Below, piece by piece: positions 1-64,000 of a stretch of DNA of 64,000 nt (positions within the stretch are counted from its first letter, which is position 1; each line of letters opens with the position of its first letter). Location: contig JAJRRT010000107.1 of NCBI GenBank assembly GCA_024279255.1, positions 179,281 through 243,280 of the forward strand, given 5' to 3'. Source of the stretch: Deltaproteobacteria bacterium. Its GTDB lineage: Bacteria; Desulfobacterota; Desulfuromonadia; Desulfuromonadales; Geopsychrobacteraceae. Position numbers and translations under genes: made by a program. The notes beneath the pieces were generated by a model. That model was not told the DNA's origin. It searched no databases and saw only the letters and a list, made by a program, of their open reading frames with translations.

Positions 1-592
1 GCGCCCCGACAAACAACATAACCGCAAGAAATAGAGCCCCTTTTAGTAGCGCCACCCCCAGCACTGGTAGGCCGGCCTTGGGGTCTGAAATCTGTGGTAA
101 TAAAATCATCAGCGGCACAACAGCCAGGTCCTGCACAATCAGAATCCCGACCATCACTTTACTCGACAGGGTCCCCATCATCCCCTGGTTCATCAAGGTC
201 TTCAAGATCACCATGGTACTCGACAGCGAGATCAAACCACCGAGCCACAGAGATGAGACCGGAGACCACCCAAGAGACAGTCCGATCAAATAGCCAAATC
301 CAATCGTCAACAGGATCTGCAATGGTGCCCCGAGTAGAGCCACAAATCTGACTGGTCGTAACTCCTTGAGAGAAAATTCCAGCCCAAGTGCAAACAATAG
401 CAGGGCAACCCCGATTTCGGCCAACTTTTCAATATCGTGAACATCAGAAACCGTGACACCGCCGGTAAAAGGACCGATCAAAACTCCGGCAAGGATATAA
501 CCAAGAATTAACGGTTGCCGCAGGGCGTGCGCCAGCAACCCTCCCCCAAGGGCAGCAAGAACAATGATTACAATGTCGGCGGCAATCCCCAT
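1..592 (-). CDS. CPA2-family (KefB-like) cation/proton antiporter, N-terminal part, truncated by window edge
   Basis: Minus-strand frame from ATG at 592 reads [46 protein letters not shown]...[21 protein letters not shown], typical of Na+/H+ exchanger family N-termini; runs off position 1. Confidence 0.85.
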
Positions 593-753
593 TAAAATCA
601 CTCCTGAACATGTATGTTAGAGCAGTGTAGCCGAGCAGATTCAAACCTCTTCTTTGCGAAGAATATCATATGTATAGATGAATCGTGGACTTAGATCTTT
701 AGAAGGGAGGGCCATCCCCCTGTTGTAACCCAACGTGATTCCCATCTTTCGCA

Positions 754-787
754 CAAAAAAAGCCGGGCACAACCAAGTGCCCGGCTC
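754..787 (-). terminator. Rho-independent terminator downstream of the 813-1238 gene
   Basis: GCCGGGCAC-N6-GTGCCCGGC hairpin followed by a T-run when read on the minus strand. Confidence 0.85.
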
Positions 788-812
788 TGAAAACATATTG
801 AAGTTATTTGGC

Positions 813-1238
813 TCAACCGCAGCGCAGGACCTTGGTCCCATCGGCAAACAGAACCAACACTTTACGCGTACCGGCAAGCTCCTGAACCTGACCAAGACCA
901 AAAGTCGGATGATTAATCAGAGCATTTAATTTGTAGGTTGTATCCATCGAATAAGCAACTGCAGCACTTGCATTAAATGAAGATTCCAACTCTTGCCATT
1001 GTTGTCGTTCAACGGCTTGCGGATCTGCTTTTGTTCGTCGAGTCCCAGGTTTTTTAGCTGCCGCTGGTTTTTTCGCAGCAGCCGGCTTGCGATATTTATG
1101 CGCACCGTTACAGGTATTGCACTGAACCTTAACCGGAACATCTTCAACCATGGCAACTATGGTGTGATTGGTCTCCTGACCACATTTACTACATTTGGCC
1201 GCAATATAATCACCGGCCGACAGCGGGGCACTACTCAT
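813..1238 (-). CDS. Small zinc-ribbon-like protein with Ala/Lys/Pro linker
   Basis: 141 aa; CSKCGQ...CNTCNGAHKYRKP N-terminal Cys pairs, KPAAAKKPAAAKKP linker, C-terminal HPTFGLGQVQELAGTRKVLVLFADG segment; dedicated terminator. Confidence 0.75.
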   Translation of the reverse strand: MSSAPLSAGDYIAAKCSKCGQETNHTIVAMVEDVPVKVQCNTCNGAHKYRKPAAAKKPAAAKKPGTRRTKADPQAVERQQWQELESSFNASAAVAYSMDTTYKLNALINHPTFGLGQVQELAGTRKVLVLFADGTKVLRCG

Positions 1239-1526
1239 CTAAGGAACTCCCTTTGTGAAAAAAATAGCCAAACACACCAAGAAATACCAAGCGACTCGCT
1301 GGTCTTCGAAGCAAATTTGACATGTCCGAAAAAGAAACCCGACCACACCCTCTATCCCGAGGCCACAAAAGAAGTCGCACGTGGAGCGGAAGAGGTGATA
1401 GCCGGATTGATTTGTCTATACTAGCGGCTGAGCTGTAGAAAAGATAGCGCCAAAGGATTAAAATTATGCAACCACCGAGAATCCTTGAGCTTGATGAGGT
1501 TATTCCCCAGTGTCTTCAGTTTAGAG

Positions 1527-1904
1527 TTACTCCGTTGTCTTTGAGTCACCAGCACCGCGAAAACGGATGAATGCCGACAGCAGGGTGGCCACCGGGATAA
1601 ATTCTGTCAAAGGGAATAAACAGTAAATTCCTGCCAGCAACGCCAAGATTAACCGGGTTGAAGTTGCAATATTATAAATCGAACAAATCCACCAGCCGGT
1701 CAACCCACCGACAAAAAAGCCGCCAATCCCGAAGGGGCCAAAACTCGACAAATCGACCAGGTCGAGCATCGCACCTCCGACCAGCGGACCGAATGCGCGA
1801 TGCAGGCGTTCAATCAGAGGAGTACGAACACCAGGCTGTGATTTTTCGACCGGCGGCTGCGGCTCTTTCGGTTGCTCCGTCATCATTCCTCCCCACTCAG
1901 ACAT
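1527..1904 (-). CDS. Small membrane protein of unknown function
   Basis: 125 aa ORF with two or three hydrophobic segments (FGPFGIGGFFVGGLTGWWICSIY; LILALLAGIYCLFPLTEFIPVATLL). Confidence 0.6.
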   Translation of the reverse strand: MSEWGGMMTEQPKEPQPPVEKSQPGVRTPLIERLHRAFGPLVGGAMLDLVDLSSFGPFGIGGFFVGGLTGWWICSIYNIATSTRLILALLAGIYCLFPLTEFIPVATLLSAFIRFRGAGDSKTTE

Positions 1905-1927
1905 TGCTTACTTAAAGACACATGCGT

Positions 1928-3220
1928 TTAAGCACAGTGCTGTTCAACCACGCGACAGATTGCTCCAGTGAGTCTGACCAGGTCCTGCTCATTCATCACG
2001 TAGGGCGGCATCACATATACCAGCTTACCAAAAGGACGTACCCAGACACCCTGCTCAACAAATTTCGGTTGGATCTGTGCCATGTCGACTGGCTCTTTCA
2101 ACTCAACCACGCCGATGGCACCAAGCACGCGAACATCTGCAACCTGTGGCAGATCACGACAGGGAGCAAGACCCGCTTCGAGACCAGATGCAATTTGTCC
2201 AACCCTGCCCTGCCAGTCCGATTCAAGCAGAAGATCGATACTCGCAGTCGCCACCGCACAGGCCAGCGGGTTGCCCATGAAGGTCGGACCATGCATGAAA
2301 ACTCCCGGTTCACCCTGAGAGAGCCCTTGCGCAACAGAAGATGTTGCCAAGGTTGCCGCCAGAGTCATGGTGCCACCGGTCAGGGCCTTGCCGAGGCACA
2401 GAATGTCAGGTGCTATTCCGGCGTGTTCGCAGGCAAAGAGCTTGCCGCTACGGCCGAAGCCGGTGGCGATCTCGTCAGCAATCAACAACAGATCATACTG
2501 ATCGCACAAAGCACGCACTTCGCGCAGATACTGAGGGTGGTAAAAACGCATCCCGCCAGCTCCCTGTACGATCGGTTCCAGGATGACCGCAGCCAATACT
2601 TGATGCTGTTCTTCGACCAGCAGTCTCAGACGAGTAATATCTTGCGGATTCCAGTCATCGCCAAAACGGCACTGCGGGGCGTCGGCGAACAGTTGCGGTT
2701 GCAGCAGGCCGGACCAGATCTGGTGCATACCGGTATCGGGATCACAAACCGACATGGCGCCGAATGTGTCACCATGATATCCATTACGCAAGGTCAACAG
2801 CCGCTGTTTCTCCGGGCGACCGCTACTGTACCAGAACTGGATCGCCATCTTCATCGCGACCTCGACCGCCACCGAACCCGAATCGCTGTAAAAGACATGC
2901 TGCAGTGAATCCGGAGTCAACTCAACCAACCTGCGACCGAGTTCAGCCGCCGCCGGGTGGGTCAACCCACCGAACATCACGTGCGACATTTTTTCGATCT
3001 GCTGATGCAGGGCCGCATTCAATTGCGGATGATTGTAGCCGTGGATCGCCGACCACCAACTGGCCATGCCATCGATCAACTCCCGGCCATCTTCCAGTTT
3101 GAGTCGTACTCCACTAGCACTCACCACCGGGAACACTGGCAAGGGATCGATCATGGAACTATAGGGGTGCCACAAGTGCTGACGGTCAAAGCTGACCCAA
3201 TCCTGAGGGAAGGTTGACAT
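1928..3220 (-). CDS. bioA: Adenosylmethionine-8-amino-7-oxononanoate aminotransferase
   Basis: 430 aa; [64 protein letters not shown] (PLP Lys region) match BioA class III aminotransferases. Confidence 0.93.
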
Positions 3221-3827
3221 TATGAAGCTCCGGCTTTTCCTGGAACAGATAAAAATGAAATCGACAGTTTCTCACAGAATCATATCTGCAACAGCGTTAA
3301 AACCCAAACAAAAAGCCACCCTTTTTGCAAAGGGCAGCCACGGCGTACAATACACTCTTTCGATTCAGTCGATCTTAAAACCTGTTGACCAGTATCTCCT
3401 CAAAAACTGGAGATTTGACGACTTCTCTCCGCTGCTGATCAATCACCTGCCCTGCCATCAACGTCAACCAACTCCCAACAACCAGCATCAGCACAAATGG
3501 AACAAGCTGGACCAGCAGGGTGCGCCTGATGCCAACAAGGTTGCCAGTTTTGTAGTTTTTATTCAAGATTGACGTTGCCATAACCGACTCCGATCTTCTT
3601 TGCCGATATCACGGAATTCAAGAATTCTCCATCAGTCTTGATTACAGCCTAACGTGTGACTCCTTTCGCGACTATGGGTAATTTCCCTATTCGGGGGTAG
3701 CAACTTCCGCATTTATGACGATTTCGGTTATCTGCATCTTTGCGACTCTGTGCGAAGTGAGGTTTTGTTTCAAAAATTGCACATCCATAGCATTTGAGTC
3801 GATGGGGAGGAACAGGCCAACAGACCT

Positions 3828-4919
3828 CTAGGAGGAACAGGAATCGCCGCAACCACAATCGGAAGAAGAGCCACTTCTTGCAGGCAGAAAATTCTTACCG
3901 ATCAGGATTAGCAAAGTCACCGCAGAAATCAGTGCGAAAGGCGAGGAGGTTGCATCCCCGGCCTGCTCAACCCAGCTGGTGATATCGATACCGGTCAAAG
4001 CATAGAGTCGGTTCAGCAGGTAACCGAACAATAACGAGCAGATCGCGATCGAAGCCAGATAGATACTGGTTGCCGCCCGGCCAAAATAGCGATAGACAAC
4101 CGTCAGGGTAGCCGCGTTAGTCGCTGGCCCGGCGAGTAGAAAAACCAGTGCGGCACCGGGGGAAAGTCCTTTAAGAATCAGGGCAGCAGCAATCGGAGTG
4201 GAAGCACTGGCACAGATATAGAGCGGAATGCCAACCGCCAGCATGATCAATAATGAAGTGAACTCACTACTCAGATACTGGAGAATAAAATCGTCCGGCA
4301 CCAGATAGGATATCACTCCGGCGATGAAGATACCGATCAACAGCCACTTGCCGATATCCCCCAGCAGATCACCAAAAGCGTAGCGGATCCCAGCTCGGAG
4401 CCGCTGCAATAACGGTAGCCTGACTTCCGGATGTTGCTCTTCAGCACAGCTTGAGTTGCTGCATCCGCAATTGCTTTTATCTGTGGGCGTTGATTCCCCG
4501 GACTCCTCCGGTAACAGATTAATCAGCAAGCCCGTTACCACCGCAGTTATAAACGCCGAGAGCGGTCGCACCAGAGTCATGATCGGATCGAGCAAAGCCC
4601 AGGTAATGGCAACAGAATCAACTCCAGTTTCGGGCACCGAAACCATAAAAGAGGCCGAAGCACCTTTACTCGCGCCCTGCTTGCGCAGACCGATCGCCGC
4701 CGGGATCACGCCACAGGAACAGAGTGGCAAGGGGATGCCGAAGAGTGACGCTTTAAAGACCGACCCACTGCTGCTGTTACCCAGATGTTTAGCCACCACT
4801 TCTTCGGGAACCAACGCCTTGAGCAAACCGGCGGCAAAAAATCCGAACAGGACATAGGGGGCTGATTCGAGCAGAATAGCCCAGCATTCCATCAGTATTC
4901 CGCTCAATATCTCCAGCAT
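3828..4919 (-). CDS. Permease of the SO_0444-type metal efflux family
   Basis: 363 aa; FGIPLPLCSCGVIPAAIGLRKQGASKGASASFMVSVPETGVDS and Cys-rich loop/tail (CGCSNSSC, CGCGDSC); downstream of an ArsR gene. Confidence 0.85.
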   Translation of the reverse strand: MLEILSGILMECWAILLESAPYVLFGFFAAGLLKALVPEEVVAKHLGNSSSGSVFKASLFGIPLPLCSCGVIPAAIGLRKQGASKGASASFMVSVPETGVDSVAITWALLDPIMTLVRPLSAFITAVVTGLLINLLPEESGESTPTDKSNCGCSNSSCAEEQHPEVRLPLLQRLRAGIRYAFGDLLGDIGKWLLIGIFIAGVISYLVPDDFILQYLSSEFTSLLIMLAVGIPLYICASASTPIAAALILKGLSPGAALVFLLAGPATNAATLTVVYRYFGRAATSIYLASIAICSLLFGYLLNRLYALTGIDITSWVEQAGDATSSPFALISAVTLLILIGKNFLPARSGSSSDCGCGDSCSS

Positions 4920-4943
4920 TATTCAACTTCTCCTTCAATCAAC

Positions 4944-5297
4944 TCAGCACTCTTCAACATGTCGCAAGCTAACTTCAACCAAGGTTTGAACATGATTGTC
5001 GTCCAGACTGTAATAAACGATCTTGCCCTCTTTGCGATAGCGCACAATGCCGCGCGCACGCAGCAACCGCAGCTGATGTGAAATCGCCGAGGAGGTCATT
5101 TCCAGCAGGGCAGCCAGGTCACAGACACAAAGTTCAGTCACCGCCAATGCTTGAAGAATCTTCACCCGGGTCGGATCACCAAGCAGCTTGAAGGTTTCCG
5201 CGACCTCAACCAGGATCATTTCATCCGGCATCTGTGCCTGGGCCTGCGCAATCCGCTGCTCATTGATAACCGTGACTTGACAGCTGTCCTGAACCAT
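4944..5297 (-). CDS. ArsR/SmtB-family metalloregulator
   Basis: 117 aa; winged HTH LLGDPTRVKILQALAVTELCVCDLAALLEMTSSAISHQLRLLRARGIVRYRKEGKIVYYSL with ELCVCDL metal-site motif. Confidence 0.93.
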   Translation of the reverse strand: MVQDSCQVTVINEQRIAQAQAQMPDEMILVEVAETFKLLGDPTRVKILQALAVTELCVCDLAALLEMTSSAISHQLRLLRARGIVRYRKEGKIVYYSLDDNHVQTLVEVSLRHVEEC

Positions 5298-5308
5298 GAG
5301 ATACCCTT

Positions 5309-5330
5309 ACTTGAATGAGTGTTCATATGT
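5309..5330 (-). promoter_or_regulatory. Candidate ArsR operator
   Basis: Imperfect inverted repeat (minus strand ATATGAACACTCATTCAAGT) immediately upstream of the arsR-family start. Confidence 0.4.
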
Positions 5331-5422
5331 TTCACACAATATACACTTAATGGGCCTGGTCTTGTCAAGCGCAGGCCAACATTTAAAGAGAAACGGGCAA
5401 AAAAACCAAAGGAGTTCCAACG

Positions 5423-5680
5423 ATGATGAGAGACTGGCACGACAGCTGGATGTACGGACCCGGCAGCTATTTTCATGGCCCTTTTGGCATGCTGATCAAT
5501 CTGGCCTTCTGGATCGGGCTGATCCTGCTGGTGGTCTGGGCCTTCAGAGCCTTTACCGCCCGTGACAATCCCTCAGCCAAAGAATCGACGGCACTCGAAA
5601 TCCTCAAGAATCGTTATGCGGCTGGCGAGATCGATGATGAAGAATTTGAGCGGATGAAGCAGGAACTGCGCAAGGACTGA
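5423..5680 (+). CDS. SHOCT-domain small membrane protein
   Basis: 85 aa; one TM helix plus ALEILKNRYAAGEIDDEEFERMKQEL SHOCT motif; RBS-like aaaggag upstream. Confidence 0.85.
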   Translation: MMRDWHDSWMYGPGSYFHGPFGMLINLAFWIGLILLVVWAFRAFTARDNPSAKESTALEILKNRYAAGEIDDEEFERMKQELRKD

Positions 5681-5709
5681 TTACGATACCAACGATCTCG
5701 GCAAGACCA

Positions 5710-6687
5710 CTATTCAGTCTGGCGATATTTCTGAATCCGATTGTGCCCAAAATCGACAACATACAGACTTCCGTCCGCGCCCACAGCGACATCTGTCGGC
5801 AGTTTGAGCCGCGTGAGGTCACTGCCTGTATCACCAAAGCTCAGTAGGAAAACGCCGTCTACAGTAAATTTCTGCACCCGGTTGTTATAGAAATCGGCAA
5901 CAAAGACATTCCCCCGCATGTCAGTCGCCACCCCGCTGGCCACCCTGAGCCAGCCTGGGCCGCGACCTGAAATATTCAGGGCAAAGGGCCCGCCCCATTT
6001 ACGCAGAAATTCTCCGGTAGAATCAAAAACCTGAATCCGGTCATTGTAGGCATCTGCAATAATCAGGTTACCGGCGGGGTCCAGGACAACATCGGTGGGA
6101 TAGTTGAATTCCCCGGCCCAGATTCCCTTTTCTCCGGTCGTACCGTACTGCCGGATAAAGCCACCATCAGCATCCAGAAACTGTACCCGGTGATTGTAAA
6201 AATCTGTCACGTAGATCCTGTCCGCTGCATCCACTGCGACCCCAGATGGCGCATTGAACTGGCCGGGGCCGGACCCTGAACGACCAATTGATCCCAGAGA
6301 CTCTCCGGTAAGAGAAAAAATCTGAATCCGGTCATTCTGATAATCGACGACATACAGCTTGCCATTTTTTACTGCCATGTGCATTGGCCGCCCCAGTTCG
6401 CCGGGCCCGTCTCCTACCTGTCCGAAAGAGAGTCGAAACTGACCGTTCAGGTCAAAAACCTGGATGCGATGATTCCCGGCGTCACTGATGAAAACCTGAT
6501 TGTCGGCGATGGCAATGCCGATCGGATTCTGGAATTCACCGGGTCCGCTGCCCGATTCCCCCCAGGCGAGTACAGCGCGATAGGGAGCTTCCTGCGGGTT
6601 GGGAAACCACTGGCGGATTGTCGGAACAGCCACGGCTGTGAGCAGCACGCTGGCGATGATTATCGGAACGGAACGCTTTCTCCACAC
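5710..6687 (-). CDS. NHL-repeat six-bladed beta-propeller, exported or membrane anchored
   Basis: 325 aa; N-terminal hydrophobic segment and six NHL repeats (e.g. GPGEFQNPIGIAIADNQVFISDAGNHRIQVFD). Confidence 0.9.
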   Translation of the reverse strand: MWRKRSVPIIIASVLLTAVAVPTIRQWFPNPQEAPYRAVLAWGESGSGPGEFQNPIGIAIADNQVFISDAGNHRIQVFDLNGQFRLSFGQVGDGPGELGRPMHMAVKNGKLYVVDYQNDRIQIFSLTGESLGSIGRSGSGPGQFNAPSGVAVDAADRIYVTDFYNHRVQFLDADGGFIRQYGTTGEKGIWAGEFNYPTDVVLDPAGNLIIADAYNDRIQVFDSTGEFLRKWGGPFALNISGRGPGWLRVASGVATDMRGNVFVADFYNNRVQKFTVDGVFLLSFGDTGSDLTRLKLPTDVAVGADGSLYVVDFGHNRIQKYRQTE

Positions 6688-6700
6688 AGGTCATTATCCC

Positions 6701-7633
6701 CTAAAAGTTGCGCCGGAAACTCAAGGTCAAGATAAAGTCGTTTTCCAGCGCATTCCCGTTAAGGTTCTGAATAAGCGGAATCTGCACCGCCGATTCAAGG
6801 ACTGTCCGTTTCGTCACCCATTGAATTCCCGGTGCCAGGTAGAGGGTTGCACCACCCGAATCGGGATCATCATGACCATCGACAGCATTATGACCCTGCC
6901 AGATCAGGTTGCTCTCCAGCACGCCATAAAGAAAGGCCGGAACTCCTGATCCCAGTTCGCGCGGCCATATTCGATGTTGATATGAGAGATCAAAACGGAC
7001 CAGATCACCAAACTCGAAGTTATTTGCTGCCGTATTAAACTTATAGGATATCGCCACATCAATCTGTCGCTCCAAAGTCTGCCAGGTGGATACGACCCCA
7101 AGCAGAGGATCCCAAGAGCCAGAGCCGAGTTGTAACGTCTGGGGCAGACGACCCAGAGAATCCTTCTCTCCATCCTCCCCGGTCGGAGTTTCAAGGCCAG
7201 CAAAGGGGGCGATGCGGAAGGTCTGCCCCGGTCGGTCCTGCTGAAAAACCGTGTAACGAGCCAGAAAGGTGGTATCACCAAACCCTGAAACCTCTCGTCT
7301 GCGCCTGCCCACAGCGGTATTGACCTCCAGTTCCTTGTTCAGGTAAGGGAGAATGCCGAACAGTGCCCATTTTTCGGTCAGCCCATAGACACCGACCAGC
7401 GGCACCATCGCTACCGTCAGATCGCGATCTTCGGGGCCGTCATCCGACGCAGTTAAATATTTGAATTGAGCGCGAAAGATCCCTTCTCCCTGGGCAACCG
7501 GCAGGGCGGTATTGAAGGTGATGGGGGCAGCAAAAGCTGGGAGGGCTAGAAACGTCAGTAGCAAAAGCGGAACCACTGGCTGCAAGCCTTGTTGGATGAA
7601 GCCGAACCATTTCGCTTGGCGAGTGCGTTTCAT
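6701..7633 (-). CDS. Outer-membrane beta-barrel protein
   Basis: 310 aa; signal peptide, alternating beta pattern, C-terminal FILTLSFRRNF ending in aromatic residue. Confidence 0.75.
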   Translation of the reverse strand: MKRTRQAKWFGFIQQGLQPVVPLLLLTFLALPAFAAPITFNTALPVAQGEGIFRAQFKYLTASDDGPEDRDLTVAMVPLVGVYGLTEKWALFGILPYLNKELEVNTAVGRRRREVSGFGDTTFLARYTVFQQDRPGQTFRIAPFAGLETPTGEDGEKDSLGRLPQTLQLGSGSWDPLLGVVSTWQTLERQIDVAISYKFNTAANNFEFGDLVRFDLSYQHRIWPRELGSGVPAFLYGVLESNLIWQGHNAVDGHDDPDSGGATLYLAPGIQWVTKRTVLESAVQIPLIQNLNGNALENDFILTLSFRRNF

Positions 7634-8142
7634 GGCATGATCTCCTTGACCGTTTCTAGCGTCAGCAGCGGCAGATTTGACTGGACCTCAGAGAGGGTTC
7701 CGGAAAAACTCGCCACGGTTCCAGAGATCACCAGATCCAGCAAATACGGCTTAAGCTGTGAAGACAGCTTGATCAATTGGAGAGTCAGAGTCGAGTTGCG
7801 CACGTCGAGCAACAGATTTTCATGGTCTTCCTTCACTGTTCCGACGACTGATATCCTCAGCAGTCCAGGCGTAAATCCGGCGGCCCTGACAGCCTTGCCG
7901 ATCTGAGCGATATCAATCGACTTACCATCTTCGGCAACCAGAGTGGCGGTGCCGTTTTTCATATCCACCACGACTTCGTCTGTGCCATTGACTGTTTTGA
8001 GTTTTTTCTCAACCCCAAAGGCGCAGAAGGGGCAGGACATTCCGTCTACGGAGATCACAGCTTGGGTGACTTCGGCTACCCCTGTCAGCGGCAACATAAC
8101 AAACAATGCCACCAAGAGAGTTTTAAGTGTTCGCCATCCCAT
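7630..8142 (-). CDS. Exported heavy-metal-associated (HMA/MerP-like) domain protein with C-terminal extension
   Basis: In-frame ATG at 8142 gives MGWRTLKTLLVALFVMLPLTGVAEVTQAVISVDGMSCPFCAFGVEKKLKTVNGTDEVVVDMKNGTATL: signal peptide plus GMSCPFC metal-binding motif. Confidence 0.88.
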   Translation of the reverse strand: MGWRTLKTLLVALFVMLPLTGVAEVTQAVISVDGMSCPFCAFGVEKKLKTVNGTDEVVVDMKNGTATLVAEDGKSIDIAQIGKAVRAAGFTPGLLRISVVGTVKEDHENLLLDVRNSTLTLQLIKLSSQLKPYLLDLVISGTVASFSGTLSEVQSNLPLLTLETVKEIMP

Positions 8143-8641
8143 TGTACCTTTCTCCTTTATCTCTCGGTTTAAGATTTGCCTGTTTCGAGGGCCAATATTC
8201 GGCGGCATCCTCAGGGTCCGATGAGTCTCGACCATCTTCCTCCATATCATCCAAGACCCCCAGAATCGTACATTCACTCAGTGGCCCCCGGCTCTGACAC
8301 GTCTCGGTCAGTTGTCGCAGGGCCTCTTCCATCCTCTCCAGATCCTTCTGTTTCTGGCGGATATCAGCTAGTCTGGCCTCTGCTCGCGCCTTGATCTCGC
8401 GACAACTCGTCCCTGGAGCTACCCGTAGATCGAGCAGCTCACCAATCTCCTGCAGGGAGAATCCGAGCTCCTTGGCGCGACGGATAAAGCGGACCTTTCG
8501 TACCGTTTCAGCCGAGTATTTCCGGAAGCCTGATTCGGGGTGGGGCGGCTGTTCAATCAGTCCACGACGTTGATAGAATTTGATTGTTTCTACCTGCACC
8601 CCGTACTTTCGGGCCAGCTGGCCAATGGTCAACCCATTCAT
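8123..8641 (-). CDS. MerR-family metal-responsive regulator
   Basis: 172 aa; MNGLTIGQLARKYGVQVETIKFYQRRGLIEQPPHPESGFRKYSAETVRKVRFI HTH plus Cys residues in dimerisation/metal region (TSCREIK, ETCQSRGPLSECTIL). Confidence 0.93.
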   Translation of the reverse strand: MNGLTIGQLARKYGVQVETIKFYQRRGLIEQPPHPESGFRKYSAETVRKVRFIRRAKELGFSLQEIGELLDLRVAPGTSCREIKARAEARLADIRQKQKDLERMEEALRQLTETCQSRGPLSECTILGVLDDMEEDGRDSSDPEDAAEYWPSKQANLKPRDKGERYNGMANT

Positions 8642-8665
8642 GGCGTTATCTCTTTGCTTATATAC

Positions 8666-8697
8666 ATAATAAAGGCGGTACCATAGTACCGAGTCAA
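8666..8697 (-). promoter_or_regulatory. MerR-type promoter/operator 1
   Basis: Minus strand TTGACT-CGGTACTATGGTACCGCCTT-TATTAT: dyad inside a 20-bp spacer. Confidence 0.8.
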
Positions 8698-8756
8698 GAG
8701 ACTGTCCTCATGATGGGCCAGCTTGATATCATCAAAGCTCAAAGAAAGAATGAAAC

Positions 8757-8987
8757 ATGTACAGAAACGGGATGATGGGCGGGTACGGCTGGATCTTTAT
8801 GCTCATATTCTGGGCCGCGGCAATATTCGGAGCCATTTATCTGGTTTGATTGATCTCAGCCAAAGGGCATGCGGCTCCACCCGGTAGCTCCGAACAGACG
8901 CCGCTCGATATCCTCATAAATCACTATGCTCGAGGAGAGGTGGGCGAAGAGGAATACCACCGAATGAAAAAAGAGCTGGAGGAATAG
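8757..8987 (+). pseudogene. SHOCT-domain membrane protein interrupted by in-frame TGA
   Basis: ATG at 8757 reads MYRNGMMGGYGWIFMLIFWAAAIFGAIYLV-TGA(8847-8849)-LISAKGHAAPPGSSEQTPLDILINHYARGEVGEEEYHRMKKELEE-TAG; same frame continues into an intact SHOCT motif. Confidence 0.75.
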
Positions 8988-9042
8988 ACCGGAACGGCAA
9001 CAGGTTTTTCCTCTGCTGTTCCGGTTCTAATGCTTGTCTTGT

Positions 9043-9552
9043 TCAATAAGCCACATAGACATCCGACTTCTCGAGGACCTCCACCATTTTCTTCAAACCG
9101 ATGGGTGTTACCGCCTGCTCGATCTGGTCCTCACCGATCTTGTAGAGCAGCATCATCGTCCGATTGGCGTAGAGCTCGACCCCCTTTTGCCCAAGAAACC
9201 GTATGTACTCGCCGTAATCATTCGGCACTTCACCCAAGGGTATCCCCAACTGGGTCACCAACGACTTACGTTCTCGTTCCGGCAATGCCGCCTTGTCGAG
9301 GGGTGTTTTGGCACCACCGAACAGACCACCCTTTTTGAGCGCAGTGACCCCGCTGGCATCAAACAGAATCCTCACCTGATAACCTTCGGCCAGAGCGGCC
9401 CAGGCCACATTCGGCACCGCACAGATCTGGGCATCATCCAGACTCAGCGAAGTCTTGGCATGAATGAGAAAGATTTTCCCGTCACCGACACCGGCAAAAA
9501 CAGGGCTGCCGAGAATCAGCATTACGACCAGCAAAAGCAGGATTCTTTTCAT
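9043..9552 (-). CDS. Exported DsrE-like family protein
   Basis: 169 aa; signal peptide, then KIFLIHAKTSLSLDDAQICAVPNVAWAALAEGYQVRILFDASGVTALKKGG resembling DsrE-type folds. Confidence 0.7.
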   Translation of the reverse strand: MKRILLLLVVMLILGSPVFAGVGDGKIFLIHAKTSLSLDDAQICAVPNVAWAALAEGYQVRILFDASGVTALKKGGLFGGAKTPLDKAALPERERKSLVTQLGIPLGEVPNDYGEYIRFLGQKGVELYANRTMMLLYKIGEDQIEQAVTPIGLKKMVEVLEKSDVYVAY

Positions 9553-9576
9553 CGGAACTCTCCTTTCTTGCTTTTA

Positions 9577-9801
9577 TCAACGCTCAGCGGCGCGCCATTG
9601 CAGGTAGGCCCTGATTGTCACCAGAATGAGTACTGCCAGCACCGGCAGGAGCAGAAAATCAAGGTAAGGGGTCACAAAGCTCAGACCCGCCAACCCCAAC
9701 CCGATCACCAGCAGCGGCGTGAAACAGCAAAGGGCACCCAGGCCGGTACCGACCAGGGCAGCGATAAAACGTTTGCGGAATCGGGCGCGTGCAACCATCA
9801 T
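9577..9801 (-). CDS. MerF/MerT-like mercuric ion transport protein
   Basis: 74 aa; GTGLGALCCFTPLLVIGLGLAGLSFVTPYLDFLLLPVLAVLILVTIRAY with vicinal Cys pair in TM1. Confidence 0.8.
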   Translation of the reverse strand: MMVARARFRKRFIAALVGTGLGALCCFTPLLVIGLGLAGLSFVTPYLDFLLLPVLAVLILVTIRAYLQWRAAER

Positions 9802-10004
9802 TGTGCCTCCAGCTGAATGGGAGGACAGGGGATATCGCCATAAGAACAGAACACACAGCAGTCACCCGCCTGCGGCTTGAGCAGCTGGCCGCAGCCGCTG
9901 CACTGATGGAAAAACTGACAGGCATCGGTCGGCATGATCAGTGTTTCGGCCTGACCACAATCTGGACAGGTCAAGGTCGATTCAGTCTGTATCCCTGCCC
10001 CCAT
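9798..10004 (-). CDS. GDCCVxC-motif putative zinc-binding protein
   Basis: 68 aa; LTCPDCGQAETLIMPTDACQFFHQCSGCGQLLKPQAGDCCVFCSYGDIPCPP. Confidence 0.85.
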   Translation of the reverse strand: MGAGIQTESTLTCPDCGQAETLIMPTDACQFFHQCSGCGQLLKPQAGDCCVFCSYGDIPCPPIQLEAQ

Positions 10005-10056
10005 AACTCAACTCCTTTTTCGCTACGTCCACAACACGGCGGACGTCATTGACACA

Positions 10057-10215
10057 TCATCTGCCTTCCGGATGTTTATCAGTACACTGACAAGTGCCTT
10101 CTTTTTTCGCCACAACGATCTGTTCGAGAATGACAGAATGCCCGGCATGTCGCACAAGATCGTTACGGATATCCTCTTCGGTGTGTTCAAAACAGTAGCA
10201 GAGGTATTTTTTCAT
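10057..10215 (-). CDS. 52-aa CxC...CxC putative [2Fe-2S]-binding (BFD/CopZ-N-like) protein
   Basis: Not in ORF track (under 60 aa). Minus strand MKKYLCYCFEHTEEDIRNDLVRHAGHSVILEQIVVAKKEGTCQCTDKHPEGR*; lies between MerR and GDCCVxC genes. Confidence 0.82.
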   Translation of the reverse strand: MKKYLCYCFEHTEEDIRNDLVRHAGHSVILEQIVVAKKEGTCQCTDKHPEGR

Positions 10216-10218
10216 CCC

Positions 10219-10623
10219 TCAAATCTCCTCGGCCAGATTGGCCAGTATCGGGCAGGTCTCCGCACCCCTCTCACATTCGGTCACCAGCAGCCCAAGCGCA
10301 TCGGTCATCTTCTGCAATGCGGAAATCCGTTCGTTCAGGTCGTTGATCTTCCGCTGTGCCCTGTGACGTACATCTTCACAGCTGACCTGCTCTCCAAAAT
10401 AAAACCCCAAGAGCTCGCGAATTTCGCGCAGCGAGAAACCGATCTTTTTAGCCCGAACGATAAAATGCAACCGACGCAGCGTTTCCTCCGGATAACTTCG
10501 GAACCCGTCGATTGGCCTGAGCGGCTGCTCTATCAGCCCCTGACGCTCGTAAAAACGGATGGTTTCAATTCCAATTCCGACTACCGCGGCTACCTTGCCG
10601 ATGGTCTGTTCCGCCATGGACAC
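10219..10623 (-). CDS. MerR-family mercury-type regulator
   Basis: 134 aa; IGKVAAVVGIGIETIRFYERQGLIEQPLRPIDGFRSYPEETLRRLHFI plus SCEDVRHRA and TECERGAETCPIL cysteines at MerR-like positions. Confidence 0.93.
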   Translation of the reverse strand: MSMAEQTIGKVAAVVGIGIETIRFYERQGLIEQPLRPIDGFRSYPEETLRRLHFIVRAKKIGFSLREIRELLGFYFGEQVSCEDVRHRAQRKINDLNERISALQKMTDALGLLVTECERGAETCPILANLAEEI

Positions 10624-10636
10624 CTCCTATACCTGA

Positions 10637-10668
10637 AGTCTACCAACCGTACCATAGTACAGAGTCAA
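10637..10668 (-). promoter_or_regulatory. MerR-type promoter/operator 2
   Basis: Minus strand TTGACT-CTGTACTATGGTACGGTTGG-TAGACT; shares TTGACTCnGTACTATGGTAC with operator 1. Confidence 0.8.
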
Positions 10669-10729
10669 GTCTGTCTTATCTGTTAGAATGATCAAAATAG
10701 TTTCGGTCAATCCTGCTGTTTAGAGAAAG

Positions 10730-11125
10730 GTGATCAGCGTGGAATATGTCTTTAAAAAGAAAATGAATATTTCATTCGAACTGGCAATTGAACGGGTCAG
10801 CGAAGAATTGAAAAAAGAGGGGTTCGGAATTTTAACTGAAATCGATATCAAAACGACGCTCAAAAAGAAAATTGACGTCGATTTCCGCAACTATCGGATT
10901 CTCGGCGCCTGCAACCCGACTTTTGCCCATAAGGCGCTACTGGCAGAACCCTGGATCGGCAGCATGCTGCCCTGTAATGTCATTGTGCAGGAATTTGACA
11001 ACGGTGATGTTGAAGTGGGGGCTATCAACCCGATCGCTTCGATGCAGGCGGTTGAGAACCCTGCATTGGGTGAGATTGCCGAAATTATTCAGGGAAAAAT
11101 GCAGACCGTCATCGATAACCTCTGA
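10730..11125 (+). CDS. DUF302-family protein
   Basis: 131 aa; SFELAIERVSEELKKEGFGILTEIDIKTTLKKKIDVDFRNYRILGACNPTFAHKALLAEPWIGSMLPCNVIVQE is diagnostic of DUF302. Confidence 0.92.
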   Translation: MISVEYVFKKKMNISFELAIERVSEELKKEGFGILTEIDIKTTLKKKIDVDFRNYRILGACNPTFAHKALLAEPWIGSMLPCNVIVQEFDNGDVEVGAINPIASMQAVENPALGEIAEIIQGKMQTVIDNL

Positions 11126-11129
11126 CAAA

Positions 11130-11168
11130 AAGAGCCCGCCTCCCGGAAGATCCGAGGGGTGGGCTTTT
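11130..11168 (+). terminator. Terminator after the DUF302 gene
   Basis: AGCCCGCCTC...GAGGGGTGGGCTTTT hairpin with short T-run. Confidence 0.7.
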
Positions 11169-11192
11169 CATTCAATTTGAGACTGTTGTTTC

Positions 11193-14100
11193 TCAGGCTG
11201 CCGCTTTTTCCGCACCCTTCTTCTTGAGCATATAGTAGAGGACCGGCACCGCCATCCGGCTGAAAAGGAGCGATGCAATCTCACCAAACATCAGGGCAAT
11301 TGCCAGCCCCTGAAAGATCGGGTCGGCAAGGATAACCGATGCACCAACCACCACCGCCATCGCGGTCAACAGCATCGGCCGAAAACGTACCGCGCCAGCT
11401 TCGACAACCGCTTCGCGCAAGGGTAATCCGTGGCTCATCCGCAGTTCGATGAAATCGATCAAAATGATCGAGTTACGAATGACAATCCCGGCACCGGCCA
11501 TAAACCCGATCATTGAGGTCGCGGTAAAAAAAGCTCCCAGCGCCCAGTGCGCAGGAAGCACACCGATCAGGGTAAAGGGGATCGCTGCCATCACCACCAG
11601 CGGGGTAAAGTAGTCCTTGAACCAGCCGACCATCAGTACGTAGATCAGGATCATCACCACCGCAAAGGCCAGCCCGAGATCGCGAAAGACCTCAAGGGTA
11701 ATATGCCACTCGCCGTCCCATTTGATGGATGGCTCCTCAGTATGAAACGGTTGGTTGAGATTGAAAACTTCGATCTCAGCCTCTTGACCACCGAAATCAG
11801 TCCCCTTGAGTTCTGCCAACCTGCGGTTGATATCAAGGATCGCATAGACCGGGCTTTCGACGCTCCCCGCCACATCCGCTGTAACATAGATCACCGGTTT
11901 GAGGTTTTTGCGATAAATCGACTGTTCAACCGATTGTTCCGTAACCTTCACCAATTCGCGTAGTGGAACCAGAGAGGCCTGTGGATCGGTGCTTGAGCGC
12001 AACGAAATATTCAGCAAACCATCGACCCGTGCCCGCAATCGTGCGGGCAGTTGCAGGACAATATCGATCTCTTCTTTGTCGGTCGGCTGGTGAAACAGAT
12101 CAATCGACAACCCCTGGGTCGCCATCTGCAAGGTACGAGCGATCTCGCCTTCACTGATGCCGTTGAGTGCCGCTTTTTCCTTGTCAACCTTCAGCACCAG
12201 ACGCTTGCGGTCAGCCTCGCGGTACCAGTCGATATCGACCACCCCTTCGGTAGCGTCGAAGATCTCCTTGACCTGCTGCGCCAATTTGACCCGCTGCGCA
12301 TCACTGGCTCCATATATTTCCGCGACTATAGTCTGCAGAACCGGCGGGCCGGGTGGGACCTCGGCGACCGCAACCGTCGCGCCATATTTTTCGGCGATCC
12401 GGGCGATTTCAGGCCTCATCCGTACGGCAATCGCATGGCTCTGCAAACTGCGTTGATCCTTGGGTTTCAAATTGACCTGGATATCGGCCATCGTCGGACC
12501 CTGACGCATAAAATAGTGTCGGACCAAACCGTTAAAATTATAGGGCGAAGCCACACCGGCATAAATCTGATAATCGGTGGTCGCGGTATCCTTGCTCACC
12601 ACCTCGGCCATCTCACGCGCCACCAGACTGGTCTGTTCCAGAGTTGAGCCCTCGGGCATATTGAGAATCACCTGAAACTCACTCTTATTGTCGAAGGGCA
12701 ACATCTTGACTTTGACCAGGCCGAAATAGACCATTGAGCAACTGGCCAGCAGCAGGATAATTATGCCGCTGAAAAAAACCGCGCGCCAGAAACCGCTGGC
12801 CAACAACGGATCCATGACCCGGTGGTAGAGCCGGGTGAAAAAGTCATCCGGCGCATGGTCATGATCCCTGGCGGAATCGCCTTCTTCGCCGTCCGCAGCT
12901 TGCTCTCTGCGCAGCAGCTTAACTGCAGCCCAGGGGGTCACCGTAAAAGCGATTATCATCGAAAAAATCATCGCCACCGACGACCCGATTGGAATCGGCC
13001 GCATATAGGGGCCCATCAATCCACCGACAAAGGCCATCGGCAGAATTGCGGCAATAACTGCCAGGGTTGCGAGGATCGTCGGATTTCCAACCTCGGCCAC
13101 TGCTTCAACAGCGATCGTTATCGACGACTTATTGTGCGCACCGGGCAAGCGCATGTGGCGCACGATATTTTCAACCACCACAATCGCGTCATCGACCAGA
13201 ATTCCGATCGAAAAAATCAGCGCAAACAGGGTGATCCGATTCAGGGTATAACCGTAGAGATAGAAGACCAACAGGGTCAGGGCCAGGGTTGAGGGGATGG
13301 CCAGCATGACGACCAGAGATTCTCGCCAGCCGAGGAAAAGGAGAATCAGCAGCGCAACACCAAAGACCGCAATCCCCATGTGAAATAGCAGCTCATTCGA
13401 CTTATCGGCTGCAGTTTCACCGTAATTTCGGGTGACGCTGACCTCGATATCTGCCGGGATGAGAGATCCTTTGAGTCTATCTATCTTGGCCAATACTTCG
13501 TCAACAACATTAATCGCATTGGCACCGGGCCGCTTGGCCACCGACAGGGTGACCGCAGCCTCTTCCTGCTGACCCGGCTCACCGAAGAAGACATAATTAT
13601 CCGCTTCCTGCGGACCGTCGAGAATCCGGGCGACATCGGCAAGATAGACCGGGTGGCCACCATAAACACCAACCACGATTCGACCGATCTCCTCGGCACT
13701 ACTGAGGAAACTGCCAGTCTGTAGCAGAATTTGCTGATTGAGGGATTCGAGCTTGCCGGTATAACTCTGGCTGTTGGCCTGCTTAAGCACCGGGATCAAC
13801 TGGTTGGGAGTCAGGTTCCGTGCTGCCAGCAGCAGCGGGTCGAATTCGATCCGCACCTGGCGTTTGGTGCCACCGATCAGGGTCGTTTCGGCGACATTGA
13901 AAATATTCTTGATTTCATCATCAACCTGAGCTGCCAGCCGCCGCAGGATATAATGATCATATTTGTCGCTGTGAAAGGTCAGGGCCAGAATCGGCACATC
14001 GTCAATGGTATGAGGCTTGATTAGTGGCGGTGAAACACCGAGCGGTATCCGGTCAAAATTGGTCGCAAGTTTCTGGTTAAGTCGGACAATCGAGGTTTCA

Positions 14101-14435
14101 AGATCCTCGCCGACATAAAAACGGACCACCAGCAGGCTCTGTCCCGCCATCGAGGTCGAATAGACATATTCAACCCCCGGCAGTTCGTAGAGCAACTTTT
14201 CCATCGGAATCGAAAGCCGCTGTTCGACTTCGGCGGGCGTAGCACCGGCCATACTGACCATAACATCGATCATCGGCACCTTGATCTGCGGCTCTTCTTC
14301 GCGTGGCAGCATGGTGATTGCCATGAATCCAAGCAGCAGCGAGACGATAATCGCCAGCGGTGTCAACCGCGAATTGACGAATGCGGCGGCCAGCCGTCCG
14401 GCAAATCCAGGATTATCCATGATCGACTTTTTCAT
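11193..14435 (-). CDS. RND efflux pump inner-membrane permease
   Basis: 1080 aa AcrB-like ORF with TM4 region ILVDDAIVVVENIVRHM and paired TM blocks; 4-bp overlap with upstream MFP gene. Confidence 0.96.
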   Translation of the reverse strand: MKKSIMDNPGFAGRLAAAFVNSRLTPLAIIVSLLLGFMAITMLPREEEPQIKVPMIDVMVSMAGATPAEVEQRLSIPMEKLLYELPGVEYVYSTSMAGQSLLVVRFYVGEDLETSIVRLNQKLATNFDRIPLGVSPPLIKPHTIDDVPILALTFHSDKYDHYILRRLAAQVDDEIKNIFNVAETTLIGGTKRQVRIEFDPLLLAARNLTPNQLIPVLKQANSQSYTGKLESLNQQILLQTGSFLSSAEEIGRIVVGVYGGHPVYLADVARILDGPQEADNYVFFGEPGQQEEAAVTLSVAKRPGANAINVVDEVLAKIDRLKGSLIPADIEVSVTRNYGETAADKSNELLFHMGIAVFGVALLILLFLGWRESLVVMLAIPSTLALTLLVFYLYGYTLNRITLFALIFSIGILVDDAIVVVENIVRHMRLPGAHNKSSITIAVEAVAEVGNPTILATLAVIAAILPMAFVGGLMGPYMRPIPIGSSVAMIFSMIIAFTVTPWAAVKLLRREQAADGEEGDSARDHDHAPDDFFTRLYHRVMDPLLASGFWRAVFFSGIIILLLASCSMVYFGLVKVKMLPFDNKSEFQVILNMPEGSTLEQTSLVAREMAEVVSKDTATTDYQIYAGVASPYNFNGLVRHYFMRQGPTMADIQVNLKPKDQRSLQSHAIAVRMRPEIARIAEKYGATVAVAEVPPGPPVLQTIVAEIYGASDAQRVKLAQQVKEIFDATEGVVDIDWYREADRKRLVLKVDKEKAALNGISEGEIARTLQMATQGLSIDLFHQPTDKEEIDIVLQLPARLRARVDGLLNISLRSSTDPQASLVPLRELVKVTEQSVEQSIYRKNLKPVIYVTADVAGSVESPVYAILDINRRLAELKGTDFGGQEAEIEVFNLNQPFHTEEPSIKWDGEWHITLEVFRDLGLAFAVVMILIYVLMVGWFKDYFTPLVVMAAIPFTLIGVLPAHWALGAFFTATSMIGFMAGAGIVIRNSIILIDFIELRMSHGLPLREAVVEAGAVRFRPMLLTAMAVVVGASVILADPIFQGLAIALMFGEIASLLFSRMAVPVLYYMLKKKGAEKAAA

Positions 14436-15481
14436 TGGGTCAGACCTGCCTCGACAACTTCAAGCGGCTGACCGTCGAGTAGCAGACCCTCGGTCGCGAT
14501 AACGATCTGATCTCCCGCCCGTAATCCGGAGAGAATCTCAACCCGATCAGCATAGCTTGAGCCACTGCGTACCAGGCGCATGCGCGCCACCCCCTGGTCG
14601 GCAACAAAAACCTGTTCCATCTGCCCATTCTGATGCAAAGCCGCCTTTGGGATCAACAAGGTCTGTGCCCCTTTATCGGCCAACGATACCCGAGCAAACT
14701 GACCACTGCGCAGGAGCGGGTTATCAGACAGCGTCAGCTTGACCTGGGTGCTGCGTGAAACCGGATCGACGGTCGGTGAAATTTCGCTGATCTGTGCTTC
14801 GGTAGACAAACCAACCGCGGGCACGTTTACCAGAAGAAGACTATCGAGGCGTAGCCCCTGCGCCAAAGCCTCTGGAATCTGTACCAGAACCTCGAGGGCC
14901 GCGGAGTTCTCCAATTTGAGCAGCGCGCTGCCGGGAGAGGCCAGATCTCCGACTTCGACCAGTTTATGGGTAATCGTGGCAGCGAAGGGCGCCCGGATCC
15001 GAGTATAGTCGTGCATCGCTTTTGCTTCGCGGTAGGCTGCCTCGCTGATCTGCACCAGCTCTGTCAGGGTTTTGACCTTCTCCCTGGTTGAGGCGTTGAC
15101 CTGCTGCAGCTTGGTTTCACGCTCAAGATTGCGCCTGGCTTGCGAGAGCTGAGTTTCGGCCTGGCGGACCCTGGCGCTGATTTCAGCGGCACGAACCCGC
15201 ACCAGCAGATCGCCCTTTTTAACCCTTGAACCGACAGCCACCGGCATCTCGACCACCTGACCGCTCACACGGGCCGAAATCAGGGCCTGCTCGGTCGCCT
15301 GAAGCGTTCCGGCAACTTCAACCTGAAAAGGCACTTCACTCAGCGATAGAGTTTCAACCTGCACCCGTACTTGCGGCAGACTTGAAATAACAGTCTTTCC
15401 AGCGGGCTCACTGCAACCAGCAACTCCGAGCAAAAGAAGAAGAGACCAGAGAATAAATATTTTTTGTTTCGGCAGTATCAT
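14432..15481 (-). CDS. RND periplasmic adaptor (membrane fusion protein)
   Basis: 349 aa; lipoprotein-like LLGVAGCSEP signal; VSGQVVEMPVAVGSRVKKGDLLVRV lipoyl hairpin, MFP beta-barrel. Confidence 0.95.
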   Translation of the reverse strand: MILPKQKIFILWSLLLLLGVAGCSEPAGKTVISSLPQVRVQVETLSLSEVPFQVEVAGTLQATEQALISARVSGQVVEMPVAVGSRVKKGDLLVRVRAAEISARVRQAETQLSQARRNLERETKLQQVNASTREKVKTLTELVQISEAAYREAKAMHDYTRIRAPFAATITHKLVEVGDLASPGSALLKLENSAALEVLVQIPEALAQGLRLDSLLLVNVPAVGLSTEAQISEISPTVDPVSRSTQVKLTLSDNPLLRSGQFARVSLADKGAQTLLIPKAALHQNGQMEQVFVADQGVARMRLVRSGSSYADRVEILSGLRAGDQIVIATEGLLLDGQPLEVVEAGLTQ

Positions 15482-16824
15482 TGCGTCTCCACTGAAGAGG
15501 TCAAATTTGAAGAAAATTGTGGTAGCCCGACCGCGCGCCGTAAATCAGCAATCGCTATTTGCACGGCAGAGGTCGCAACGGCATACCGCACGCGAGCATC
15601 GGTAAGCCGCGATTCAATATCAATCAGATCGGAGGCCAGAATCACCCCTTCCTTAAACCGGGCACGACTCAACTGTTCGCTCTCAAGTGCCTGCTCAACC
15701 ATCTTCTTAGTGACCAGTTTCCGTTGTTGAGCCTGACTCAACGCCAACTCAGCCTGTTTGAGCTCAAGGTTAAGCGCCAGCTCCAGTTTCCTCAGCTCAG
15801 CCCGTAAAGTTCCGAGTCGAGCCTCGGCCTGAGAAATATCTGCTGCGGAACTATGACCATCAAAAAGCTTAAAGTTCAGGTTGAGACCAGCGGTCCAGGA
15901 ATCTCCATTGCCATCCAAGATCGTCCCATGATCAAACTGATAAGAAGCAAACCCGTCAACCGTTGGTCGTCTGCTCCCCCGCGCACCACTCAACTTTGCT
16001 TCAGCGACCCGTAATGCTGCTCGCATCCGCCGTAATTCTGGGCGTTGCGCAGGACTGCGGATCTCCGGCGGGACAGGACTCGACTGTGAGATGGTTACAA
16101 GCTTGACATCACCAGCGGATAAACCGAGCAGTGTCAAAAAGATCTGCTTTGAAAGTTCGAGGTTATGTGAAGCCTGAATTTGACTTTCGAGGATTCGCGA
16201 TTCCTGAACTTCGAGATTCAAAAGATCGATCTTGAGCAGATCCCCCGCAGCGTAGCGCGCATGCGCCACGTCCAGCGCAGAGCGGATCGCATCCAGCGCT
16301 ACCTGCTGAGCTTGATCGACAGTTTCTGCCTCAACAATCCGTTGAAAGCTGCGGAAAGCTTCAAAGCCTAATTGTAGTTGAACCGATTCCCGTTCTGCGC
16401 TGGAAAGATCAACCCCGGCTCCGGCAGCATCTCTACGGGCTGTATCCTGACCACCATTGTAGAAGCGATATTGTGCTCCGATACTTAGATTTAAATTATC
16501 GGTGCGCCCCGGGTCGTTGAAATCGATCCCGGGAGTGAACTGACCCTGATTGAGGATATTCCCAAAAGAGTGGATTGGATTATTGGTCTGGCTATAGCTG
16601 CCACTCAAACCAAGCTGCGGGTAAAAACTTGCTGATGATTTGCTCAGCAAGGCCTCTGCTTCGAGCATCCGTTGGCTGGCCACCAGACTATCCGGATTGT
16701 TCCCCAGCACAAACTCGACAGCCTTGCGCGCCGTCCATTCTTCGGGAACCGGCATCTCGGCAGACTGGCTCCATCCTACGGGGAAAACAGCTAACAGCAG
16801 AAATATTAGTAATAGTCGTTTCAT
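15478..16824 (-). CDS. TolC-family outer-membrane efflux protein
   Basis: 448 aa; signal peptide, duplicated helical OEP pattern; 4-bp overlap with MFP gene. Confidence 0.93.
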   Translation of the reverse strand: MKRLLLIFLLLAVFPVGWSQSAEMPVPEEWTARKAVEFVLGNNPDSLVASQRMLEAEALLSKSSASFYPQLGLSGSYSQTNNPIHSFGNILNQGQFTPGIDFNDPGRTDNLNLSIGAQYRFYNGGQDTARRDAAGAGVDLSSAERESVQLQLGFEAFRSFQRIVEAETVDQAQQVALDAIRSALDVAHARYAAGDLLKIDLLNLEVQESRILESQIQASHNLELSKQIFLTLLGLSAGDVKLVTISQSSPVPPEIRSPAQRPELRRMRAALRVAEAKLSGARGSRRPTVDGFASYQFDHGTILDGNGDSWTAGLNLNFKLFDGHSSAADISQAEARLGTLRAELRKLELALNLELKQAELALSQAQQRKLVTKKMVEQALESEQLSRARFKEGVILASDLIDIESRLTDARVRYAVATSAVQIAIADLRRAVGLPQFSSNLTSSVETQ

Positions 16825-17019
16825 GCTTTCAAATCTTTCTCAGTACGAAAAAGCGGGGACTCAATAAATATACTCGCAAATTACTCTTTTGCAGCAAAAG
16901 AACCATTAGTTACTAACTATATGAATAATACGATATATCACTATCAACAACAAAAAACAACCCCCTTGCGAGCGCTAAACAGTTCCCCATAAAATAAATC
17001 TGATGTTTATTGTCAGGCT

Positions 17020-17033
17020 TTGACCTGGATCAT
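17020..17033 (+). promoter_or_regulatory. CRP/FNR-superfamily (FNR/DNR-like) binding site
   Basis: TTGACCTGGATCAT; centre about 29.5 bp upstream of a TAGTCT -10-like hexamer at 17056. Confidence 0.5.
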
Positions 17034-17096
17034 GTTTTTCGGCGTTGAAAGCCATTAGTCTGACACCATCAACGGCAAGCAAAGGAGAAACAAAAT

Positions 17097-17309
17097 ATGA
17101 ATCTGCCTGCAGAGATCGGCGAACAGGCCATCAACCAAGTCATCGAAACCCACCCGAGAATCGGCGAGATTCTCGACCAATACGAAATCGGCTGCGTTAC
17201 TTGCGGGGTCGGTATCTGTCTGGTCAAGGACGTAGTCAGTATCCACGCGCTGGGTGATGAAATCGAAACGAAAATCGAACAAGAAATTCTCGAGTATCTG
17301 AATAATTAA
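17097..17309 (+). CDS. DUF1858/ScdA-N-like small Cys protein
   Basis: 70 aa; ETHPRIGEILDQYEIGCVTCGVGICLVKDVVSIHAL; strong RBS aaaggag. Confidence 0.75.
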   Translation: MNLPAEIGEQAINQVIETHPRIGEILDQYEIGCVTCGVGICLVKDVVSIHALGDEIETKIEQEILEYLNN

Positions 17310-17325
17310 TAAAAGGAGTAACGCC

Positions 17326-17784
17326 ATGAGTAAACTCGCTTGCGGCTGCCCAGGCAGCCAGGTCCGTACCGTAGAAGCCCCACAAACAGAAGTCGAAGAA
17401 ACTACCGGCCGCCTGCAATCTGAACTGCGTCAATGGCCAACCCAACTCCATCTGGTTCCACCATCTGCCCCTTGGCTGCAAGATGCCCATCTGCTGATCG
17501 CCGCCGACTGCGCACCCTTTGCCTACGCTGAATATCATCGGGATTTTATCAAGGGAAAAGTGCTGGTCAACGCCTGCCCCAAACTGGACGACACCAGTTC
17601 CTATGTCGAAAAACTGACCTCGATGTTGCGTGATAATGAAATCAAGTCGCTGACCGTCACCATCATGGAAGTCCCCTGCTGCCGCGGTATGGCGATGATG
17701 GCTGAGCAGGCCCTGAAACAGTCGGGCAAGGATATCCCTTTGGAGATTGCAGTGATCGGGATCAACGGCGAAAGGAAATCGTAA
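17326..17784 (+). CDS. Cys-rich protein related to iron-sulfur oxidoreductases
   Basis: 152 aa; CGCPGSQ, LIAADCAPFAYAEYHRDFIKGKVLVNACPKLDDTSSY, VPCCRGM. Confidence 0.75.
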   Translation: MSKLACGCPGSQVRTVEAPQTEVEETTGRLQSELRQWPTQLHLVPPSAPWLQDAHLLIAADCAPFAYAEYHRDFIKGKVLVNACPKLDDTSSYVEKLTSMLRDNEIKSLTVTIMEVPCCRGMAMMAEQALKQSGKDIPLEIAVIGINGERKS

Positions 17785-17785
17785 A

Positions 17786-18340
17786 ATGGCTGAGAACGTC
17801 ACTCAAATGCTGATGGACGAACATCAGCTTATCCTGCGTATGATCTCCCTGGTCGAGAAGAATACCGAACTTCTCGAAGCGGGGCAGTTTCGCAACTGGC
17901 AGTTCTACCTCGATGCTGTCGATTTCATTCGTAACTATGCCGATAGTTTCCACCACGCCAAGGAAGAGGATGTACTCTTTATCGAGCTGGTCAACAATGG
18001 TATGCCGGCTAAAAGTTCACCGATAGAAGCGATGCTGATGGAACATGATGAGGGCCGAGCCCACGTCAAAGCCATGGAAGAAGCGGCACAAAAGGCGTTG
18101 GATGGTGTAACAGGTCAGATTCCAGAGATCGGCGCACATGCTCGCGGTTATGCCGCGCTGTTGCGCGGACATATCGATAAGGAAGATTCCATCCTCTACC
18201 CCCTGGCCGAACGGGTACTGCCAGCCGAGGTGCGCGAGCGGATGCTCGATGCCTACACGAAAGCCGAAGCAAAGAAACCTGATCTGGAAGCCCGCTATTT
18301 GAAGATGGTTGAGGAGTATGAACGTCAGGCGGCGGCCTGA
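17786..18340 (+). CDS. Hemerythrin-domain protein
   Basis: 184 aa; DEHQLILRMISLVEKN, SFHHAKEEDVLFIEL, MLMEHDEGRAHVKAM, GHIDKEDSILYPLAERVLP. Confidence 0.93.
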   Translation: MAENVTQMLMDEHQLILRMISLVEKNTELLEAGQFRNWQFYLDAVDFIRNYADSFHHAKEEDVLFIELVNNGMPAKSSPIEAMLMEHDEGRAHVKAMEEAAQKALDGVTGQIPEIGAHARGYAALLRGHIDKEDSILYPLAERVLPAEVRERMLDAYTKAEAKKPDLEARYLKMVEEYERQAAA

Positions 18341-18368
18341 TCAAAAGTCCCGACTCTCACCACCCAAT

Positions 18369-18396
18369 AAAGCCCCGGCAATCTGTCGGGGCTTTT
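18369..18396 (+). terminator. Rho-independent terminator after hemerythrin operon
   Basis: AAGCCCCGGC-N6-GTCGGGGCTTTT. Confidence 0.85.
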
Positions 18397-18651
18397 CGTT
18401 TAAGACCTTGTAAAACATTGAAAATACGTCCAAATTCTGCAGAAAAGTTCTCTTTAGAATATAATGTCAGATCAACTCTATAGGTCCTGACCATCAGTGG
18501 TCTCACTCTTTGACACGCTGACCTGCATCGCCGGGGATCAAAGGGATAACTTTAAGGCGATAAATGAACTGAAATGGGCCTGGTTTTCCCTGTCCTAGGT
18601 GGTAATGTGCGCCAGTGCCATCGGTATGCTCTGGTCTTTCAGGAGAAAAAA

Positions 18652-21078
18652 ATGGTTCTGATCCGGCAGCTGCTGCTCATATTTCTGATATTAATCTCAG
18701 CGACTCCGGTGCTGGCGATCAATGCGACGCCGGTAGTTCCTGTCGAAAAAGAGGTTAGTACGCCGTCCATTCCGAGTCTCAGTGACCTGGGACCGAGACA
18801 GTTGCAACTTGTTGACTTTATTGAAAATTCAACGCGGCAACTCTCCCAGATGACAGAGTTCAAAATCGTACAGGACAAGCATCAAAAACTCGTGGGTCAG
18901 CTAAAGGAGCTACAGCAGCAAGTCGCTACACTAGGTGATCCGACAGGCTGGTATGTCGATCGACTTTCTCAAGTCAACATCCAATTTCGACAGATGCGCA
19001 AGGGGTTTGAAGATCTCCAGAAGGACTTAACCGCCCGCCAACAAGGACTTGAAGGAATCCAGAATCGACTTCAGGAAGAAGACACTTTCTGGCAAAACTG
19101 GGCTAAGAGCCTCAAGAAAAAAGGGGTCACCGTCCCCGACAAAACAGTCCGGCAGATAAAAAAAGACCTCTCTAGACTACAAGCTACTCTTAAAAAAGCG
19201 GCCACTTCCATACTTGGCCTGCAGGAAAAGATCGGAAGCGACCAACAGGTCATAGTCGGAGAAATCGAAAGGTTCGAGAGCGCCCTCATCCAGATCCGCA
19301 AAGAGACTTTTCGAAAAAACAGCTTCTCTTTTTTCACATCAGAATTTTATGCGCAACTCACGTTGCAATTATGGCAACAGGCCCAGGCCGGACTTATTGC
19401 CACCCTGACCATCGACCTGAATTACCTGAAAAACTTTGACTGGCTTCTGAGCGTGATGGTCCTGACGCTGTTCCTTTGCGCGGCGGTGATTCTCCACTAC
19501 CGAGGTCATTTTCAGACAAACGAGGACTGGCAATTCGTTCTGGCACACCCCTGGGCAACCGCATGTTTTGCCGTAGTTGTCGGTTTTACTCCTCTCTTTG
19601 CGGCCCCTCCGGAACTCTTCCGCTTTTCTCTGATGACTTGTGGAGTGATCGCGGTAACCATACTCGCTGTTTCACTGATGGAAAATCGCCGCCAGGCACG
19701 TATCCTGATGCTCGCTGCACTGCTGCTGTTGACGACCACTGCCTTCCGACTGATTGCCCTGCCACAGCCATACTATCGTCTTTATATCGCGCTGCTTGCG
19801 CTGTCCATGATCCCGGTTCTGATCTGGCAGGGCAATGTATCCCTTCAAACTCGCGGCATAAAAGCTGGACGCTTTTATCGTCTGGTTTTGCGAATTGCGA
19901 CCATTGTGCTCTTGGTCTCACTGGTCGGTCAAATTAGCGGCTACATGAATTTTTCTTTCTGGCTGCTGCAATCCACCTTCGAAACTGGAATGGTCATGCT
20001 CTTTGCTCACATGGCGATGCGTCTCGGCAACGGGGGAATTATTTTCTTCCTCAGCAACGAAAAATGGGCGCAAAAAAACTTTTTCAAAAAATTTGCCAAT
20101 GAATTTTCTCTCCGTCTCGAAAAGATCCTGCGCGTGATCGTGGTGGTATACAGCCTTTTCTACCTGCTGCCCGTCTGGAGAATTTTTGCGACAATGGGAG
20201 ATGCCTGGAATTTTTTCGAAAAGTTCGCCGTCCAGCTTGGGGCGCAAAGCATCACCTTGCGCATGGTGTTGCTGGCACTGATTTCATTCTACCTGGCGAT
20301 GCAGATCTCCTGGCTACTGCAGGCGATGAGTGAAACCCAAGTCTTTTATCGTAAGTCCGTAGATCGCGGTGTGCGCGACGCGATCAAAAAGCTGATTCAC
20401 TACGCAATGGTCTTGATCGGATTTCTGTTCGTTCTCAGCAGTCTGGGAATGAGTCTACAGAATTTTGTTGTCGTATTGGGCGCTCTGGGTGTCGGTATCG
20501 GATTCGGCCTACAGGATATCGTCAACAATTTTTTATCCGGGCTAATTCTACTTTTCGAACGGCCGGTCAAGATTGGTGATGCAATCCTGATCGATGGGGA
20601 ATATGGCACTGTAGTCAAAATCGGTCTTCGCTCTACCGTGGTCGAGACCCTTGATCAAGCGGAATTGATCGTGCCAAACGCACAGATTATTTCGCAGAAG
20701 GTCACTAACTGGACCCTGTCAAACCGTCGAGTGCGCCTCGTAGTTCCTGTCGGCGTTGCCTACGGAAGCGACATTGAAAAGGTTATGTCGATTCTGGCCG
20801 AGGCGGGCGAGACCCCCCCGGACGTTCTTGACGAGCCGCCACCCTCGCCGATATTTATCGCTTTCGGGGACAGTTCGCTCGATTTTGAACTGCGGATCTG
20901 GATTCCGAATGTGGACGCAAGGCCAAGGGTCAAAAGTGAACTGCTGAGAGGCATCGACCAGCAGTTCCGAAAAGCCGAGGTGGAGATCCCCTTCCCTCAA
21001 CACGACCTGCATCTGCGCAGTGTCGATGGCAAGGTCATGAAGCAGGTACTGAAAGACAATCCCGCAGAAGCTGATTAA
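18652..21078 (+). CDS. MscS-family mechanosensitive channel with long N-terminal periplasmic coiled-coil
   Basis: In-frame ATG at 18652 with aggagaa RBS; signal peptide, coiled-coil, multiple TMs, then VVVLGALGVGIGFGLQDIVNNFLSGLILLFERPVKIGDAILIDGEYGTVVKIGLRST (MscS core). Confidence 0.95.
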   Translation: MVLIRQLLLIFLILISATPVLAINATPVVPVEKEVSTPSIPSLSDLGPRQLQLVDFIENSTRQLSQMTEFKIVQDKHQKLVGQLKELQQQVATLGDPTGWYVDRLSQVNIQFRQMRKGFEDLQKDLTARQQGLEGIQNRLQEEDTFWQNWAKSLKKKGVTVPDKTVRQIKKDLSRLQATLKKAATSILGLQEKIGSDQQVIVGEIERFESALIQIRKETFRKNSFSFFTSEFYAQLTLQLWQQAQAGLIATLTIDLNYLKNFDWLLSVMVLTLFLCAAVILHYRGHFQTNEDWQFVLAHPWATACFAVVVGFTPLFAAPPELFRFSLMTCGVIAVTILAVSLMENRRQARILMLAALLLLTTTAFRLIALPQPYYRLYIALLALSMIPVLIWQGNVSLQTRGIKAGRFYRLVLRIATIVLLVSLVGQISGYMNFSFWLLQSTFETGMVMLFAHMAMRLGNGGIIFFLSNEKWAQKNFFKKFANEFSLRLEKILRVIVVVYSLFYLLPVWRIFATMGDAWNFFEKFAVQLGAQSITLRMVLLALISFYLAMQISWLLQAMSETQVFYRKSVDRGVRDAIKKLIHYAMVLIGFLFVLSSLGMSLQNFVVVLGALGVGIGFGLQDIVNNFLSGLILLFERPVKIGDAILIDGEYGTVVKIGLRSTVVETLDQAELIVPNAQIISQKVTNWTLSNRRVRLVVPVGVAYGSDIEKVMSILAEAGETPPDVLDEPPPSPIFIAFGDSSLDFELRIWIPNVDARPRVKSELLRGIDQQFRKAEVEIPFPQHDLHLRSVDGKVMKQVLKDNPAEAD

Positions 21079-21157
21079 GTTTTACTGTGGATAGCTTGCT
21101 TATTCTTCACCCGGGCGGCAGGATAGCGAGACCTTCAACCCTGAGATATATTCTGTC

Positions 21158-22042
21158 GTGGCTAATTTCTTCTTCTACAGTGCAACCGTTCTGATCTGGG
21201 GCTCAACCTGGCTGGCGATCAAGTTTCAGCTTGGCAATATCGAGCCAGTGGTCTCGGTCACCTGGCGCTTCGGGCTAGCGGCACTACTGCTGATCGGTTT
21301 CTGTCTGCTCAGACGACTACCACTGCGTTTTAGCGCCCGTGATCAACTATTCATCGCCCTGCAGGGGATCTGCCTCTTTGCCCTGAATTACCTGCTCTTC
21401 TATCTCGCCGAGCTGCGCATCACCAGTGGTCTGGCGGCGGTGGTCTTTTCAACCATCGTGATAATGAACATAATAAATGGACGGATTTTCCTCGGTACAC
21501 CACTGGAGTGGCGGGTCCTGTTGGGAGGGGGATTCGGGCTATTCGGCCTGGCCCTGCTTTTCTGGCCAGAACTTGTCGCAGTCAATTTCAGCGGCACAGT
21601 CGTCACTGGGCTGCTGCTCTGCTTCGTTGCCACTTATCTTGCCTCGATCGGCAATATCCTCTCCGCTCGTAATCAACGTGAAGGACTACCGATCATCCAG
21701 ACCAATGCCTATGGCATGAGCTACGGCGCACTCTGTATGTTACTGATCGCTTTGTTGAGTGGTGCTCCTTTACAAATTGATACCAGCCCGGCCTATCTAA
21801 TCTCGCTGATCTACCTGGCAATATTCGGTTCGATCATCGCGTTCGGTTGTTATCTCAGCCTGATCGGCCGAATCGGTGCAGGCCGCGCTGCTTACGCCAC
21901 CCTACTCTTCCCACTGGTGGCCCTGCTACTTTCAGCCATCTGGGAAGATTACCGCTGGACACTCTCTGCAGTCGGTGGCATGTTGCTGATTGCTGGTGGC
22001 AACTGGCTTGCGATCGTAAAAAAGCCGGCAGCAAAAATATAA
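21158..22042 (+). CDS. EamA/DMT-superfamily transporter
   Basis: 294 aa; ten hydrophobic segments; ATVLIWGSTWLAIKFQLG...; GTG start. Confidence 0.9.
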   Translation: MANFFFYSATVLIWGSTWLAIKFQLGNIEPVVSVTWRFGLAALLLIGFCLLRRLPLRFSARDQLFIALQGICLFALNYLLFYLAELRITSGLAAVVFSTIVIMNIINGRIFLGTPLEWRVLLGGGFGLFGLALLFWPELVAVNFSGTVVTGLLLCFVATYLASIGNILSARNQREGLPIIQTNAYGMSYGALCMLLIALLSGAPLQIDTSPAYLISLIYLAIFGSIIAFGCYLSLIGRIGAGRAAYATLLFPLVALLLSAIWEDYRWTLSAVGGMLLIAGGNWLAIVKKPAAKI

Positions 22043-22288
22043 GGTTTATACCTATTGGACGCGAACAACAAAACTCCCCAAACACGAATTCAACGACCAC
22101 TCTCAAGTTCTCTGACTCACCCGCTGCATTATCTATATTTCCCAGAGTGAAGGTGCGTGGCTTTGGAATTTCATCCTAATCATTACATGGGATCAACGGC
22201 AGGGGAGAACAGAGCTTTTATCGGCGGATGAATGGGCGGATGGATGGGCGGATAGTATCGAGTAATTCAAAAAACGATTGATTCAGAC

Positions 22289-23008
22289 TCAAAAATTGTT
22301 CAGAGGCTCAATATTCTGAAACATATAACGGATCCTATCAAGGGAATCCTCGATGGCAAAAGGAATTGAGCGGGCAAAGGTATCCAGCAGAACCAAGGCG
22401 TTGATTGTGGAGTCTTCTTCACTGGAATGTCTCAGACGGCGGGCCATGAAACGATTGACAATATTCACCTGATTGTAGATATCTACCAGTCCTTTCAATT
22501 CCAGATCCGCATCACGACCCTGCTTGTTGACAAAATACTGGCTCACCAGGTACATCGAAACGGCACGATAGGTGGTTTCCTCGGTATTTGAGAGAGGCAG
22601 ATGGAAGCGGGCCATCGGACGAAAAAAACTGGTGCGAGGACAGCCACTGGTCGCCAGTATCAGTCCCATAATGGAACTGATACCCCGTTGGGCACTGGTG
22701 TAATAGGAGGTTTTTCGCTCCGGAGTGATCACCTCAATATCAATTTTCTCACAGGATAGCAGCTTGCTGCAATTATCCACCAACCTGACCAGATTAGCAG
22801 CAGCGGGGCAATAGGGGTGCTCAGCTATATCCAAAAGGCAGTTGGAACACTTTTCGTGGTCGAGGCAGGTCCAGTCCGGCAGCTTGTCTGGCAGGTTCCC
22901 CTGCAACAACAGAGTCTCGGAATCCAGAGTAAGAACATAATTCTCTTCAATTCCGTTCTTGTGAAGGAAACGATATTCAAATTTTAAGGATTCCATGGAC
23001 GAGCTCAC
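22289..23008 (-). CDS. Conserved Cys-containing protein of unknown function (resembles DUF6901)
   Basis: 239 aa; CLDHEKCSNCLLDIAEHPYCPAAANL, QRGISSIMGLILATSGCPRTSFFRPMARFHLPLS. Family name from memory, not searched. Confidence 0.7.
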   Translation of the reverse strand: MSSSMESLKFEYRFLHKNGIEENYVLTLDSETLLLQGNLPDKLPDWTCLDHEKCSNCLLDIAEHPYCPAAANLVRLVDNCSKLLSCEKIDIEVITPERKTSYYTSAQRGISSIMGLILATSGCPRTSFFRPMARFHLPLSNTEETTYRAVSMYLVSQYFVNKQGRDADLELKGLVDIYNQVNIVNRFMARRLRHSSEEDSTINALVLLDTFARSIPFAIEDSLDRIRYMFQNIEPLNNF

Positions 23009-23106
23009 CAGTGTCTAGCGGATTTAAAAGACAGATGAGCAAGAGTGCTTTAGGTGTGCATATCTTGTCAACCTTTTGAAAACCTTCCAAGCAGGAGAGT
23101 TCTTTC

Positions 23107-23415
23107 TCAGGGGGACTCCTCATTATCAACAGAGTTTGATCTGAAAACATAGAGGAATAACCCCCGCAAACGTTCAATTCTTTTACGCGTGATCTTCTTC
23201 TCGCTCGCTGTCAAGTTTGTAGTCTGCTCGAGGAGAAGATCACAACGTTCAACCAGCGCCCCAAGTTCAACCGGTGAAAGTTCCATCGCCTGTCGTGTCT
23301 GCCCGCTCAGATAGGCGAACTCATCCGCCATCTCTCCTTCGAGGGCACTAACCGTTGTCAGCCCCAACAGCATTCCGCCAAAGATCAAAATGACAATCAA
23401 CCAACCATTCTTCAT
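23107..23415 (-). CDS. Small exported protein co-transcribed with hexaheme cytochromes
   Basis: In-frame ATG at 23415 (MKNGWLIVILIFGGMLLGLTTVSALEG...) overlaps the stop of the upstream cytochrome gene. Confidence 0.7.
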   Translation of the reverse strand: MKNGWLIVILIFGGMLLGLTTVSALEGEMADEFAYLSGQTRQAMELSPVELGALVERCDLLLEQTTNLTASEKKITRKRIERLRGLFLYVFRSNSVDNEESP

Positions 23416-24176
23416 CGTCTCATTCCCGGATGGCAACGCTCACAGGCATCCATAGGAAACGCAACCTTCATATGGCAAAAGCCGCAAAACTCCCCCTTTA
23501 AAATACGATCCATTGAAAAATGTTCGGTGGTTTTCTGTTTGATATTAAACAGGTCGGGATGGCAAGTATCACAGTCAACCCACTGGTTGTGTTCCTTATG
23601 CGAAAAGATTGCCGGCGGGATACGACCCCAAGCCGCCTCGAGCTTCAACTCTCTATCGAAGCTAGCATCTGGTGGTTCTTCGTTGATAAACCGTTTCGGT
23701 TGCACTTGGCCGCGCCGCATCATATCAGACCAGTCGACCTGATTGCCAAATTCGTCGGGGGGCAGATCCTGAATAAATGAGCGGAAATCATCACTCCGAA
23801 AACTGATATCACCGTTATGGCAAACGGCACAATTTTCCTGTGGCCCGAACGCCAGCTTGCCATTGTGACAAGCACCACAATAACGCCCATCCTTTATATC
23901 GTCACAGCCAATCTCGGTCACACCAACAGCCATATCGAATTCAAGTTCGGTATGACAAACCCGGCAGGTGTAACGGGTACGGTGGGTCCAATGTGAAAAA
24001 GAGACCGGTTTAACACCATGTTTGCTCGCACTACGGTCGATCAAAAGGTTCCCATAGAGATCAGGGCTCGGTAATTCCGGCAGATTATATGCGACTGCAC
24101 CGGCCTGCTGTTGCCAACCCAGGGTGCAGATCACTAACAACAGAAAAAGAGCTACTGTACCTTTTCGGTATGGCAT
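23412..24176 (-). CDS. Hexaheme c-type cytochrome (two c7-like triheme modules)
   Basis: Six CxxCH: CRVCH, CGACH, CAVCH, CDTCH, CGFCH, CERCH; signal peptide from ATG 24176. Confidence 0.92.
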   Translation of the reverse strand: MPYRKGTVALFLLLVICTLGWQQQAGAVAYNLPELPSPDLYGNLLIDRSASKHGVKPVSFSHWTHRTRYTCRVCHTELEFDMAVGVTEIGCDDIKDGRYCGACHNGKLAFGPQENCAVCHNGDISFRSDDFRSFIQDLPPDEFGNQVDWSDMMRRGQVQPKRFINEEPPDASFDRELKLEAAWGRIPPAIFSHKEHNQWVDCDTCHPDLFNIKQKTTEHFSMDRILKGEFCGFCHMKVAFPMDACERCHPGMRR

Positions 24177-24952
24177 CGCTGGCACCCCTGGAGCGGAAAA
24201 GCAACAGAGCCGTGGCAGACCCCGCAATACTTGTTGTCAAAGATTTCGATCATCGTGTACCTGGTTGAACCCTTCTTAACCCCGACAAAAATGTCGGGAT
24301 GACAGGTTTCACAACCGTTCCAATCGGTATGTTTACGATGTGAAAAAATGATATCCGGCATCCCCTCTACCTTTGCATCTAAAGCAAAATCCTTCTGGAT
24401 CGGCATCGGTGAACTTTTCACAGAAATCCCCTCAAGGTAATCGATCGGCTTGATCAGACCATCGGTTTCAGCCTGTTCCCAGTTGACCTTATTACCAAAA
24501 CGCTCAGAAGGCAGATTTTTTGTAAAGGCATAAAAATCCGATTTTCGTTGCGGATCTTTTGCAGGCAGGTGACAACGTTGACAGCGTACAGCTTCCGTCT
24601 GTTTTTTAGCGGGATCACAGGCCGCAAAGATTGCTCGATCCTGGTAACGGGATTTACCGTTGTGACAACTACCACAATAAAAGCCCTGCATATTATCCGC
24701 AGCGCTTATTTCGGTAGCGTTGGACTTCATCTCAAAAGCGATATCAACGTGGCAGAGACGACAGGTGTACTTGCTGCGGTGGGTCCAGTGGTCAAAGGTT
24801 ACAGGAGAGAGCCCCGAACTGGTCGAGAAATTATTGATGACAACCTGGCCGTAATCGTAGGCGCGCAGTCTCTTTTTCTTGATACCCCCTGCGGCAAAAA
24901 GCAGTGAATTTCCCAGCAACAGAAACACCAGAATAAACAGAATTCCCCTCAT
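24152..24952 (-). CDS. Hexaheme c-type cytochrome, tandem paralogue
   Basis: Six CxxCH: CRLCH, CGSCH, CQRCH, CETCH, CGVCH, CQRCH; collinear with the downstream gene; start MRGILFILVFLLLG at 24952. Confidence 0.92.
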   Translation of the reverse strand: MRGILFILVFLLLGNSLLFAAGGIKKKRLRAYDYGQVVINNFSTSSGLSPVTFDHWTHRSKYTCRLCHVDIAFEMKSNATEISAADNMQGFYCGSCHNGKSRYQDRAIFAACDPAKKQTEAVRCQRCHLPAKDPQRKSDFYAFTKNLPSERFGNKVNWEQAETDGLIKPIDYLEGISVKSSPMPIQKDFALDAKVEGMPDIIFSHRKHTDWNGCETCHPDIFVGVKKGSTRYTMIEIFDNKYCGVCHGSVAFPLQGCQRCHTEKVQ

Positions 24953-25055
24953 TCGTCTCCTCCTCGACCCACATTCTAATGAAAAAACCTGCCTAAAAGA
25001 ATAGACCGGTTCTCTCAAATGTCAATCCTGCATAAAAAACTAAAGAACTCCGAGT

Positions 25056-26459
25056 TCAGCCTTTAAGCAGAATCTGTGCGGCTTCGAAGAGCGTCTCTGA
25101 AAGGGTCGGGTGAGGATGGATTGTATTGCGCAGATCTTCGCTGGTGGCGGCCATCTCAAGCGCCAGCACAGCTTCGGCGATTAATTCACCAGCACCGGGA
25201 CCAACCAGTGCAATGCCGAGAAGACGGTCCGTCTCCGGGTCAACAATAATCTTGGTCATGCCATCATCACGCCCCAGTGTCAGGGTGCGACCGTTGCCAC
25301 GCCAGGGCATTTTTGCTGTTTTGACCTTGATCTTCTGCTCACGGGCGACAGTTTCGGTCAGACCGCACCAGGCGATCTCCGGATCGGTAAAGACTACAGC
25401 CGGAATTGCACGCGGATCGAACACCGCCTTCTGTCCAGCCGCGACAGCGGCGGCGACATGGGCCTCACCGTAGGCCTTGTGAGCGAGCATCGGCTCACCA
25501 GCCAGGTCACCGATGGCAAAGATGTGTGCGACCGCGGTTCGTTGCTGGCCGTCGACCTCAACAAATCCTTTATCTGAAACCTTGATGCTCGTATTTTCAA
25601 GCCCGAGTTTGTCGCTATTGGGTCGGCGGCCAATGGAGATCAGTACTTTATCGTACCGCTTGGCACGACTCTCCTCTTTGAGATTTTCAAAGCTGACCGC
25701 AACGCCATTCTTCTGTTCTTTGAGTTGTGTGACTTTGGTGTTAAGCAGAATTTCTGTGAACTTCTTGTCGAGTCGCCGCCTGAGCACCGAAACCAGATCA
25801 CGGTCGCAGCCCGGCAAAAGCCCAGATGTCATCTCAACGACTGAGACCTTCGTCCCCAGCGCGGCATAGGCCGAACCGAGCTCCAAGCCGATGTAACCAC
25901 CACCAACGACCAGCAGAGTTTTCGGGACATCAGCCAGATCAAGGGCACCGGTCGAGTCGATAATTCGAGCGCTGTCCGCTGCAATCCCCGGCAACATGAT
26001 CGGCCGCGAACCGGTCGCCAGAATCGCCTGCTCGAAAACTAACTCCCCTTCTTTTCCGTCAACAGTCTTGACCACCAACGTCCGGTTATCTTTGAAGCAC
26101 GCGATGCCGCGCAGATAAGTCAGCTTCAACTTGTCGATCTTGCCGCCCAGGCCAGTCGTCAAGGACTCTATGATGGTATTTTTCCAATCCCGGATTCTGT
26201 CGATATCAAGCTTCGGTTTAGCAAAGGTCACACCGATGGCTGCCGACTCTTCGGCTTCAGTGACCAGCTTGGCGACGTGCAGGAGCGCTTTCGAGGGGAT
26301 GCAACCGCGATAAAGGCAGACCCCGCCGGGACGGGCTTCAGGATCGATCAGAGTGACCTCAAGCCCAAGCTCGGCCGCACGAAAAGCGGCGCTGTAACCG
26401 CCGGGTCCGGCACCGATGACAACCAATTGGGTTTTTGTTGGGATTTCGGACATATACAA
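25056..26459 (-). CDS. lpd: Dihydrolipoyl dehydrogenase
   Basis: 467 aa; GGVCLYRGCIPSKALLHV redox motif, GGGYIGLELG, C-terminal HPHPTLSE. Confidence 0.95.
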   Translation of the reverse strand: MYMSEIPTKTQLVVIGAGPGGYSAAFRAAELGLEVTLIDPEARPGGVCLYRGCIPSKALLHVAKLVTEAEESAAIGVTFAKPKLDIDRIRDWKNTIIESLTTGLGGKIDKLKLTYLRGIACFKDNRTLVVKTVDGKEGELVFEQAILATGSRPIMLPGIAADSARIIDSTGALDLADVPKTLLVVGGGYIGLELGSAYAALGTKVSVVEMTSGLLPGCDRDLVSVLRRRLDKKFTEILLNTKVTQLKEQKNGVAVSFENLKEESRAKRYDKVLISIGRRPNSDKLGLENTSIKVSDKGFVEVDGQQRTAVAHIFAIGDLAGEPMLAHKAYGEAHVAAAVAAGQKAVFDPRAIPAVVFTDPEIAWCGLTETVAREQKIKVKTAKMPWRGNGRTLTLGRDDGMTKIIVDPETDRLLGIALVGPGAGELIAEAVLALEMAATSEDLRNTIHPHPTLSETLFEAAQILLKG

Positions 26460-26560
26460 CCTTCCAGCTACGAATCAAATGAATCAAGGATGCGGGGTTG
26501 CGCCCCAGGCGGCGTCACTCGGGGAAGTTTTGCCTCACTTCAAACCTCTCACCTCAGAAT

Positions 26561-27916
26561 TCACATCACCAGATGCAATGGATTCTCGAGCGCCTGGCAG
26601 ATCCAACGTAAAAACCTTGCACCTGCGGCGCCGTCGATCACCCGGTGGTCATAGGTCAGGCAGAGCGGCATCATCAACTGCGGTTCGAACTCTGCTCCGT
26701 TCCAGACCGGTTGTACCTCTGCTTCAGAGACTCCGAGTATCGCCACTTGTGGGGCATAGACGATTGGAGTAAAAGCGCTCCCACCGATACCGCCAAGATT
26801 ACTGATGGTAAAGGTACCGCCTTCCATTTCTGCGGGGTTAATTCGCCGCTCACGGGTACGTGCCGCAAGGTCGTTGAGTTCGACAGCGATCCTTTCTACC
26901 CCTTTATGATCAGGCCCCTGAATGACCGGTACCAGCAACCCATTTGGAGTATCAACGGCGACCCCGATATTGATATAATGCTGCAACACCAGTTCACGAC
27001 TGGCTAGATCAAGCGCGCTGTTGAAGTGTGGAAAAGCACTCAGTGCCGCAGCACAGACCTTGACCATAAAGGCGGTCATAGTCAGTTTTGTTTCCGTCGC
27101 AGCCTTGAGATTGAACGTCTTACGAAACTCCTCAATCTTGCCGATTTTTGCCTTGTCATACTGAGTGACCATCGGAATGGTCGACCAGGCATAGCCCATG
27201 GCATCCGCCGTCAGTTCACGCACCCGCGAAAGAGGTTCGCGACTGACCTCACCAAAACGTCCGAAGTCTGGTAAAGGCCGCTGAGCGTGCAAACCGGGAA
27301 ACTCTGATGTCTGGATACCACCGCCGGTCACTCGCTGCATGGTGTCATGCACAAAGCTGCGCACATCCTCAGCACTGATACGACCGGCAGGGCCTGTCCC
27401 CTGAACCTGATAGATGTCGACCCCGAGCTCTCGGGCCAGTCGTCGCACCGAAGGGGCCGCTGGCGCGACCCGATCATCTCTTCGTACGCTGGTCAGATCA
27501 AGGGGCTCTGCAACCGCGTCTTGCACCACTTCCAGTGGCTCCGGCGCTGGAGCCGGTGTCGCAGCCAAATCCTCTGTGCTAACAGTCGCTTCGTCCGCGG
27601 TTTGATCTTCAGCTTTCGCTTGTACCTTTTTGCCCCTGCCATCTTCACCCCCTGAATCGATACTACTTTCAGTTCCGACCGAGTCTTCAAGACTTACGAT
27701 CAGTGCGCCGATCTCGACCTTATCCCCTTCGGCCACCAGGATCTCACTGATGGTTCCAGCGATCGGAGTCGGTATCGCCACCACTGCCTTGTCGGTTTCC
27801 AACTCCAGCAGAGTCTGATCGGTTTCGACTCTGTCACCAACGGCAACCACCAGTGCCACCACCGTCCCGGCAGTCACCCCTTCGGCGACCTCAGGTATCC
27901 TGATTTCCTGTTTCAT
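26561..27916 (-). CDS. aceF: Pyruvate dehydrogenase E2 (dihydrolipoamide acetyltransferase)
   Basis: 451 aa; lipoyl motif LLELETDKAVVAIPTP, E3-binding domain VRRLARELGVDIYQVQGTGPAGRI, catalytic LTYDHRVIDGA. Confidence 0.95.
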   Translation of the reverse strand: MKQEIRIPEVAEGVTAGTVVALVVAVGDRVETDQTLLELETDKAVVAIPTPIAGTISEILVAEGDKVEIGALIVSLEDSVGTESSIDSGGEDGRGKKVQAKAEDQTADEATVSTEDLAATPAPAPEPLEVVQDAVAEPLDLTSVRRDDRVAPAAPSVRRLARELGVDIYQVQGTGPAGRISAEDVRSFVHDTMQRVTGGGIQTSEFPGLHAQRPLPDFGRFGEVSREPLSRVRELTADAMGYAWSTIPMVTQYDKAKIGKIEEFRKTFNLKAATETKLTMTAFMVKVCAAALSAFPHFNSALDLASRELVLQHYINIGVAVDTPNGLLVPVIQGPDHKGVERIAVELNDLAARTRERRINPAEMEGGTFTISNLGGIGGSAFTPIVYAPQVAILGVSEAEVQPVWNGAEFEPQLMMPLCLTYDHRVIDGAAGARFLRWICQALENPLHLVM

Positions 27917-27997
27917 AACGTCCCTTTATGCCTTTTTGAACTTAAGAGGCTGTAAAAAAGAGTCTTTTCGCAATTCCTATTTCTCATCTCGCGCCTC

Positions 27998-30685
27998 TTA
28001 GTCCACATGCGGATTTAACTTCTCGGTATCAATCTCCAGTGTCTTCAGAGCTTTGCCCAGCACCGTCTTCGGCAGGCTGCCAGCCTCAACCTGCTGGTGC
28101 AGAGCAGCGAGCACGATATAGCGTGCATCGATCTCGAAGAAATCCCGCAGATGCTCTCGATCATCGCTGCGACCGAAACCATCCGTTCCCAAACAGTGCA
28201 AAGGCCCCGGGAACCACTGAGCAACGCTGGCGGGTAACACTTTCATATAATCGCTGGCCGCGACGAAGCTCCCCTGCTCTTTTTCGAGCAGACTCTTAAT
28301 ATATGGAACCTTCGCTTTCTGGCCCGGATGCAACATATTCCAGCGTTCACAGTCTACGGCATCAGTGTAGAGTTCCTTATAGCTGGTAACGCTCCAGACA
28401 TCGGCGGCGACAGCATAATCATCTTCAAGCATCTGCTGCGCCTTAAGCGCCTCGTTCAGAATCGCGCCACTTCCAAGCAGATGAGCTTTTCCTTTGGCTC
28501 CCTTGAGGGTCGACTTGCGGAAACGATACATCCCTTTAAGAATACCATTGCGAATATGGGCACCCTTCGGCATCGCTGGCATCAGATAGGTCTCATTCAT
28601 AACCGTCAGGTAGTAAATCAAATCTTCCTGATGGCAGTACATCCGCGTCAGGCCTTCGTGAATGATGATCGCCAACTCGTAAGCGAAGGCGGGGTCGTAA
28701 GCTTTAACCCGCGTCGGAGTCAGAGCCAGCACATGGCTATGCCCGTCCTGATGTTGCAGCCCCTCACCTGCCAGGGTCGTCCGCCCGGCTGTCGCCCCGA
28801 CCAGAAATCCGCGCGCACGACTGTCACACGCCTGCCAGATCTGATCCCCGACCCGCTGAAAACCGAACATCGAATAGAAGGTATAAAAGGGGATCGTTTG
28901 TACGCCGTTGTTCGAATAGGCTGTCCCCGCAGCGAGGAAGCTGGCCATTGAGCCAGCTTCACTCAGACCTTCCTCAAGGATCGCGCCTTCGGTCTTCTCG
29001 TTGTAAAAGAGCAAACTCCCCTTGTCGACCGGGTCGTAAAGCTGACCGGCATGGCTATAGATTCCAGCTTGACGGAAGAGTGATTCCATCCCAAAGGTAC
29101 GTGCCTCATCGGGGACGATCGGCACAATCAGTTTGCCGAATTCGGGATCATTCAACAATTTGGTCAGCAGATGCACATAAGCCGTGGTCGTTGCCAGCGG
29201 TCGATCACCTGACCCCGCAAAATACTCGCGGATGATCTCTTCGGTGTGGCAGGCCATCGGGAAACTACCATCCTGCCGATTCGGTAGATATCCTCCCAAC
29301 TCAGCACGACGCTCCTTGAGATAAAGCATCTCCGGGCTATCCTCAGCTGGACGATAAAATGGAGTCGCGGAAATATCTTTATCACTGATCGGAATATTGA
29401 AACGGGTGCGGAAAGCCTTAAGCTCATCTTCGTTGAGCTTTTTCTGAGCGTGAGTGATGTTCTTTCCTTCTCCGGCCTCACCCAGGCCATAACCCTTGAT
29501 GGTATGCGCGAGAATAACGGTCGGCGAACCTTTATGCTCAACGGCTGATTTATAGGCGGCAAACACCTTGTCGGGATCATGGCCTCCACGCGTCAGTCGT
29601 CCGAGTTGCTCATCGCTATAGCCCTTGATCAGTTCGATCAGCTCCGGATATTTGCCGAAGAAATGCTCGCGCACATAGGCACCATTACTGAGTGTAAAGC
29701 GCTGCATCTCACCGTCGAGCACCTCGTCCATGCGCTGTACCAATTTCCCACTGGTATCAATTTCGAGCAGGCGGTCCCAATCATCCCCCCAAATGACCTT
29801 GATGACATTCCAGCCGGCACCACGGAAAGCCGCCTCGAGCTCCTGCATGATCTTGCCGTTGCCACGGACCGGCCCGTCGAGGCGTTGCAGGTTACAGTTG
29901 ATGACAAAAATCAGGTTATCGAGTTTCTCACGCGAAGCGAGGGTAATCGCGCCCAAAGATTCCGGCTCATCCATCTCACCATCGCCGAGCATCGCCCAGA
30001 CCTTGCGGCCGCTACGCTTACGCAGACCGCGATCAACCAGATAATGGTTGAAACGCGCCTGATAAATAGCACTTAAGGAGGTCAAGCCCATGGAGACCGT
30101 TGGAAACTCCCAGAAGTTCTTCATCAGGAAAGGGTGCGGGTAGGAGGAGAGACCACCTTTTTCTGGTCGCAATTCGCGACGAAAGCCATTGAGATCATCC
30201 TCACTCAAGCGCCCTTCGAGAAAGGCGCGCGCATAGACCCCTGGTGAAGCGTGGCCCTGAAAATAAACCATATCCCCGAGGAATTCTTCCGTTCTCCCCC
30301 GCCAGAAGTGGTTAAAACCCATCTCCCACAAGGTGGCTGCCGAAGCAAAGGTCGAGATATGTCCGCCGATCCCCGCTGATTCCTGATTAGCTCGCACCAC
30401 CATTGCCATCGCGTTCCAGCGAATAATCGATTTGATCCGCCGCTCTATCTCGCGGTCGCCGGGAAAGACCGGCTGCTGATTACGTGGGATAGTATTGATG
30501 TACGGAGTGTTGGCAGTGAATGGGATGCTCACCCCCTGCTCCTGGGCACGCACCTGTAAGAGACGTAAAATTTGCTGAACCCTCTCCGCCCCAGCAGTCT
30601 GCAACACATAGTCGAGGGATTCACGCCACTCGCGGTTTTCGATCTCGTTCAAACTATTCAGGGCTGGAGGTTTCGGTTTTGACAT
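27998..30685 (-). CDS. aceE: Pyruvate dehydrogenase E1, homodimeric type
   Basis: 895 aa; GHISTFASAATLWEMGFNHFWRG, GDGEMDEPESLGAITLASREKLDNLIFVINCNLQRLDGPVRGNGKI. Confidence 0.97.
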   Translation of the reverse strand: MSKPKPPALNSLNEIENREWRESLDYVLQTAGAERVQQILRLLQVRAQEQGVSIPFTANTPYINTIPRNQQPVFPGDREIERRIKSIIRWNAMAMVVRANQESAGIGGHISTFASAATLWEMGFNHFWRGRTEEFLGDMVYFQGHASPGVYARAFLEGRLSEDDLNGFRRELRPEKGGLSSYPHPFLMKNFWEFPTVSMGLTSLSAIYQARFNHYLVDRGLRKRSGRKVWAMLGDGEMDEPESLGAITLASREKLDNLIFVINCNLQRLDGPVRGNGKIMQELEAAFRGAGWNVIKVIWGDDWDRLLEIDTSGKLVQRMDEVLDGEMQRFTLSNGAYVREHFFGKYPELIELIKGYSDEQLGRLTRGGHDPDKVFAAYKSAVEHKGSPTVILAHTIKGYGLGEAGEGKNITHAQKKLNEDELKAFRTRFNIPISDKDISATPFYRPAEDSPEMLYLKERRAELGGYLPNRQDGSFPMACHTEEIIREYFAGSGDRPLATTTAYVHLLTKLLNDPEFGKLIVPIVPDEARTFGMESLFRQAGIYSHAGQLYDPVDKGSLLFYNEKTEGAILEEGLSEAGSMASFLAAGTAYSNNGVQTIPFYTFYSMFGFQRVGDQIWQACDSRARGFLVGATAGRTTLAGEGLQHQDGHSHVLALTPTRVKAYDPAFAYELAIIIHEGLTRMYCHQEDLIYYLTVMNETYLMPAMPKGAHIRNGILKGMYRFRKSTLKGAKGKAHLLGSGAILNEALKAQQMLEDDYAVAADVWSVTSYKELYTDAVDCERWNMLHPGQKAKVPYIKSLLEKEQGSFVAASDYMKVLPASVAQWFPGPLHCLGTDGFGRSDDREHLRDFFEIDARYIVLAALHQQVEAGSLPKTVLGKALKTLEIDTEKLNPHVD

Positions 30686-30835
30686 AACCTGTGACTCCTT
30701 TATAAAAGCTAAAACGTGCAGGTAGCTGACAAAAATTGTTCTCTTTTATTTATAACAGGTTTATCAGGTCATACGGCAGGGGGGGGTAAAGCTGTGGGGC
30801 ACCAGGAGGCCCCCCGTACAAACAAGAATTCGCGA

Positions 30836-31735
30836 TCAAGCCCAGCGCCAGAGGGCCACAACAAACAGAATGGCAAAGGCCAGAACCAGATTGAGATAAG
30901 CAAGGAAGAAAAACTGCTTCTTTGGCCGTTCCCCGGCTTCGCTGATTGAAGCCAGAAGAGAGCCGACTTCGGGAAGACGCATGACGCGATCTTCGCCGTG
31001 AGGGGCCTGGCCAAGAGCAGCTGTCAGATCGCCACCCGCTGAATGGCGCTGCATATGCTGTCCCTTCTTCCACATCGAACTCTGGCTCGCGTCGTAGATC
31101 TTGCCTTTAAAGGCAAAGCAGGCAGGCCGATCCTCAAGACCATCGCAGAGTGCTAACTGTTCGGACGTCATATCTCCAAGCTCTATCTTTGAGTTTGATG
31201 CAACCCGGCGTCTCAAACGTGGTCCGACTACAAAGACCGCAAGCATGGCCATACTCACCATGATGGCGAACAATCCGAGCTTGACCAGCAACAGCATTCC
31301 GAAGCGGGTATCTAAAAGACTTTGCCATGAACCGAGCCGCAACCAGGTCAGGTAGAGACCAGTGGTCGCCATCACCGCCATCGAAACCAGACCGACCCGC
31401 ACCTCGCCACGTGGTAATCCCTTAGAGGCGTAGGCGGGCTTAAGGACCAGGTGAACGTAGAAGATAGTGCCGAACCAGAAAACGGCAGTGAACAGGTGCA
31501 GATACCCGATTAACAATCTCAGCAAACGAGCGAAGCCAGACGGGACAACAGGCGTTCCCGCTTCAGCCTGAGTAGCAACGAATGCCTGACCCTGAACGCT
31601 CAGCTCTCCCCCTCCCGAAGGATCAAGGTGACAATAGCCACAGTCATGCCCGCTCTGCTCGGCAAATTCTTCGGTGGCCATCACCTGTCCTGCACAGCAA
31701 AGTAACAGCACCAGAACAATGGTCAAACGCATCAT
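30836..31735 (-). CDS. Fusion protein: heme c motif, CopD-like membrane domain, cytochrome b5-like domain
   Basis: 299 aa; signal peptide, CGYCH, four or more TM helices (LLIGYLHLFTAVFWFGTIFYVHLVLKPAY), then CFAFKGKIYDASQSSMWKKGQHMQRHSAGGDLTAALGQAPHGEDRV, then C-terminal TM. Confidence 0.85.
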   Translation of the reverse strand: MMRLTIVLVLLLCCAGQVMATEEFAEQSGHDCGYCHLDPSGGGELSVQGQAFVATQAEAGTPVVPSGFARLLRLLIGYLHLFTAVFWFGTIFYVHLVLKPAYASKGLPRGEVRVGLVSMAVMATTGLYLTWLRLGSWQSLLDTRFGMLLLVKLGLFAIMVSMAMLAVFVVGPRLRRRVASNSKIELGDMTSEQLALCDGLEDRPACFAFKGKIYDASQSSMWKKGQHMQRHSAGGDLTAALGQAPHGEDRVMRLPEVGSLLASISEAGERPKKQFFFLAYLNLVLAFAILFVVALWRWA

Positions 31736-31790
31736 AAAGTACTCCTGAAAAAACGCCTGGCAGTACCATAAGTCCTTGACTCGTTATTTT

Positions 31791-31806
31791 TTTGACTTGA
31801 GTCAAA
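31791..31806. promoter_or_regulatory. DNR/FNR-type palindrome upstream of nar operon
   Basis: TTTGACT-TG-AGTCAAA (TTGAC-N4-GTCAA); TAGTAT/TATACT -10-like hexamers at 31828-31836, about 29.5-32.5 bp from the dyad centre. Confidence 0.75.
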
Positions 31807-31995
31807 GATCTCAATAAAAAACCGTTCTAGTATACTTTTAAAGCAAATGAGTTGAGAATTACGCCTGAAGCTTGACTGTCCAAAAAAATCTGTTCTGCTT
31901 AGTTTAACCCCAAATCTAATAAAAAAACACGGTGACCTGCTGTGTTTATGTTTTTGCTGCACACCCTGTACCCGATGTCCTCCAAGGAGTAGCGC

Positions 31996-32532
31996 ATGAA
32001 TTCAAGAGGCTGGAGAGTGGACCCATCCCGACTCATTATAACGCTGATATTTCTGGCCCTTGCCCTGGTGAGCTCTGTTGCCATGGCAGCGACAGGTGAT
32101 GCCACTCGCGGCGAGCAACTCTATACAGGGTCACTTGCCATGACCAATGGCGGTTCGCCCTGTATCGCTTGTCATGCCCTGTCCGGGCTCAGCACGGCGG
32201 GTGCAGCAAACTACGGTCCTGACCTCTCCGGTCTCTATGCCGACTACGAAGCCGAAGGGGTGATGGCGGTACTCGAATCCCTGGCCTTTCCAAGCATGGA
32301 AGCCATCTACGCCACACGGCCTCTGACAGAGGCCGAACGCCTCAACCTGACCGCTTATTTCGCCCAAGTAGCAGAACAACAGGCCCCACCAGCATCATCG
32401 CTGGCCGGGCCGATTCTGCTCGGGATCGTCATCGTATTTGCCATTGTGGCACTCATGGGCCTGCGTCGCCTCAAGGGGGTTCGTCAGCCGTTAGTTGATC
32501 AAGTCAGGAAGCAGCGAGGTATCAAAGCATGA
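31996..32532 (+). CDS. Membrane-anchored monoheme cytochrome c preceding narG
   Basis: 178 aa; signal peptide, [27 protein letters not shown]-terminal TM; ATGA overlap with narG. Confidence 0.9.
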
Positions 32533-35500
32533 GTTGGATCAAGGATATTGTCGACCCGAAATCGCGTGCCTGGGAAGAATTTTACCGCAACCGCAACCAG
32601 TGCGACAAGGTAGTGCGCAGCACCCACGGGGTCAACTGCACCGGCAGCTGTTCCTGGAACGTGCATGTCAAGGACGGTATCGTCGGCTGGGAACTGCAGG
32701 CGACCGACTATCCTGAACTCGAAGCGAGTCTCCCCCCCTACGAACCACGCGGTTGTCAGCGCGGGATCTCCTTCTCCTGGTACCTCTACAGCCCCTTGCG
32801 GATCAAGTACCCCTACATGCGCGGCGTGCTCGCCGATCTGTGGCGCGAAGCCAAGGCCGAGCATGGCGATCCGGTCAAGGCCTGGGCCTCGATTATGGAG
32901 GATGAGGCCAAGCGCAAGAGCTATCAGCAGGCGCGCGGCAAGGGTGGCTTCCGGCGTGTCAGCTGGGACGAATCCGAAGAGATGATCGCCGCCTCCTCGA
33001 TCTATACCATCAAAAAATTCGGCGCTGACCGTCTGGTCGGTTTCTCGCCAATCCCCGCCATGTCGATGCTCAGCTTCGCAGGTGGCTCGCGCTTCATGCA
33101 GCTGATGGGTGGTGCTAACCTGAGTTTCTACGATTGGTACTGTGATCTGCCGAACGCCTCACCCGAGATCTGGGGCGAGCAAACCGATGTCGCCGAAAGT
33201 GCCGACTGGTACAACAGTAAATATATCGCGGTGGTCGGTTCCAACCCGGATATGACCCGCACCCCGGATGCGCATTTTCTGACTGAAGCGCGGCACAATG
33301 GCTCCAAGGTCACGGTCTTTGCACCCGACTTCAACATCACCTCCAAACACGCCGATTGGTGGATTCCAGCCCATGCCGGTCAGGACGGTGCCTTCTGGAT
33401 GGCGGTTAACCATGTCATCCTCAGTGAGTTCCATCATAAGGCGAAAACGCCTTACTTTATGGATTATCTCAAGCGTTACACCGACACCCCCTTCCTGATT
33501 GAACTGGAAGAAAAAGACGGAGTATTCAGTGCTGGCCGCATGGCCAGGGCCGGTGAACTGGAACGCTACAGTAAAGAAGAGAACGGCGGTTTCAAGTACT
33601 TGATCTGGGATGAAGCCAGCCAGCAGCCGCGCATGCCGCTCGGCACCCTCGGTTTCCGCTGGCAGGAGAAAAAGGGCGAGTGGAACCTGCAGATGAAGGA
33701 CGGCCAGGATGGCTCCGACCTTGAGCCGCAGCTCACGCTGCTCGACAGTAATGACGAGGTTCTGCAGGTCACGTTCGATGATTTCTCCGGCAGCACCTCT
33801 GTAGAACGCGGTGTGCCGGCACGCTATCTGGAGACAGCACACGGCCGCGTCGCAGTGACCACCGTATTCGACCTGCTGATGGCTCAGTTCGGGGTCAACC
33901 GCGGTCTCGCAGGTAGCTACCCGCAGGATTACGATGCCGAAGACGGCGTCTACACCCCGGCCTGGCAGGAAAAATTCACCGGCATCGACCGCGCCAACGT
34001 CATCCAGTTTGCACGGGAATGGGCATCGACTGCAGAGAAGACCGAGGGCAAATGTTCGATCATCATCGGTGCCGGCGTCAATCACTGGTACCACGCCAAC
34101 CTGATCTACCGCGCCGGGATTTCTGCATTGATGCTCTGTGGCTGCATCGGCAAGAACGGCGGCGGACTCAACCATTATGTTGGTCAGGAGAAGCTCGCGC
34201 CAGCCGCGCCTTGGGCAACCATCATGGGCGCACTCGACTGGTCCAAACCGCCGCGCTTCCAGAACGCACCATCATACCATTACGTACACACCGACCAGTG
34301 GCGCTACGAGCGCACCTCGGACGAATCGCGGATCAACCCGGTTGCCGAAGATAGCGCCATCACCTCCGGCCACACCATGGACCATCAGGTCCGTGCGGTG
34401 CGCAATGGTTGGCTCCCCTTCTACCCCCAGTTCGATCGCAGCCCGATCGAAGCGGTCAAGCAGGCCGAAGCCGCCGGTGCCAGTAGCGATAAGGAAATTG
34501 TTGACTGGACCGTTAAACAGCTCGTCGAAAAGAAAATGAAGTTCGCCGTTGAGGATCCCGACGCGCCGGAGAACTGGCCGCGTTTGTGGATCATCTGGCG
34601 TGGCAACGCCCTGATGTCGAGTGCCAAGGGCCATGAATATTTCATGAAACATTATCTGGGCACCCACTCTGGCAGCATCGCTCCCGAGACCGCGGAGGAG
34701 TTTGTCAAGGAGGTCAAGTGGCATAAAAAGGCACCGGAAGGGAAACTCGACCTGGTCGTCGATATCAACTTCCGCATGGACACCTCGGCGCTCTACTCCG
34801 ACATCGTCTTGCCGACCGCAACCTGGTACGAGAAGGACGACCTCAATTCCACCGATATGCACTCCTTTATCCACCCGCTACAGGAAGCTGTTCCGCCCTG
34901 CTGGGAATCGAAGAGTGACTGGGATATCTTCAAAGGGCTGGCCAAAAAGGTCAGTCAGTTGGCCGAAACCCATCTGCCCGAACCGGTACGCGAGCTCGTC
35001 TCGGTGCCGTTACAGCACGACACCCCAGCCGAGATGGCCCAGTTCGAGATGAAGGACTGGAGCAAGGGGGAATGCGAGCCGATCCCCGGCAAGACCATGC
35101 CCGGCATGGTAGTGGTCGAGCGCGACTACAAGAACCTGTACAACCGTTTCATCTCCTTCGGTCCCGGCGCCAGAAATGGTATCGGCGCTCACGGGCTCTC
35201 CTGGCCGATCGAGGATTACTATGATGAGATGGCGACCGGTGATAAAATCGTCAAATGGAACGGCAAGTCCTACCCGACCCTGGTCGAGGCCAAGGATGCC
35301 GCAGAGATTATCCTCAAGCTCGCTCCTGAAACCAACGGTGAGATGGCCTTCCGCGCCTTTGCAGCCGAAGAGAAAAAGGTCGGCCTGCCGCTGACCGATT
35401 TGGCAGAACCGACTCGTGGTGTGCGCACCAGCTTCGCCGATTTGGCCGCACAACCGCGCCGCCTGCTCAACAGCCCGATCTGGAGCGGACTAAATACCGA

Positions 35501-36152
35501 TGGCCGTGCCTATTCCGCCTACTGTCTCAACGTCGAGAAACTCGTTCCCTGGCGCACCCTGACCGGCCGCCAGCACTTTTATCTCGATCATCAGGGCTAT
35601 ATCGCGGCCGGCGAGCATCTGCCGACCTACAAGCCGAAGCCGGACCACGGCACCCTGCAGGACTTTCTGGCGACCGACACCAGTGACAAGAAGAGCATCA
35701 TGCTCAACTATCTGACCCCACACGGCAAATGGGGCATCCACAGTACCTACACCGACAACCATCGTATGCTGACACTGTCACGCGGCTGTCACCCCTTCTG
35801 GATCAACGATCAGGATGCGGAACAAATCGGCGTCTTCGACAACGACTGGGTCGAGGTCTACAACGACCACGGCGCGGTGGTGACCCGCGCCATCGTCAGT
35901 TCGCGACTGCCGCGCGGCATTTCGTTCCTCTATCACGCCATGGAACGGACTATCGGTATACCCAAATCGCCTTCGCGCGGCAACAAACGCGCTGGCGGAC
36001 ATAACAGCCTGAACCGGATTCGCCTCAAACCGAACCTGATGCTCGGTGGCTACGGTCAGTTCACTTACGCCTGGAACTACTGGGGACCGACCGGCGCCAA
36101 CCGCGATACCTACATCATGGTGCGCAAGTTGGAGGGTGAACCAGAGTGGTAA
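32529..36152 (+). CDS. narG: Respiratory nitrate reductase alpha subunit
   Basis: 1207 aa; [57 protein letters not shown]. Confidence 0.98.
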
Positions 36153-36225
36153 GCATCTGATTGCCGCAGCAAAGGTTGATAACAGAAGAGTTAACTGACT
36201 TGGTATTAGACCAGGGAGAGATTTC

Positions 36226-37713
36226 ATGGATATTCGCGCACAGGTCTCATCGGTATTTCACCTCGACAAGTGCATCGGTTGCCACACCTGCAGCATCGCC
36301 TGCAAGAACCTGTGGACTGATCGTCGCGGCAATGAATATATGTGGTGGAACAACGTTGAAACCAAACCGGGCACCGGCTACCCGACGAAATGGGAAGACC
36401 AGGAGAAATATCGTGGCGGTTGGGAGAGGGTCGGCTCGCAGCTCCGGCTGAAGCAGGGCGGTAAAGCCTCAACCATCGGCAAGATTTTTCATAACCCCGA
36501 TCTGCCGACCATGGACGACTACTATGAGCCGTTCACCTTCAAGTACGCCGACCTGACCAACGCTCCGGCTGGCACCGATCAACCAACAGCGCGCCCGGTC
36601 TCGATGGTCAGCGGCAAACCGATGAAGATCGAAGCCGGCCCCAACTGGGATGACGATCTCTCCGGCTCAACGGTCTACGCCGCCAACGATCCCGGCGTGA
36701 TTGAACTGAGCGAGGAACAGCAGCAGCAGCTTTTCGCCATCGAAAAGATGGTAATGTTCCACCTGCCACGCATCTGTAACCACTGCACCAACGCCGCCTG
36801 CGTCGCCAGCTGCCCTTCGGGCGCCATCTACAAACGCGGCGAAGACGGCATTGTGCTAATCAATCAGGACAAATGCCGCGGCTGGAGAATGTGCGTCTCG
36901 GCCTGCCCCTACAAAAAGACCTATTACGGCTGGGCCACCGGAAAATCTGAAAAATGTATCCTCTGCTACCCGCGTCAGGAAGCGGGTGAAGCACCCGGCT
37001 GTTTCCATTCCTGCGTTGGTCGCATCCGCTATCTCGGCGTACTGCTCTACGATGCCGACAGAATAGAAGCCACCGCGATGAAGGCAGATGGCGAACTGGC
37101 CGCCGCTCAACGTGAGATGATTCTCGACCCCTTCGATCCTGAGGTGATAAAAGCGGCACGCGAAGGCGGACTTGCCGATCAGATAATCGAAGCAGCCCAG
37201 GCTTCTCCGGTTTACAAGTTCGTCAAAGAGTGGGGAATTGCCCTGCCGCTACACCCCGAGTTCCGCACCCTGCCGATGCTCTTCTACGTACCGCCACTAT
37301 TACCGGTGCTGTCGAGCGAAAATCAGGGAACCCAGAAAATTTCCAATGATTTCTTCACCAGTCTTGAGCAGGCCAGATTACCGCTGAAATACCTGGCAGG
37401 GATGTTCTCTGGCGGGAATGAAGAAGAGGTCGAGGCAGTTTATCGCAGATTGATCGCAGTTCGTATCCAGCGGCGCGCGGAGAGCGTTGGAGATCTATCC
37501 GAAGCTGAACTGCTAAATGCCCGTGAGCTATCCGGCCTCGATCGCGATGCACTGGACGCCATTTTCCGCATGACTAGTCTGACCCGCATCAAAGAACGGA
37601 TCGTTATTCCACCGATGCTGCGTGAACAGGCGATCGAAGCGGGGATGGACCCCGAAGATTACAAGCAAGAGATGGGTTTCGGCAGCCGCAAGGCACCAAA
37701 GAGACGGTGGTAA
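36226..37713 (+). CDS. narH: Respiratory nitrate reductase beta subunit
   Basis: 495 aa; CIGCHTCSIACKNLW, CNHCTNAACVASCPSGAIYKR, CRGWRMCVSACPYKKTYYGW, CILCYPR, CVGRIRYLGVLLYD. Confidence 0.98.
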   Translation: MDIRAQVSSVFHLDKCIGCHTCSIACKNLWTDRRGNEYMWWNNVETKPGTGYPTKWEDQEKYRGGWERVGSQLRLKQGGKASTIGKIFHNPDLPTMDDYYEPFTFKYADLTNAPAGTDQPTARPVSMVSGKPMKIEAGPNWDDDLSGSTVYAANDPGVIELSEEQQQQLFAIEKMVMFHLPRICNHCTNAACVASCPSGAIYKRGEDGIVLINQDKCRGWRMCVSACPYKKTYYGWATGKSEKCILCYPRQEAGEAPGCFHSCVGRIRYLGVLLYDADRIEATAMKADGELAAAQREMILDPFDPEVIKAAREGGLADQIIEAAQASPVYKFVKEWGIALPLHPEFRTLPMLFYVPPLLPVLSSENQGTQKISNDFFTSLEQARLPLKYLAGMFSGGNEEEVEAVYRRLIAVRIQRRAESVGDLSEAELLNARELSGLDRDALDAIFRMTSLTRIKERIVIPPMLREQAIEAGMDPEDYKQEMGFGSRKAPKRRW

Positions 37714-37715
37714 TC

Positions 37716-38282
37716 ATGGAATCATTGAACCTGAAACTCTGTCTCGACTTCAGCGAACTCCTCAGCTATCCAGACGACCGGATCAAGTCCATGGCTGCTG
37801 ACTTTAACCGACAGTTGCATGAGTCTGACCCGGAAGCTGCTGCGCCCTTTGCAGGTTTTATCGATTTTCTAGAGCTACAGAGCCTGGCGCAGATAGAAGA
37901 GATGTTCACCGCCACCTTTGATCTTCAGGCCCTCAGCGACCCCTATGTCGGCTTCCAGCTTTGCGGTGAAAGTCAGGCACGCACCATGTTCCTGATGAAG
38001 CTGCAAGAGCTCTACGCTAAACAGGATTTTTCCTGCGGCACTGAACTTCCCGACCACCTGAGTGTGATGCTGCGCTTCATCGGCAGCATCGATGATCCAC
38101 AGGGAAACACCGAGATTATTGTCGATGCTCTGCTCCCTGCGCTAGAGAAAATTATCGCAGGGATCGAAGCACAGGATCACCCTTACCGGCAACTGCTGAA
38201 TGCCTTACAAATCTATCTGACAAACAGAGTTGGAACTGAGCTGCCTGAGACACAGCGGCAGAAGGAGTTGTCCCATGGCTGA
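37716..38282 (+). CDS. narJ: Nitrate reductase molybdenum cofactor assembly chaperone
   Basis: Starts at ATG 37716; FSELLSYPDDRIKSM, DPYVGFQLCGESQARTMFLMKLQELY, LPDHLSVMLRFIG. Confidence 0.93.
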   Translation: MESLNLKLCLDFSELLSYPDDRIKSMAADFNRQLHESDPEAAAPFAGFIDFLELQSLAQIEEMFTATFDLQALSDPYVGFQLCGESQARTMFLMKLQELYAKQDFSCGTELPDHLSVMLRFIGSIDDPQGNTEIIVDALLPALEKIIAGIEAQDHPYRQLLNALQIYLTNRVGTELPETQRQKELSHG

Positions 38283-38952
38283 TATGATCCTGTTCGGCGT
38301 CTTCCCCTATGTCGCGCTAGCACTGGCGATCGGTGTTGGTATCTACCGGTATGCCATCGACCGTTACTCCTATTCGTCGCAGTCTTCGCAATTTCTGGAG
38401 AGCAAGGCGCTCTTCTGGGGTTCGCTCCCCTGGCACTATGCGATCCTGCTGATTCTGATCGCCCACTTTCTGGCCTTTCTGATCCCGACCGGTTGGGGAA
38501 CCCTACTTGGCTCGCCTACGCGTCTGGTCTTTCTGGAAATCACTGGCATTGCCCTCGGCATCACCACCATGCTCGCCCTGGTGATTCTGATCTTCCGCCG
38601 CGTCATCAACCCACGGGTCAATGCCGTGACCAGTCGCATCGACTGGCTGCTGCTCGCTGCGCTGCTGCTGCAGGTTGTAACCGGAGTCTATATTGCCATC
38701 AGCTTGCGCTGGGGTGGAGTCTGGTATGTACATACTGTTTCACCCTGGCTCTGGTCGCTGGTCAAACTCAACCCCCAGATCGATTATCTAGCTAACCTGC
38801 CGGGAATCGTTCAGCTGCATGCGGTCAACGCATTTTTCCTGGTTGCGATTTTCCCCTTCTCACGGTTGGTTCACGTCGTCAGCATACCTATCAGTTATCT
38901 GGGACGTCCCTACCAAGTTGTGGTCTGGTACCGTCAACGACGCAGCAACTAA
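38275..38952 (+). CDS. narI: Respiratory nitrate reductase gamma subunit (cytochrome b)
   Basis: ATG 38275; LFGVFPYVALALAIGVGIYRYAIDRYSYSSQSSQFLESKALFWGSLPWHYAIL, FPFSRLVHVVSIPISYLGRPYQVV. Confidence 0.96.
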   Translation: MADMILFGVFPYVALALAIGVGIYRYAIDRYSYSSQSSQFLESKALFWGSLPWHYAILLILIAHFLAFLIPTGWGTLLGSPTRLVFLEITGIALGITTMLALVILIFRRVINPRVNAVTSRIDWLLLAALLLQVVTGVYIAISLRWGGVWYVHTVSPWLWSLVKLNPQIDYLANLPGIVQLHAVNAFFLVAIFPFSRLVHVVSIPISYLGRPYQVVVWYRQRRSN

Positions 38953-39020
38953 ATATTGATTATTTGATTGGGGAAAAGAGGCGTTCCCTATCTTGAATCC
39001 GGACAAAAAGGGTTACTTTT

Positions 39021-40547
39021 ATGATGGAACAAAAAGCAACTGCCACATCCCACAAGGTGCTCTTTCTCAACACTCTTGCCTTTACGGTCTGCTTTGCCGC
39101 CTGGATGTTCAACGGCGTACTGGTGACCTTTCTAGCCGACAATCAGGTCTTTGACTGGGGCCCAATTGAGATCGGTTGGCTGATGGGGATCCCGGTGCTG
39201 ACCGGCTCACTCTTCCGCCTGCCAGCCGGGATGTTGACCGACAAGTTCGGCGGCAAACCAGTTTACGGTAGCCTGTTGTTTATCTGCGCTGTTCCAATGT
39301 ATCTGCTCTCCTACGCCGATAGTTTCATGACCTTTGCCCTGTGCAGCTTCGGTTTTGGTCTGGCCGGGGTCAGCTTTTCAATCGGCATCGCTTTTTCGTC
39401 GGTCTGGTACCCGCGCGAACGACAGGGGACGGCCTTAGGGATCTTCGGCGCCGGTAATGCCGGTGCCGCCTTGACCACCCTGTTCGCACCAACTCTGCTC
39501 AATCGCCTGACCGACAACGGCGCCAATATTGAAGGCTGGCGGCAACTGCCGGTCTATTACGCGATTATACTGGCAGCTATGGGCGTGATCTTCCTCATCT
39601 TCGCCGAGAACAGGAAACCAGCCTCCTCGACCAAATCGTTCACCCAGATGTTGAAACCACTCAAAAACGTACGGGTCTGGCGCTTCGGACTCTACTACTT
39701 CCTGGTCTTCGGCTGTTTCGTCGCCTTCTCGCAGTGGTTGGTTCCCTACTTTGTCAATGTCTACTACCTGCCGCTAGTCACCGCCGGGATCTTTGCCTCA
39801 ATGTTCAGCCTGCCGTCCGGAATCATCCGCGCGCTAGGAGGTTGGCTCTCAGACAAGTTCGGTGGGCGCTCCATCATGTACTGGGTGCTAGGCGCCTCGG
39901 TCATTATCAGCTTTCTGGTCATTATTCCAAAGATGGATGTTTATTCGCCAGGCCGCGGCGTGATGGCCAAAAGATCGGGCGTCGTCACCGCCGTCAGCGG
40001 CGAATCGATCAGTGTCGACGATACAGATTATGCCCTTAAACTCAAACCAGACCCTGACGTGAACTACGATGATCAGATGCTGATTCTGCCGACCAAACAG
40101 GCGTGGCAAGAACCGGTGGTTGAGGTCGGACAGACGGTCAAAAAGAAAGAGTTATTGGCCAAAGGGGTCACACGCATATTCTTTCAAGCCAACGTCTGGA
40201 TCTTTGCCATTCTGATCATCATTCTCGGTAGCGTTTGGGGGATTGGGAAAGCGGCGGTCTACAAGCTGATTCCGGATTATTTTCCCGATGAGGTCGGCGT
40301 GGTCGGAGGCATGGTTGGCGTATTGGGAGGACTCGGCGGGTTCGTCTGCCCAATCATCTTCGGCTACCTGCTCGAATGGACCGGGCTCTGGACAAGCTGC
40401 TGGATCTTCATGTGCGGCCTGTCGCTTGTCTGTCTGCTCTGGATGCACCTAACGGTATCAAAACTGATGAAAGAAAAACATCCGCAAGATATGCAAAAAA
40501 TCGAGCAAGATAAATTCAACGTTATTGAAGATGCCCTCAAGGAGTAA
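39021..40547 (+). CDS. narK: NarK-type nitrate/nitrite MFS transporter with inserted soluble domain
   Basis: 508 aa; NarK-like MFS body (GWLMGIPVLTGSLFRLPAGMLTDKFGGKPVYG; GIRALGGWLSDKFGGRSIMYW) with ~80-aa insert before ...IFFQANVWIFAILI. Confidence 0.9.
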   Translation: MMEQKATATSHKVLFLNTLAFTVCFAAWMFNGVLVTFLADNQVFDWGPIEIGWLMGIPVLTGSLFRLPAGMLTDKFGGKPVYGSLLFICAVPMYLLSYADSFMTFALCSFGFGLAGVSFSIGIAFSSVWYPRERQGTALGIFGAGNAGAALTTLFAPTLLNRLTDNGANIEGWRQLPVYYAIILAAMGVIFLIFAENRKPASSTKSFTQMLKPLKNVRVWRFGLYYFLVFGCFVAFSQWLVPYFVNVYYLPLVTAGIFASMFSLPSGIIRALGGWLSDKFGGRSIMYWVLGASVIISFLVIIPKMDVYSPGRGVMAKRSGVVTAVSGESISVDDTDYALKLKPDPDVNYDDQMLILPTKQAWQEPVVEVGQTVKKKELLAKGVTRIFFQANVWIFAILIIILGSVWGIGKAAVYKLIPDYFPDEVGVVGGMVGVLGGLGGFVCPIIFGYLLEWTGLWTSCWIFMCGLSLVCLLWMHLTVSKLMKEKHPQDMQKIEQDKFNVIEDALKE

Positions 40548-40553
40548 GACAAC

Positions 40554-42158
40554 ATGTCAATTAATCTAGACAAATGGGATGTCGAGGACGAGACATTCTG
40601 GGAGTCCGAAGGCAAGAAGATCGCCACCCGTAACCTGTGGATCTCGATTCCCAGCCTGCTCTGCGGCTTCGCGGTCTGGCTCTACTGGGGAATCATTACG
40701 GTACAAATGATCAACCTCGGCTACCCCTTCAGCCAGTCGCAACTCTTCACGCTATCGGCGATTGCCGGTCTGACCGGCGCCACCCTACGCATACCGAGTT
40801 CATTCCTGATCCGTATCGCGGGTGGGCGTAACACCATTTTTCTGACTACGGCACTGCTGATGATCCCGGCGGTCGGCACTGGCTTCGCCCTGCAGAACGT
40901 CAACACTCCGATTGAGATCTACTATCTCCTCGCTCTTCTCTCCGGTTTAGGCGGCGGCAACTTTGCCTCCTCGATGTCGAATATCAGCTTTTTCTTCCCC
41001 AAAAAAGTTCAAGGAACTTCGCTGGGACTAAATGCCGGGCTGGGCAACTTCGGCGTCACCACCATGCAGATTCTGATCCCGCTGGCGATGACCTTCGGCC
41101 TGTTCGGCGGCACTCCGCAAAAACTGATCAACACCAGCGGTACCCTGATCGGTAAAATCCCGGCCGGGACCGAAACCTACATCCACAATGCCGGTTATAT
41201 CTGGTTGATCTTCCTCATCCCGTTGGCCTTTGCCGGCTTCTTTGGCATGAACAATATCAAAACCAAGACGGTCACTCCCAACCTCGGTTCTGCCGGTAAG
41301 TCGTTCGGCATGATCATCGGCTTGTTACTCATCGCGTTTGTTACTGCGGTGGCTGGACTCTACCTGATGTTGCCAGCCCCGGTTGGTCTGGGACTGCTTA
41401 GTAAATGGATTGTGCTGCCGTTGGTTGTCCTCGCCACGGTCTTTGGGATGAAGTATTTGACCAGCGGTGGTCTGCGTGAAAATCTCGACCGTCAGTACAA
41501 AATTTTCGAAAACAAGCACACCTGGGCAATGACGATCATCTACACCATGACCTTCGGTTCCTTCATTGGCTACTCGGCAGCCTTTGCTTTGTCGATCAAG
41601 GTTATCTTCGGTTTCTCACATATCATGGTTGATGGTGTCATGACCCACAATACGATCAATCCTAACGGCCCAAGTGCCCTGATGTTTGCCTGGATGGGAC
41701 CCTTCATCGGTGCGCTGATCCGTCCGATCGGCGGCAAAATTGCGGATAAAGTGGGCGGTGCCATTGTCACCCAATGGGTTTCGATTGTGATGATCGCCTC
41801 GGCATTGGGTTGCGCGTACTTTATGAAAGCCGCCTATGCCTCTGCCACCCCGGAGACAGTCTTCGTGCCCTTCCTGATCCTGTTCATCGTGCTGTTCGCA
41901 GCAACCGGTGTGGGTAACGGATCAACCTTCCGTTCGATCGCAATGATCTTCAACGCCGAGCAGGCCGGCCCCGTATTGGGCTGGACTTCAGCAATTGCCG
42001 CCTACGGCGCTTTTATCATTCCCAAAGTCTTCGGCGAGCAGATCAAAGCCACCACCCCCGAAGTCGCCCTCTATGGTTTCGCGGTTTTTTACTTTATCTG
42101 CCTGGTGATCAACTGGTGGTTCTATACGCGTAAAGGCGCTTATATTCAGAACCCCTAG
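40554..42158 (+). CDS. Second NarK-type nitrate/nitrite MFS transporter
   Basis: 534 aa; VWLYWGIITVQMINLGYPFSQSQLFTLSAIAGLTGATLRIPSSFLIRIAGGRNTIFLTTALLMIPAVGTG; GPFIGALIRPIGGKIADKVGGA. Confidence 0.9.
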   Translation: MSINLDKWDVEDETFWESEGKKIATRNLWISIPSLLCGFAVWLYWGIITVQMINLGYPFSQSQLFTLSAIAGLTGATLRIPSSFLIRIAGGRNTIFLTTALLMIPAVGTGFALQNVNTPIEIYYLLALLSGLGGGNFASSMSNISFFFPKKVQGTSLGLNAGLGNFGVTTMQILIPLAMTFGLFGGTPQKLINTSGTLIGKIPAGTETYIHNAGYIWLIFLIPLAFAGFFGMNNIKTKTVTPNLGSAGKSFGMIIGLLLIAFVTAVAGLYLMLPAPVGLGLLSKWIVLPLVVLATVFGMKYLTSGGLRENLDRQYKIFENKHTWAMTIIYTMTFGSFIGYSAAFALSIKVIFGFSHIMVDGVMTHNTINPNGPSALMFAWMGPFIGALIRPIGGKIADKVGGAIVTQWVSIVMIASALGCAYFMKAAYASATPETVFVPFLILFIVLFAATGVGNGSTFRSIAMIFNAEQAGPVLGWTSAIAAYGAFIIPKVFGEQIKATTPEVALYGFAVFYFICLVINWWFYTRKGAYIQNP

Positions 42159-42170
42159 GTTCGGTCTTAT

Positions 42171-42350
42171 CACCAAGAGCACCAAGAAAACCTTCAAATA
42201 TTTATTTCAACGGAGAGGCGCTGAGAGGGAGAGACAGAGAGAAGGGCAAAATACTTTATGGTTTTTTAAACCAATTATTAAAATTTTGCTTTTTTCTCCA
42301 CGTCTGCAACTCGCCGCCTCTCCGTTAAGAATGTCTTTGATCTTCTTGGT
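42171..42350. repeat. Intergenic imperfect inverted-repeat element (REP/MITE-like)
   Basis: AACGGAGAGGCG (42209-42220) pairs exactly with CGCCTCTCCGTT (42315-42326); outer ACCAAGAA... pairs with ...TTCTTGGT. Confidence 0.65.
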
Positions 42351-42427
42351 ATCTCGCCTAAAAGCGCCTAATCTGGTGGTGGCCAATTCAGATTTGGTCT
42401 AAATGCTACCGCCAAAAGGAGTTTCCC

Positions 42428-42850
42428 CTGTTCCCCGAAAAGCTCAGTCAACAAATCATCGAAAATGCCCCGGATGCCATCCTCTACGTCGACAACAAGG
42501 GCCTGATCCAGCACTGGAACCAGGGCGCCGAGCGCATCTTCGGTTTCAACGCCCGCGAGGCGATCGGTCAATCCCTCGACATTATCATCCCCGAGAAGCT
42601 GCGTGGCCGTCACTGGGATGGCTATTTCAAGGTCATGACCAGTGGCGAGTCACGCTACGGCACCGACCTGCTTTCAGTCCCGGCGAGCCATCGTGATGGC
42701 CAGCGACTATCGGTCGATTTCAGCATTGTGATGCTCAAAAACGAGCATGGTCAAGTCACCGGGATCGCGTCGCTCATGCGCGACATGACTGCCCAGCGTC
42801 AGAAAGAGAAAGAATTACAACAGCGAATTACCGAACTGGAGGAAAAATAA
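42428..42850 (+). CDS. PAS-domain protein, probable CTG start
   Basis: Frame from CTG 42428 after AAAGGAG: (M)FPEKLSQQIIENAPDAILYVDNKGLIQHWNQGAERIFGFNAREAIGQSLDIIIPEKLRGRHWDGYFKVM...; the track lists only the internal-ATG tail (42635-42850). Confidence 0.8.
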   Translation: MFPEKLSQQIIENAPDAILYVDNKGLIQHWNQGAERIFGFNAREAIGQSLDIIIPEKLRGRHWDGYFKVMTSGESRYGTDLLSVPASHRDGQRLSVDFSIVMLKNEHGQVTGIASLMRDMTAQRQKEKELQQRITELEEK

Positions 42851-42852
42851 CT

Positions 42853-43368
42853 ATGTTTATTCAGAGAAAAATCGTTCTAGCTCTTACCGTGATCATGCTT
42901 TCAGCCACAACTTTTTCTTTTGCTACCGAGCAAAACCATCACGAAAAAGCAAGTCCAGGGCATGATATTCAAGTATCTCCTGACTTGAAAAATCTTCTTA
43001 ATCAGGAGATGACCGCTATCCAAAAAGGTATGATGGAACTGATACCAGCCATTGCAGCCGGAAACTGGGAAGTGGTTGAGAAAATCGGTAAGAAGATCAA
43101 GGCCAGCTTTATTATGAAGCAGAAACTGAGCAAGGCACAAAAAGAGGAGTTACATCGGGTCTTGCCATCGGATTTTATTGAGAAAGATCAATCATTTCAT
43201 AAGTCTGCGGGAATGCTGGCACATGCGGCAGAACAGAAAAATGCAGATGTCGTAAATTTCTATTTTTTCAAACTGAATGAAGCTTGTTTTTCATGCCATT
43301 CAAAATATGCAACGGAGCGTTTTCCAGGACTGGCCAAGACAATTGACAGGGACAACCATCACGATTAA
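42853..43368 (+). CDS. Exported cytochrome c'/c556-like protein
   Basis: 171 aa; signal peptide, helical body, C-terminal ACFSCHSKYATERFPGL. Confidence 0.85.
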   Translation: MFIQRKIVLALTVIMLSATTFSFATEQNHHEKASPGHDIQVSPDLKNLLNQEMTAIQKGMMELIPAIAAGNWEVVEKIGKKIKASFIMKQKLSKAQKEELHRVLPSDFIEKDQSFHKSAGMLAHAAEQKNADVVNFYFFKLNEACFSCHSKYATERFPGLAKTIDRDNHHD

Positions 43369-43547
43369 ACGGTCTCAGCGTCCGACACAAAAGGGCAGAG
43401 AAACAACGCTATAACAGCCAGTTCCATACAAAAAAACCTGCACCGTAGTAGAATAACTTCAGCAGGTAACGACTGACGCAAGTCTGCCTCTGTTGTCCTG
43501 AATATCGTCGGTTTTAAAACGGCAGATGCCGGGGAAGGAGATGGCTC

Positions 43548-43745
43548 ATGGGACAAAAATACGTTGATTGTCGAGAACTGTCAGGAGACATGCATTGCAA
43601 GGCAATCCTCGCTGCTGACTCCAAAAGCGAGCTGATGGAAGTCGTGATCAAGCACGCGATCAATGTTCACGGTCTTGCCAACACCACCGATTTCCGCAAA
43701 CAGATCAATGCCCGTGTCAGAGAAGGCAACCCACCGATCTTGTGA
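43548..43745 (+). CDS. DUF1059-family small protein
   Basis: 65 aa; KYVDCRELSGDMHCKAILAADSKSELMEVVIKHAINVHG. Confidence 0.88.
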   Translation: MGQKYVDCRELSGDMHCKAILAADSKSELMEVVIKHAINVHGLANTTDFRKQINARVREGNPPIL

Positions 43746-43765
43746 TCTGACATAATGAATTTTTT

Positions 43766-43791
43766 AGGGACACCTCTTGTGAGGTGTCCCT
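43766..43791. terminator. Terminator hairpin between convergent genes
   Basis: AGGGACACCTC-TTGT-GAGGTGTCCCT, followed by TCTTTC. Confidence 0.8.
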
Positions 43792-43794
43792 CTT

Positions 43795-45030
43795 TCATAC
43801 TCTTTTGGCAGACTCTACCACTGGCTTCGTAACCGGCTCGGATTGATCATCTATTTTCAGATGAATCAACGTTGCAAAAATGCTCAAGCCACAAGCCAAA
43901 ACCCACACAGAATCGTAAGACCCGGTGTGATCGAAGACCCATCCCCCCAGCCAGGCACCCAGAAATGCTCCGAGTTGATGACCGAGGAAAACCACGCCGA
44001 AGAGGGTACTGAGATAACGCGCACCAAACAGCTGCGCCACCAGCCCGCTGGTTAAAGGCACGGTACCGAGCCAGGTTGCACCCATGCAGATTGCGAAGGC
44101 GATAACCGTCACCTCACTTTTGGGTAACAAGATAAAACCGAGCAGGATCAGACTACGTAGAGCGTAAAGTAAGGAGAGTGCGCGTTTCCTACGGAAGAGT
44201 CCCCCCATATGCCCCCAGGTGTAGGTCCCGATAATGTTGGTCAATCCGATCAGAGTTAGAGCGGTTGCGCCCAGCTTGGGAGAAAAACCAAGGTCATTCA
44301 GGTATGCTGGCAGATGCACTGCAATGAATACAACATGGAAGCCACAGACAAAAAAACCCACCGTCAGCATTTTATAGCCACGGTGAGAAAGTGCCTCACG
44401 TAGCGCGGCAATTGGTGACCCAGCCACAGATTTGTTCGGCAATACGGCTGACGTCGTATTGCGATTACGGACCATTATTGCCAAGGGCGCCATCAGCAGG
44501 GCGAGAATGCCGAACAGAATCAAGGTCGTCTGCCAACCGTAGCTGCTGAGAAAACCCTGGCTGATCGGAATCATGATGAACTGACCAAAAGAACCGCCAG
44601 CACTGGCCAGCGCCAAAGCGACGTTGCGTTGTTTGTCGGTCACCAGACGGCTAACCGCTCCGAGCACGACAGCAAAGCCGCTTGCGCTCATCCCCAAGCC
44701 AACCAACAACCCGGCACCAAGGTTAAGAGCTAGCACGCCTTCGGCCTGGCTCATCAACAATAATCCGCTGATATAGAATAAACACCCCAGAGCAATCACT
44801 CGACCCGCGCCAAAACGGTCAGAGACCATACCAATAAGCGGCTGAGTAAACCCCCAGAGCAGGTTCTGATAGGCGATCGCCAGGGCAAAAACTTCACGAG
44901 AAATTCCCAGATCGACAGTTATCACCGGCAGGAACAGGCCGAAAGTCTGACGGATCCCCAACGCCAGACAGAGGATTGCCGCACCCGCCAAGGGTACCAG
45001 CAACCAGCAGTAGCGTCGTAGAAGCACCAT
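43795..45030 (-). CDS. MFS transporter
   Basis: 411 aa; twelve TM pattern, GLGMSASGFAVVLGAVSRLV, WGFTQPLIGMVSDRFGAGRVIALG. Confidence 0.9.
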   Translation of the reverse strand: MVLLRRYCWLLVPLAGAAILCLALGIRQTFGLFLPVITVDLGISREVFALAIAYQNLLWGFTQPLIGMVSDRFGAGRVIALGCLFYISGLLLMSQAEGVLALNLGAGLLVGLGMSASGFAVVLGAVSRLVTDKQRNVALALASAGGSFGQFIMIPISQGFLSSYGWQTTLILFGILALLMAPLAIMVRNRNTTSAVLPNKSVAGSPIAALREALSHRGYKMLTVGFFVCGFHVVFIAVHLPAYLNDLGFSPKLGATALTLIGLTNIIGTYTWGHMGGLFRRKRALSLLYALRSLILLGFILLPKSEVTVIAFAICMGATWLGTVPLTSGLVAQLFGARYLSTLFGVVFLGHQLGAFLGAWLGGWVFDHTGSYDSVWVLACGLSIFATLIHLKIDDQSEPVTKPVVESAKRV

Positions 45031-46913
45031 TAGCAGCGATTTTGCTCGGGATCAGCATTCCGTCGTAACTCGACGAACACCTCCGTCGCCAGCTCTTGTA
45101 ACCCGAGCGGTTTTCTCAAGAATTTTCCGACTCCGAGTCGCTGAGCCTCTTCAACATCATCCGTCTTGGCCTGCCCACTCACTATCAAGGCTTTTTGCCC
45201 AGGATGATAAGTCAATATCTGCCGATAAGTCTCCAATCCACCGATTCCCGGATCCATGATCATATCGAGCAACAGCAGGTCGACCTTACGCTGACCAAGC
45301 ATGGCCACCGCCGTCTCGCCACTTTCGGCCTCGAAAACTCGGTACCCCAGAGAACGCAGCATACTGCCAGCAACTTGACGTGGAGCAGCCTCATCATCGA
45401 TGACCATGATCGACTCTCCTGCCCCCTGAACCCGCGAAAGAGTTGCAAGCTTACCCGAAAATGAGTCGGTTTTCTGCGTACTTGCTGGCAGATAAACGTC
45501 AAAAACAGATCCAGAATGATTACTGAGCAGATCAAAATAACCGCCATGTCCGTGGACGATTGACCAACAGATAGCCAGCCCAAGACCTGTTCCACTGGTC
45601 CCTAAGGTTTTTTTAGAGAAGAAGGGCTCAAAAATTCGACTTAAAAATTCAGAATCGATTCCGCTACCATTATCACCAACTCGCAGCCGAACATAGTCCC
45701 CAGGTGGAATCATTTCATAGCCACTATAAGGTTCGTCCAAGATCTGTCGCGAGGTGTGAATATAAATCAGGCCTTGAGCCTCAGAGGCTTCCAGAGCATT
45801 GAGCACCAGGTTCATGATAACTTTGCGTAGATGATGTTTTTTCCCGCTAACTGCAGGCAGTGCGGGTTCCAGATCGGTGTCAAGTTGAATCGAAGAGTCT
45901 TTATGTTTAGCCTCAAATTCGGGGGATGACAAATACTCTTCAATAACTTGAGTGAGATCTACCTCTTCCTGACGTGCGGCGCTGCTGCGAGACAAAATCT
46001 GCATATCGCTGACAACATCAGCAATTCTGACAGCAGTTTCACGAATAACAACGAGGTTGTTCCGCTGCTTCTGCGTAAGATTTTTTTCCTGCAGCATCAG
46101 GTCGGGGTATCCGACAATCCCCGTTAACATGTTGTTCAAATCATGTGCAACTCCCCCAGCGAGCAAACCGATTGCTTCCATTTTTTTAGCTTGATGAAGT
46201 GATTCTCCCATTTCACGTAGAGATTCTTCGGACTTTAATTGTTGAAGGAGGTTCTGCTGGATGTCATTGTACTGTCGAGACAGAATCCGGGCCTGCCAGA
46301 TGTAAAACAGTAACAGAAAAAAAGCCAGGAGCCCCAAGCTGCTGCGTACCGTTGCCTTGCGAATATTTGCTTCTCGACTGACGGTATAACCGAGCAGAGC
46401 GACTATCTTGCCGTCAAAGTCATGCACCGGATAAGTAATATCGAGCGCACCCACTTCCATATACTCTTCATCCAGATAAACAATCTCAGCCGACGAGAGG
46501 ACTTCAAGGTCTTCCTCGTGCGCGGGTTTTCCAATTCTACTCGGTAGGCTGCTGGCAATATGGGTGTATTCGCCGCTCCCTGTCATTGCGATGACACTGA
46601 GTCTGACAATACGTGGGTCCTTGCGGACCAACTTGTCAATTCGCTGCTGGATCAGAGTGCTCTGTGGTTCCGAATTCCCATGCAGAATATCTGCAATCGC
46701 AACCTCCAGCACCCGGCAACGGCTCAGAGCTTCGTAACGAAATTTTTCTTCGTCCGCCTGCCGCATGTCCAATAGTGACCAAATGACAAAAATCAACATT
46801 GTGGTCAGAATACATAGTTGAAAAATTCTAAGCCTTAAATATTTGGGCCTTTTACCAAGCTGCTCTGCGACCAATGCAACCCTCCCCGGATTGAATATTA
46901 TAAGTCTCAACAA
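45030..46913 (-). CDS. Hybrid sensor histidine kinase with C-terminal receiver
   Basis: 627 aa; TM-flanked sensor region, GGVAHDLNNMLTGIVGYPDLML (H box), GTGLGLAICWSIVHGHGG (G box), receiver MVIDDEAAPRQ...LLLLDMIMDPGIGGLE. Confidence 0.93.
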   Translation of the reverse strand: MLRLIIFNPGRVALVAEQLGKRPKYLRLRIFQLCILTTMLIFVIWSLLDMRQADEEKFRYEALSRCRVLEVAIADILHGNSEPQSTLIQQRIDKLVRKDPRIVRLSVIAMTGSGEYTHIASSLPSRIGKPAHEEDLEVLSSAEIVYLDEEYMEVGALDITYPVHDFDGKIVALLGYTVSREANIRKATVRSSLGLLAFFLLLFYIWQARILSRQYNDIQQNLLQQLKSEESLREMGESLHQAKKMEAIGLLAGGVAHDLNNMLTGIVGYPDLMLQEKNLTQKQRNNLVVIRETAVRIADVVSDMQILSRSSAARQEEVDLTQVIEEYLSSPEFEAKHKDSSIQLDTDLEPALPAVSGKKHHLRKVIMNLVLNALEASEAQGLIYIHTSRQILDEPYSGYEMIPPGDYVRLRVGDNGSGIDSEFLSRIFEPFFSKKTLGTSGTGLGLAICWSIVHGHGGYFDLLSNHSGSVFDVYLPASTQKTDSFSGKLATLSRVQGAGESIMVIDDEAAPRQVAGSMLRSLGYRVFEAESGETAVAMLGQRKVDLLLLDMIMDPGIGGLETYRQILTYHPGQKALIVSGQAKTDDVEEAQRLGVGKFLRKPLGLQELATEVFVELRRNADPEQNRC

Positions 46914-46974
46914 TCAACACAAAACTCTCTGCGCTCCAGATAGGAACAGATCAGATCTGTCCCTATTTGTACCA

Positions 46975-48585
46975 CTACAACGTCTCGGTCTCGACAAAAA
47001 AGATCGCATGATTGGAAGTAAAAAATGGCGGCGTCCGGTTGACGATGGTGCGGATGGCCACAGACCCGAGCAGGCGCCGGTCAAGAAAGCGGCGCGCGGC
47101 ACCTCGGTCCCAGACGCCATCCGTGTTGAATTTACGGTAAAGGCTGAGGGGATTTTCAGCCGCAATCGGCTCTGCCGCTGTGATCCCGTACTGTCCAGGG
47201 TTATCGAGCAAACCTGAAGCACGGGGCAGGTTCATGATTGAAAGATTGAGAAATCCGATCTTTTTTGCATGGGTTTCGAGAAATTCCAGGGTCTGCTCGG
47301 CATCGTCTTCGGTTTCACCAGGGGTCCCCAGCATGATGTAGACAAAGCTGGCGATACCTGCAGCAGCAAGATTCTCAAGAATCTTTATGACTGAAGCGAG
47401 ACGCACCCCCTTGCCAAGCCGGTCGAGCACCCTCTGTGAACCACTCTCCAGCCCTAACTGCAACATGCGACAGCCGCTCTTTGCCAACTTAGCAACAAAA
47501 TCGACATCCTCCAGAATCGCCTCGAAACGAACAAAACCGAACCAGGTCAAATCTGCGAGTTCATCGCCACGCTCAGCCAGCACTTTTAACATGTTGACCG
47601 GAACCGCATTGTCGGTGAGTTGGATATGACTGATCGCATAATCATCAGCTATCTGACGCATCAGGTCAGGCAGTTCGGCTGGCCGGAGGGCCGTATAAGG
47701 ATGAACTGGCGATGCCGCTTCAGGGCAAAAAAGGCAGCGTTTCCAATAGCAACCGCGCGAAGTACTCAATGGCAAAACTGGCTGTGGTGAGAAGTAATCG
47801 GATAACCTGGCAAAGCTGAAATCGGAAGTAAAAGCGATCTGAGTGGCATCGGCCAGACAGTAAGTGTCCGCAGCCTCGCCTTTAGCCAGAGTGGTCAGGG
47901 CTGATTCTCCGGGACCAAATACCAGCCGATCAAAAGGGAATAAACGCAGGTCAAGTTTTTTCAAAGGTTCTTGCCAGGAGGTCACCAGACCACCGCCAGC
48001 GACAAGAAGGATATCGGGGAGTGCCCGCCTCAACAGACCGGCCAGTTCAAAAGCAGGGATCGCCTGATGGAGGTAATTGATCGAAATGGCAATAATGCGC
48101 GGGCGCATTGCAGCTATCTGTGACAACAGCTCGTTGCTAAAATAATCAGCGAACAGCGTACGGACTTCCCCTTCAGCGACGCGGGTGAGGTCCGACGGGG
48201 CAAAGGGGGAAAAACCTGTGTTCTGATAATCACCCAGGGTCAAACGCTCTTCACCGTCCACACTGTTCCATACTGCCAACAAACGATTGAGATAGCGTAC
48301 AGCCGTGTTGTAACGCGCAAAGTTCTGGCCCGCTAGCGGCGAGCGCAGCAATTTAAGCGAAGCGGCGCGATGTTTCAGGGCACGCTGCAGGTTGGTATCG
48401 ATCTCAGGCCCGACCTGGGAAGCCAATCTCTCACCATCAAGCAGATTGAGGTAAGCATCAAGGTTGGCATCGAGTGCCTCAACCTTCAAACCCTCTCCTC
48501 TCAGGTGGGCGAGCAACACCGCCAGAGCGAGCGGCGGTTCAGCGGGCTTGAGTGCTGGTGGCTGGATCAATAGTATATCGGTCAT
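46975..48585 (-). CDS. B12-binding radical SAM protein
   Basis: In-frame ATG 48585 (MTDILLIQPPALKPAEPPLALAVLLAHLRGEGLKVEALDAN); STSRGCYWKRCLFCPEAA; LQLGLESGSQRVLDRLGKG. Confidence 0.92.
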   Translation of the reverse strand: MTDILLIQPPALKPAEPPLALAVLLAHLRGEGLKVEALDANLDAYLNLLDGERLASQVGPEIDTNLQRALKHRAASLKLLRSPLAGQNFARYNTAVRYLNRLLAVWNSVDGEERLTLGDYQNTGFSPFAPSDLTRVAEGEVRTLFADYFSNELLSQIAAMRPRIIAISINYLHQAIPAFELAGLLRRALPDILLVAGGGLVTSWQEPLKKLDLRLFPFDRLVFGPGESALTTLAKGEAADTYCLADATQIAFTSDFSFARLSDYFSPQPVLPLSTSRGCYWKRCLFCPEAASPVHPYTALRPAELPDLMRQIADDYAISHIQLTDNAVPVNMLKVLAERGDELADLTWFGFVRFEAILEDVDFVAKLAKSGCRMLQLGLESGSQRVLDRLGKGVRLASVIKILENLAAAGIASFVYIMLGTPGETEDDAEQTLEFLETHAKKIGFLNLSIMNLPRASGLLDNPGQYGITAAEPIAAENPLSLYRKFNTDGVWDRGAARRFLDRRLLGSVAIRTIVNRTPPFFTSNHAIFFVETETL

Positions 48586-48699
48586 CAGGATCTCTTTAAG
48601 AAGGCATTGCTGAAGAATAGACCAATTTCGGTTCCCAGGGCGAGACATGTTAAAAGCAATGATAGCTAAACTGTCAGCCCCAGATTATTTTGCAAGGAC

Positions 48700-48749
48700 T
48701 TGACGGCAGTGAGGAAATGGCTTACTTTTTAAATAGTAATTATTCTTAT
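48700..48749 (+). promoter_or_regulatory. perR promoter with PerR-box-like operator
   Basis: TTGACG (48700-48705), 17 bp, TACTTT (48723-48728), then TAGTAATTATTCTTAT (48734-48749). Confidence 0.7.
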
Positions 48750-48767
48750 CTGCCAACAGGGAATCTC

Positions 48768-49217
48768 ATGCCCCATTCATTGAAAGATCAGCAGAGTGCA
48801 TTTCAGGAGGCCTGCCGAAAAGCGGGATTACGCCTGACTCCGCAACGGCTCGAAATTTTCAGTGTATTGGCCCGAGCCACCGACCACCCATCAGCAGAAA
48901 TGCTTTATCAACGTCTGGCGGCAAAGATGCCGACCCTCTCCCTCGATACTGTTTACCGGACCTTGAGCACCTTTGCCAATCATGGCCTGATCAACAAGGT
49001 CGAAACCGTCGAAAGTCAGGCCCACTTTGAAGTCGCCCAACCGTTACATCATCACCTAATCTGTCGCAAGTGCAAGGAGATCATCGATTTTCAATGGGAG
49101 TTCATCAATGACGCTAGTTTACCGAGCAGCGTTAAAGCCTGGGGTCAGGTAGAGCGGAAAAGCGTTGTCGCTTATGGGGTCTGCAATAAATGCCTGTTGA
49201 CCGGAAACCAGGAGTGA
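48768..49217 (+). CDS. Fur-family regulator, PerR-like
   Basis: ATG 48768; GLRLTPQRLEIFSVLARATDHPSAEMLYQRLAAKMPTLSLDTVYRTLSTFANHGLI; C-terminal CRKC...CNKC zinc site; followed by catalase gene. Confidence 0.92.
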   Translation: MPHSLKDQQSAFQEACRKAGLRLTPQRLEIFSVLARATDHPSAEMLYQRLAAKMPTLSLDTVYRTLSTFANHGLINKVETVESQAHFEVAQPLHHHLICRKCKEIIDFQWEFINDASLPSSVKAWGQVERKSVVAYGVCNKCLLTGNQE

Positions 49218-49238
49218 GGGCTTTTTTTTGCCAATACT

Positions 49239-49254
49239 ATAAGAATTATTACTA
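49239..49254. promoter_or_regulatory. PerR-box-like operator upstream of catalase
   Basis: ATAAGAATTATTACTA; reverse complement TAGTAATAATTCTTAT differs at one base from the site at 48734-48749. Confidence 0.7.
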
Positions 49255-49367
49255 GTTAGTAAAAACACCTATAACCAGAAAGTCTCGTAGTCGCATTGAG
49301 TTGCCTATGACTTAAACAGACTGAGCGAAGTTGAGGAGATCAACAAACGCCAACAGAAAAGGAGCAC

Positions 49368-50822
49368 ATGATGAAGAAAAAATTAACGACCAACTCAGGA
49401 GCACCAGTCGTCGACAACCAGAATGTCATGACAGCAGGACCACGTGGCCCACTTCTGATGCAGGACGTCTGGCTTCTCGAAAAGCTCGCCAGCTTCGACC
49501 GGGAAGTGATCCCCGAGCGACGCATGCATGCCAAAGGCTCCGGCGCCTTTGGAACTTTTACCGTCACACATGACATCACCAAGTACACTAAAGCTAAAAT
49601 ATTCTCTAAGGTCGGCAAGCAGACCGAACTCTTTGTGCGCTTTTCCACCGTTGCCGGTGAGCGTGGCGCGGCCGATGCCGAGCGGGATATCCGTGGTTTT
49701 GCGATGAAATTCTACACCGAAGAAGGCAACTGGGATCTGGTCGGCAACAACACCCCGGTCTTCTTTCTGAAAGATCCGCTGAAATTCCCCGATCTGAACC
49801 ATGCTGTCAAACGTGATCCACGCACCAACATGCGCAGCGCGAAAAACAACTGGGATTTCTGGACCCTGCTCCCCGAAGCCTTGCATCAGGTCACCATCAC
49901 CATGAGTGATCGAGGCATTCCCCTCTCCTACCGCCATATGAACGGCTACGGCAGTCACACCTTCAGTCTGCTCAACGCCAAGAACGAACGCTACTGGGTC
50001 AAGTTCCATTTCAAGACAGAACAGGGGATCAAGTACCTGACCGATGCCGAAGCGGAAGAGCTGGTCGGCAAGGATCGCGAGAGCCATCAGCGCGATCTCT
50101 ACGACAGCATCGAAGCGGGGGACTTCCCACGCTGGAAAATGCAGATCCAGGTCATTCCTGAGAAGGATGCCATCGATTTCCCCTTCAACCCCTTCGATCT
50201 CACCAAGGTCTGGCCACACAAAGATTACCCGATGATCGACGTCGGAACTCTAGAACTCAACCGCAACCCGGAAAACTATTTTGCCGATGTCGAGCAGGCA
50301 GCTTTCAATCCAACCAATATCGTTCCAGGGATCGGTTTCTCCCCCGATAAAATGTTACAGGGTCGCCTTTTCTCTTACGGTGATGCCCAACGGTATCGCC
50401 TCGGGGTCAACCATCAACAGATCCCTGTCAACAAACCGCGCTGCCCCTTCCACAGTTTTCACCGTGACGGCGCCATGCGGGTCGACGGCAACCACGGAGG
50501 AACTCCTGGCTACGAACCTAACAGTTATGGTCACTGGCAGGAACAACCCGACTTCTCTGAACCGCCATTGCAACTTGATGGCGAGGTTGCTCACTGGGAC
50601 CATCGCAAGGACGATGAGGATTATTACACGCAGGCGGGCGACCTGTTCCGCTTGATGTCCGCCGATGAGCAGCAACGACTTTTCGACAACACCGCAAGAG
50701 CCATGGGAGACGCACCCCATGAAATCAAGATCCGCCATGCCAGCAACTGCCTGAACGCAGATGCAGCCTACGGAGAGGGCGTGGCGGCAGCCATGGATAT
50801 ACCTCCGAACGAACTGGAATAA
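49368..50822 (+). CDS. katA: Monofunctional heme catalase, small-subunit type
   Basis: 484 aa; [105 protein letters not shown]. Confidence 0.97.
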
Positions 50823-51160
50823 ATTCAGTAAACATACAGCCGATGGACTTGCGTCATAAAGCACGGTCACTCAGTAAATGAGTTCCCCGTGTTTTATGGC
50901 TCAGCTGTCCAGAACACCTGAACGGATCAACCCGTATCGACACAGGACACTCGCCACCCGCGTTCACAGAACTTAACTCACAGCAAACGAGAACCAGACC
51001 GGTGGCATACATACAACAAAACGCTAATCATTTATCTACGGAAGTCTTGACAACCAGATATTGAAAATCTAATAGTGTTGTTGACTCTTATACAGGGAAA
51101 CCCCGCGAATAATCAGTGTCAGATGTCCTCGTTTCAGTTGCAGTCAATAAAGGAAAAAAG

Positions 51161-51397
51161 ATGGACAGTCTTGGTCTTGGCCTGAAAACATGGCTGGGCA
51201 ATAAAAGCGATGATTTTGCCAGAATCATGATAAATGCGCTAACAGTAGAATGTCCTTCCGGTGGAAATCCTGAATGCTGTCAACTCTTTGAAATCCGAAA
51301 GTTATCGCACCGGGAAAAGAATATCTGGATTGAGTCATTAAGCGATGAAGAGATTAGGGATCTGTATACTGTCCACTTCGACTGCCTGGTGAAGTAG
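51161..51397 (+). CDS. Small uncharacterised Cys-containing protein
   Basis: In-frame ATG 51161 preceded by aaaggaaaaaag; MDSLGLGLKTWLGNKSDDFARIMINALTVECPSGGNPECCQLFEIRKLS... Confidence 0.6.
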   Translation: MDSLGLGLKTWLGNKSDDFARIMINALTVECPSGGNPECCQLFEIRKLSHREKNIWIESLSDEEIRDLYTVHFDCLVK

Positions 51398-51481
51398 AGA
51401 ACAGAGCGGCGACTCATGACAAAGCATCGCCCAATCTGTTAAGGTAGCGACCTTTAACTTAATCCGAACTTAAAACTCAAA

Positions 51482-51901
51482 ATGTATAGGCAATTCTCCA
51501 TGACTGAACTCGATAAAGCGCACGCAGCCTTAAAAACCAATCCTGAAGACCCCAACGTCAAAATGACCTTCTACAGCCTGTTTCTAAATACAATCTTCTT
51601 CGTCCCGATCAAGAAAATGAGCGCTGTGGAAAAAAAAGGGGAGAAGGTGGTCGAGTTACCTCTGATTATCGAAAATGACGGGAACGACTTTCTTGTCTTT
51701 TTTGATGAGCAGAAGCGTCTGAACGATTGGGCCGAGAAGCATGTTCCCTGTGCACAGATGCCGGGATTTGCACTCGTAGAGATCTCATCTCCCGAAATTT
51801 ACTGGGCCATGAACGTTGGGACCGAGCATGATAAGCAATTCGGCCCGGATGAAATTTCCTGGCTCAAGGGCGTGCTTGCGATGACAAAGGGCGGGGCTTA
51901 A
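51482..51901 (+). CDS. SseB-domain protein
   Basis: 139 aa; LDKAHAALKTNPEDPNVKMTFYSLFLNTIFFVPIK...ENDGNDFLVFFDEQKRLNDWA; real start may be ATG 51500. Confidence 0.8.
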   Translation: MYRQFSMTELDKAHAALKTNPEDPNVKMTFYSLFLNTIFFVPIKKMSAVEKKGEKVVELPLIIENDGNDFLVFFDEQKRLNDWAEKHVPCAQMPGFALVEISSPEIYWAMNVGTEHDKQFGPDEISWLKGVLAMTKGGA

Positions 51902-51928
51902 AAAGCCTCCTCTTCAGAGAATAAAGAA

Positions 51929-51968
51929 CTAAAGGCCAAGCTTGCACAATTGCAAGCTTGGCCTTTAG
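51929..51968. terminator. Perfect 18-bp inverted repeat, probable bidirectional terminator
   Basis: CTAAAGGCCAAGCTTGCA-CAAT-TGCAAGCTTGGCCTTTAG between convergent SseB and selenoprotein genes. Confidence 0.7.
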
Positions 51969-52011
51969 TTCAATCAGAACTGCTGTCAATGTTAAACCAG
52001 AAAAATTCAGC

Positions 52012-52233
52012 TCAAGGCTTTGCCAAACCCTCCAGCAACAACTCTTCATCAGGAAATTCTCCGGTTGCTTTTTTTGAATAGATCAATCGACCGTCGACCA
52101 CAACTTCATAAACACCACCACCCGATTCGATCAAGCTGGTCTCTGCTGAAAAGCTTTCTACAAATTTGGCCGCCAGACCGGCGGCTCGATCACGATAGTT
52201 TCACTGTCCACAATACTCGATACTGACCTTCAT
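52012..52233 (-). CDS. SelW-like (Rdx/SelT-SelW-SelH) selenoprotein with in-frame TGA = Sec
   Basis: Minus strand: MKVSIEYCGQ-U(TGA 52201-52203)-NYRDRAAGLAAKFVESFSAETSLIESGGGVYEVVVDGRLIYSKKATGEFPDEELLLEGLAKP*; RBS AGGAGGG upstream; CxxU motif; SECIS-like hairpin downstream of UGA. Confidence 0.93.
52169..52185 (-). promoter_or_regulatory. Bacterial SECIS-like hairpin
   Basis: Minus strand GCCGCC-GGUCU-GGCGGC; loop GGUCU begins 21 nt after the UGA. Confidence 0.85.
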
Positions 52234-52485
52234 TTTTCCCTCCTGAAGTTGATGGCCAAGCGGCTATTCTGCTGCGTACTGATTATTTATTGAACAGGAT
52301 TCTAGCACAATTGGCGGTTACCATGAAATTGCAATGGAATAAAATCACAACAGAACTATCTCCTCTTTTTATCAAAAATTCCCCCTCCCGCTATAGCAGT
52401 GAGCCACTTTCAACATGCTATACTCACAGGACCCGCCGATGGCTACGTGACTGAAGAATCGATATTTCAAGCCAAGGAGTTGACC

Positions 52486-52845
52486 ATGTCCGAGCAGCGC
52501 CAATTTCACCGTATTCCATTTGAAACAGTCGCTCTGATAACCCATGCAGGCCACGGTCATACTTGCGACCTGTCTGATTTGGCCTTACAGGGGGCTCTTT
52601 TCCACGCTTCGGGTGGATTACCTCTGGAGCCCGGCGACCGCTGTGCCCTGAGTATCTTCCTTCCCTCAACCGACCAGACCATGGAATTCCGTGGGGAACT
52701 GGTGCACCAAAAAGGAGACGATTACGGCTTCCGCTTCACGAAAGAAGATGGCAACAGCATGATTCAACTGCGTCGGCTGTTGGAACTGAATTTCGGCGAT
52801 GCAAAACAGACGGATCGGGAATTCGACCACTGGTTAAAAGGTTGA
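52486..52845 (+). CDS. PilZ-domain protein
   Basis: In-frame ATG 52486; RQFHRIPFETVALITHAGHGHTCDLSDLALQGALFHA...GDRCALSIFLPSTDQTMEFRGELVHQKGDDYGFRF. Confidence 0.82.
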   Translation: MSEQRQFHRIPFETVALITHAGHGHTCDLSDLALQGALFHASGGLPLEPGDRCALSIFLPSTDQTMEFRGELVHQKGDDYGFRFTKEDGNSMIQLRRLLELNFGDAKQTDREFDHWLKG

Positions 52846-52933
52846 GAACCACAAAAAACAAACACGACGCTATTCCCAACGAGCACCCAACCCCTGTATG
52901 ATGAACTGAGAACCTCAACAAAGGAGGAACAGT

Positions 52934-53571
52934 ATGCGTCTTACGCTTACCGCTCTGCTTATCCTTTGGGTCCTGCTTCTTCCATCCCTCGGTTTCTCTC
53001 AGGAACTCAAATGTCCCGGTCTGTCCAACGTTGAAGTCTCTTCAGATGATAAAGAGAATATTGTAGAAATCTGCCTGGCAGCAAGACATGATTATTTTTC
53101 TATCCCGTTACAATTTGAGCCCTCAGTGCAAAATCCACTTTGACATTGTTAAAGAGAAGATCAGCAACCGCTGATATGATTCCTATGGCAGTTACAACAT
53201 CCGCAATGACCACCTTCAAACGCTATCCTATGCTGCGACCTTAAAAGGATAAAACATCCACTGATGTACAGCGAAACTTGGGACAGAAGACACGCCAGAG
53301 GAGCTATCGCCCATGAGGTAGCGCGTACAGGATACCGCACAATTTGAAATTCAAGTCGCTAAGCTCCGACCCACATGGATAACTGGCTTATTCAACCCAA
53401 TTAGCGGTATTACCGTCAGAGCATAGAGAGGCAATCAATGATATCTACATGCCAATTGATCCGGGGGAATTTGCAGTAAAATCATACCAGCGTCTGACCG
53501 AAATGTCTGATTCAACATATTTTGTTGGTGTATTGCCCAATGCCAAATGGTTTTATGTCTATGTGCCTTAA
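52934..53571 (+). pseudogene. Decayed exported protein with HExxH-like motif
   Basis: Signal peptide in frame 2, then collinear fragments: IHFDIVKEKISNR*YDSYGSYNIRNDHLQTLSYAATLKG* (frame 0), KHPLMYSETWDRRHARGAIAHEVARTG (frame 2), NLKFKSLSSDPHG*LAYSTQLAVLPSEHREAINDIYMPIDPGEFAVKSYQRLTEMSDSTYFVGVLPNAKWFYVYVP* (frame 1). Confidence 0.8.
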
Positions 53572-53614
53572 AGTCAGCATGGAGTTCGAGGACTTTTTCA
53601 AGTAAACTTCTGAA

Positions 53615-54385
53615 ATGACCTTGCCACCAATCACCAACCGCTTCCCCGCCCTGAAGCTCAACCAGCCCTGGCAACTGCTCCGTCCTGAGTTGATAAGCGC
53701 CCCGAAGACGAGCATCTGCTTTGACGAAAACTTATTAAGACAGGTCGGGCGTGGCGAGAGCGGTCCCTGCCTCTGTATAAAAACAGAGCCCCGCTGTCTG
53801 GTGGTGACGCGGCGTGAAGCGCGGATGGAGAATTTTACGCAGGCGAGTGCGGTCCTCACCGCAGAGGGTTGGCCGGTTGTCGTGCGGAGTTCGGGTGGAT
53901 CCTGTGTGCCACAGGGGCCGGGAATACTTAACCTGTCAGTGATTCATCCCAGGATTAAAGGTTGGACGCTGGAAGATGGTTATTTGTTACTCTGCGACCT
54001 GCTGGGCCAACTACTGGCCAGCTACGGAATAGAGGCCGAAACCGGCGAGGTGCCGGGTTCATTTTGTGATGGTCGCTTCAATCTGCAGATCGGCGGTAAA
54101 AAACTGGTTGGAACGGCCCAGCGCTGGGCAGGTGGCAACCGTGAGCATGCGGCGGTCCTTGCACACGCTTGCCTGCTGGTCGATCTCGATCTGCCTGAGG
54201 TGACTGCCAGGGTCAACCAGCTCTACAGTCTGTGCAATAACCCCCAGCAATTCGACCCTGCAGCCTGCACAACTCTTCGAAATACTCTTACCCCCTCTCA
54301 GCTGAGTTCTGAATCCTTTATCACCAGCGTTGAACAACAACTGGTAACACAACTAACTAAAACTTTTGACATTTCAGAGTTCTAG
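53615..54385 (+). CDS. Lipoate-protein ligase A-like protein
   Basis: 256 aa; GWPVVVRSSGGSCVPQGPGILNLSVI, GSFCDGRFNLQIGGKKLVGTAQRWAGGNREHAAVLAHACLLVDLDL. Confidence 0.85.
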   Translation: MTLPPITNRFPALKLNQPWQLLRPELISAPKTSICFDENLLRQVGRGESGPCLCIKTEPRCLVVTRREARMENFTQASAVLTAEGWPVVVRSSGGSCVPQGPGILNLSVIHPRIKGWTLEDGYLLLCDLLGQLLASYGIEAETGEVPGSFCDGRFNLQIGGKKLVGTAQRWAGGNREHAAVLAHACLLVDLDLPEVTARVNQLYSLCNNPQQFDPAACTTLRNTLTPSQLSSESFITSVEQQLVTQLTKTFDISEF

Positions 54386-54562
54386 CAACACATTCTGGCA
54401 AAACCGTCAGGTTTTTACAAATGATGGTATTGATTAAGAACGCTATTTACCCCGCCCTTGAGCCATTTGGAACCGGCACCTCTACGCTCGCGCTTGAATT
54501 CATAAGCCCTTTACAATGGACATGATATTGGAAGTACTGGGACTACTTTTAGTAAAAAGCCG

Positions 54563-55351
54563 TTAACGCCCATCCAGCATGCGGCCAATCCCGCCGAGCA
54601 CAGAACCTTCTCCCTTATCTGAACCACCTGCTCTTGGGGCATGAGCAATGATCCGATCGGCCAAACGGCTGAACGGCAAGCTCTGCAACCAGACCTTGCC
54701 ATGACCACTCAGGGTGGCGAGGAACATCCCTTCTCCACCGAAGAACATGCTCTTCAAATTACCGGCCCGCTCAATGTTGTAATCAATGCTCGGCTCAAAC
54801 GCGACCAGACAGCCGGTGTCGACGCGCAGGGTTTCACCTTGCAACTGTCGTTCGATAATGGTGCCACCGGCGTGAACGAAGACCATGCCGTCACCTTGCA
54901 GGCGCTGCAGAATGAACCCTTCGCCGCCGAAAAAACCGGCACCGAGACGACGCTGAAAGGCAATCCCGAGACTGGTGCCATGAGCGGCGCAGAGGAAAGA
55001 ATCTTTCTGACAGAGGACTTCACCACCGAGCTTGCCTAGATCCATCGGAATGATCTTACCGGGGTAAGGGGCGGCAAAGGCAACATGTCGCTTGACGCGA
55101 CCTTGATTGGTAAAATGGGTCATAAAGATTGACTCACCAGTCAGCACACGCTTACCGACGCTGAACAGTTTGCCCATCAACCCCTGATCAGCCTGCGAAC
55201 CGTCACCCATCCGCGCTTCAAACTGGATGTCCTCTTCCATGTAGTTCATCGCCCCGGCCTCGGCGATCACCGTTTCACTCGGATCCAACTCAACCTGGAC
55301 CATCTGCATATCGTCACCAATTATGGTGTAATCGACTTCATGGCAGCGCAT
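54563..55351 (-). CDS. AIM24/TIGR00266-family protein
   Basis: 262 aa; [44 protein letters not shown], Gly-rich beta-sandwich pattern. Confidence 0.9.
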
Positions 55352-55445
55352 CGCATTCTCCTTTTCTACTCACTTGAAGGTTATTCACTTAGGAGACCAT
55401 CTCATCAACAGCCTCCAAGAGGGATAAGGCAGGAGCCTATATCTC

Positions 55446-56780
55446 CTAAGCCTGATTATTCTCATCGGTTCCGCGGACCTGCTTTACTTTCATTTTGGGA
55501 CGTCCGGTAATCAACCGTGCGTTCTTGCTCAACGAAAAATAGCTCCAGAGCCAGGAAAATATGACCGCCAATTTATTGCGAAAACCGATCAAAGGGATGA
55601 TATGTACCACCCCCCAGATCAACCAGGCAAAAAATCCGCCGAACTGGCGGCCGCCGAGAGAAGCCACGGCTCGGTTACGCCCGATGGTCGACATACTCCC
55701 CTTGTCATGATAATGAAAAACTTTGCGCGGGGTATGTTCGCTACCAGCAAAATTGGTAAGGTCAGCACGGATCAGATTTGCCACATGACGTCCCATCTGG
55801 ATCGCGGCCGGAGCAACCCCAGGAACGGGATGTCCGGTGTGTGAATCGGTCAAGTTAGCGAGGTCACCCACAACAAAAACCTCTGGATGGCCAGGGAGCG
55901 ACAGGTCTGACTCAACCAGGACCCTCCCTTGACGATCAAGTTCACAATCCAGAGTGGCTGCGACCTCAGAACCACGCACCCCGGCAGCCCAAACAATATT
56001 TTCGGCGAGAAGCTTTTCACTCCCGATACTCACAAGGCCCTCTGTGATCTCCGTGACCATACTGTTGAGCCGGACCTGCACCCCCATCTGCTCAAGATCT
56101 TGTAGAGCGCGAAGCCCAAGTTTTTCAGGCATGGCGGCCAGGAGTCGAGGTCCTGCTTCGATCAGAATGACTTGAGCTGTAGTGGTATCGATATGACGAA
56201 AATCTCTGGGTATGGTCTGCGAGGCGATCTCTTTAAGGGCACCGGCCAGTTCGACACCGGTCGGCCCGCCACCGATGACGACAAATGTCAATTTGGCGCG
56301 ACGCGCTTCGGCATCGGCTTCCCACTCGGCAGCTTCGTAGGCGAGCAACACGCGACGACGAATTTCCAGGGCATCCTCAACAGTCTTCAGGCCCGGCGCA
56401 CTGGCCGCCCATTCATCATGTCCGAAATAGGAATGGGTCACACCGGTCGCCAGCACCAGATAGTCATAAGGAACTTCAACCTGCTGAAGGTTGGCCCGAC
56501 CCTTCTGAAGATCAACTCCGAGTAACTCTGCCAGCACCACCCTCACGTTCTGTTGATTACGCAGCAGCCGCCGGATCGGCGCAGCAATATCGGCTGGTGA
56601 GAGAACCGCAGTAGCAACTTGGTAGAGCAGGGGTTGGAAGAGATGGTAATTGTGTTGATCGGCAAGAGTAATATCGACAGGTGTCGTTGCCAATCTGCTG
56701 GCACATTCAATCCCGGCGAAGCCACCGCCGATGATCAGAACGCGAGGTCTGGGTTCGTTCGTAGGGTTTTCACTGGACAT
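55446..56780 (-). CDS. Type II NADH dehydrogenase (NDH-2)-like FAD oxidoreductase
   Basis: 444 aa; RVLIIGGGFAGIECASRLA, DQHNYHLFQPLLYQVATAVLSPADIAAPIR, FVVIGGGPTGVELAGAL, VFVVGDLA. Confidence 0.93.
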   Translation of the reverse strand: MSSENPTNEPRPRVLIIGGGFAGIECASRLATTPVDITLADQHNYHLFQPLLYQVATAVLSPADIAAPIRRLLRNQQNVRVVLAELLGVDLQKGRANLQQVEVPYDYLVLATGVTHSYFGHDEWAASAPGLKTVEDALEIRRRVLLAYEAAEWEADAEARRAKLTFVVIGGGPTGVELAGALKEIASQTIPRDFRHIDTTTAQVILIEAGPRLLAAMPEKLGLRALQDLEQMGVQVRLNSMVTEITEGLVSIGSEKLLAENIVWAAGVRGSEVAATLDCELDRQGRVLVESDLSLPGHPEVFVVGDLANLTDSHTGHPVPGVAPAAIQMGRHVANLIRADLTNFAGSEHTPRKVFHYHDKGSMSTIGRNRAVASLGGRQFGGFFAWLIWGVVHIIPLIGFRNKLAVIFSWLWSYFSLSKNARLITGRPKMKVKQVRGTDENNQA

Positions 56781-57046
56781 TAATATAACTCCTGATTGGG
56801 TTCGCTACAGGATACTCTAATCAGAAATATTTATCAGTTCGAGTCACTCAATTTAATAACCAGCGCTGTGAAAGTTATTAAAACAATCAGCCGAAGCAGA
56901 ACAATATGTTATTTTTTTACCACGAATGGACACTATTTTTGTCTTGAGCTTGCTCTTTTCAGCAGAATACTAATGATTCCATTTATAGTATGATAACTAG
57001 GATCTGCCACTCCAATCTGTATTTTTTCTGACCCTGTCTAAAGAAA

Positions 57047-59152
57047 ATGACTATGCAACCACTCGAACAAAAAATTCTAGATCTGCTCGGTCGCGGGCAG
57101 AAACATCCGTTGGACCGCCGAGATATTGCTGAACGCCTCAACCTGCGTGGTGGTGAGCGTAAACTGTTGACCAAGGTCCTTGACCAGCTGGCGCATAAGA
57201 GCTTGATCCAGAGGCGCAAGGGGAAATACCGCCTGCTCCCACAGCAGAAGCGTACGGCCGAAGGGATATTTTCGCTTGCCGAGAAAGGTTACGGTTTTTT
57301 GCGTCTGGATGATGCCCAACAGGAAGATCTGTTCATCCCGGCACGACATGTCAACACGGCAATGGATGGTGATCGGGCCCGGGTCAGTCTCTGCATTTCA
57401 GCGCGCGACAGACGGCCCTACGCGAAGGTGCTTAATATTCTGGAACGGGCGCACAGCCGCCTAATCGGTCTTTATCGTCCACGCGGAAAAGGCCGACAAG
57501 TCTGGCCAGTGGAGAAGAAACTGGGTGGACCGATTCAGGTCGGGCCACATGCCGACGCGAAACCGGGAGATGTGGTCGAAGTAGAGATCGAACACTATGC
57601 TCACGGAGAATTTCACGCTAGCGGTCGAATAGTTGCGATACTTGGCGCGGCAGATGACCCGCAGGTTGATATAGAAACTGTGATCCGCAGCCATAACCTG
57701 CCGAACAATTTTTCTCCAGCGGCTCTGCGCCAGGCCGAAGCTGTCACCGAGACTATTGATGAGAGTGAAATTGCCCGCCGAGTCGATCTGCGCAAACTAC
57801 CGCTGGTGACCATCGATGGCGAAACCGCCAGAGATTTTGACGATGCAGTCGCATTGCAGAAAAATGCTGACGGAACCTTTACCCTCTGGGTCTGCATCGC
57901 CGATGTCTCTTACTATGTCGAACAGCAGTCTGCCTTGGATGAAGATGCACTCGAGCGCGGAACCAGCGTTTATTTCCCCGGTTATTGCCTGCCGATGCTC
58001 CCCGAAGCGCTGAGCAACGGGATCTGCTCACTCAATCCAGATGAAGATCGATTGGTGATGGCTGCCGAGATGCGTTTTGATCCAAGCGGTGAACGTTTGG
58101 AATCGAAGTTCTATCCAGCAGTGATGCGCAGTCAGGCCCGTTTGACCTACACTCAGGTCGCTGCCTGCCTGGATAATTCTGTACAATCGCAACGGGATGA
58201 CAGCTTGACTGCACAACTGCGAGAAATGGCCGAACTCGCCAAAAGTCTTGGCCAGATGCGGCAGCAGCGCGGCAGCCTGGAGATGGAAATCCCCGAGGTA
58301 GAAGTTCTGCTCGATGAATGCGGCACCCCCTTCGATCTGGTCAAGATTGAGCGAAATCAAGCGCATCGTCTGATCGAAGAGTTCATGCTGGCGGCCAACG
58401 AAGCAGTAGCCAGCTATCTAACCAAAAAGAACTGGCCACTCCTCTACCGTATTCACGAAGAACCCGACCTGCTAAAGCTTCAAGAGTTACAACAACTTGC
58501 AGCCGAGTGTGGGGTGGGTCTGGTTTTACGTGGAAAGTTACAACCGGTGCTCCAGAAGCTGTTGCTCGATATCGCCGACAAACCGGAAGCACGTCTGGTC
58601 AATCAACAACTCCTACGTAGCCTGAAGCAGGCCTGCTATACGCCGAAGAACAGCGGCCATTTCGGTCTGGCGGCTGACTACTATTGCCACTTCACTTCAC
58701 CAATCCGCCGCTACCCCGACCTTATCATTCATCGTATCCTCAAACGGGCCATCTCCGGCGATCCAAAGTCGACTGCAATCACTGAGAACGAACTGGTTAA
58801 GCTTGGCCTCGATTGCTCGACCAAAGAACGCCGGGCAATGGAGGCCGAACGTGAGTTGGTGGCCCTGCGTTGCTGTCAGGTGATGGGAAAACGCCTGGGT
58901 GAAGAGTTTAATGGCACCATTTCGTCGGTGACTGAGTTTGGCTTTTTTGCCGAACTGGACGATGTCTTTGTCGATGGCCTGGTCCATGTCCGTAGTCTGC
59001 AGAACGATTACTACCATTTCGACCCTGCCACCCACTCGCTGATAGGCGAACGCCGACGTACAGAATTCAAGGTCGGCATGCGGGTCAGGGTCAAGGTCGA
59101 GAAAGTTGAACCCTGGCGGAGACGGATCGATTTCAGTTTGATCGAGAATTAG
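57047..59152 (+). CDS. rnr: Ribonuclease R
   Basis: 701 aa; RDFDDAVALQKNADGTFTLWVCIADVSYYV, YCHFTSPIRRYPDLIIHR, C-terminal S1 domain. Confidence 0.96.
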   Translation: MTMQPLEQKILDLLGRGQKHPLDRRDIAERLNLRGGERKLLTKVLDQLAHKSLIQRRKGKYRLLPQQKRTAEGIFSLAEKGYGFLRLDDAQQEDLFIPARHVNTAMDGDRARVSLCISARDRRPYAKVLNILERAHSRLIGLYRPRGKGRQVWPVEKKLGGPIQVGPHADAKPGDVVEVEIEHYAHGEFHASGRIVAILGAADDPQVDIETVIRSHNLPNNFSPAALRQAEAVTETIDESEIARRVDLRKLPLVTIDGETARDFDDAVALQKNADGTFTLWVCIADVSYYVEQQSALDEDALERGTSVYFPGYCLPMLPEALSNGICSLNPDEDRLVMAAEMRFDPSGERLESKFYPAVMRSQARLTYTQVAACLDNSVQSQRDDSLTAQLREMAELAKSLGQMRQQRGSLEMEIPEVEVLLDECGTPFDLVKIERNQAHRLIEEFMLAANEAVASYLTKKNWPLLYRIHEEPDLLKLQELQQLAAECGVGLVLRGKLQPVLQKLLLDIADKPEARLVNQQLLRSLKQACYTPKNSGHFGLAADYYCHFTSPIRRYPDLIIHRILKRAISGDPKSTAITENELVKLGLDCSTKERRAMEAERELVALRCCQVMGKRLGEEFNGTISSVTEFGFFAELDDVFVDGLVHVRSLQNDYYHFDPATHSLIGERRRTEFKVGMRVRVKVEKVEPWRRRIDFSLIEN

Positions 59153-59181
59153 CAGTCTTAAGCCAAAAGAGGAGGATCATT

Positions 59182-60459
59182 ATGAACATCCGTCTCAAGT
59201 ATGGTGAAGAGGGTCTGGATCTAGAGTTTCCTCAAACGTCTAACTTTGTCGGCGTGCTCTCACCGCAGGAAGCTGAGGTCATTGCGCAGCCGTCGCAGGC
59301 TGTCGAACAAGCTCTGACACAACCGATTGCAAGCACACCACTCAGTGATTTAGCGCGGGGTAAATCTGATGCAGTGATTGTCATCAGCGACATCACCCGG
59401 CCAGTTCCCAATACTCTGTTGCTGCCACTGATCATTCAACAGCTAGAAACTGCAGGCATCCCCGCTGACAAAATCACAATCCTGATCGCCACCGGTATCC
59501 ACCGCCCCAACGAGGGGGCGGAACTGGAACGACTGGTCGGTAAAGAGGTCGCTGCTTCTTATCGGATCATCAACCACTTCTCCAAGAATCAGGACGATAT
59601 GATCCAGGTTGGACAGATTGGCGATGGCGTACCGGCCCTGGTCAACAAGCATTATCTGGCCGCCGACCTGAAGATTCTGACCGGCTTTATTGAACCCCAT
59701 ATGTGGGCCGGTTTCTCCGGTGGGCGTAAGTCGATACTGCCAGGAATCTCTTCGGTCAAGACCCTGGAATTCATGCACGGTCCCGAGATGGTTGCCCATC
59801 CACAAACGCGCTACGGTGTGCTTGAGGGGAACCCGTTCCATGAAGCCGGGTTGGCGATCATGGCCCAGGCTGGTGCTGACTTTATTGTCAATGTCACCCT
59901 TGACACCAATAAACAATTGACTGGTGTGTTCGCTGGGCATCCAGTCAAAGCCCATCTCGCTGGCGTTGATTTTCTAACCCGGCATTGTGTCCACTCCTTG
60001 GCTGAGCCACTCGACTTCGTGGTCACTACCAATGCCGGAGCACCGCTCGACTGCAACCTGTATCAAACAGCCAAGGGAATTTCAGGCGTCGCCGGCGCAA
60101 TCCGCGAAGGCGGCGTGATCCTGATCGCCAGTGAGTGCCTCGAAGGTTTCGGCAGTGATGAGTACCGGGCCGTATTTGAGCATGCCACCACCCCACAGGA
60201 CTTCATTGGGAAACTTATGAAGAAAGAGTTCTTCCTCCCCGATCAGTGGTGTGCCCAAGAGACCTACCAGGTCATGCTGAAGAATGAAATCTGGGTGCAC
60301 ACCAAAGGGATCGACGCCGAAACCCTGAGGCGATTTCACTTCAAACCTGCAGCTGACATCAATCTGGCAATCAATCAATTACTTGAAAAGTTCGGACAGG
60401 ATGCACGCTGGGCAATTGTGCCGGATGGCCCTTTACTGATCCTCAAGCTTGCGGAATAG
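59182..60459 (+). CDS. larA: Nickel-dependent lactate racemase family (LarA)
   Basis: 425 aa; ISDITRPVPNTLLLPLI, ATGIHRPNEGAE, GFIEPHMWAGFSGGRKSILPGISSVKTLEFMHGPEM. Confidence 0.9.
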   Translation: MNIRLKYGEEGLDLEFPQTSNFVGVLSPQEAEVIAQPSQAVEQALTQPIASTPLSDLARGKSDAVIVISDITRPVPNTLLLPLIIQQLETAGIPADKITILIATGIHRPNEGAELERLVGKEVAASYRIINHFSKNQDDMIQVGQIGDGVPALVNKHYLAADLKILTGFIEPHMWAGFSGGRKSILPGISSVKTLEFMHGPEMVAHPQTRYGVLEGNPFHEAGLAIMAQAGADFIVNVTLDTNKQLTGVFAGHPVKAHLAGVDFLTRHCVHSLAEPLDFVVTTNAGAPLDCNLYQTAKGISGVAGAIREGGVILIASECLEGFGSDEYRAVFEHATTPQDFIGKLMKKEFFLPDQWCAQETYQVMLKNEIWVHTKGIDAETLRRFHFKPAADINLAINQLLEKFGQDARWAIVPDGPLLILKLAE

Positions 60460-60565
60460 GGTGATGAGCCTTTACAATCCTCAGCTGAGAGCCTATCTTG
60501 GGATCTGCTCTCATTAGTTGCGCAATAAACTTATTTCTTATTAAAGAAAAAGAGGTTACTCCGTC

Positions 60566-61156
60566 ATGTTAAAACGCCTTTGTCTGTTTTTAATCGCTGC
60601 CCTTGTCACCCTGCCTACCCTCAGTGGCTGTGGCTATAACCAGATCCAAAAGAACGAAGAAGGGGTATTTGCAGCCTGGGCTGACGTTGAAGCAACCTAC
60701 CAGCGCCGTTCCGATTTGATCCCCAATTTGGTTTCAACAGTCAAGGGTTACGCTGCACACGAGAAGGAGACCCTGCAGGCCGTCACAGAAGCCCGCGCCA
60801 GCGTCGGCAAAACCCAGATTACTACCGGTGATCTCGCTAACCCAGCGGCGATGCAAAATTATCAGAAAGCTCAAGGGGCGCTCTCTGGTGCGCTTTCGCG
60901 ACTGCTGGTCGTTGCCGAACGTTATCCCGACCTGAAGGCGAATCAAAACTTCCTCGATCTGCAACACCAGCTCGAAGGGACCGAAAATCGGATCAATGTC
61001 GCCCGTCAGCGTTTCAACAAGGCGGTACAGACCTTCAACAGTTCAATTCGCACCTTCCCCAACAACCTGACGAACAAATTCCTGCTGAACCTGGAACGCA
61101 AAGAGTCTTTTAAAGCTGATGCTGGGGCCGAAACCGCTCCCAAGGTAAAGTTTTAA
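60566..61156 (+). CDS. LemA-family protein
   Basis: 196 aa; SGCGYNQIQKNEEGVFAAWADVEATYQRRSDLIPNLVSTVKGYAAHEKETLQAVTEARA. Confidence 0.96.
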   Translation: MLKRLCLFLIAALVTLPTLSGCGYNQIQKNEEGVFAAWADVEATYQRRSDLIPNLVSTVKGYAAHEKETLQAVTEARASVGKTQITTGDLANPAAMQNYQKAQGALSGALSRLLVVAERYPDLKANQNFLDLQHQLEGTENRINVARQRFNKAVQTFNSSIRTFPNNLTNKFLLNLERKESFKADAGAETAPKVKF

Positions 61157-61159
61157 CCC

Positions 61160-61876
61160 ATGAATATCTGTCGATTCATCCTGCTGAGTCTGGTTGTCCT
61201 GCTGCTGCCACTGAATGTTGCGGCTCTTGAGATCCCTAAACTTACAGGCTACGTTAATGACCTTGCAGGCGTTATTTCGCCAGAGATTGAACTGAAGATC
61301 GAGAATTTCCTGCAAGGATTTGAGGCCAGCGACTCAACTCAGCTGGTTATTTTGACTATCGGTTCACTCGAAGGAGAATCACTCGAAGAATATAGCCTGA
61401 GGGTTGCCGAAAGTTGGAAGATCGGCCAAAAGGGAAAAGATAACGGTGCCCTCCTGTTGATCGCAAAACAGGAACGTAAAATTCGTATCGAGGTCGGTTA
61501 CGGTCTCGAAGGAAAACTCACCGACCTGCTCGCCGGGCGGATCATAGATCAGGAGATTACTCCATACTTTAAAGCTGGTGATTATGATGCCGGGATTATT
61601 GCCGGGATTTCATCTATGGCTGAAGCGGTCCGTGGCGAATATCAGGGGACCGGGCGCACCGCCAAAAAGAAGAAACGCAGCTCCTGGGGCTCACTGGCCC
61701 TCCTGCTCTTTCTCGGACCTGGAATGATGCTATTTGGCGGGGGTCGTCGTGGACGTCACCGTCGCAGTGGTCTCTGGATTGGCGGCATGGGTGGCGGATT
61801 CGGCGGTGGCGGTGGCGGTGGGTTTAGCGGCGGCGGTGGTGGTTTCGGCGGCGGCGGCTCCTCCGGCGGCTGGTAA
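61160..61876 (+). CDS. TPM-domain (YgcG-like) membrane protein with Gly-rich tail
   Basis: 238 aa; LTGYVNDLAGVISPEIELKIENFLQGFE...KGKDNGALLLIAKQERKIRIEVGYGLEGKLTDLLAGRIIDQEITPYFKAGDYDAGI; GGGFSGGGGGFGGGGSSGGW. Confidence 0.95.
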   Translation: MNICRFILLSLVVLLLPLNVAALEIPKLTGYVNDLAGVISPEIELKIENFLQGFEASDSTQLVILTIGSLEGESLEEYSLRVAESWKIGQKGKDNGALLLIAKQERKIRIEVGYGLEGKLTDLLAGRIIDQEITPYFKAGDYDAGIIAGISSMAEAVRGEYQGTGRTAKKKKRSSWGSLALLLFLGPGMMLFGGGRRGRHRRSGLWIGGMGGGFGGGGGGGFSGGGGGFGGGGSSGGW

Positions 61877-61954
61877 TCAAACTGTCGTTTGCCTCTTTAG
61901 TGAGTTCAGTAAGAGTATCGTTTTTTACGTAGTGCAAGCCAAAGGCGTCAGCCC

Positions 61955-62581
61955 ATGACAGCAAAAAACTTATTTACTGCAGAAGAAAAATTACGTATCG
62001 AGGCTGCTGTGAAGCAAGCCGAAAGTCGAACCAGTGGCGAAATCGTGCCGATGGTGATCGATGAGTCCTACGACTATCCGCGCGCAGAAATCCTCGGCGC
62101 TGGCCTTTTTTCGCTAGCCGCAGCAACCTCTCTCAGTTGGGCCTTCCTGGGTGAATCGCTCTGGCACTTTCTCTGGCTTTTTGCCCTCTGCTATTTTCCA
62201 TTCAAACTGCTGATCCGTAGTCTGCCTGTACTCAAACGGCGCCTGATACACCCGGACGAAATCAGCGCTGAGGTTAAAGAGCAGGCAATCGTCGCTTTTT
62301 TAGAGAATGGCCTTCATCACACCCGCGACGAAACCGGCATCCTTATTCTACTCTCGCTCTTTGAGCGCCGAGTTTATGTGCTTGCCGATCGCGGCATTAA
62401 CGATGTCGTCCCGACTGACACCTGGGATGGAATTGTAAACACGATTACCTCTGGAATTCATAGCGGTGACGCCTGTACTGCGCTCTGTAACGCGATTGAA
62501 AATTGTGGCAAACTTCTCGAAACCAATTTTCCCGTCAAATCAGATGATACCGATGAGTTACCCAATCTGATTATCGGTTAA
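61955..62581 (+). CDS. Second TPM-domain protein
   Basis: 208 aa; KLRIEAAVKQAESRTSGEIVPMVIDESYDYPRAE, RDETGILILLSLFERRVYVLADRGIND. Confidence 0.9.
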   Translation: MTAKNLFTAEEKLRIEAAVKQAESRTSGEIVPMVIDESYDYPRAEILGAGLFSLAAATSLSWAFLGESLWHFLWLFALCYFPFKLLIRSLPVLKRRLIHPDEISAEVKEQAIVAFLENGLHHTRDETGILILLSLFERRVYVLADRGINDVVPTDTWDGIVNTITSGIHSGDACTALCNAIENCGKLLETNFPVKSDDTDELPNLIIG

Positions 62582-62598
62582 CTCCACACCAATCGACT

Positions 62599-62642
62599 AA
62601 AAAAAGAGACACAGCCCATTTCGGCAGCTGTGTCTCTTTTTT
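62599..62642. terminator. Bidirectional Rho-independent terminator
   Basis: AAAAAAGAGACACAGC...GCTGTGTCTCTTTTTT. Confidence 0.9.
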
Positions 62643-62781
62643 AATCCTCGCCCTCCCAGCCCAAAAGAATATTAAATTGTAGTTCACTTCCATTCTGTGT
62701 CGACTTGAATCGCCGCTCTTCACCGGCAGTGCTATACTTAAAAAACCCTATAGCCCCAGAAAAGAGAGGCCTGTATAACAA

Positions 62782-64000
62782 TGTCAGAGACTCACAATAC
62801 ACAACCGATCTTTGTCGCCGGCGCCGGAGGTTATATCGGCGGTCGGCTGGTGCCACGGCTATTGGAGGCCGGTTACCGGGTCCGTGCACTGGCGCGTAGC
62901 CCGGAAAAATTACGCAACCGACGCTGGGGAAACCATCCACAACTGGAAATTGTGCGGGGCGACATGCTCGACTATCCCAGCTTGTTGCAAGGGCTTATCG
63001 GCTGTCGGGCCGCGTTTTACCTGGTTCATTCCATGAACCCTTCGGTCGATGATTTCTCACATACCGACCGGGTCGCAGCCATGAATATGACTAAGGCCGC
63101 AGCCGCGGCCATGCTGAAACAGATCATCTATTTGGGTGGTTTAGGTGAAGAAGGGAGCGGATTGAGTCACCACTTGCAGTCACGTAGCGAAGTCGGCCGC
63201 TTGCTGGAATTGGGTCCGGTCCCTGTTACCACTTTAAGGGCGGCAATGATTATCGGTTCGGGGAGTGCTGCATTCGAAATTTTGCGCTACCTGGTCGACC
63301 GCCTGCCAATCATTCTAACCCCACGTTGGGTCGATACACCCTGCCAGCCAATCGGCGTAAGAAATGTCCTGCACTACCTGATCGGCTGTCTGGAATGTCC
63401 TGAAACTCTCGGCCAAACATTTGATATTGGCCAGCCAGAAATCCTCAGTTATCACCAGTTGATGGAGATTTACGCCGAAGAAGCAGGGTTACGCAAACGG
63501 CGGATCATCCCACTTCCATTTCTCACCCCGCGCTTAAGTTCTTATTGGATTCATCTGCTGACACCAATCCCGGCCGCCCTGGCTCGCCCCTTGACTGAAG
63601 GCTTGAAGAATCCGGTCGTCTGCCACGACAACCGGATTGCCGAACTGTTACCACAAGATCTGTTCGATTGTCGCAAAGCGATTCATCTTGCCCTTGAGCG
63701 GATGAAAGAGCACTTTGTTGAAAGTTCCTGGACCGATTCTGGCCCGGTACATCCTGCAGAATGGAGCGGCCGTGGCGACCCGGCCTGGGCAGGAGGAAAG
63801 ATTTTCACCGATTCACGACGGATAATTATCGATTCAGAGCCTGCTGAAATCTGGCCAGCAGTTGCCTCGATCGGCGGCGAGGTCGGTTGGTATTATGCCA
63901 ATTGGCTCTGGAAACTGCGTGGCATGATGGACCGGGTTATCGGGGGGGTTGGCCTCAGTCGCGGTCGCCGCGACCTTCAAAATATTTGTCCCGGAGATGC
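62782..64000 (+). CDS. SDR/NAD(P)-binding protein with C-terminal DUF2867-like domain, truncated by window edge
   Basis: ATG 62782; MSETHNTQPIFVAGAGGYIGGRLVPRLLEAGYRVRALARSPEKL...GLGEEGSGLSHHLQSRSEVGRLL; open to position 64000 (not in track because no stop). Confidence 0.9.

What the first reader, a model, noticed from the sequence alone, without database searches (positions are those of the whole stretch)
5710..8697. MerR-led operon of HMA protein, outer-membrane barrel and six-bladed NHL propeller, with no MerA/MerT/ATPase
One MerR-type promoter drives a MerR regulator, an exported GMSCPFC HMA protein with an extra C-terminal region, a beta-barrel outer-membrane protein and an NHL propeller, apparently co-directional and overlapping or tightly spaced. 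All three effectors carry export signals or a hydrophobic N-terminus. This suggests a cell-envelope metal capture or export module that does not match the canonical mer or cop operons I know.
Basis: partly seen in the sequence, partly recalled or inferred. Interest (0 to 1): 0.6.

Follow-up and report, generated by a model that had tools for sequence, protein, structure and literature searches.

The report
Mercury-controlled envelope metal-handling operon
A bacterium carries a four-gene operon, switched by what looks like a genuine mercury sensor, that makes an exported metal-binding protein, an outer-membrane barrel and a propeller protein; the same set recurs in distant bacteria beside mercury- or copper-type genes, and I found no description of it as part of known mercury operons.

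Summary
Window 5710-8697 (minus strand) holds a perfect mer-type operator, a MerR with all three Hg(II)-binding cysteines, an exported HMA protein (GMSCPFC plus a ~75-residue C-terminal extension), a PF13557 outer-membrane barrel and a six-repeat NHL propeller, overlapping or tightly spaced. Two changes to the reading. First, it is not isolated from mer: 1.4 kb upstream a second MerR-led operon with the same operator encodes GDCCVxC, MerF and a DsrE-like protein; these two sites are the only perfect mer operators in the genome. Second, the synteny is not unique: of 26 loci with a close relative of the barrel (three phyla), 25 have a same-strand CP[FY]C HMA gene and 13 have NHL downstream; 15 distant barrels have 3 and 0. 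Copies in the window's phylum and Verrucomicrobia sit under three-Cys MerRs, gammaproteobacterial ones under a MerR lacking the first Cys, so the effectors look like a soft-metal envelope module wired here to Hg(II). The genome has hgcAB but no recognisable MerA. Most likely role: periplasmic Hg(II) capture and hand-off at the outer membrane. Transport direction and the propeller's role are inferred, not shown.

The parts
8670..8697 (-). mer-type operator/promoter of the operon: TTGACT -35, dyad GGTAC-TATG-GTACC, long (20 bp, or 19) spacer to TATTAT/TTATTA
   Evidence: 0 mismatches, expected 0.01 in window; only this and the 10641 site match the 22-mer with 0 mismatches in the whole genome, the remaining three hits all have 2; counterpart kept in G002 directly 5' of HMA
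8123..8641 (-). MerR regulator (172 aa, with C-terminal tail), Hg(II)-type three-cysteine set C80, C115, C124
   Evidence: TIGR02051 140 bits, just under the 150.85 cut-off; aligns with Tn501 MerR 5crl C82/C117/C126 and Bacillus MerR 4ua1; ligands per PMC5027573
7630..8142 (-). exported HMA protein, 170 aa: signal peptide, HMA domain with GMSCPFCAFG, C-terminal extension of about 75 aa predicted as five strands plus a helix
   Evidence: PF00403 39.2 bits; MerP/CopZ fold by Foldseek for the HMA part; extension pLDDT 33-53, fold not assignable
6701..7633 (-). outer-membrane beta-barrel protein, 310 aa, PF13557 (Phenol_MetA_deg), signal peptide, C-terminal Phe; no cysteines in the mature part
   Evidence: PF13557 38.2 bits; about 12 strands predicted but very low confidence, pLDDT 33; family alignment
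5710..6687 (-). NHL six-repeat propeller, 325 aa, N-terminal membrane anchor, GTG start; no cysteines
   Evidence: PF01436 154.6 bits; relatives with TM anchor, or with a lipobox in G378 (LSGC) and G639 (TASC)
10641..10668 (-). second mer-type operator, in front of the twin operon
   Evidence: 1 mismatch to the long pattern, 0 to the 22-mer
10219..10623 (-). MerR2, three-cysteine type, regulator of the twin operon
   Evidence: TIGR02051 118.9 bits; C/C/C at ligand positions
9798..10004 (-). GDCCVxC-domain cysteine-rich small protein
   Evidence: NF041374 100.6 bits, cut-off 40
9577..9801 (-). MerF mercury transporter
   Evidence: NF033565 64.9 bits, cut-off 50; PF11431 41.9 bits
9043..9552 (-). 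exported DsrE-like protein; relative also directly upstream of HMA-OMP-NHL in G639
   Evidence: PF02635 18.9 bits, under its cut-off of 22.7; 39-41% identity to G639 gene

Best explanation
This is one half of a two-operon Hg(II) regulon. MerR sits on a long-spacer mer promoter and switches the operon on when Hg(II) fills its three cysteines (inferred from ligand residues and operator; strong). The exported HMA protein takes Hg(II), or another soft metal, on its CPFC dithiol in the periplasm, as MerP does (inferred from fold and motif). It passes the metal to or from the PF13557 barrel, which gives a dedicated outer-membrane route, most likely outward or to a surface sink, so that metal is kept from the inner membrane in a cell that lacks MerA. 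The NHL propeller, tethered to the periplasmic face of a membrane and lacking thiols, is a scaffold or docking partner for HMA and barrel rather than a metal binder. The twin operon (GDCCVxC, MerF, DsrE-like) handles the thiol and inner-membrane side. The regulon assignment is well supported (about 0.85); the hand-off chain, its direction and the propeller role are inferences.
For: Three Hg ligands conserved in MerR. Perfect operator at this operon and its twin, and no others of that quality in the genome. Operator kept in G002 right before HMA although the merR gene is absent there, and near-consensus operators at the promoters of OMP-HMA-NHL in G425 and of the MerR-led run in G364. MerF, MerT-like, thioredoxin-like and, in G639, MerA genes in the same gene runs. 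Tight HMA-OMP linkage: 25 of 26 close barrels against 3 of 15 distant ones; NHL 13 of 26 against 0 of 15. HMA signature G[LMI][ASTV]CP[FY]C in the HMA partners of the close barrels. OMP and NHL carry no near-invariant Cys or His, so only the HMA protein can be the thiol carrier. Neighbours elsewhere are resistance genes: P-type ATPase, RND, CcdA.
Against: No experiment. MerR scores just under NCBIfam's MerR cut-off (140 against 150.85). In the gammaproteobacterial loci the linked MerR lacks the first Hg cysteine (R/K), so the effectors are not Hg-specific as a family. MerF is normally an importer, which argues for an inward arm. The barrel model is too poor (pLDDT 33) to show a pore. The NHL gene is missing in half of the loci, so it is dispensable.
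Confidence: 0.5

Rival explanations
1. Inward relay: the barrel admits Hg(II)-thiol complexes, HMA acts as MerP and MerF takes Hg(II) into the cytoplasm, where something other than MerA disposes of it (sulfide, MerA-like oxidoreductases, or HgcAB methylation followed by MeHg loss).
For: MerF in the twin operon; MerT-like gene directly next to HMA in many gammaproteobacterial loci; MerA in the same run in G639; the genome has hgcA (NVWCAAGKGTF) and hgcB.
Against: No MerA with the C-terminal Cys pair in the genome; hgcA motif occurs in 55 of 118 relatives, the module in 2 of 118, so no sign of a link. Outer-membrane entry of Hg needs no dedicated barrel in known mer systems (own knowledge).
Confidence: 0.25
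2. General copper/silver-type envelope module that has been placed under a mercury-type MerR here; its real cargo is Cu(I)/Ag(I) and the Hg control is incidental.
For: Gammaproteobacterial copies sit under MerRs with only the two CueR-type cysteines (R/K at the third position) and beside P-type ATPases, CcdA and RND genes. CopZ and MerP models score alike on the HMA domain, all below cut-off.
Against: In the window, G364, G378 and the verrucomicrobial MAG the linked regulators have all three Hg cysteines, as do MerRs in G013 and G425, with mer operators at several; MerF and GDCCVxC partners in window and G002.
Confidence: 0.2
3. Decaying mer island: a mer operon that lost merA, with HMA-OMP-NHL as hitch-hikers without metal function.
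For: The related genome G013 has MerR-MerT-Trx followed by a truncated HMA whose first Cys is lost (GMSRPFC) and no barrel; G002 lacks both merR genes at the locus.
Against: All four window genes are intact, the operator is perfect, G002 orthologues are 69-75% identical with open frames; recurrent linkage in unrelated lineages.
Confidence: 0.05

Closest known systems
mer operon (MerR-MerT/F-MerP, MerA)
   Same: MerR with three Hg cysteines, mer operator with a long spacer, exported HMA protein, MerF in the twin operon
   Different: No MerA in the assembled genome; HMA protein is not a MerP by the NCBIfam cut-off (37.5 against 92.55 bits) and has a C-terminal extension and CPFC motif; barrel and NHL propeller are not parts of described mer operons in the papers searched
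CueR/Cop-type copper modules with CopZ
   Same: HMA chaperone fold, metal-inducible MerR-family control; gammaproteobacterial copies have two-cysteine MerRs
   Different: The window's MerR has the third cysteine absent from CueR; no P-type ATPase in the operon
PF13557 Phenol_MetA_deg outer-membrane family ('transporter')
   Same: Barrel is a member (38.2 bits, cut-off 22)
   Different: Belongs to a distinct, well-supported group (100/99) tied to CP[FY]C HMA genes
NHL propellers, e.g. ScyF-like (NF035926)
   Same: NHL repeat protein; 207.7 bits to ScyF
   Different: Well below the ScyF cut-off of 350; membrane-anchored partner of a barrel
HgcAB mercury methylation system
   Same: Same genome, same metal
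   Different: On another contig, no mer operator found there, widespread in relatives that lack the module

Membership tests
Hg(II)-responsive MerR | Three Hg(II)-binding cysteines (C82, C117, C126 of Tn501 MerR) | tested here: met
   C80, C115, C124 align (ligands from PMC5027573)
Hg(II)-responsive MerR | NCBIfam equivalog TIGR02051 score over 150.85 bits | tested here: not met
   140 bits for MerR1, 118.9 for MerR2; best-scoring family for both. No MerR of the genome passes
Hg(II)-responsive MerR | Induction by Hg(II) | not testable with these tools
   needs expression data
mer operon | mer operator with dyad GTAC-N4-GTAC and 19-20 bp promoter spacer | tested here: met
   0 mismatches, expected 0.01; spacing 20 bp to TATTAT or 19 to TTATTA
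mer operon | Inner-membrane Hg transporter (MerT/C/E/F) | tested here: met
   MerF at 9577-9801, but in the twin operon
mer operon | MerP (TIGR02052 cut-off 92.55) | tested here: not met
   HMA protein scores 37.5 bits; same fold
mer operon | Mercuric reductase MerA with C-terminal Cys pair | tested here: not met
   17 flavoprotein hits, none over cut-off, none of the eight read has the C-terminal CC; assembly 91% complete
CueR-type copper operon | Two-cysteine sensor lacking the dimerisation-helix Cys | tested here: not met
   Window MerR has the third Cys; gammaproteobacterial copies lack it
PF13557 outer-membrane family | Pfam gathering score | tested here: met
   38.2 against 22 bits
PF13557 outer-membrane family | Barrel fold | tested here: inconclusive
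   model pLDDT 33

The most novel reading that the evidence does not exclude
A dedicated, mercury-switched outer-membrane route: a barrel, thiol chaperone and tethered propeller that move Hg(II) (or Hg-thiolates or methylmercury) across the outer membrane, working in a predicted mercury methylator that has no MerA. To my knowledge it would be the first outer-membrane component of a mercury system.
Probability: 0.3. Interest if true: 0.75.

Novelty: new variant of a known kind. Interest (0 to 1): 0.55.

Why it matters
Described mer systems explain inner-membrane transport and reduction but have no outer-membrane part. How Hg(II) and methylmercury cross the outer membrane of anaerobic methylators is open. 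A mercury-controlled operon with a barrel and a thiol chaperone in an hgcAB-bearing genome gives concrete genes to test, and the CP[FY]C-HMA plus barrel pair defines a soft-metal module in several phyla now annotated only as 'transporter' and 'heavy-metal-associated domain'.

Tried and rejected
Single-protein scan of genome contigs with the barrel gave only two loci; the wider picture came from profile searches. Plasmid tblastn with the HMA protein mostly found P-type ATPase HMA domains; useful hits were Marinobacter pSMR5 and an Acidibrevibacterium plasmid. Link to hgcAB: rejected as specific, since the hgcA motif is in 55 of 118 relatives. HMA C-terminal extension as an OB-fold: the strand pattern fits but confidence is too low and Foldseek matched only the HMA part well. 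Barrel structure: model unusable, not searched further. MerB: no hit, but the control was silent too, so absence is not shown. RNA families: none. Paper searches for NHL repeat with mercury, MerR, HMA or copper resistance found no paper. Sequences from the genome search were not sent to structure prediction because its rule names other sources.

Full report
What is there. On the minus strand, 8697 to 5710, lie a mer-type operator and four genes: MerR (8641-8123), exported HMA protein (8142-7630), outer-membrane barrel of PF13557 (7633-6701) and an NHL propeller with six repeats (6687-5710). The genes overlap or are 13 nt apart. The operator TTGACTCGGTACTATGGTACCG is perfect, with 0.01 matches of the pattern (up to 3 mismatches) expected in the window.

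The regulator. MerR1 aligns with Tn501 MerR (5crl) and Bacillus MerR (4ua1) and keeps the three Hg(II) ligands (C80, C115, C124; ligands as in PMC5027573). It scores 140 bits against the NCBIfam MerR model, under the 150.85 cut-off but above every other family. The promoter has a 20 bp spacer to TATTAT (19 bp to TTATTA); the other promoters compared here fit 20 bp too. PMC5027573 gives 19 bp for Gram-negative and 20 bp for Gram-positive mer promoters.

The twin operon. At 10668-9043 a second operator precedes MerR2 (also three-Cys), a GDCCVxC protein, MerF and an exported DsrE-like protein. Genome-wide the 22-mer has only these two sites with 0 mismatches; the other three hits have 2 mismatches, and such hits are at the level of the reversed-pattern control. 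So the operon is not free of mer genes, only of MerA and an ATPase.

Relatives. In the sister genome G002 the order is GDCCVxC-MerF-HMA-OMP-NHL-ArsR, and the operator is kept directly before HMA although the merR gene between them is absent. G378 has MerR-Trx-HMA-OMP-NHL, with a similar C-terminal extension on the HMA protein. G364 has MerR-Trx-MerT-MerP-(Cys-rich protein)-HMA-OMP-NHL. G639 has a MerA ending LSCCAE, then a cytochrome, SHOCT, DsrE, HMA, OMP and an NHL gene that is split over two frames. G425 has OMP-HMA-NHL with an operator of its own. A verrucomicrobial MAG has MerR-HMA-OMP and a gammaproteobacterial MAG has ATPase-OMP-HMA-MerT-HMA-OMP-NHL-Trx-MerR. Close barrels (E <= 1e-50) occur in 14 of 369 genomes of that MAG's class and, at E <= 1e-110, in 6 of 395 genomes of the window's phylum sample, but in only 2 of 277 of its class at high similarity: a patchy pattern that suggests horizontal transfer.

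Strength of the linkage. Of 26 loci with a close barrel (47% identity or more to a reference), 25 have a same-strand HMA gene within 4.5 kb and 13 have NHL downstream; of 15 distant barrels 3 and 0. The references came from the same set, so neighbours of distant barrels are somewhat harder to detect. The tree puts the close barrels in one group together with two unlinked rows and one long branch (100/99); the window lies in a supported group of five that all have NHL (95/97).

Two sensor types. Regulators next to the module in the window, G364, G378 and the verrucomicrobial MAG, and MerRs in G013 and elsewhere in G425, have Cys at all three positions. Those next to the gammaproteobacterial copies have R or K at the first, as in sensors without the third thiol. 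The effector set is therefore best seen as a soft-metal module used under more than one sensor; here it is under a mercury-type sensor.

Mechanism. Shown: gene order, operator, ligand residues, linkage. Inferred: the CPFC HMA protein carries metal in the periplasm; the barrel provides outer-membrane passage; the propeller, anchored by a TM segment or, in G378 and G639, by a lipobox, is a scaffold. The barrel and the propeller have no near-invariant Cys or His, so neither is likely to bind Hg(II) by itself. Outward movement is favoured because the operon is predicted to be toxin-induced and the assembled genome lacks MerA; the inward relay remains a real rival because MerF is an importer. AlphaFold gave a good HMA domain, a weak extension and an unusable barrel.

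Mercury methylation. The genome has hgcA and hgcB on another contig. The hgcA motif occurs in 55 of 118 relatives, the module in 2, so there is no sign of a specific link; it only makes the host a useful test organism.

Novelty. The papers searched hold no description of an NHL protein or a barrel in a mercury or copper operon, within an open-access library only. PMC8261052 lists periplasmic MerP and inner-membrane MerT, C, E, F and G as the transport parts of mer operons, none at the outer membrane. I rate it a new variant of a known kind: mercury-type control and chaperone, with an outer-membrane and propeller pair not known from mer.

Noticed in passing
8757-8987 (+): Short SHOCT-domain gene with an in-frame TGA at codon 31 between the two mer operons: selenocysteine, read-through or a pseudogene is open. 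SHOCT genes also lie beside the module in G364, G639 and G779.
   Followed up: partly
3828-5297 (-): ArsR plus SO_0444-type Cu/Zn efflux permease (434.9 bits) downstream of the NHL gene; the ArsR neighbour is kept in G002.
   Followed up: partly
11193-16824 (-): TolC-MFP-RND efflux operon upstream of the twin operon; other RND genes also lie near several gammaproteobacterial copies.
   Followed up: no
L045 568-2160: hgcB and hgcA in the same genome; HgcA has an N-terminal stretch with CCPP repeats.
   Followed up: partly
L079 6462-6614: G013 carries MerR-MerT-Trx and a truncated HMA whose first metal Cys is lost: a decayed copy without barrel.
   Followed up: partly
L133, L134, L137, L140, L043: One gammaproteobacterial MAG (G655) holds five copies of the barrel with HMA genes, some beside mer genes.
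   Followed up: no
L070 7800-9200: In G331 barrel and HMA are separated by about 1 kb of repeated sequence (DATERVPP-like when translated).
   Followed up: no
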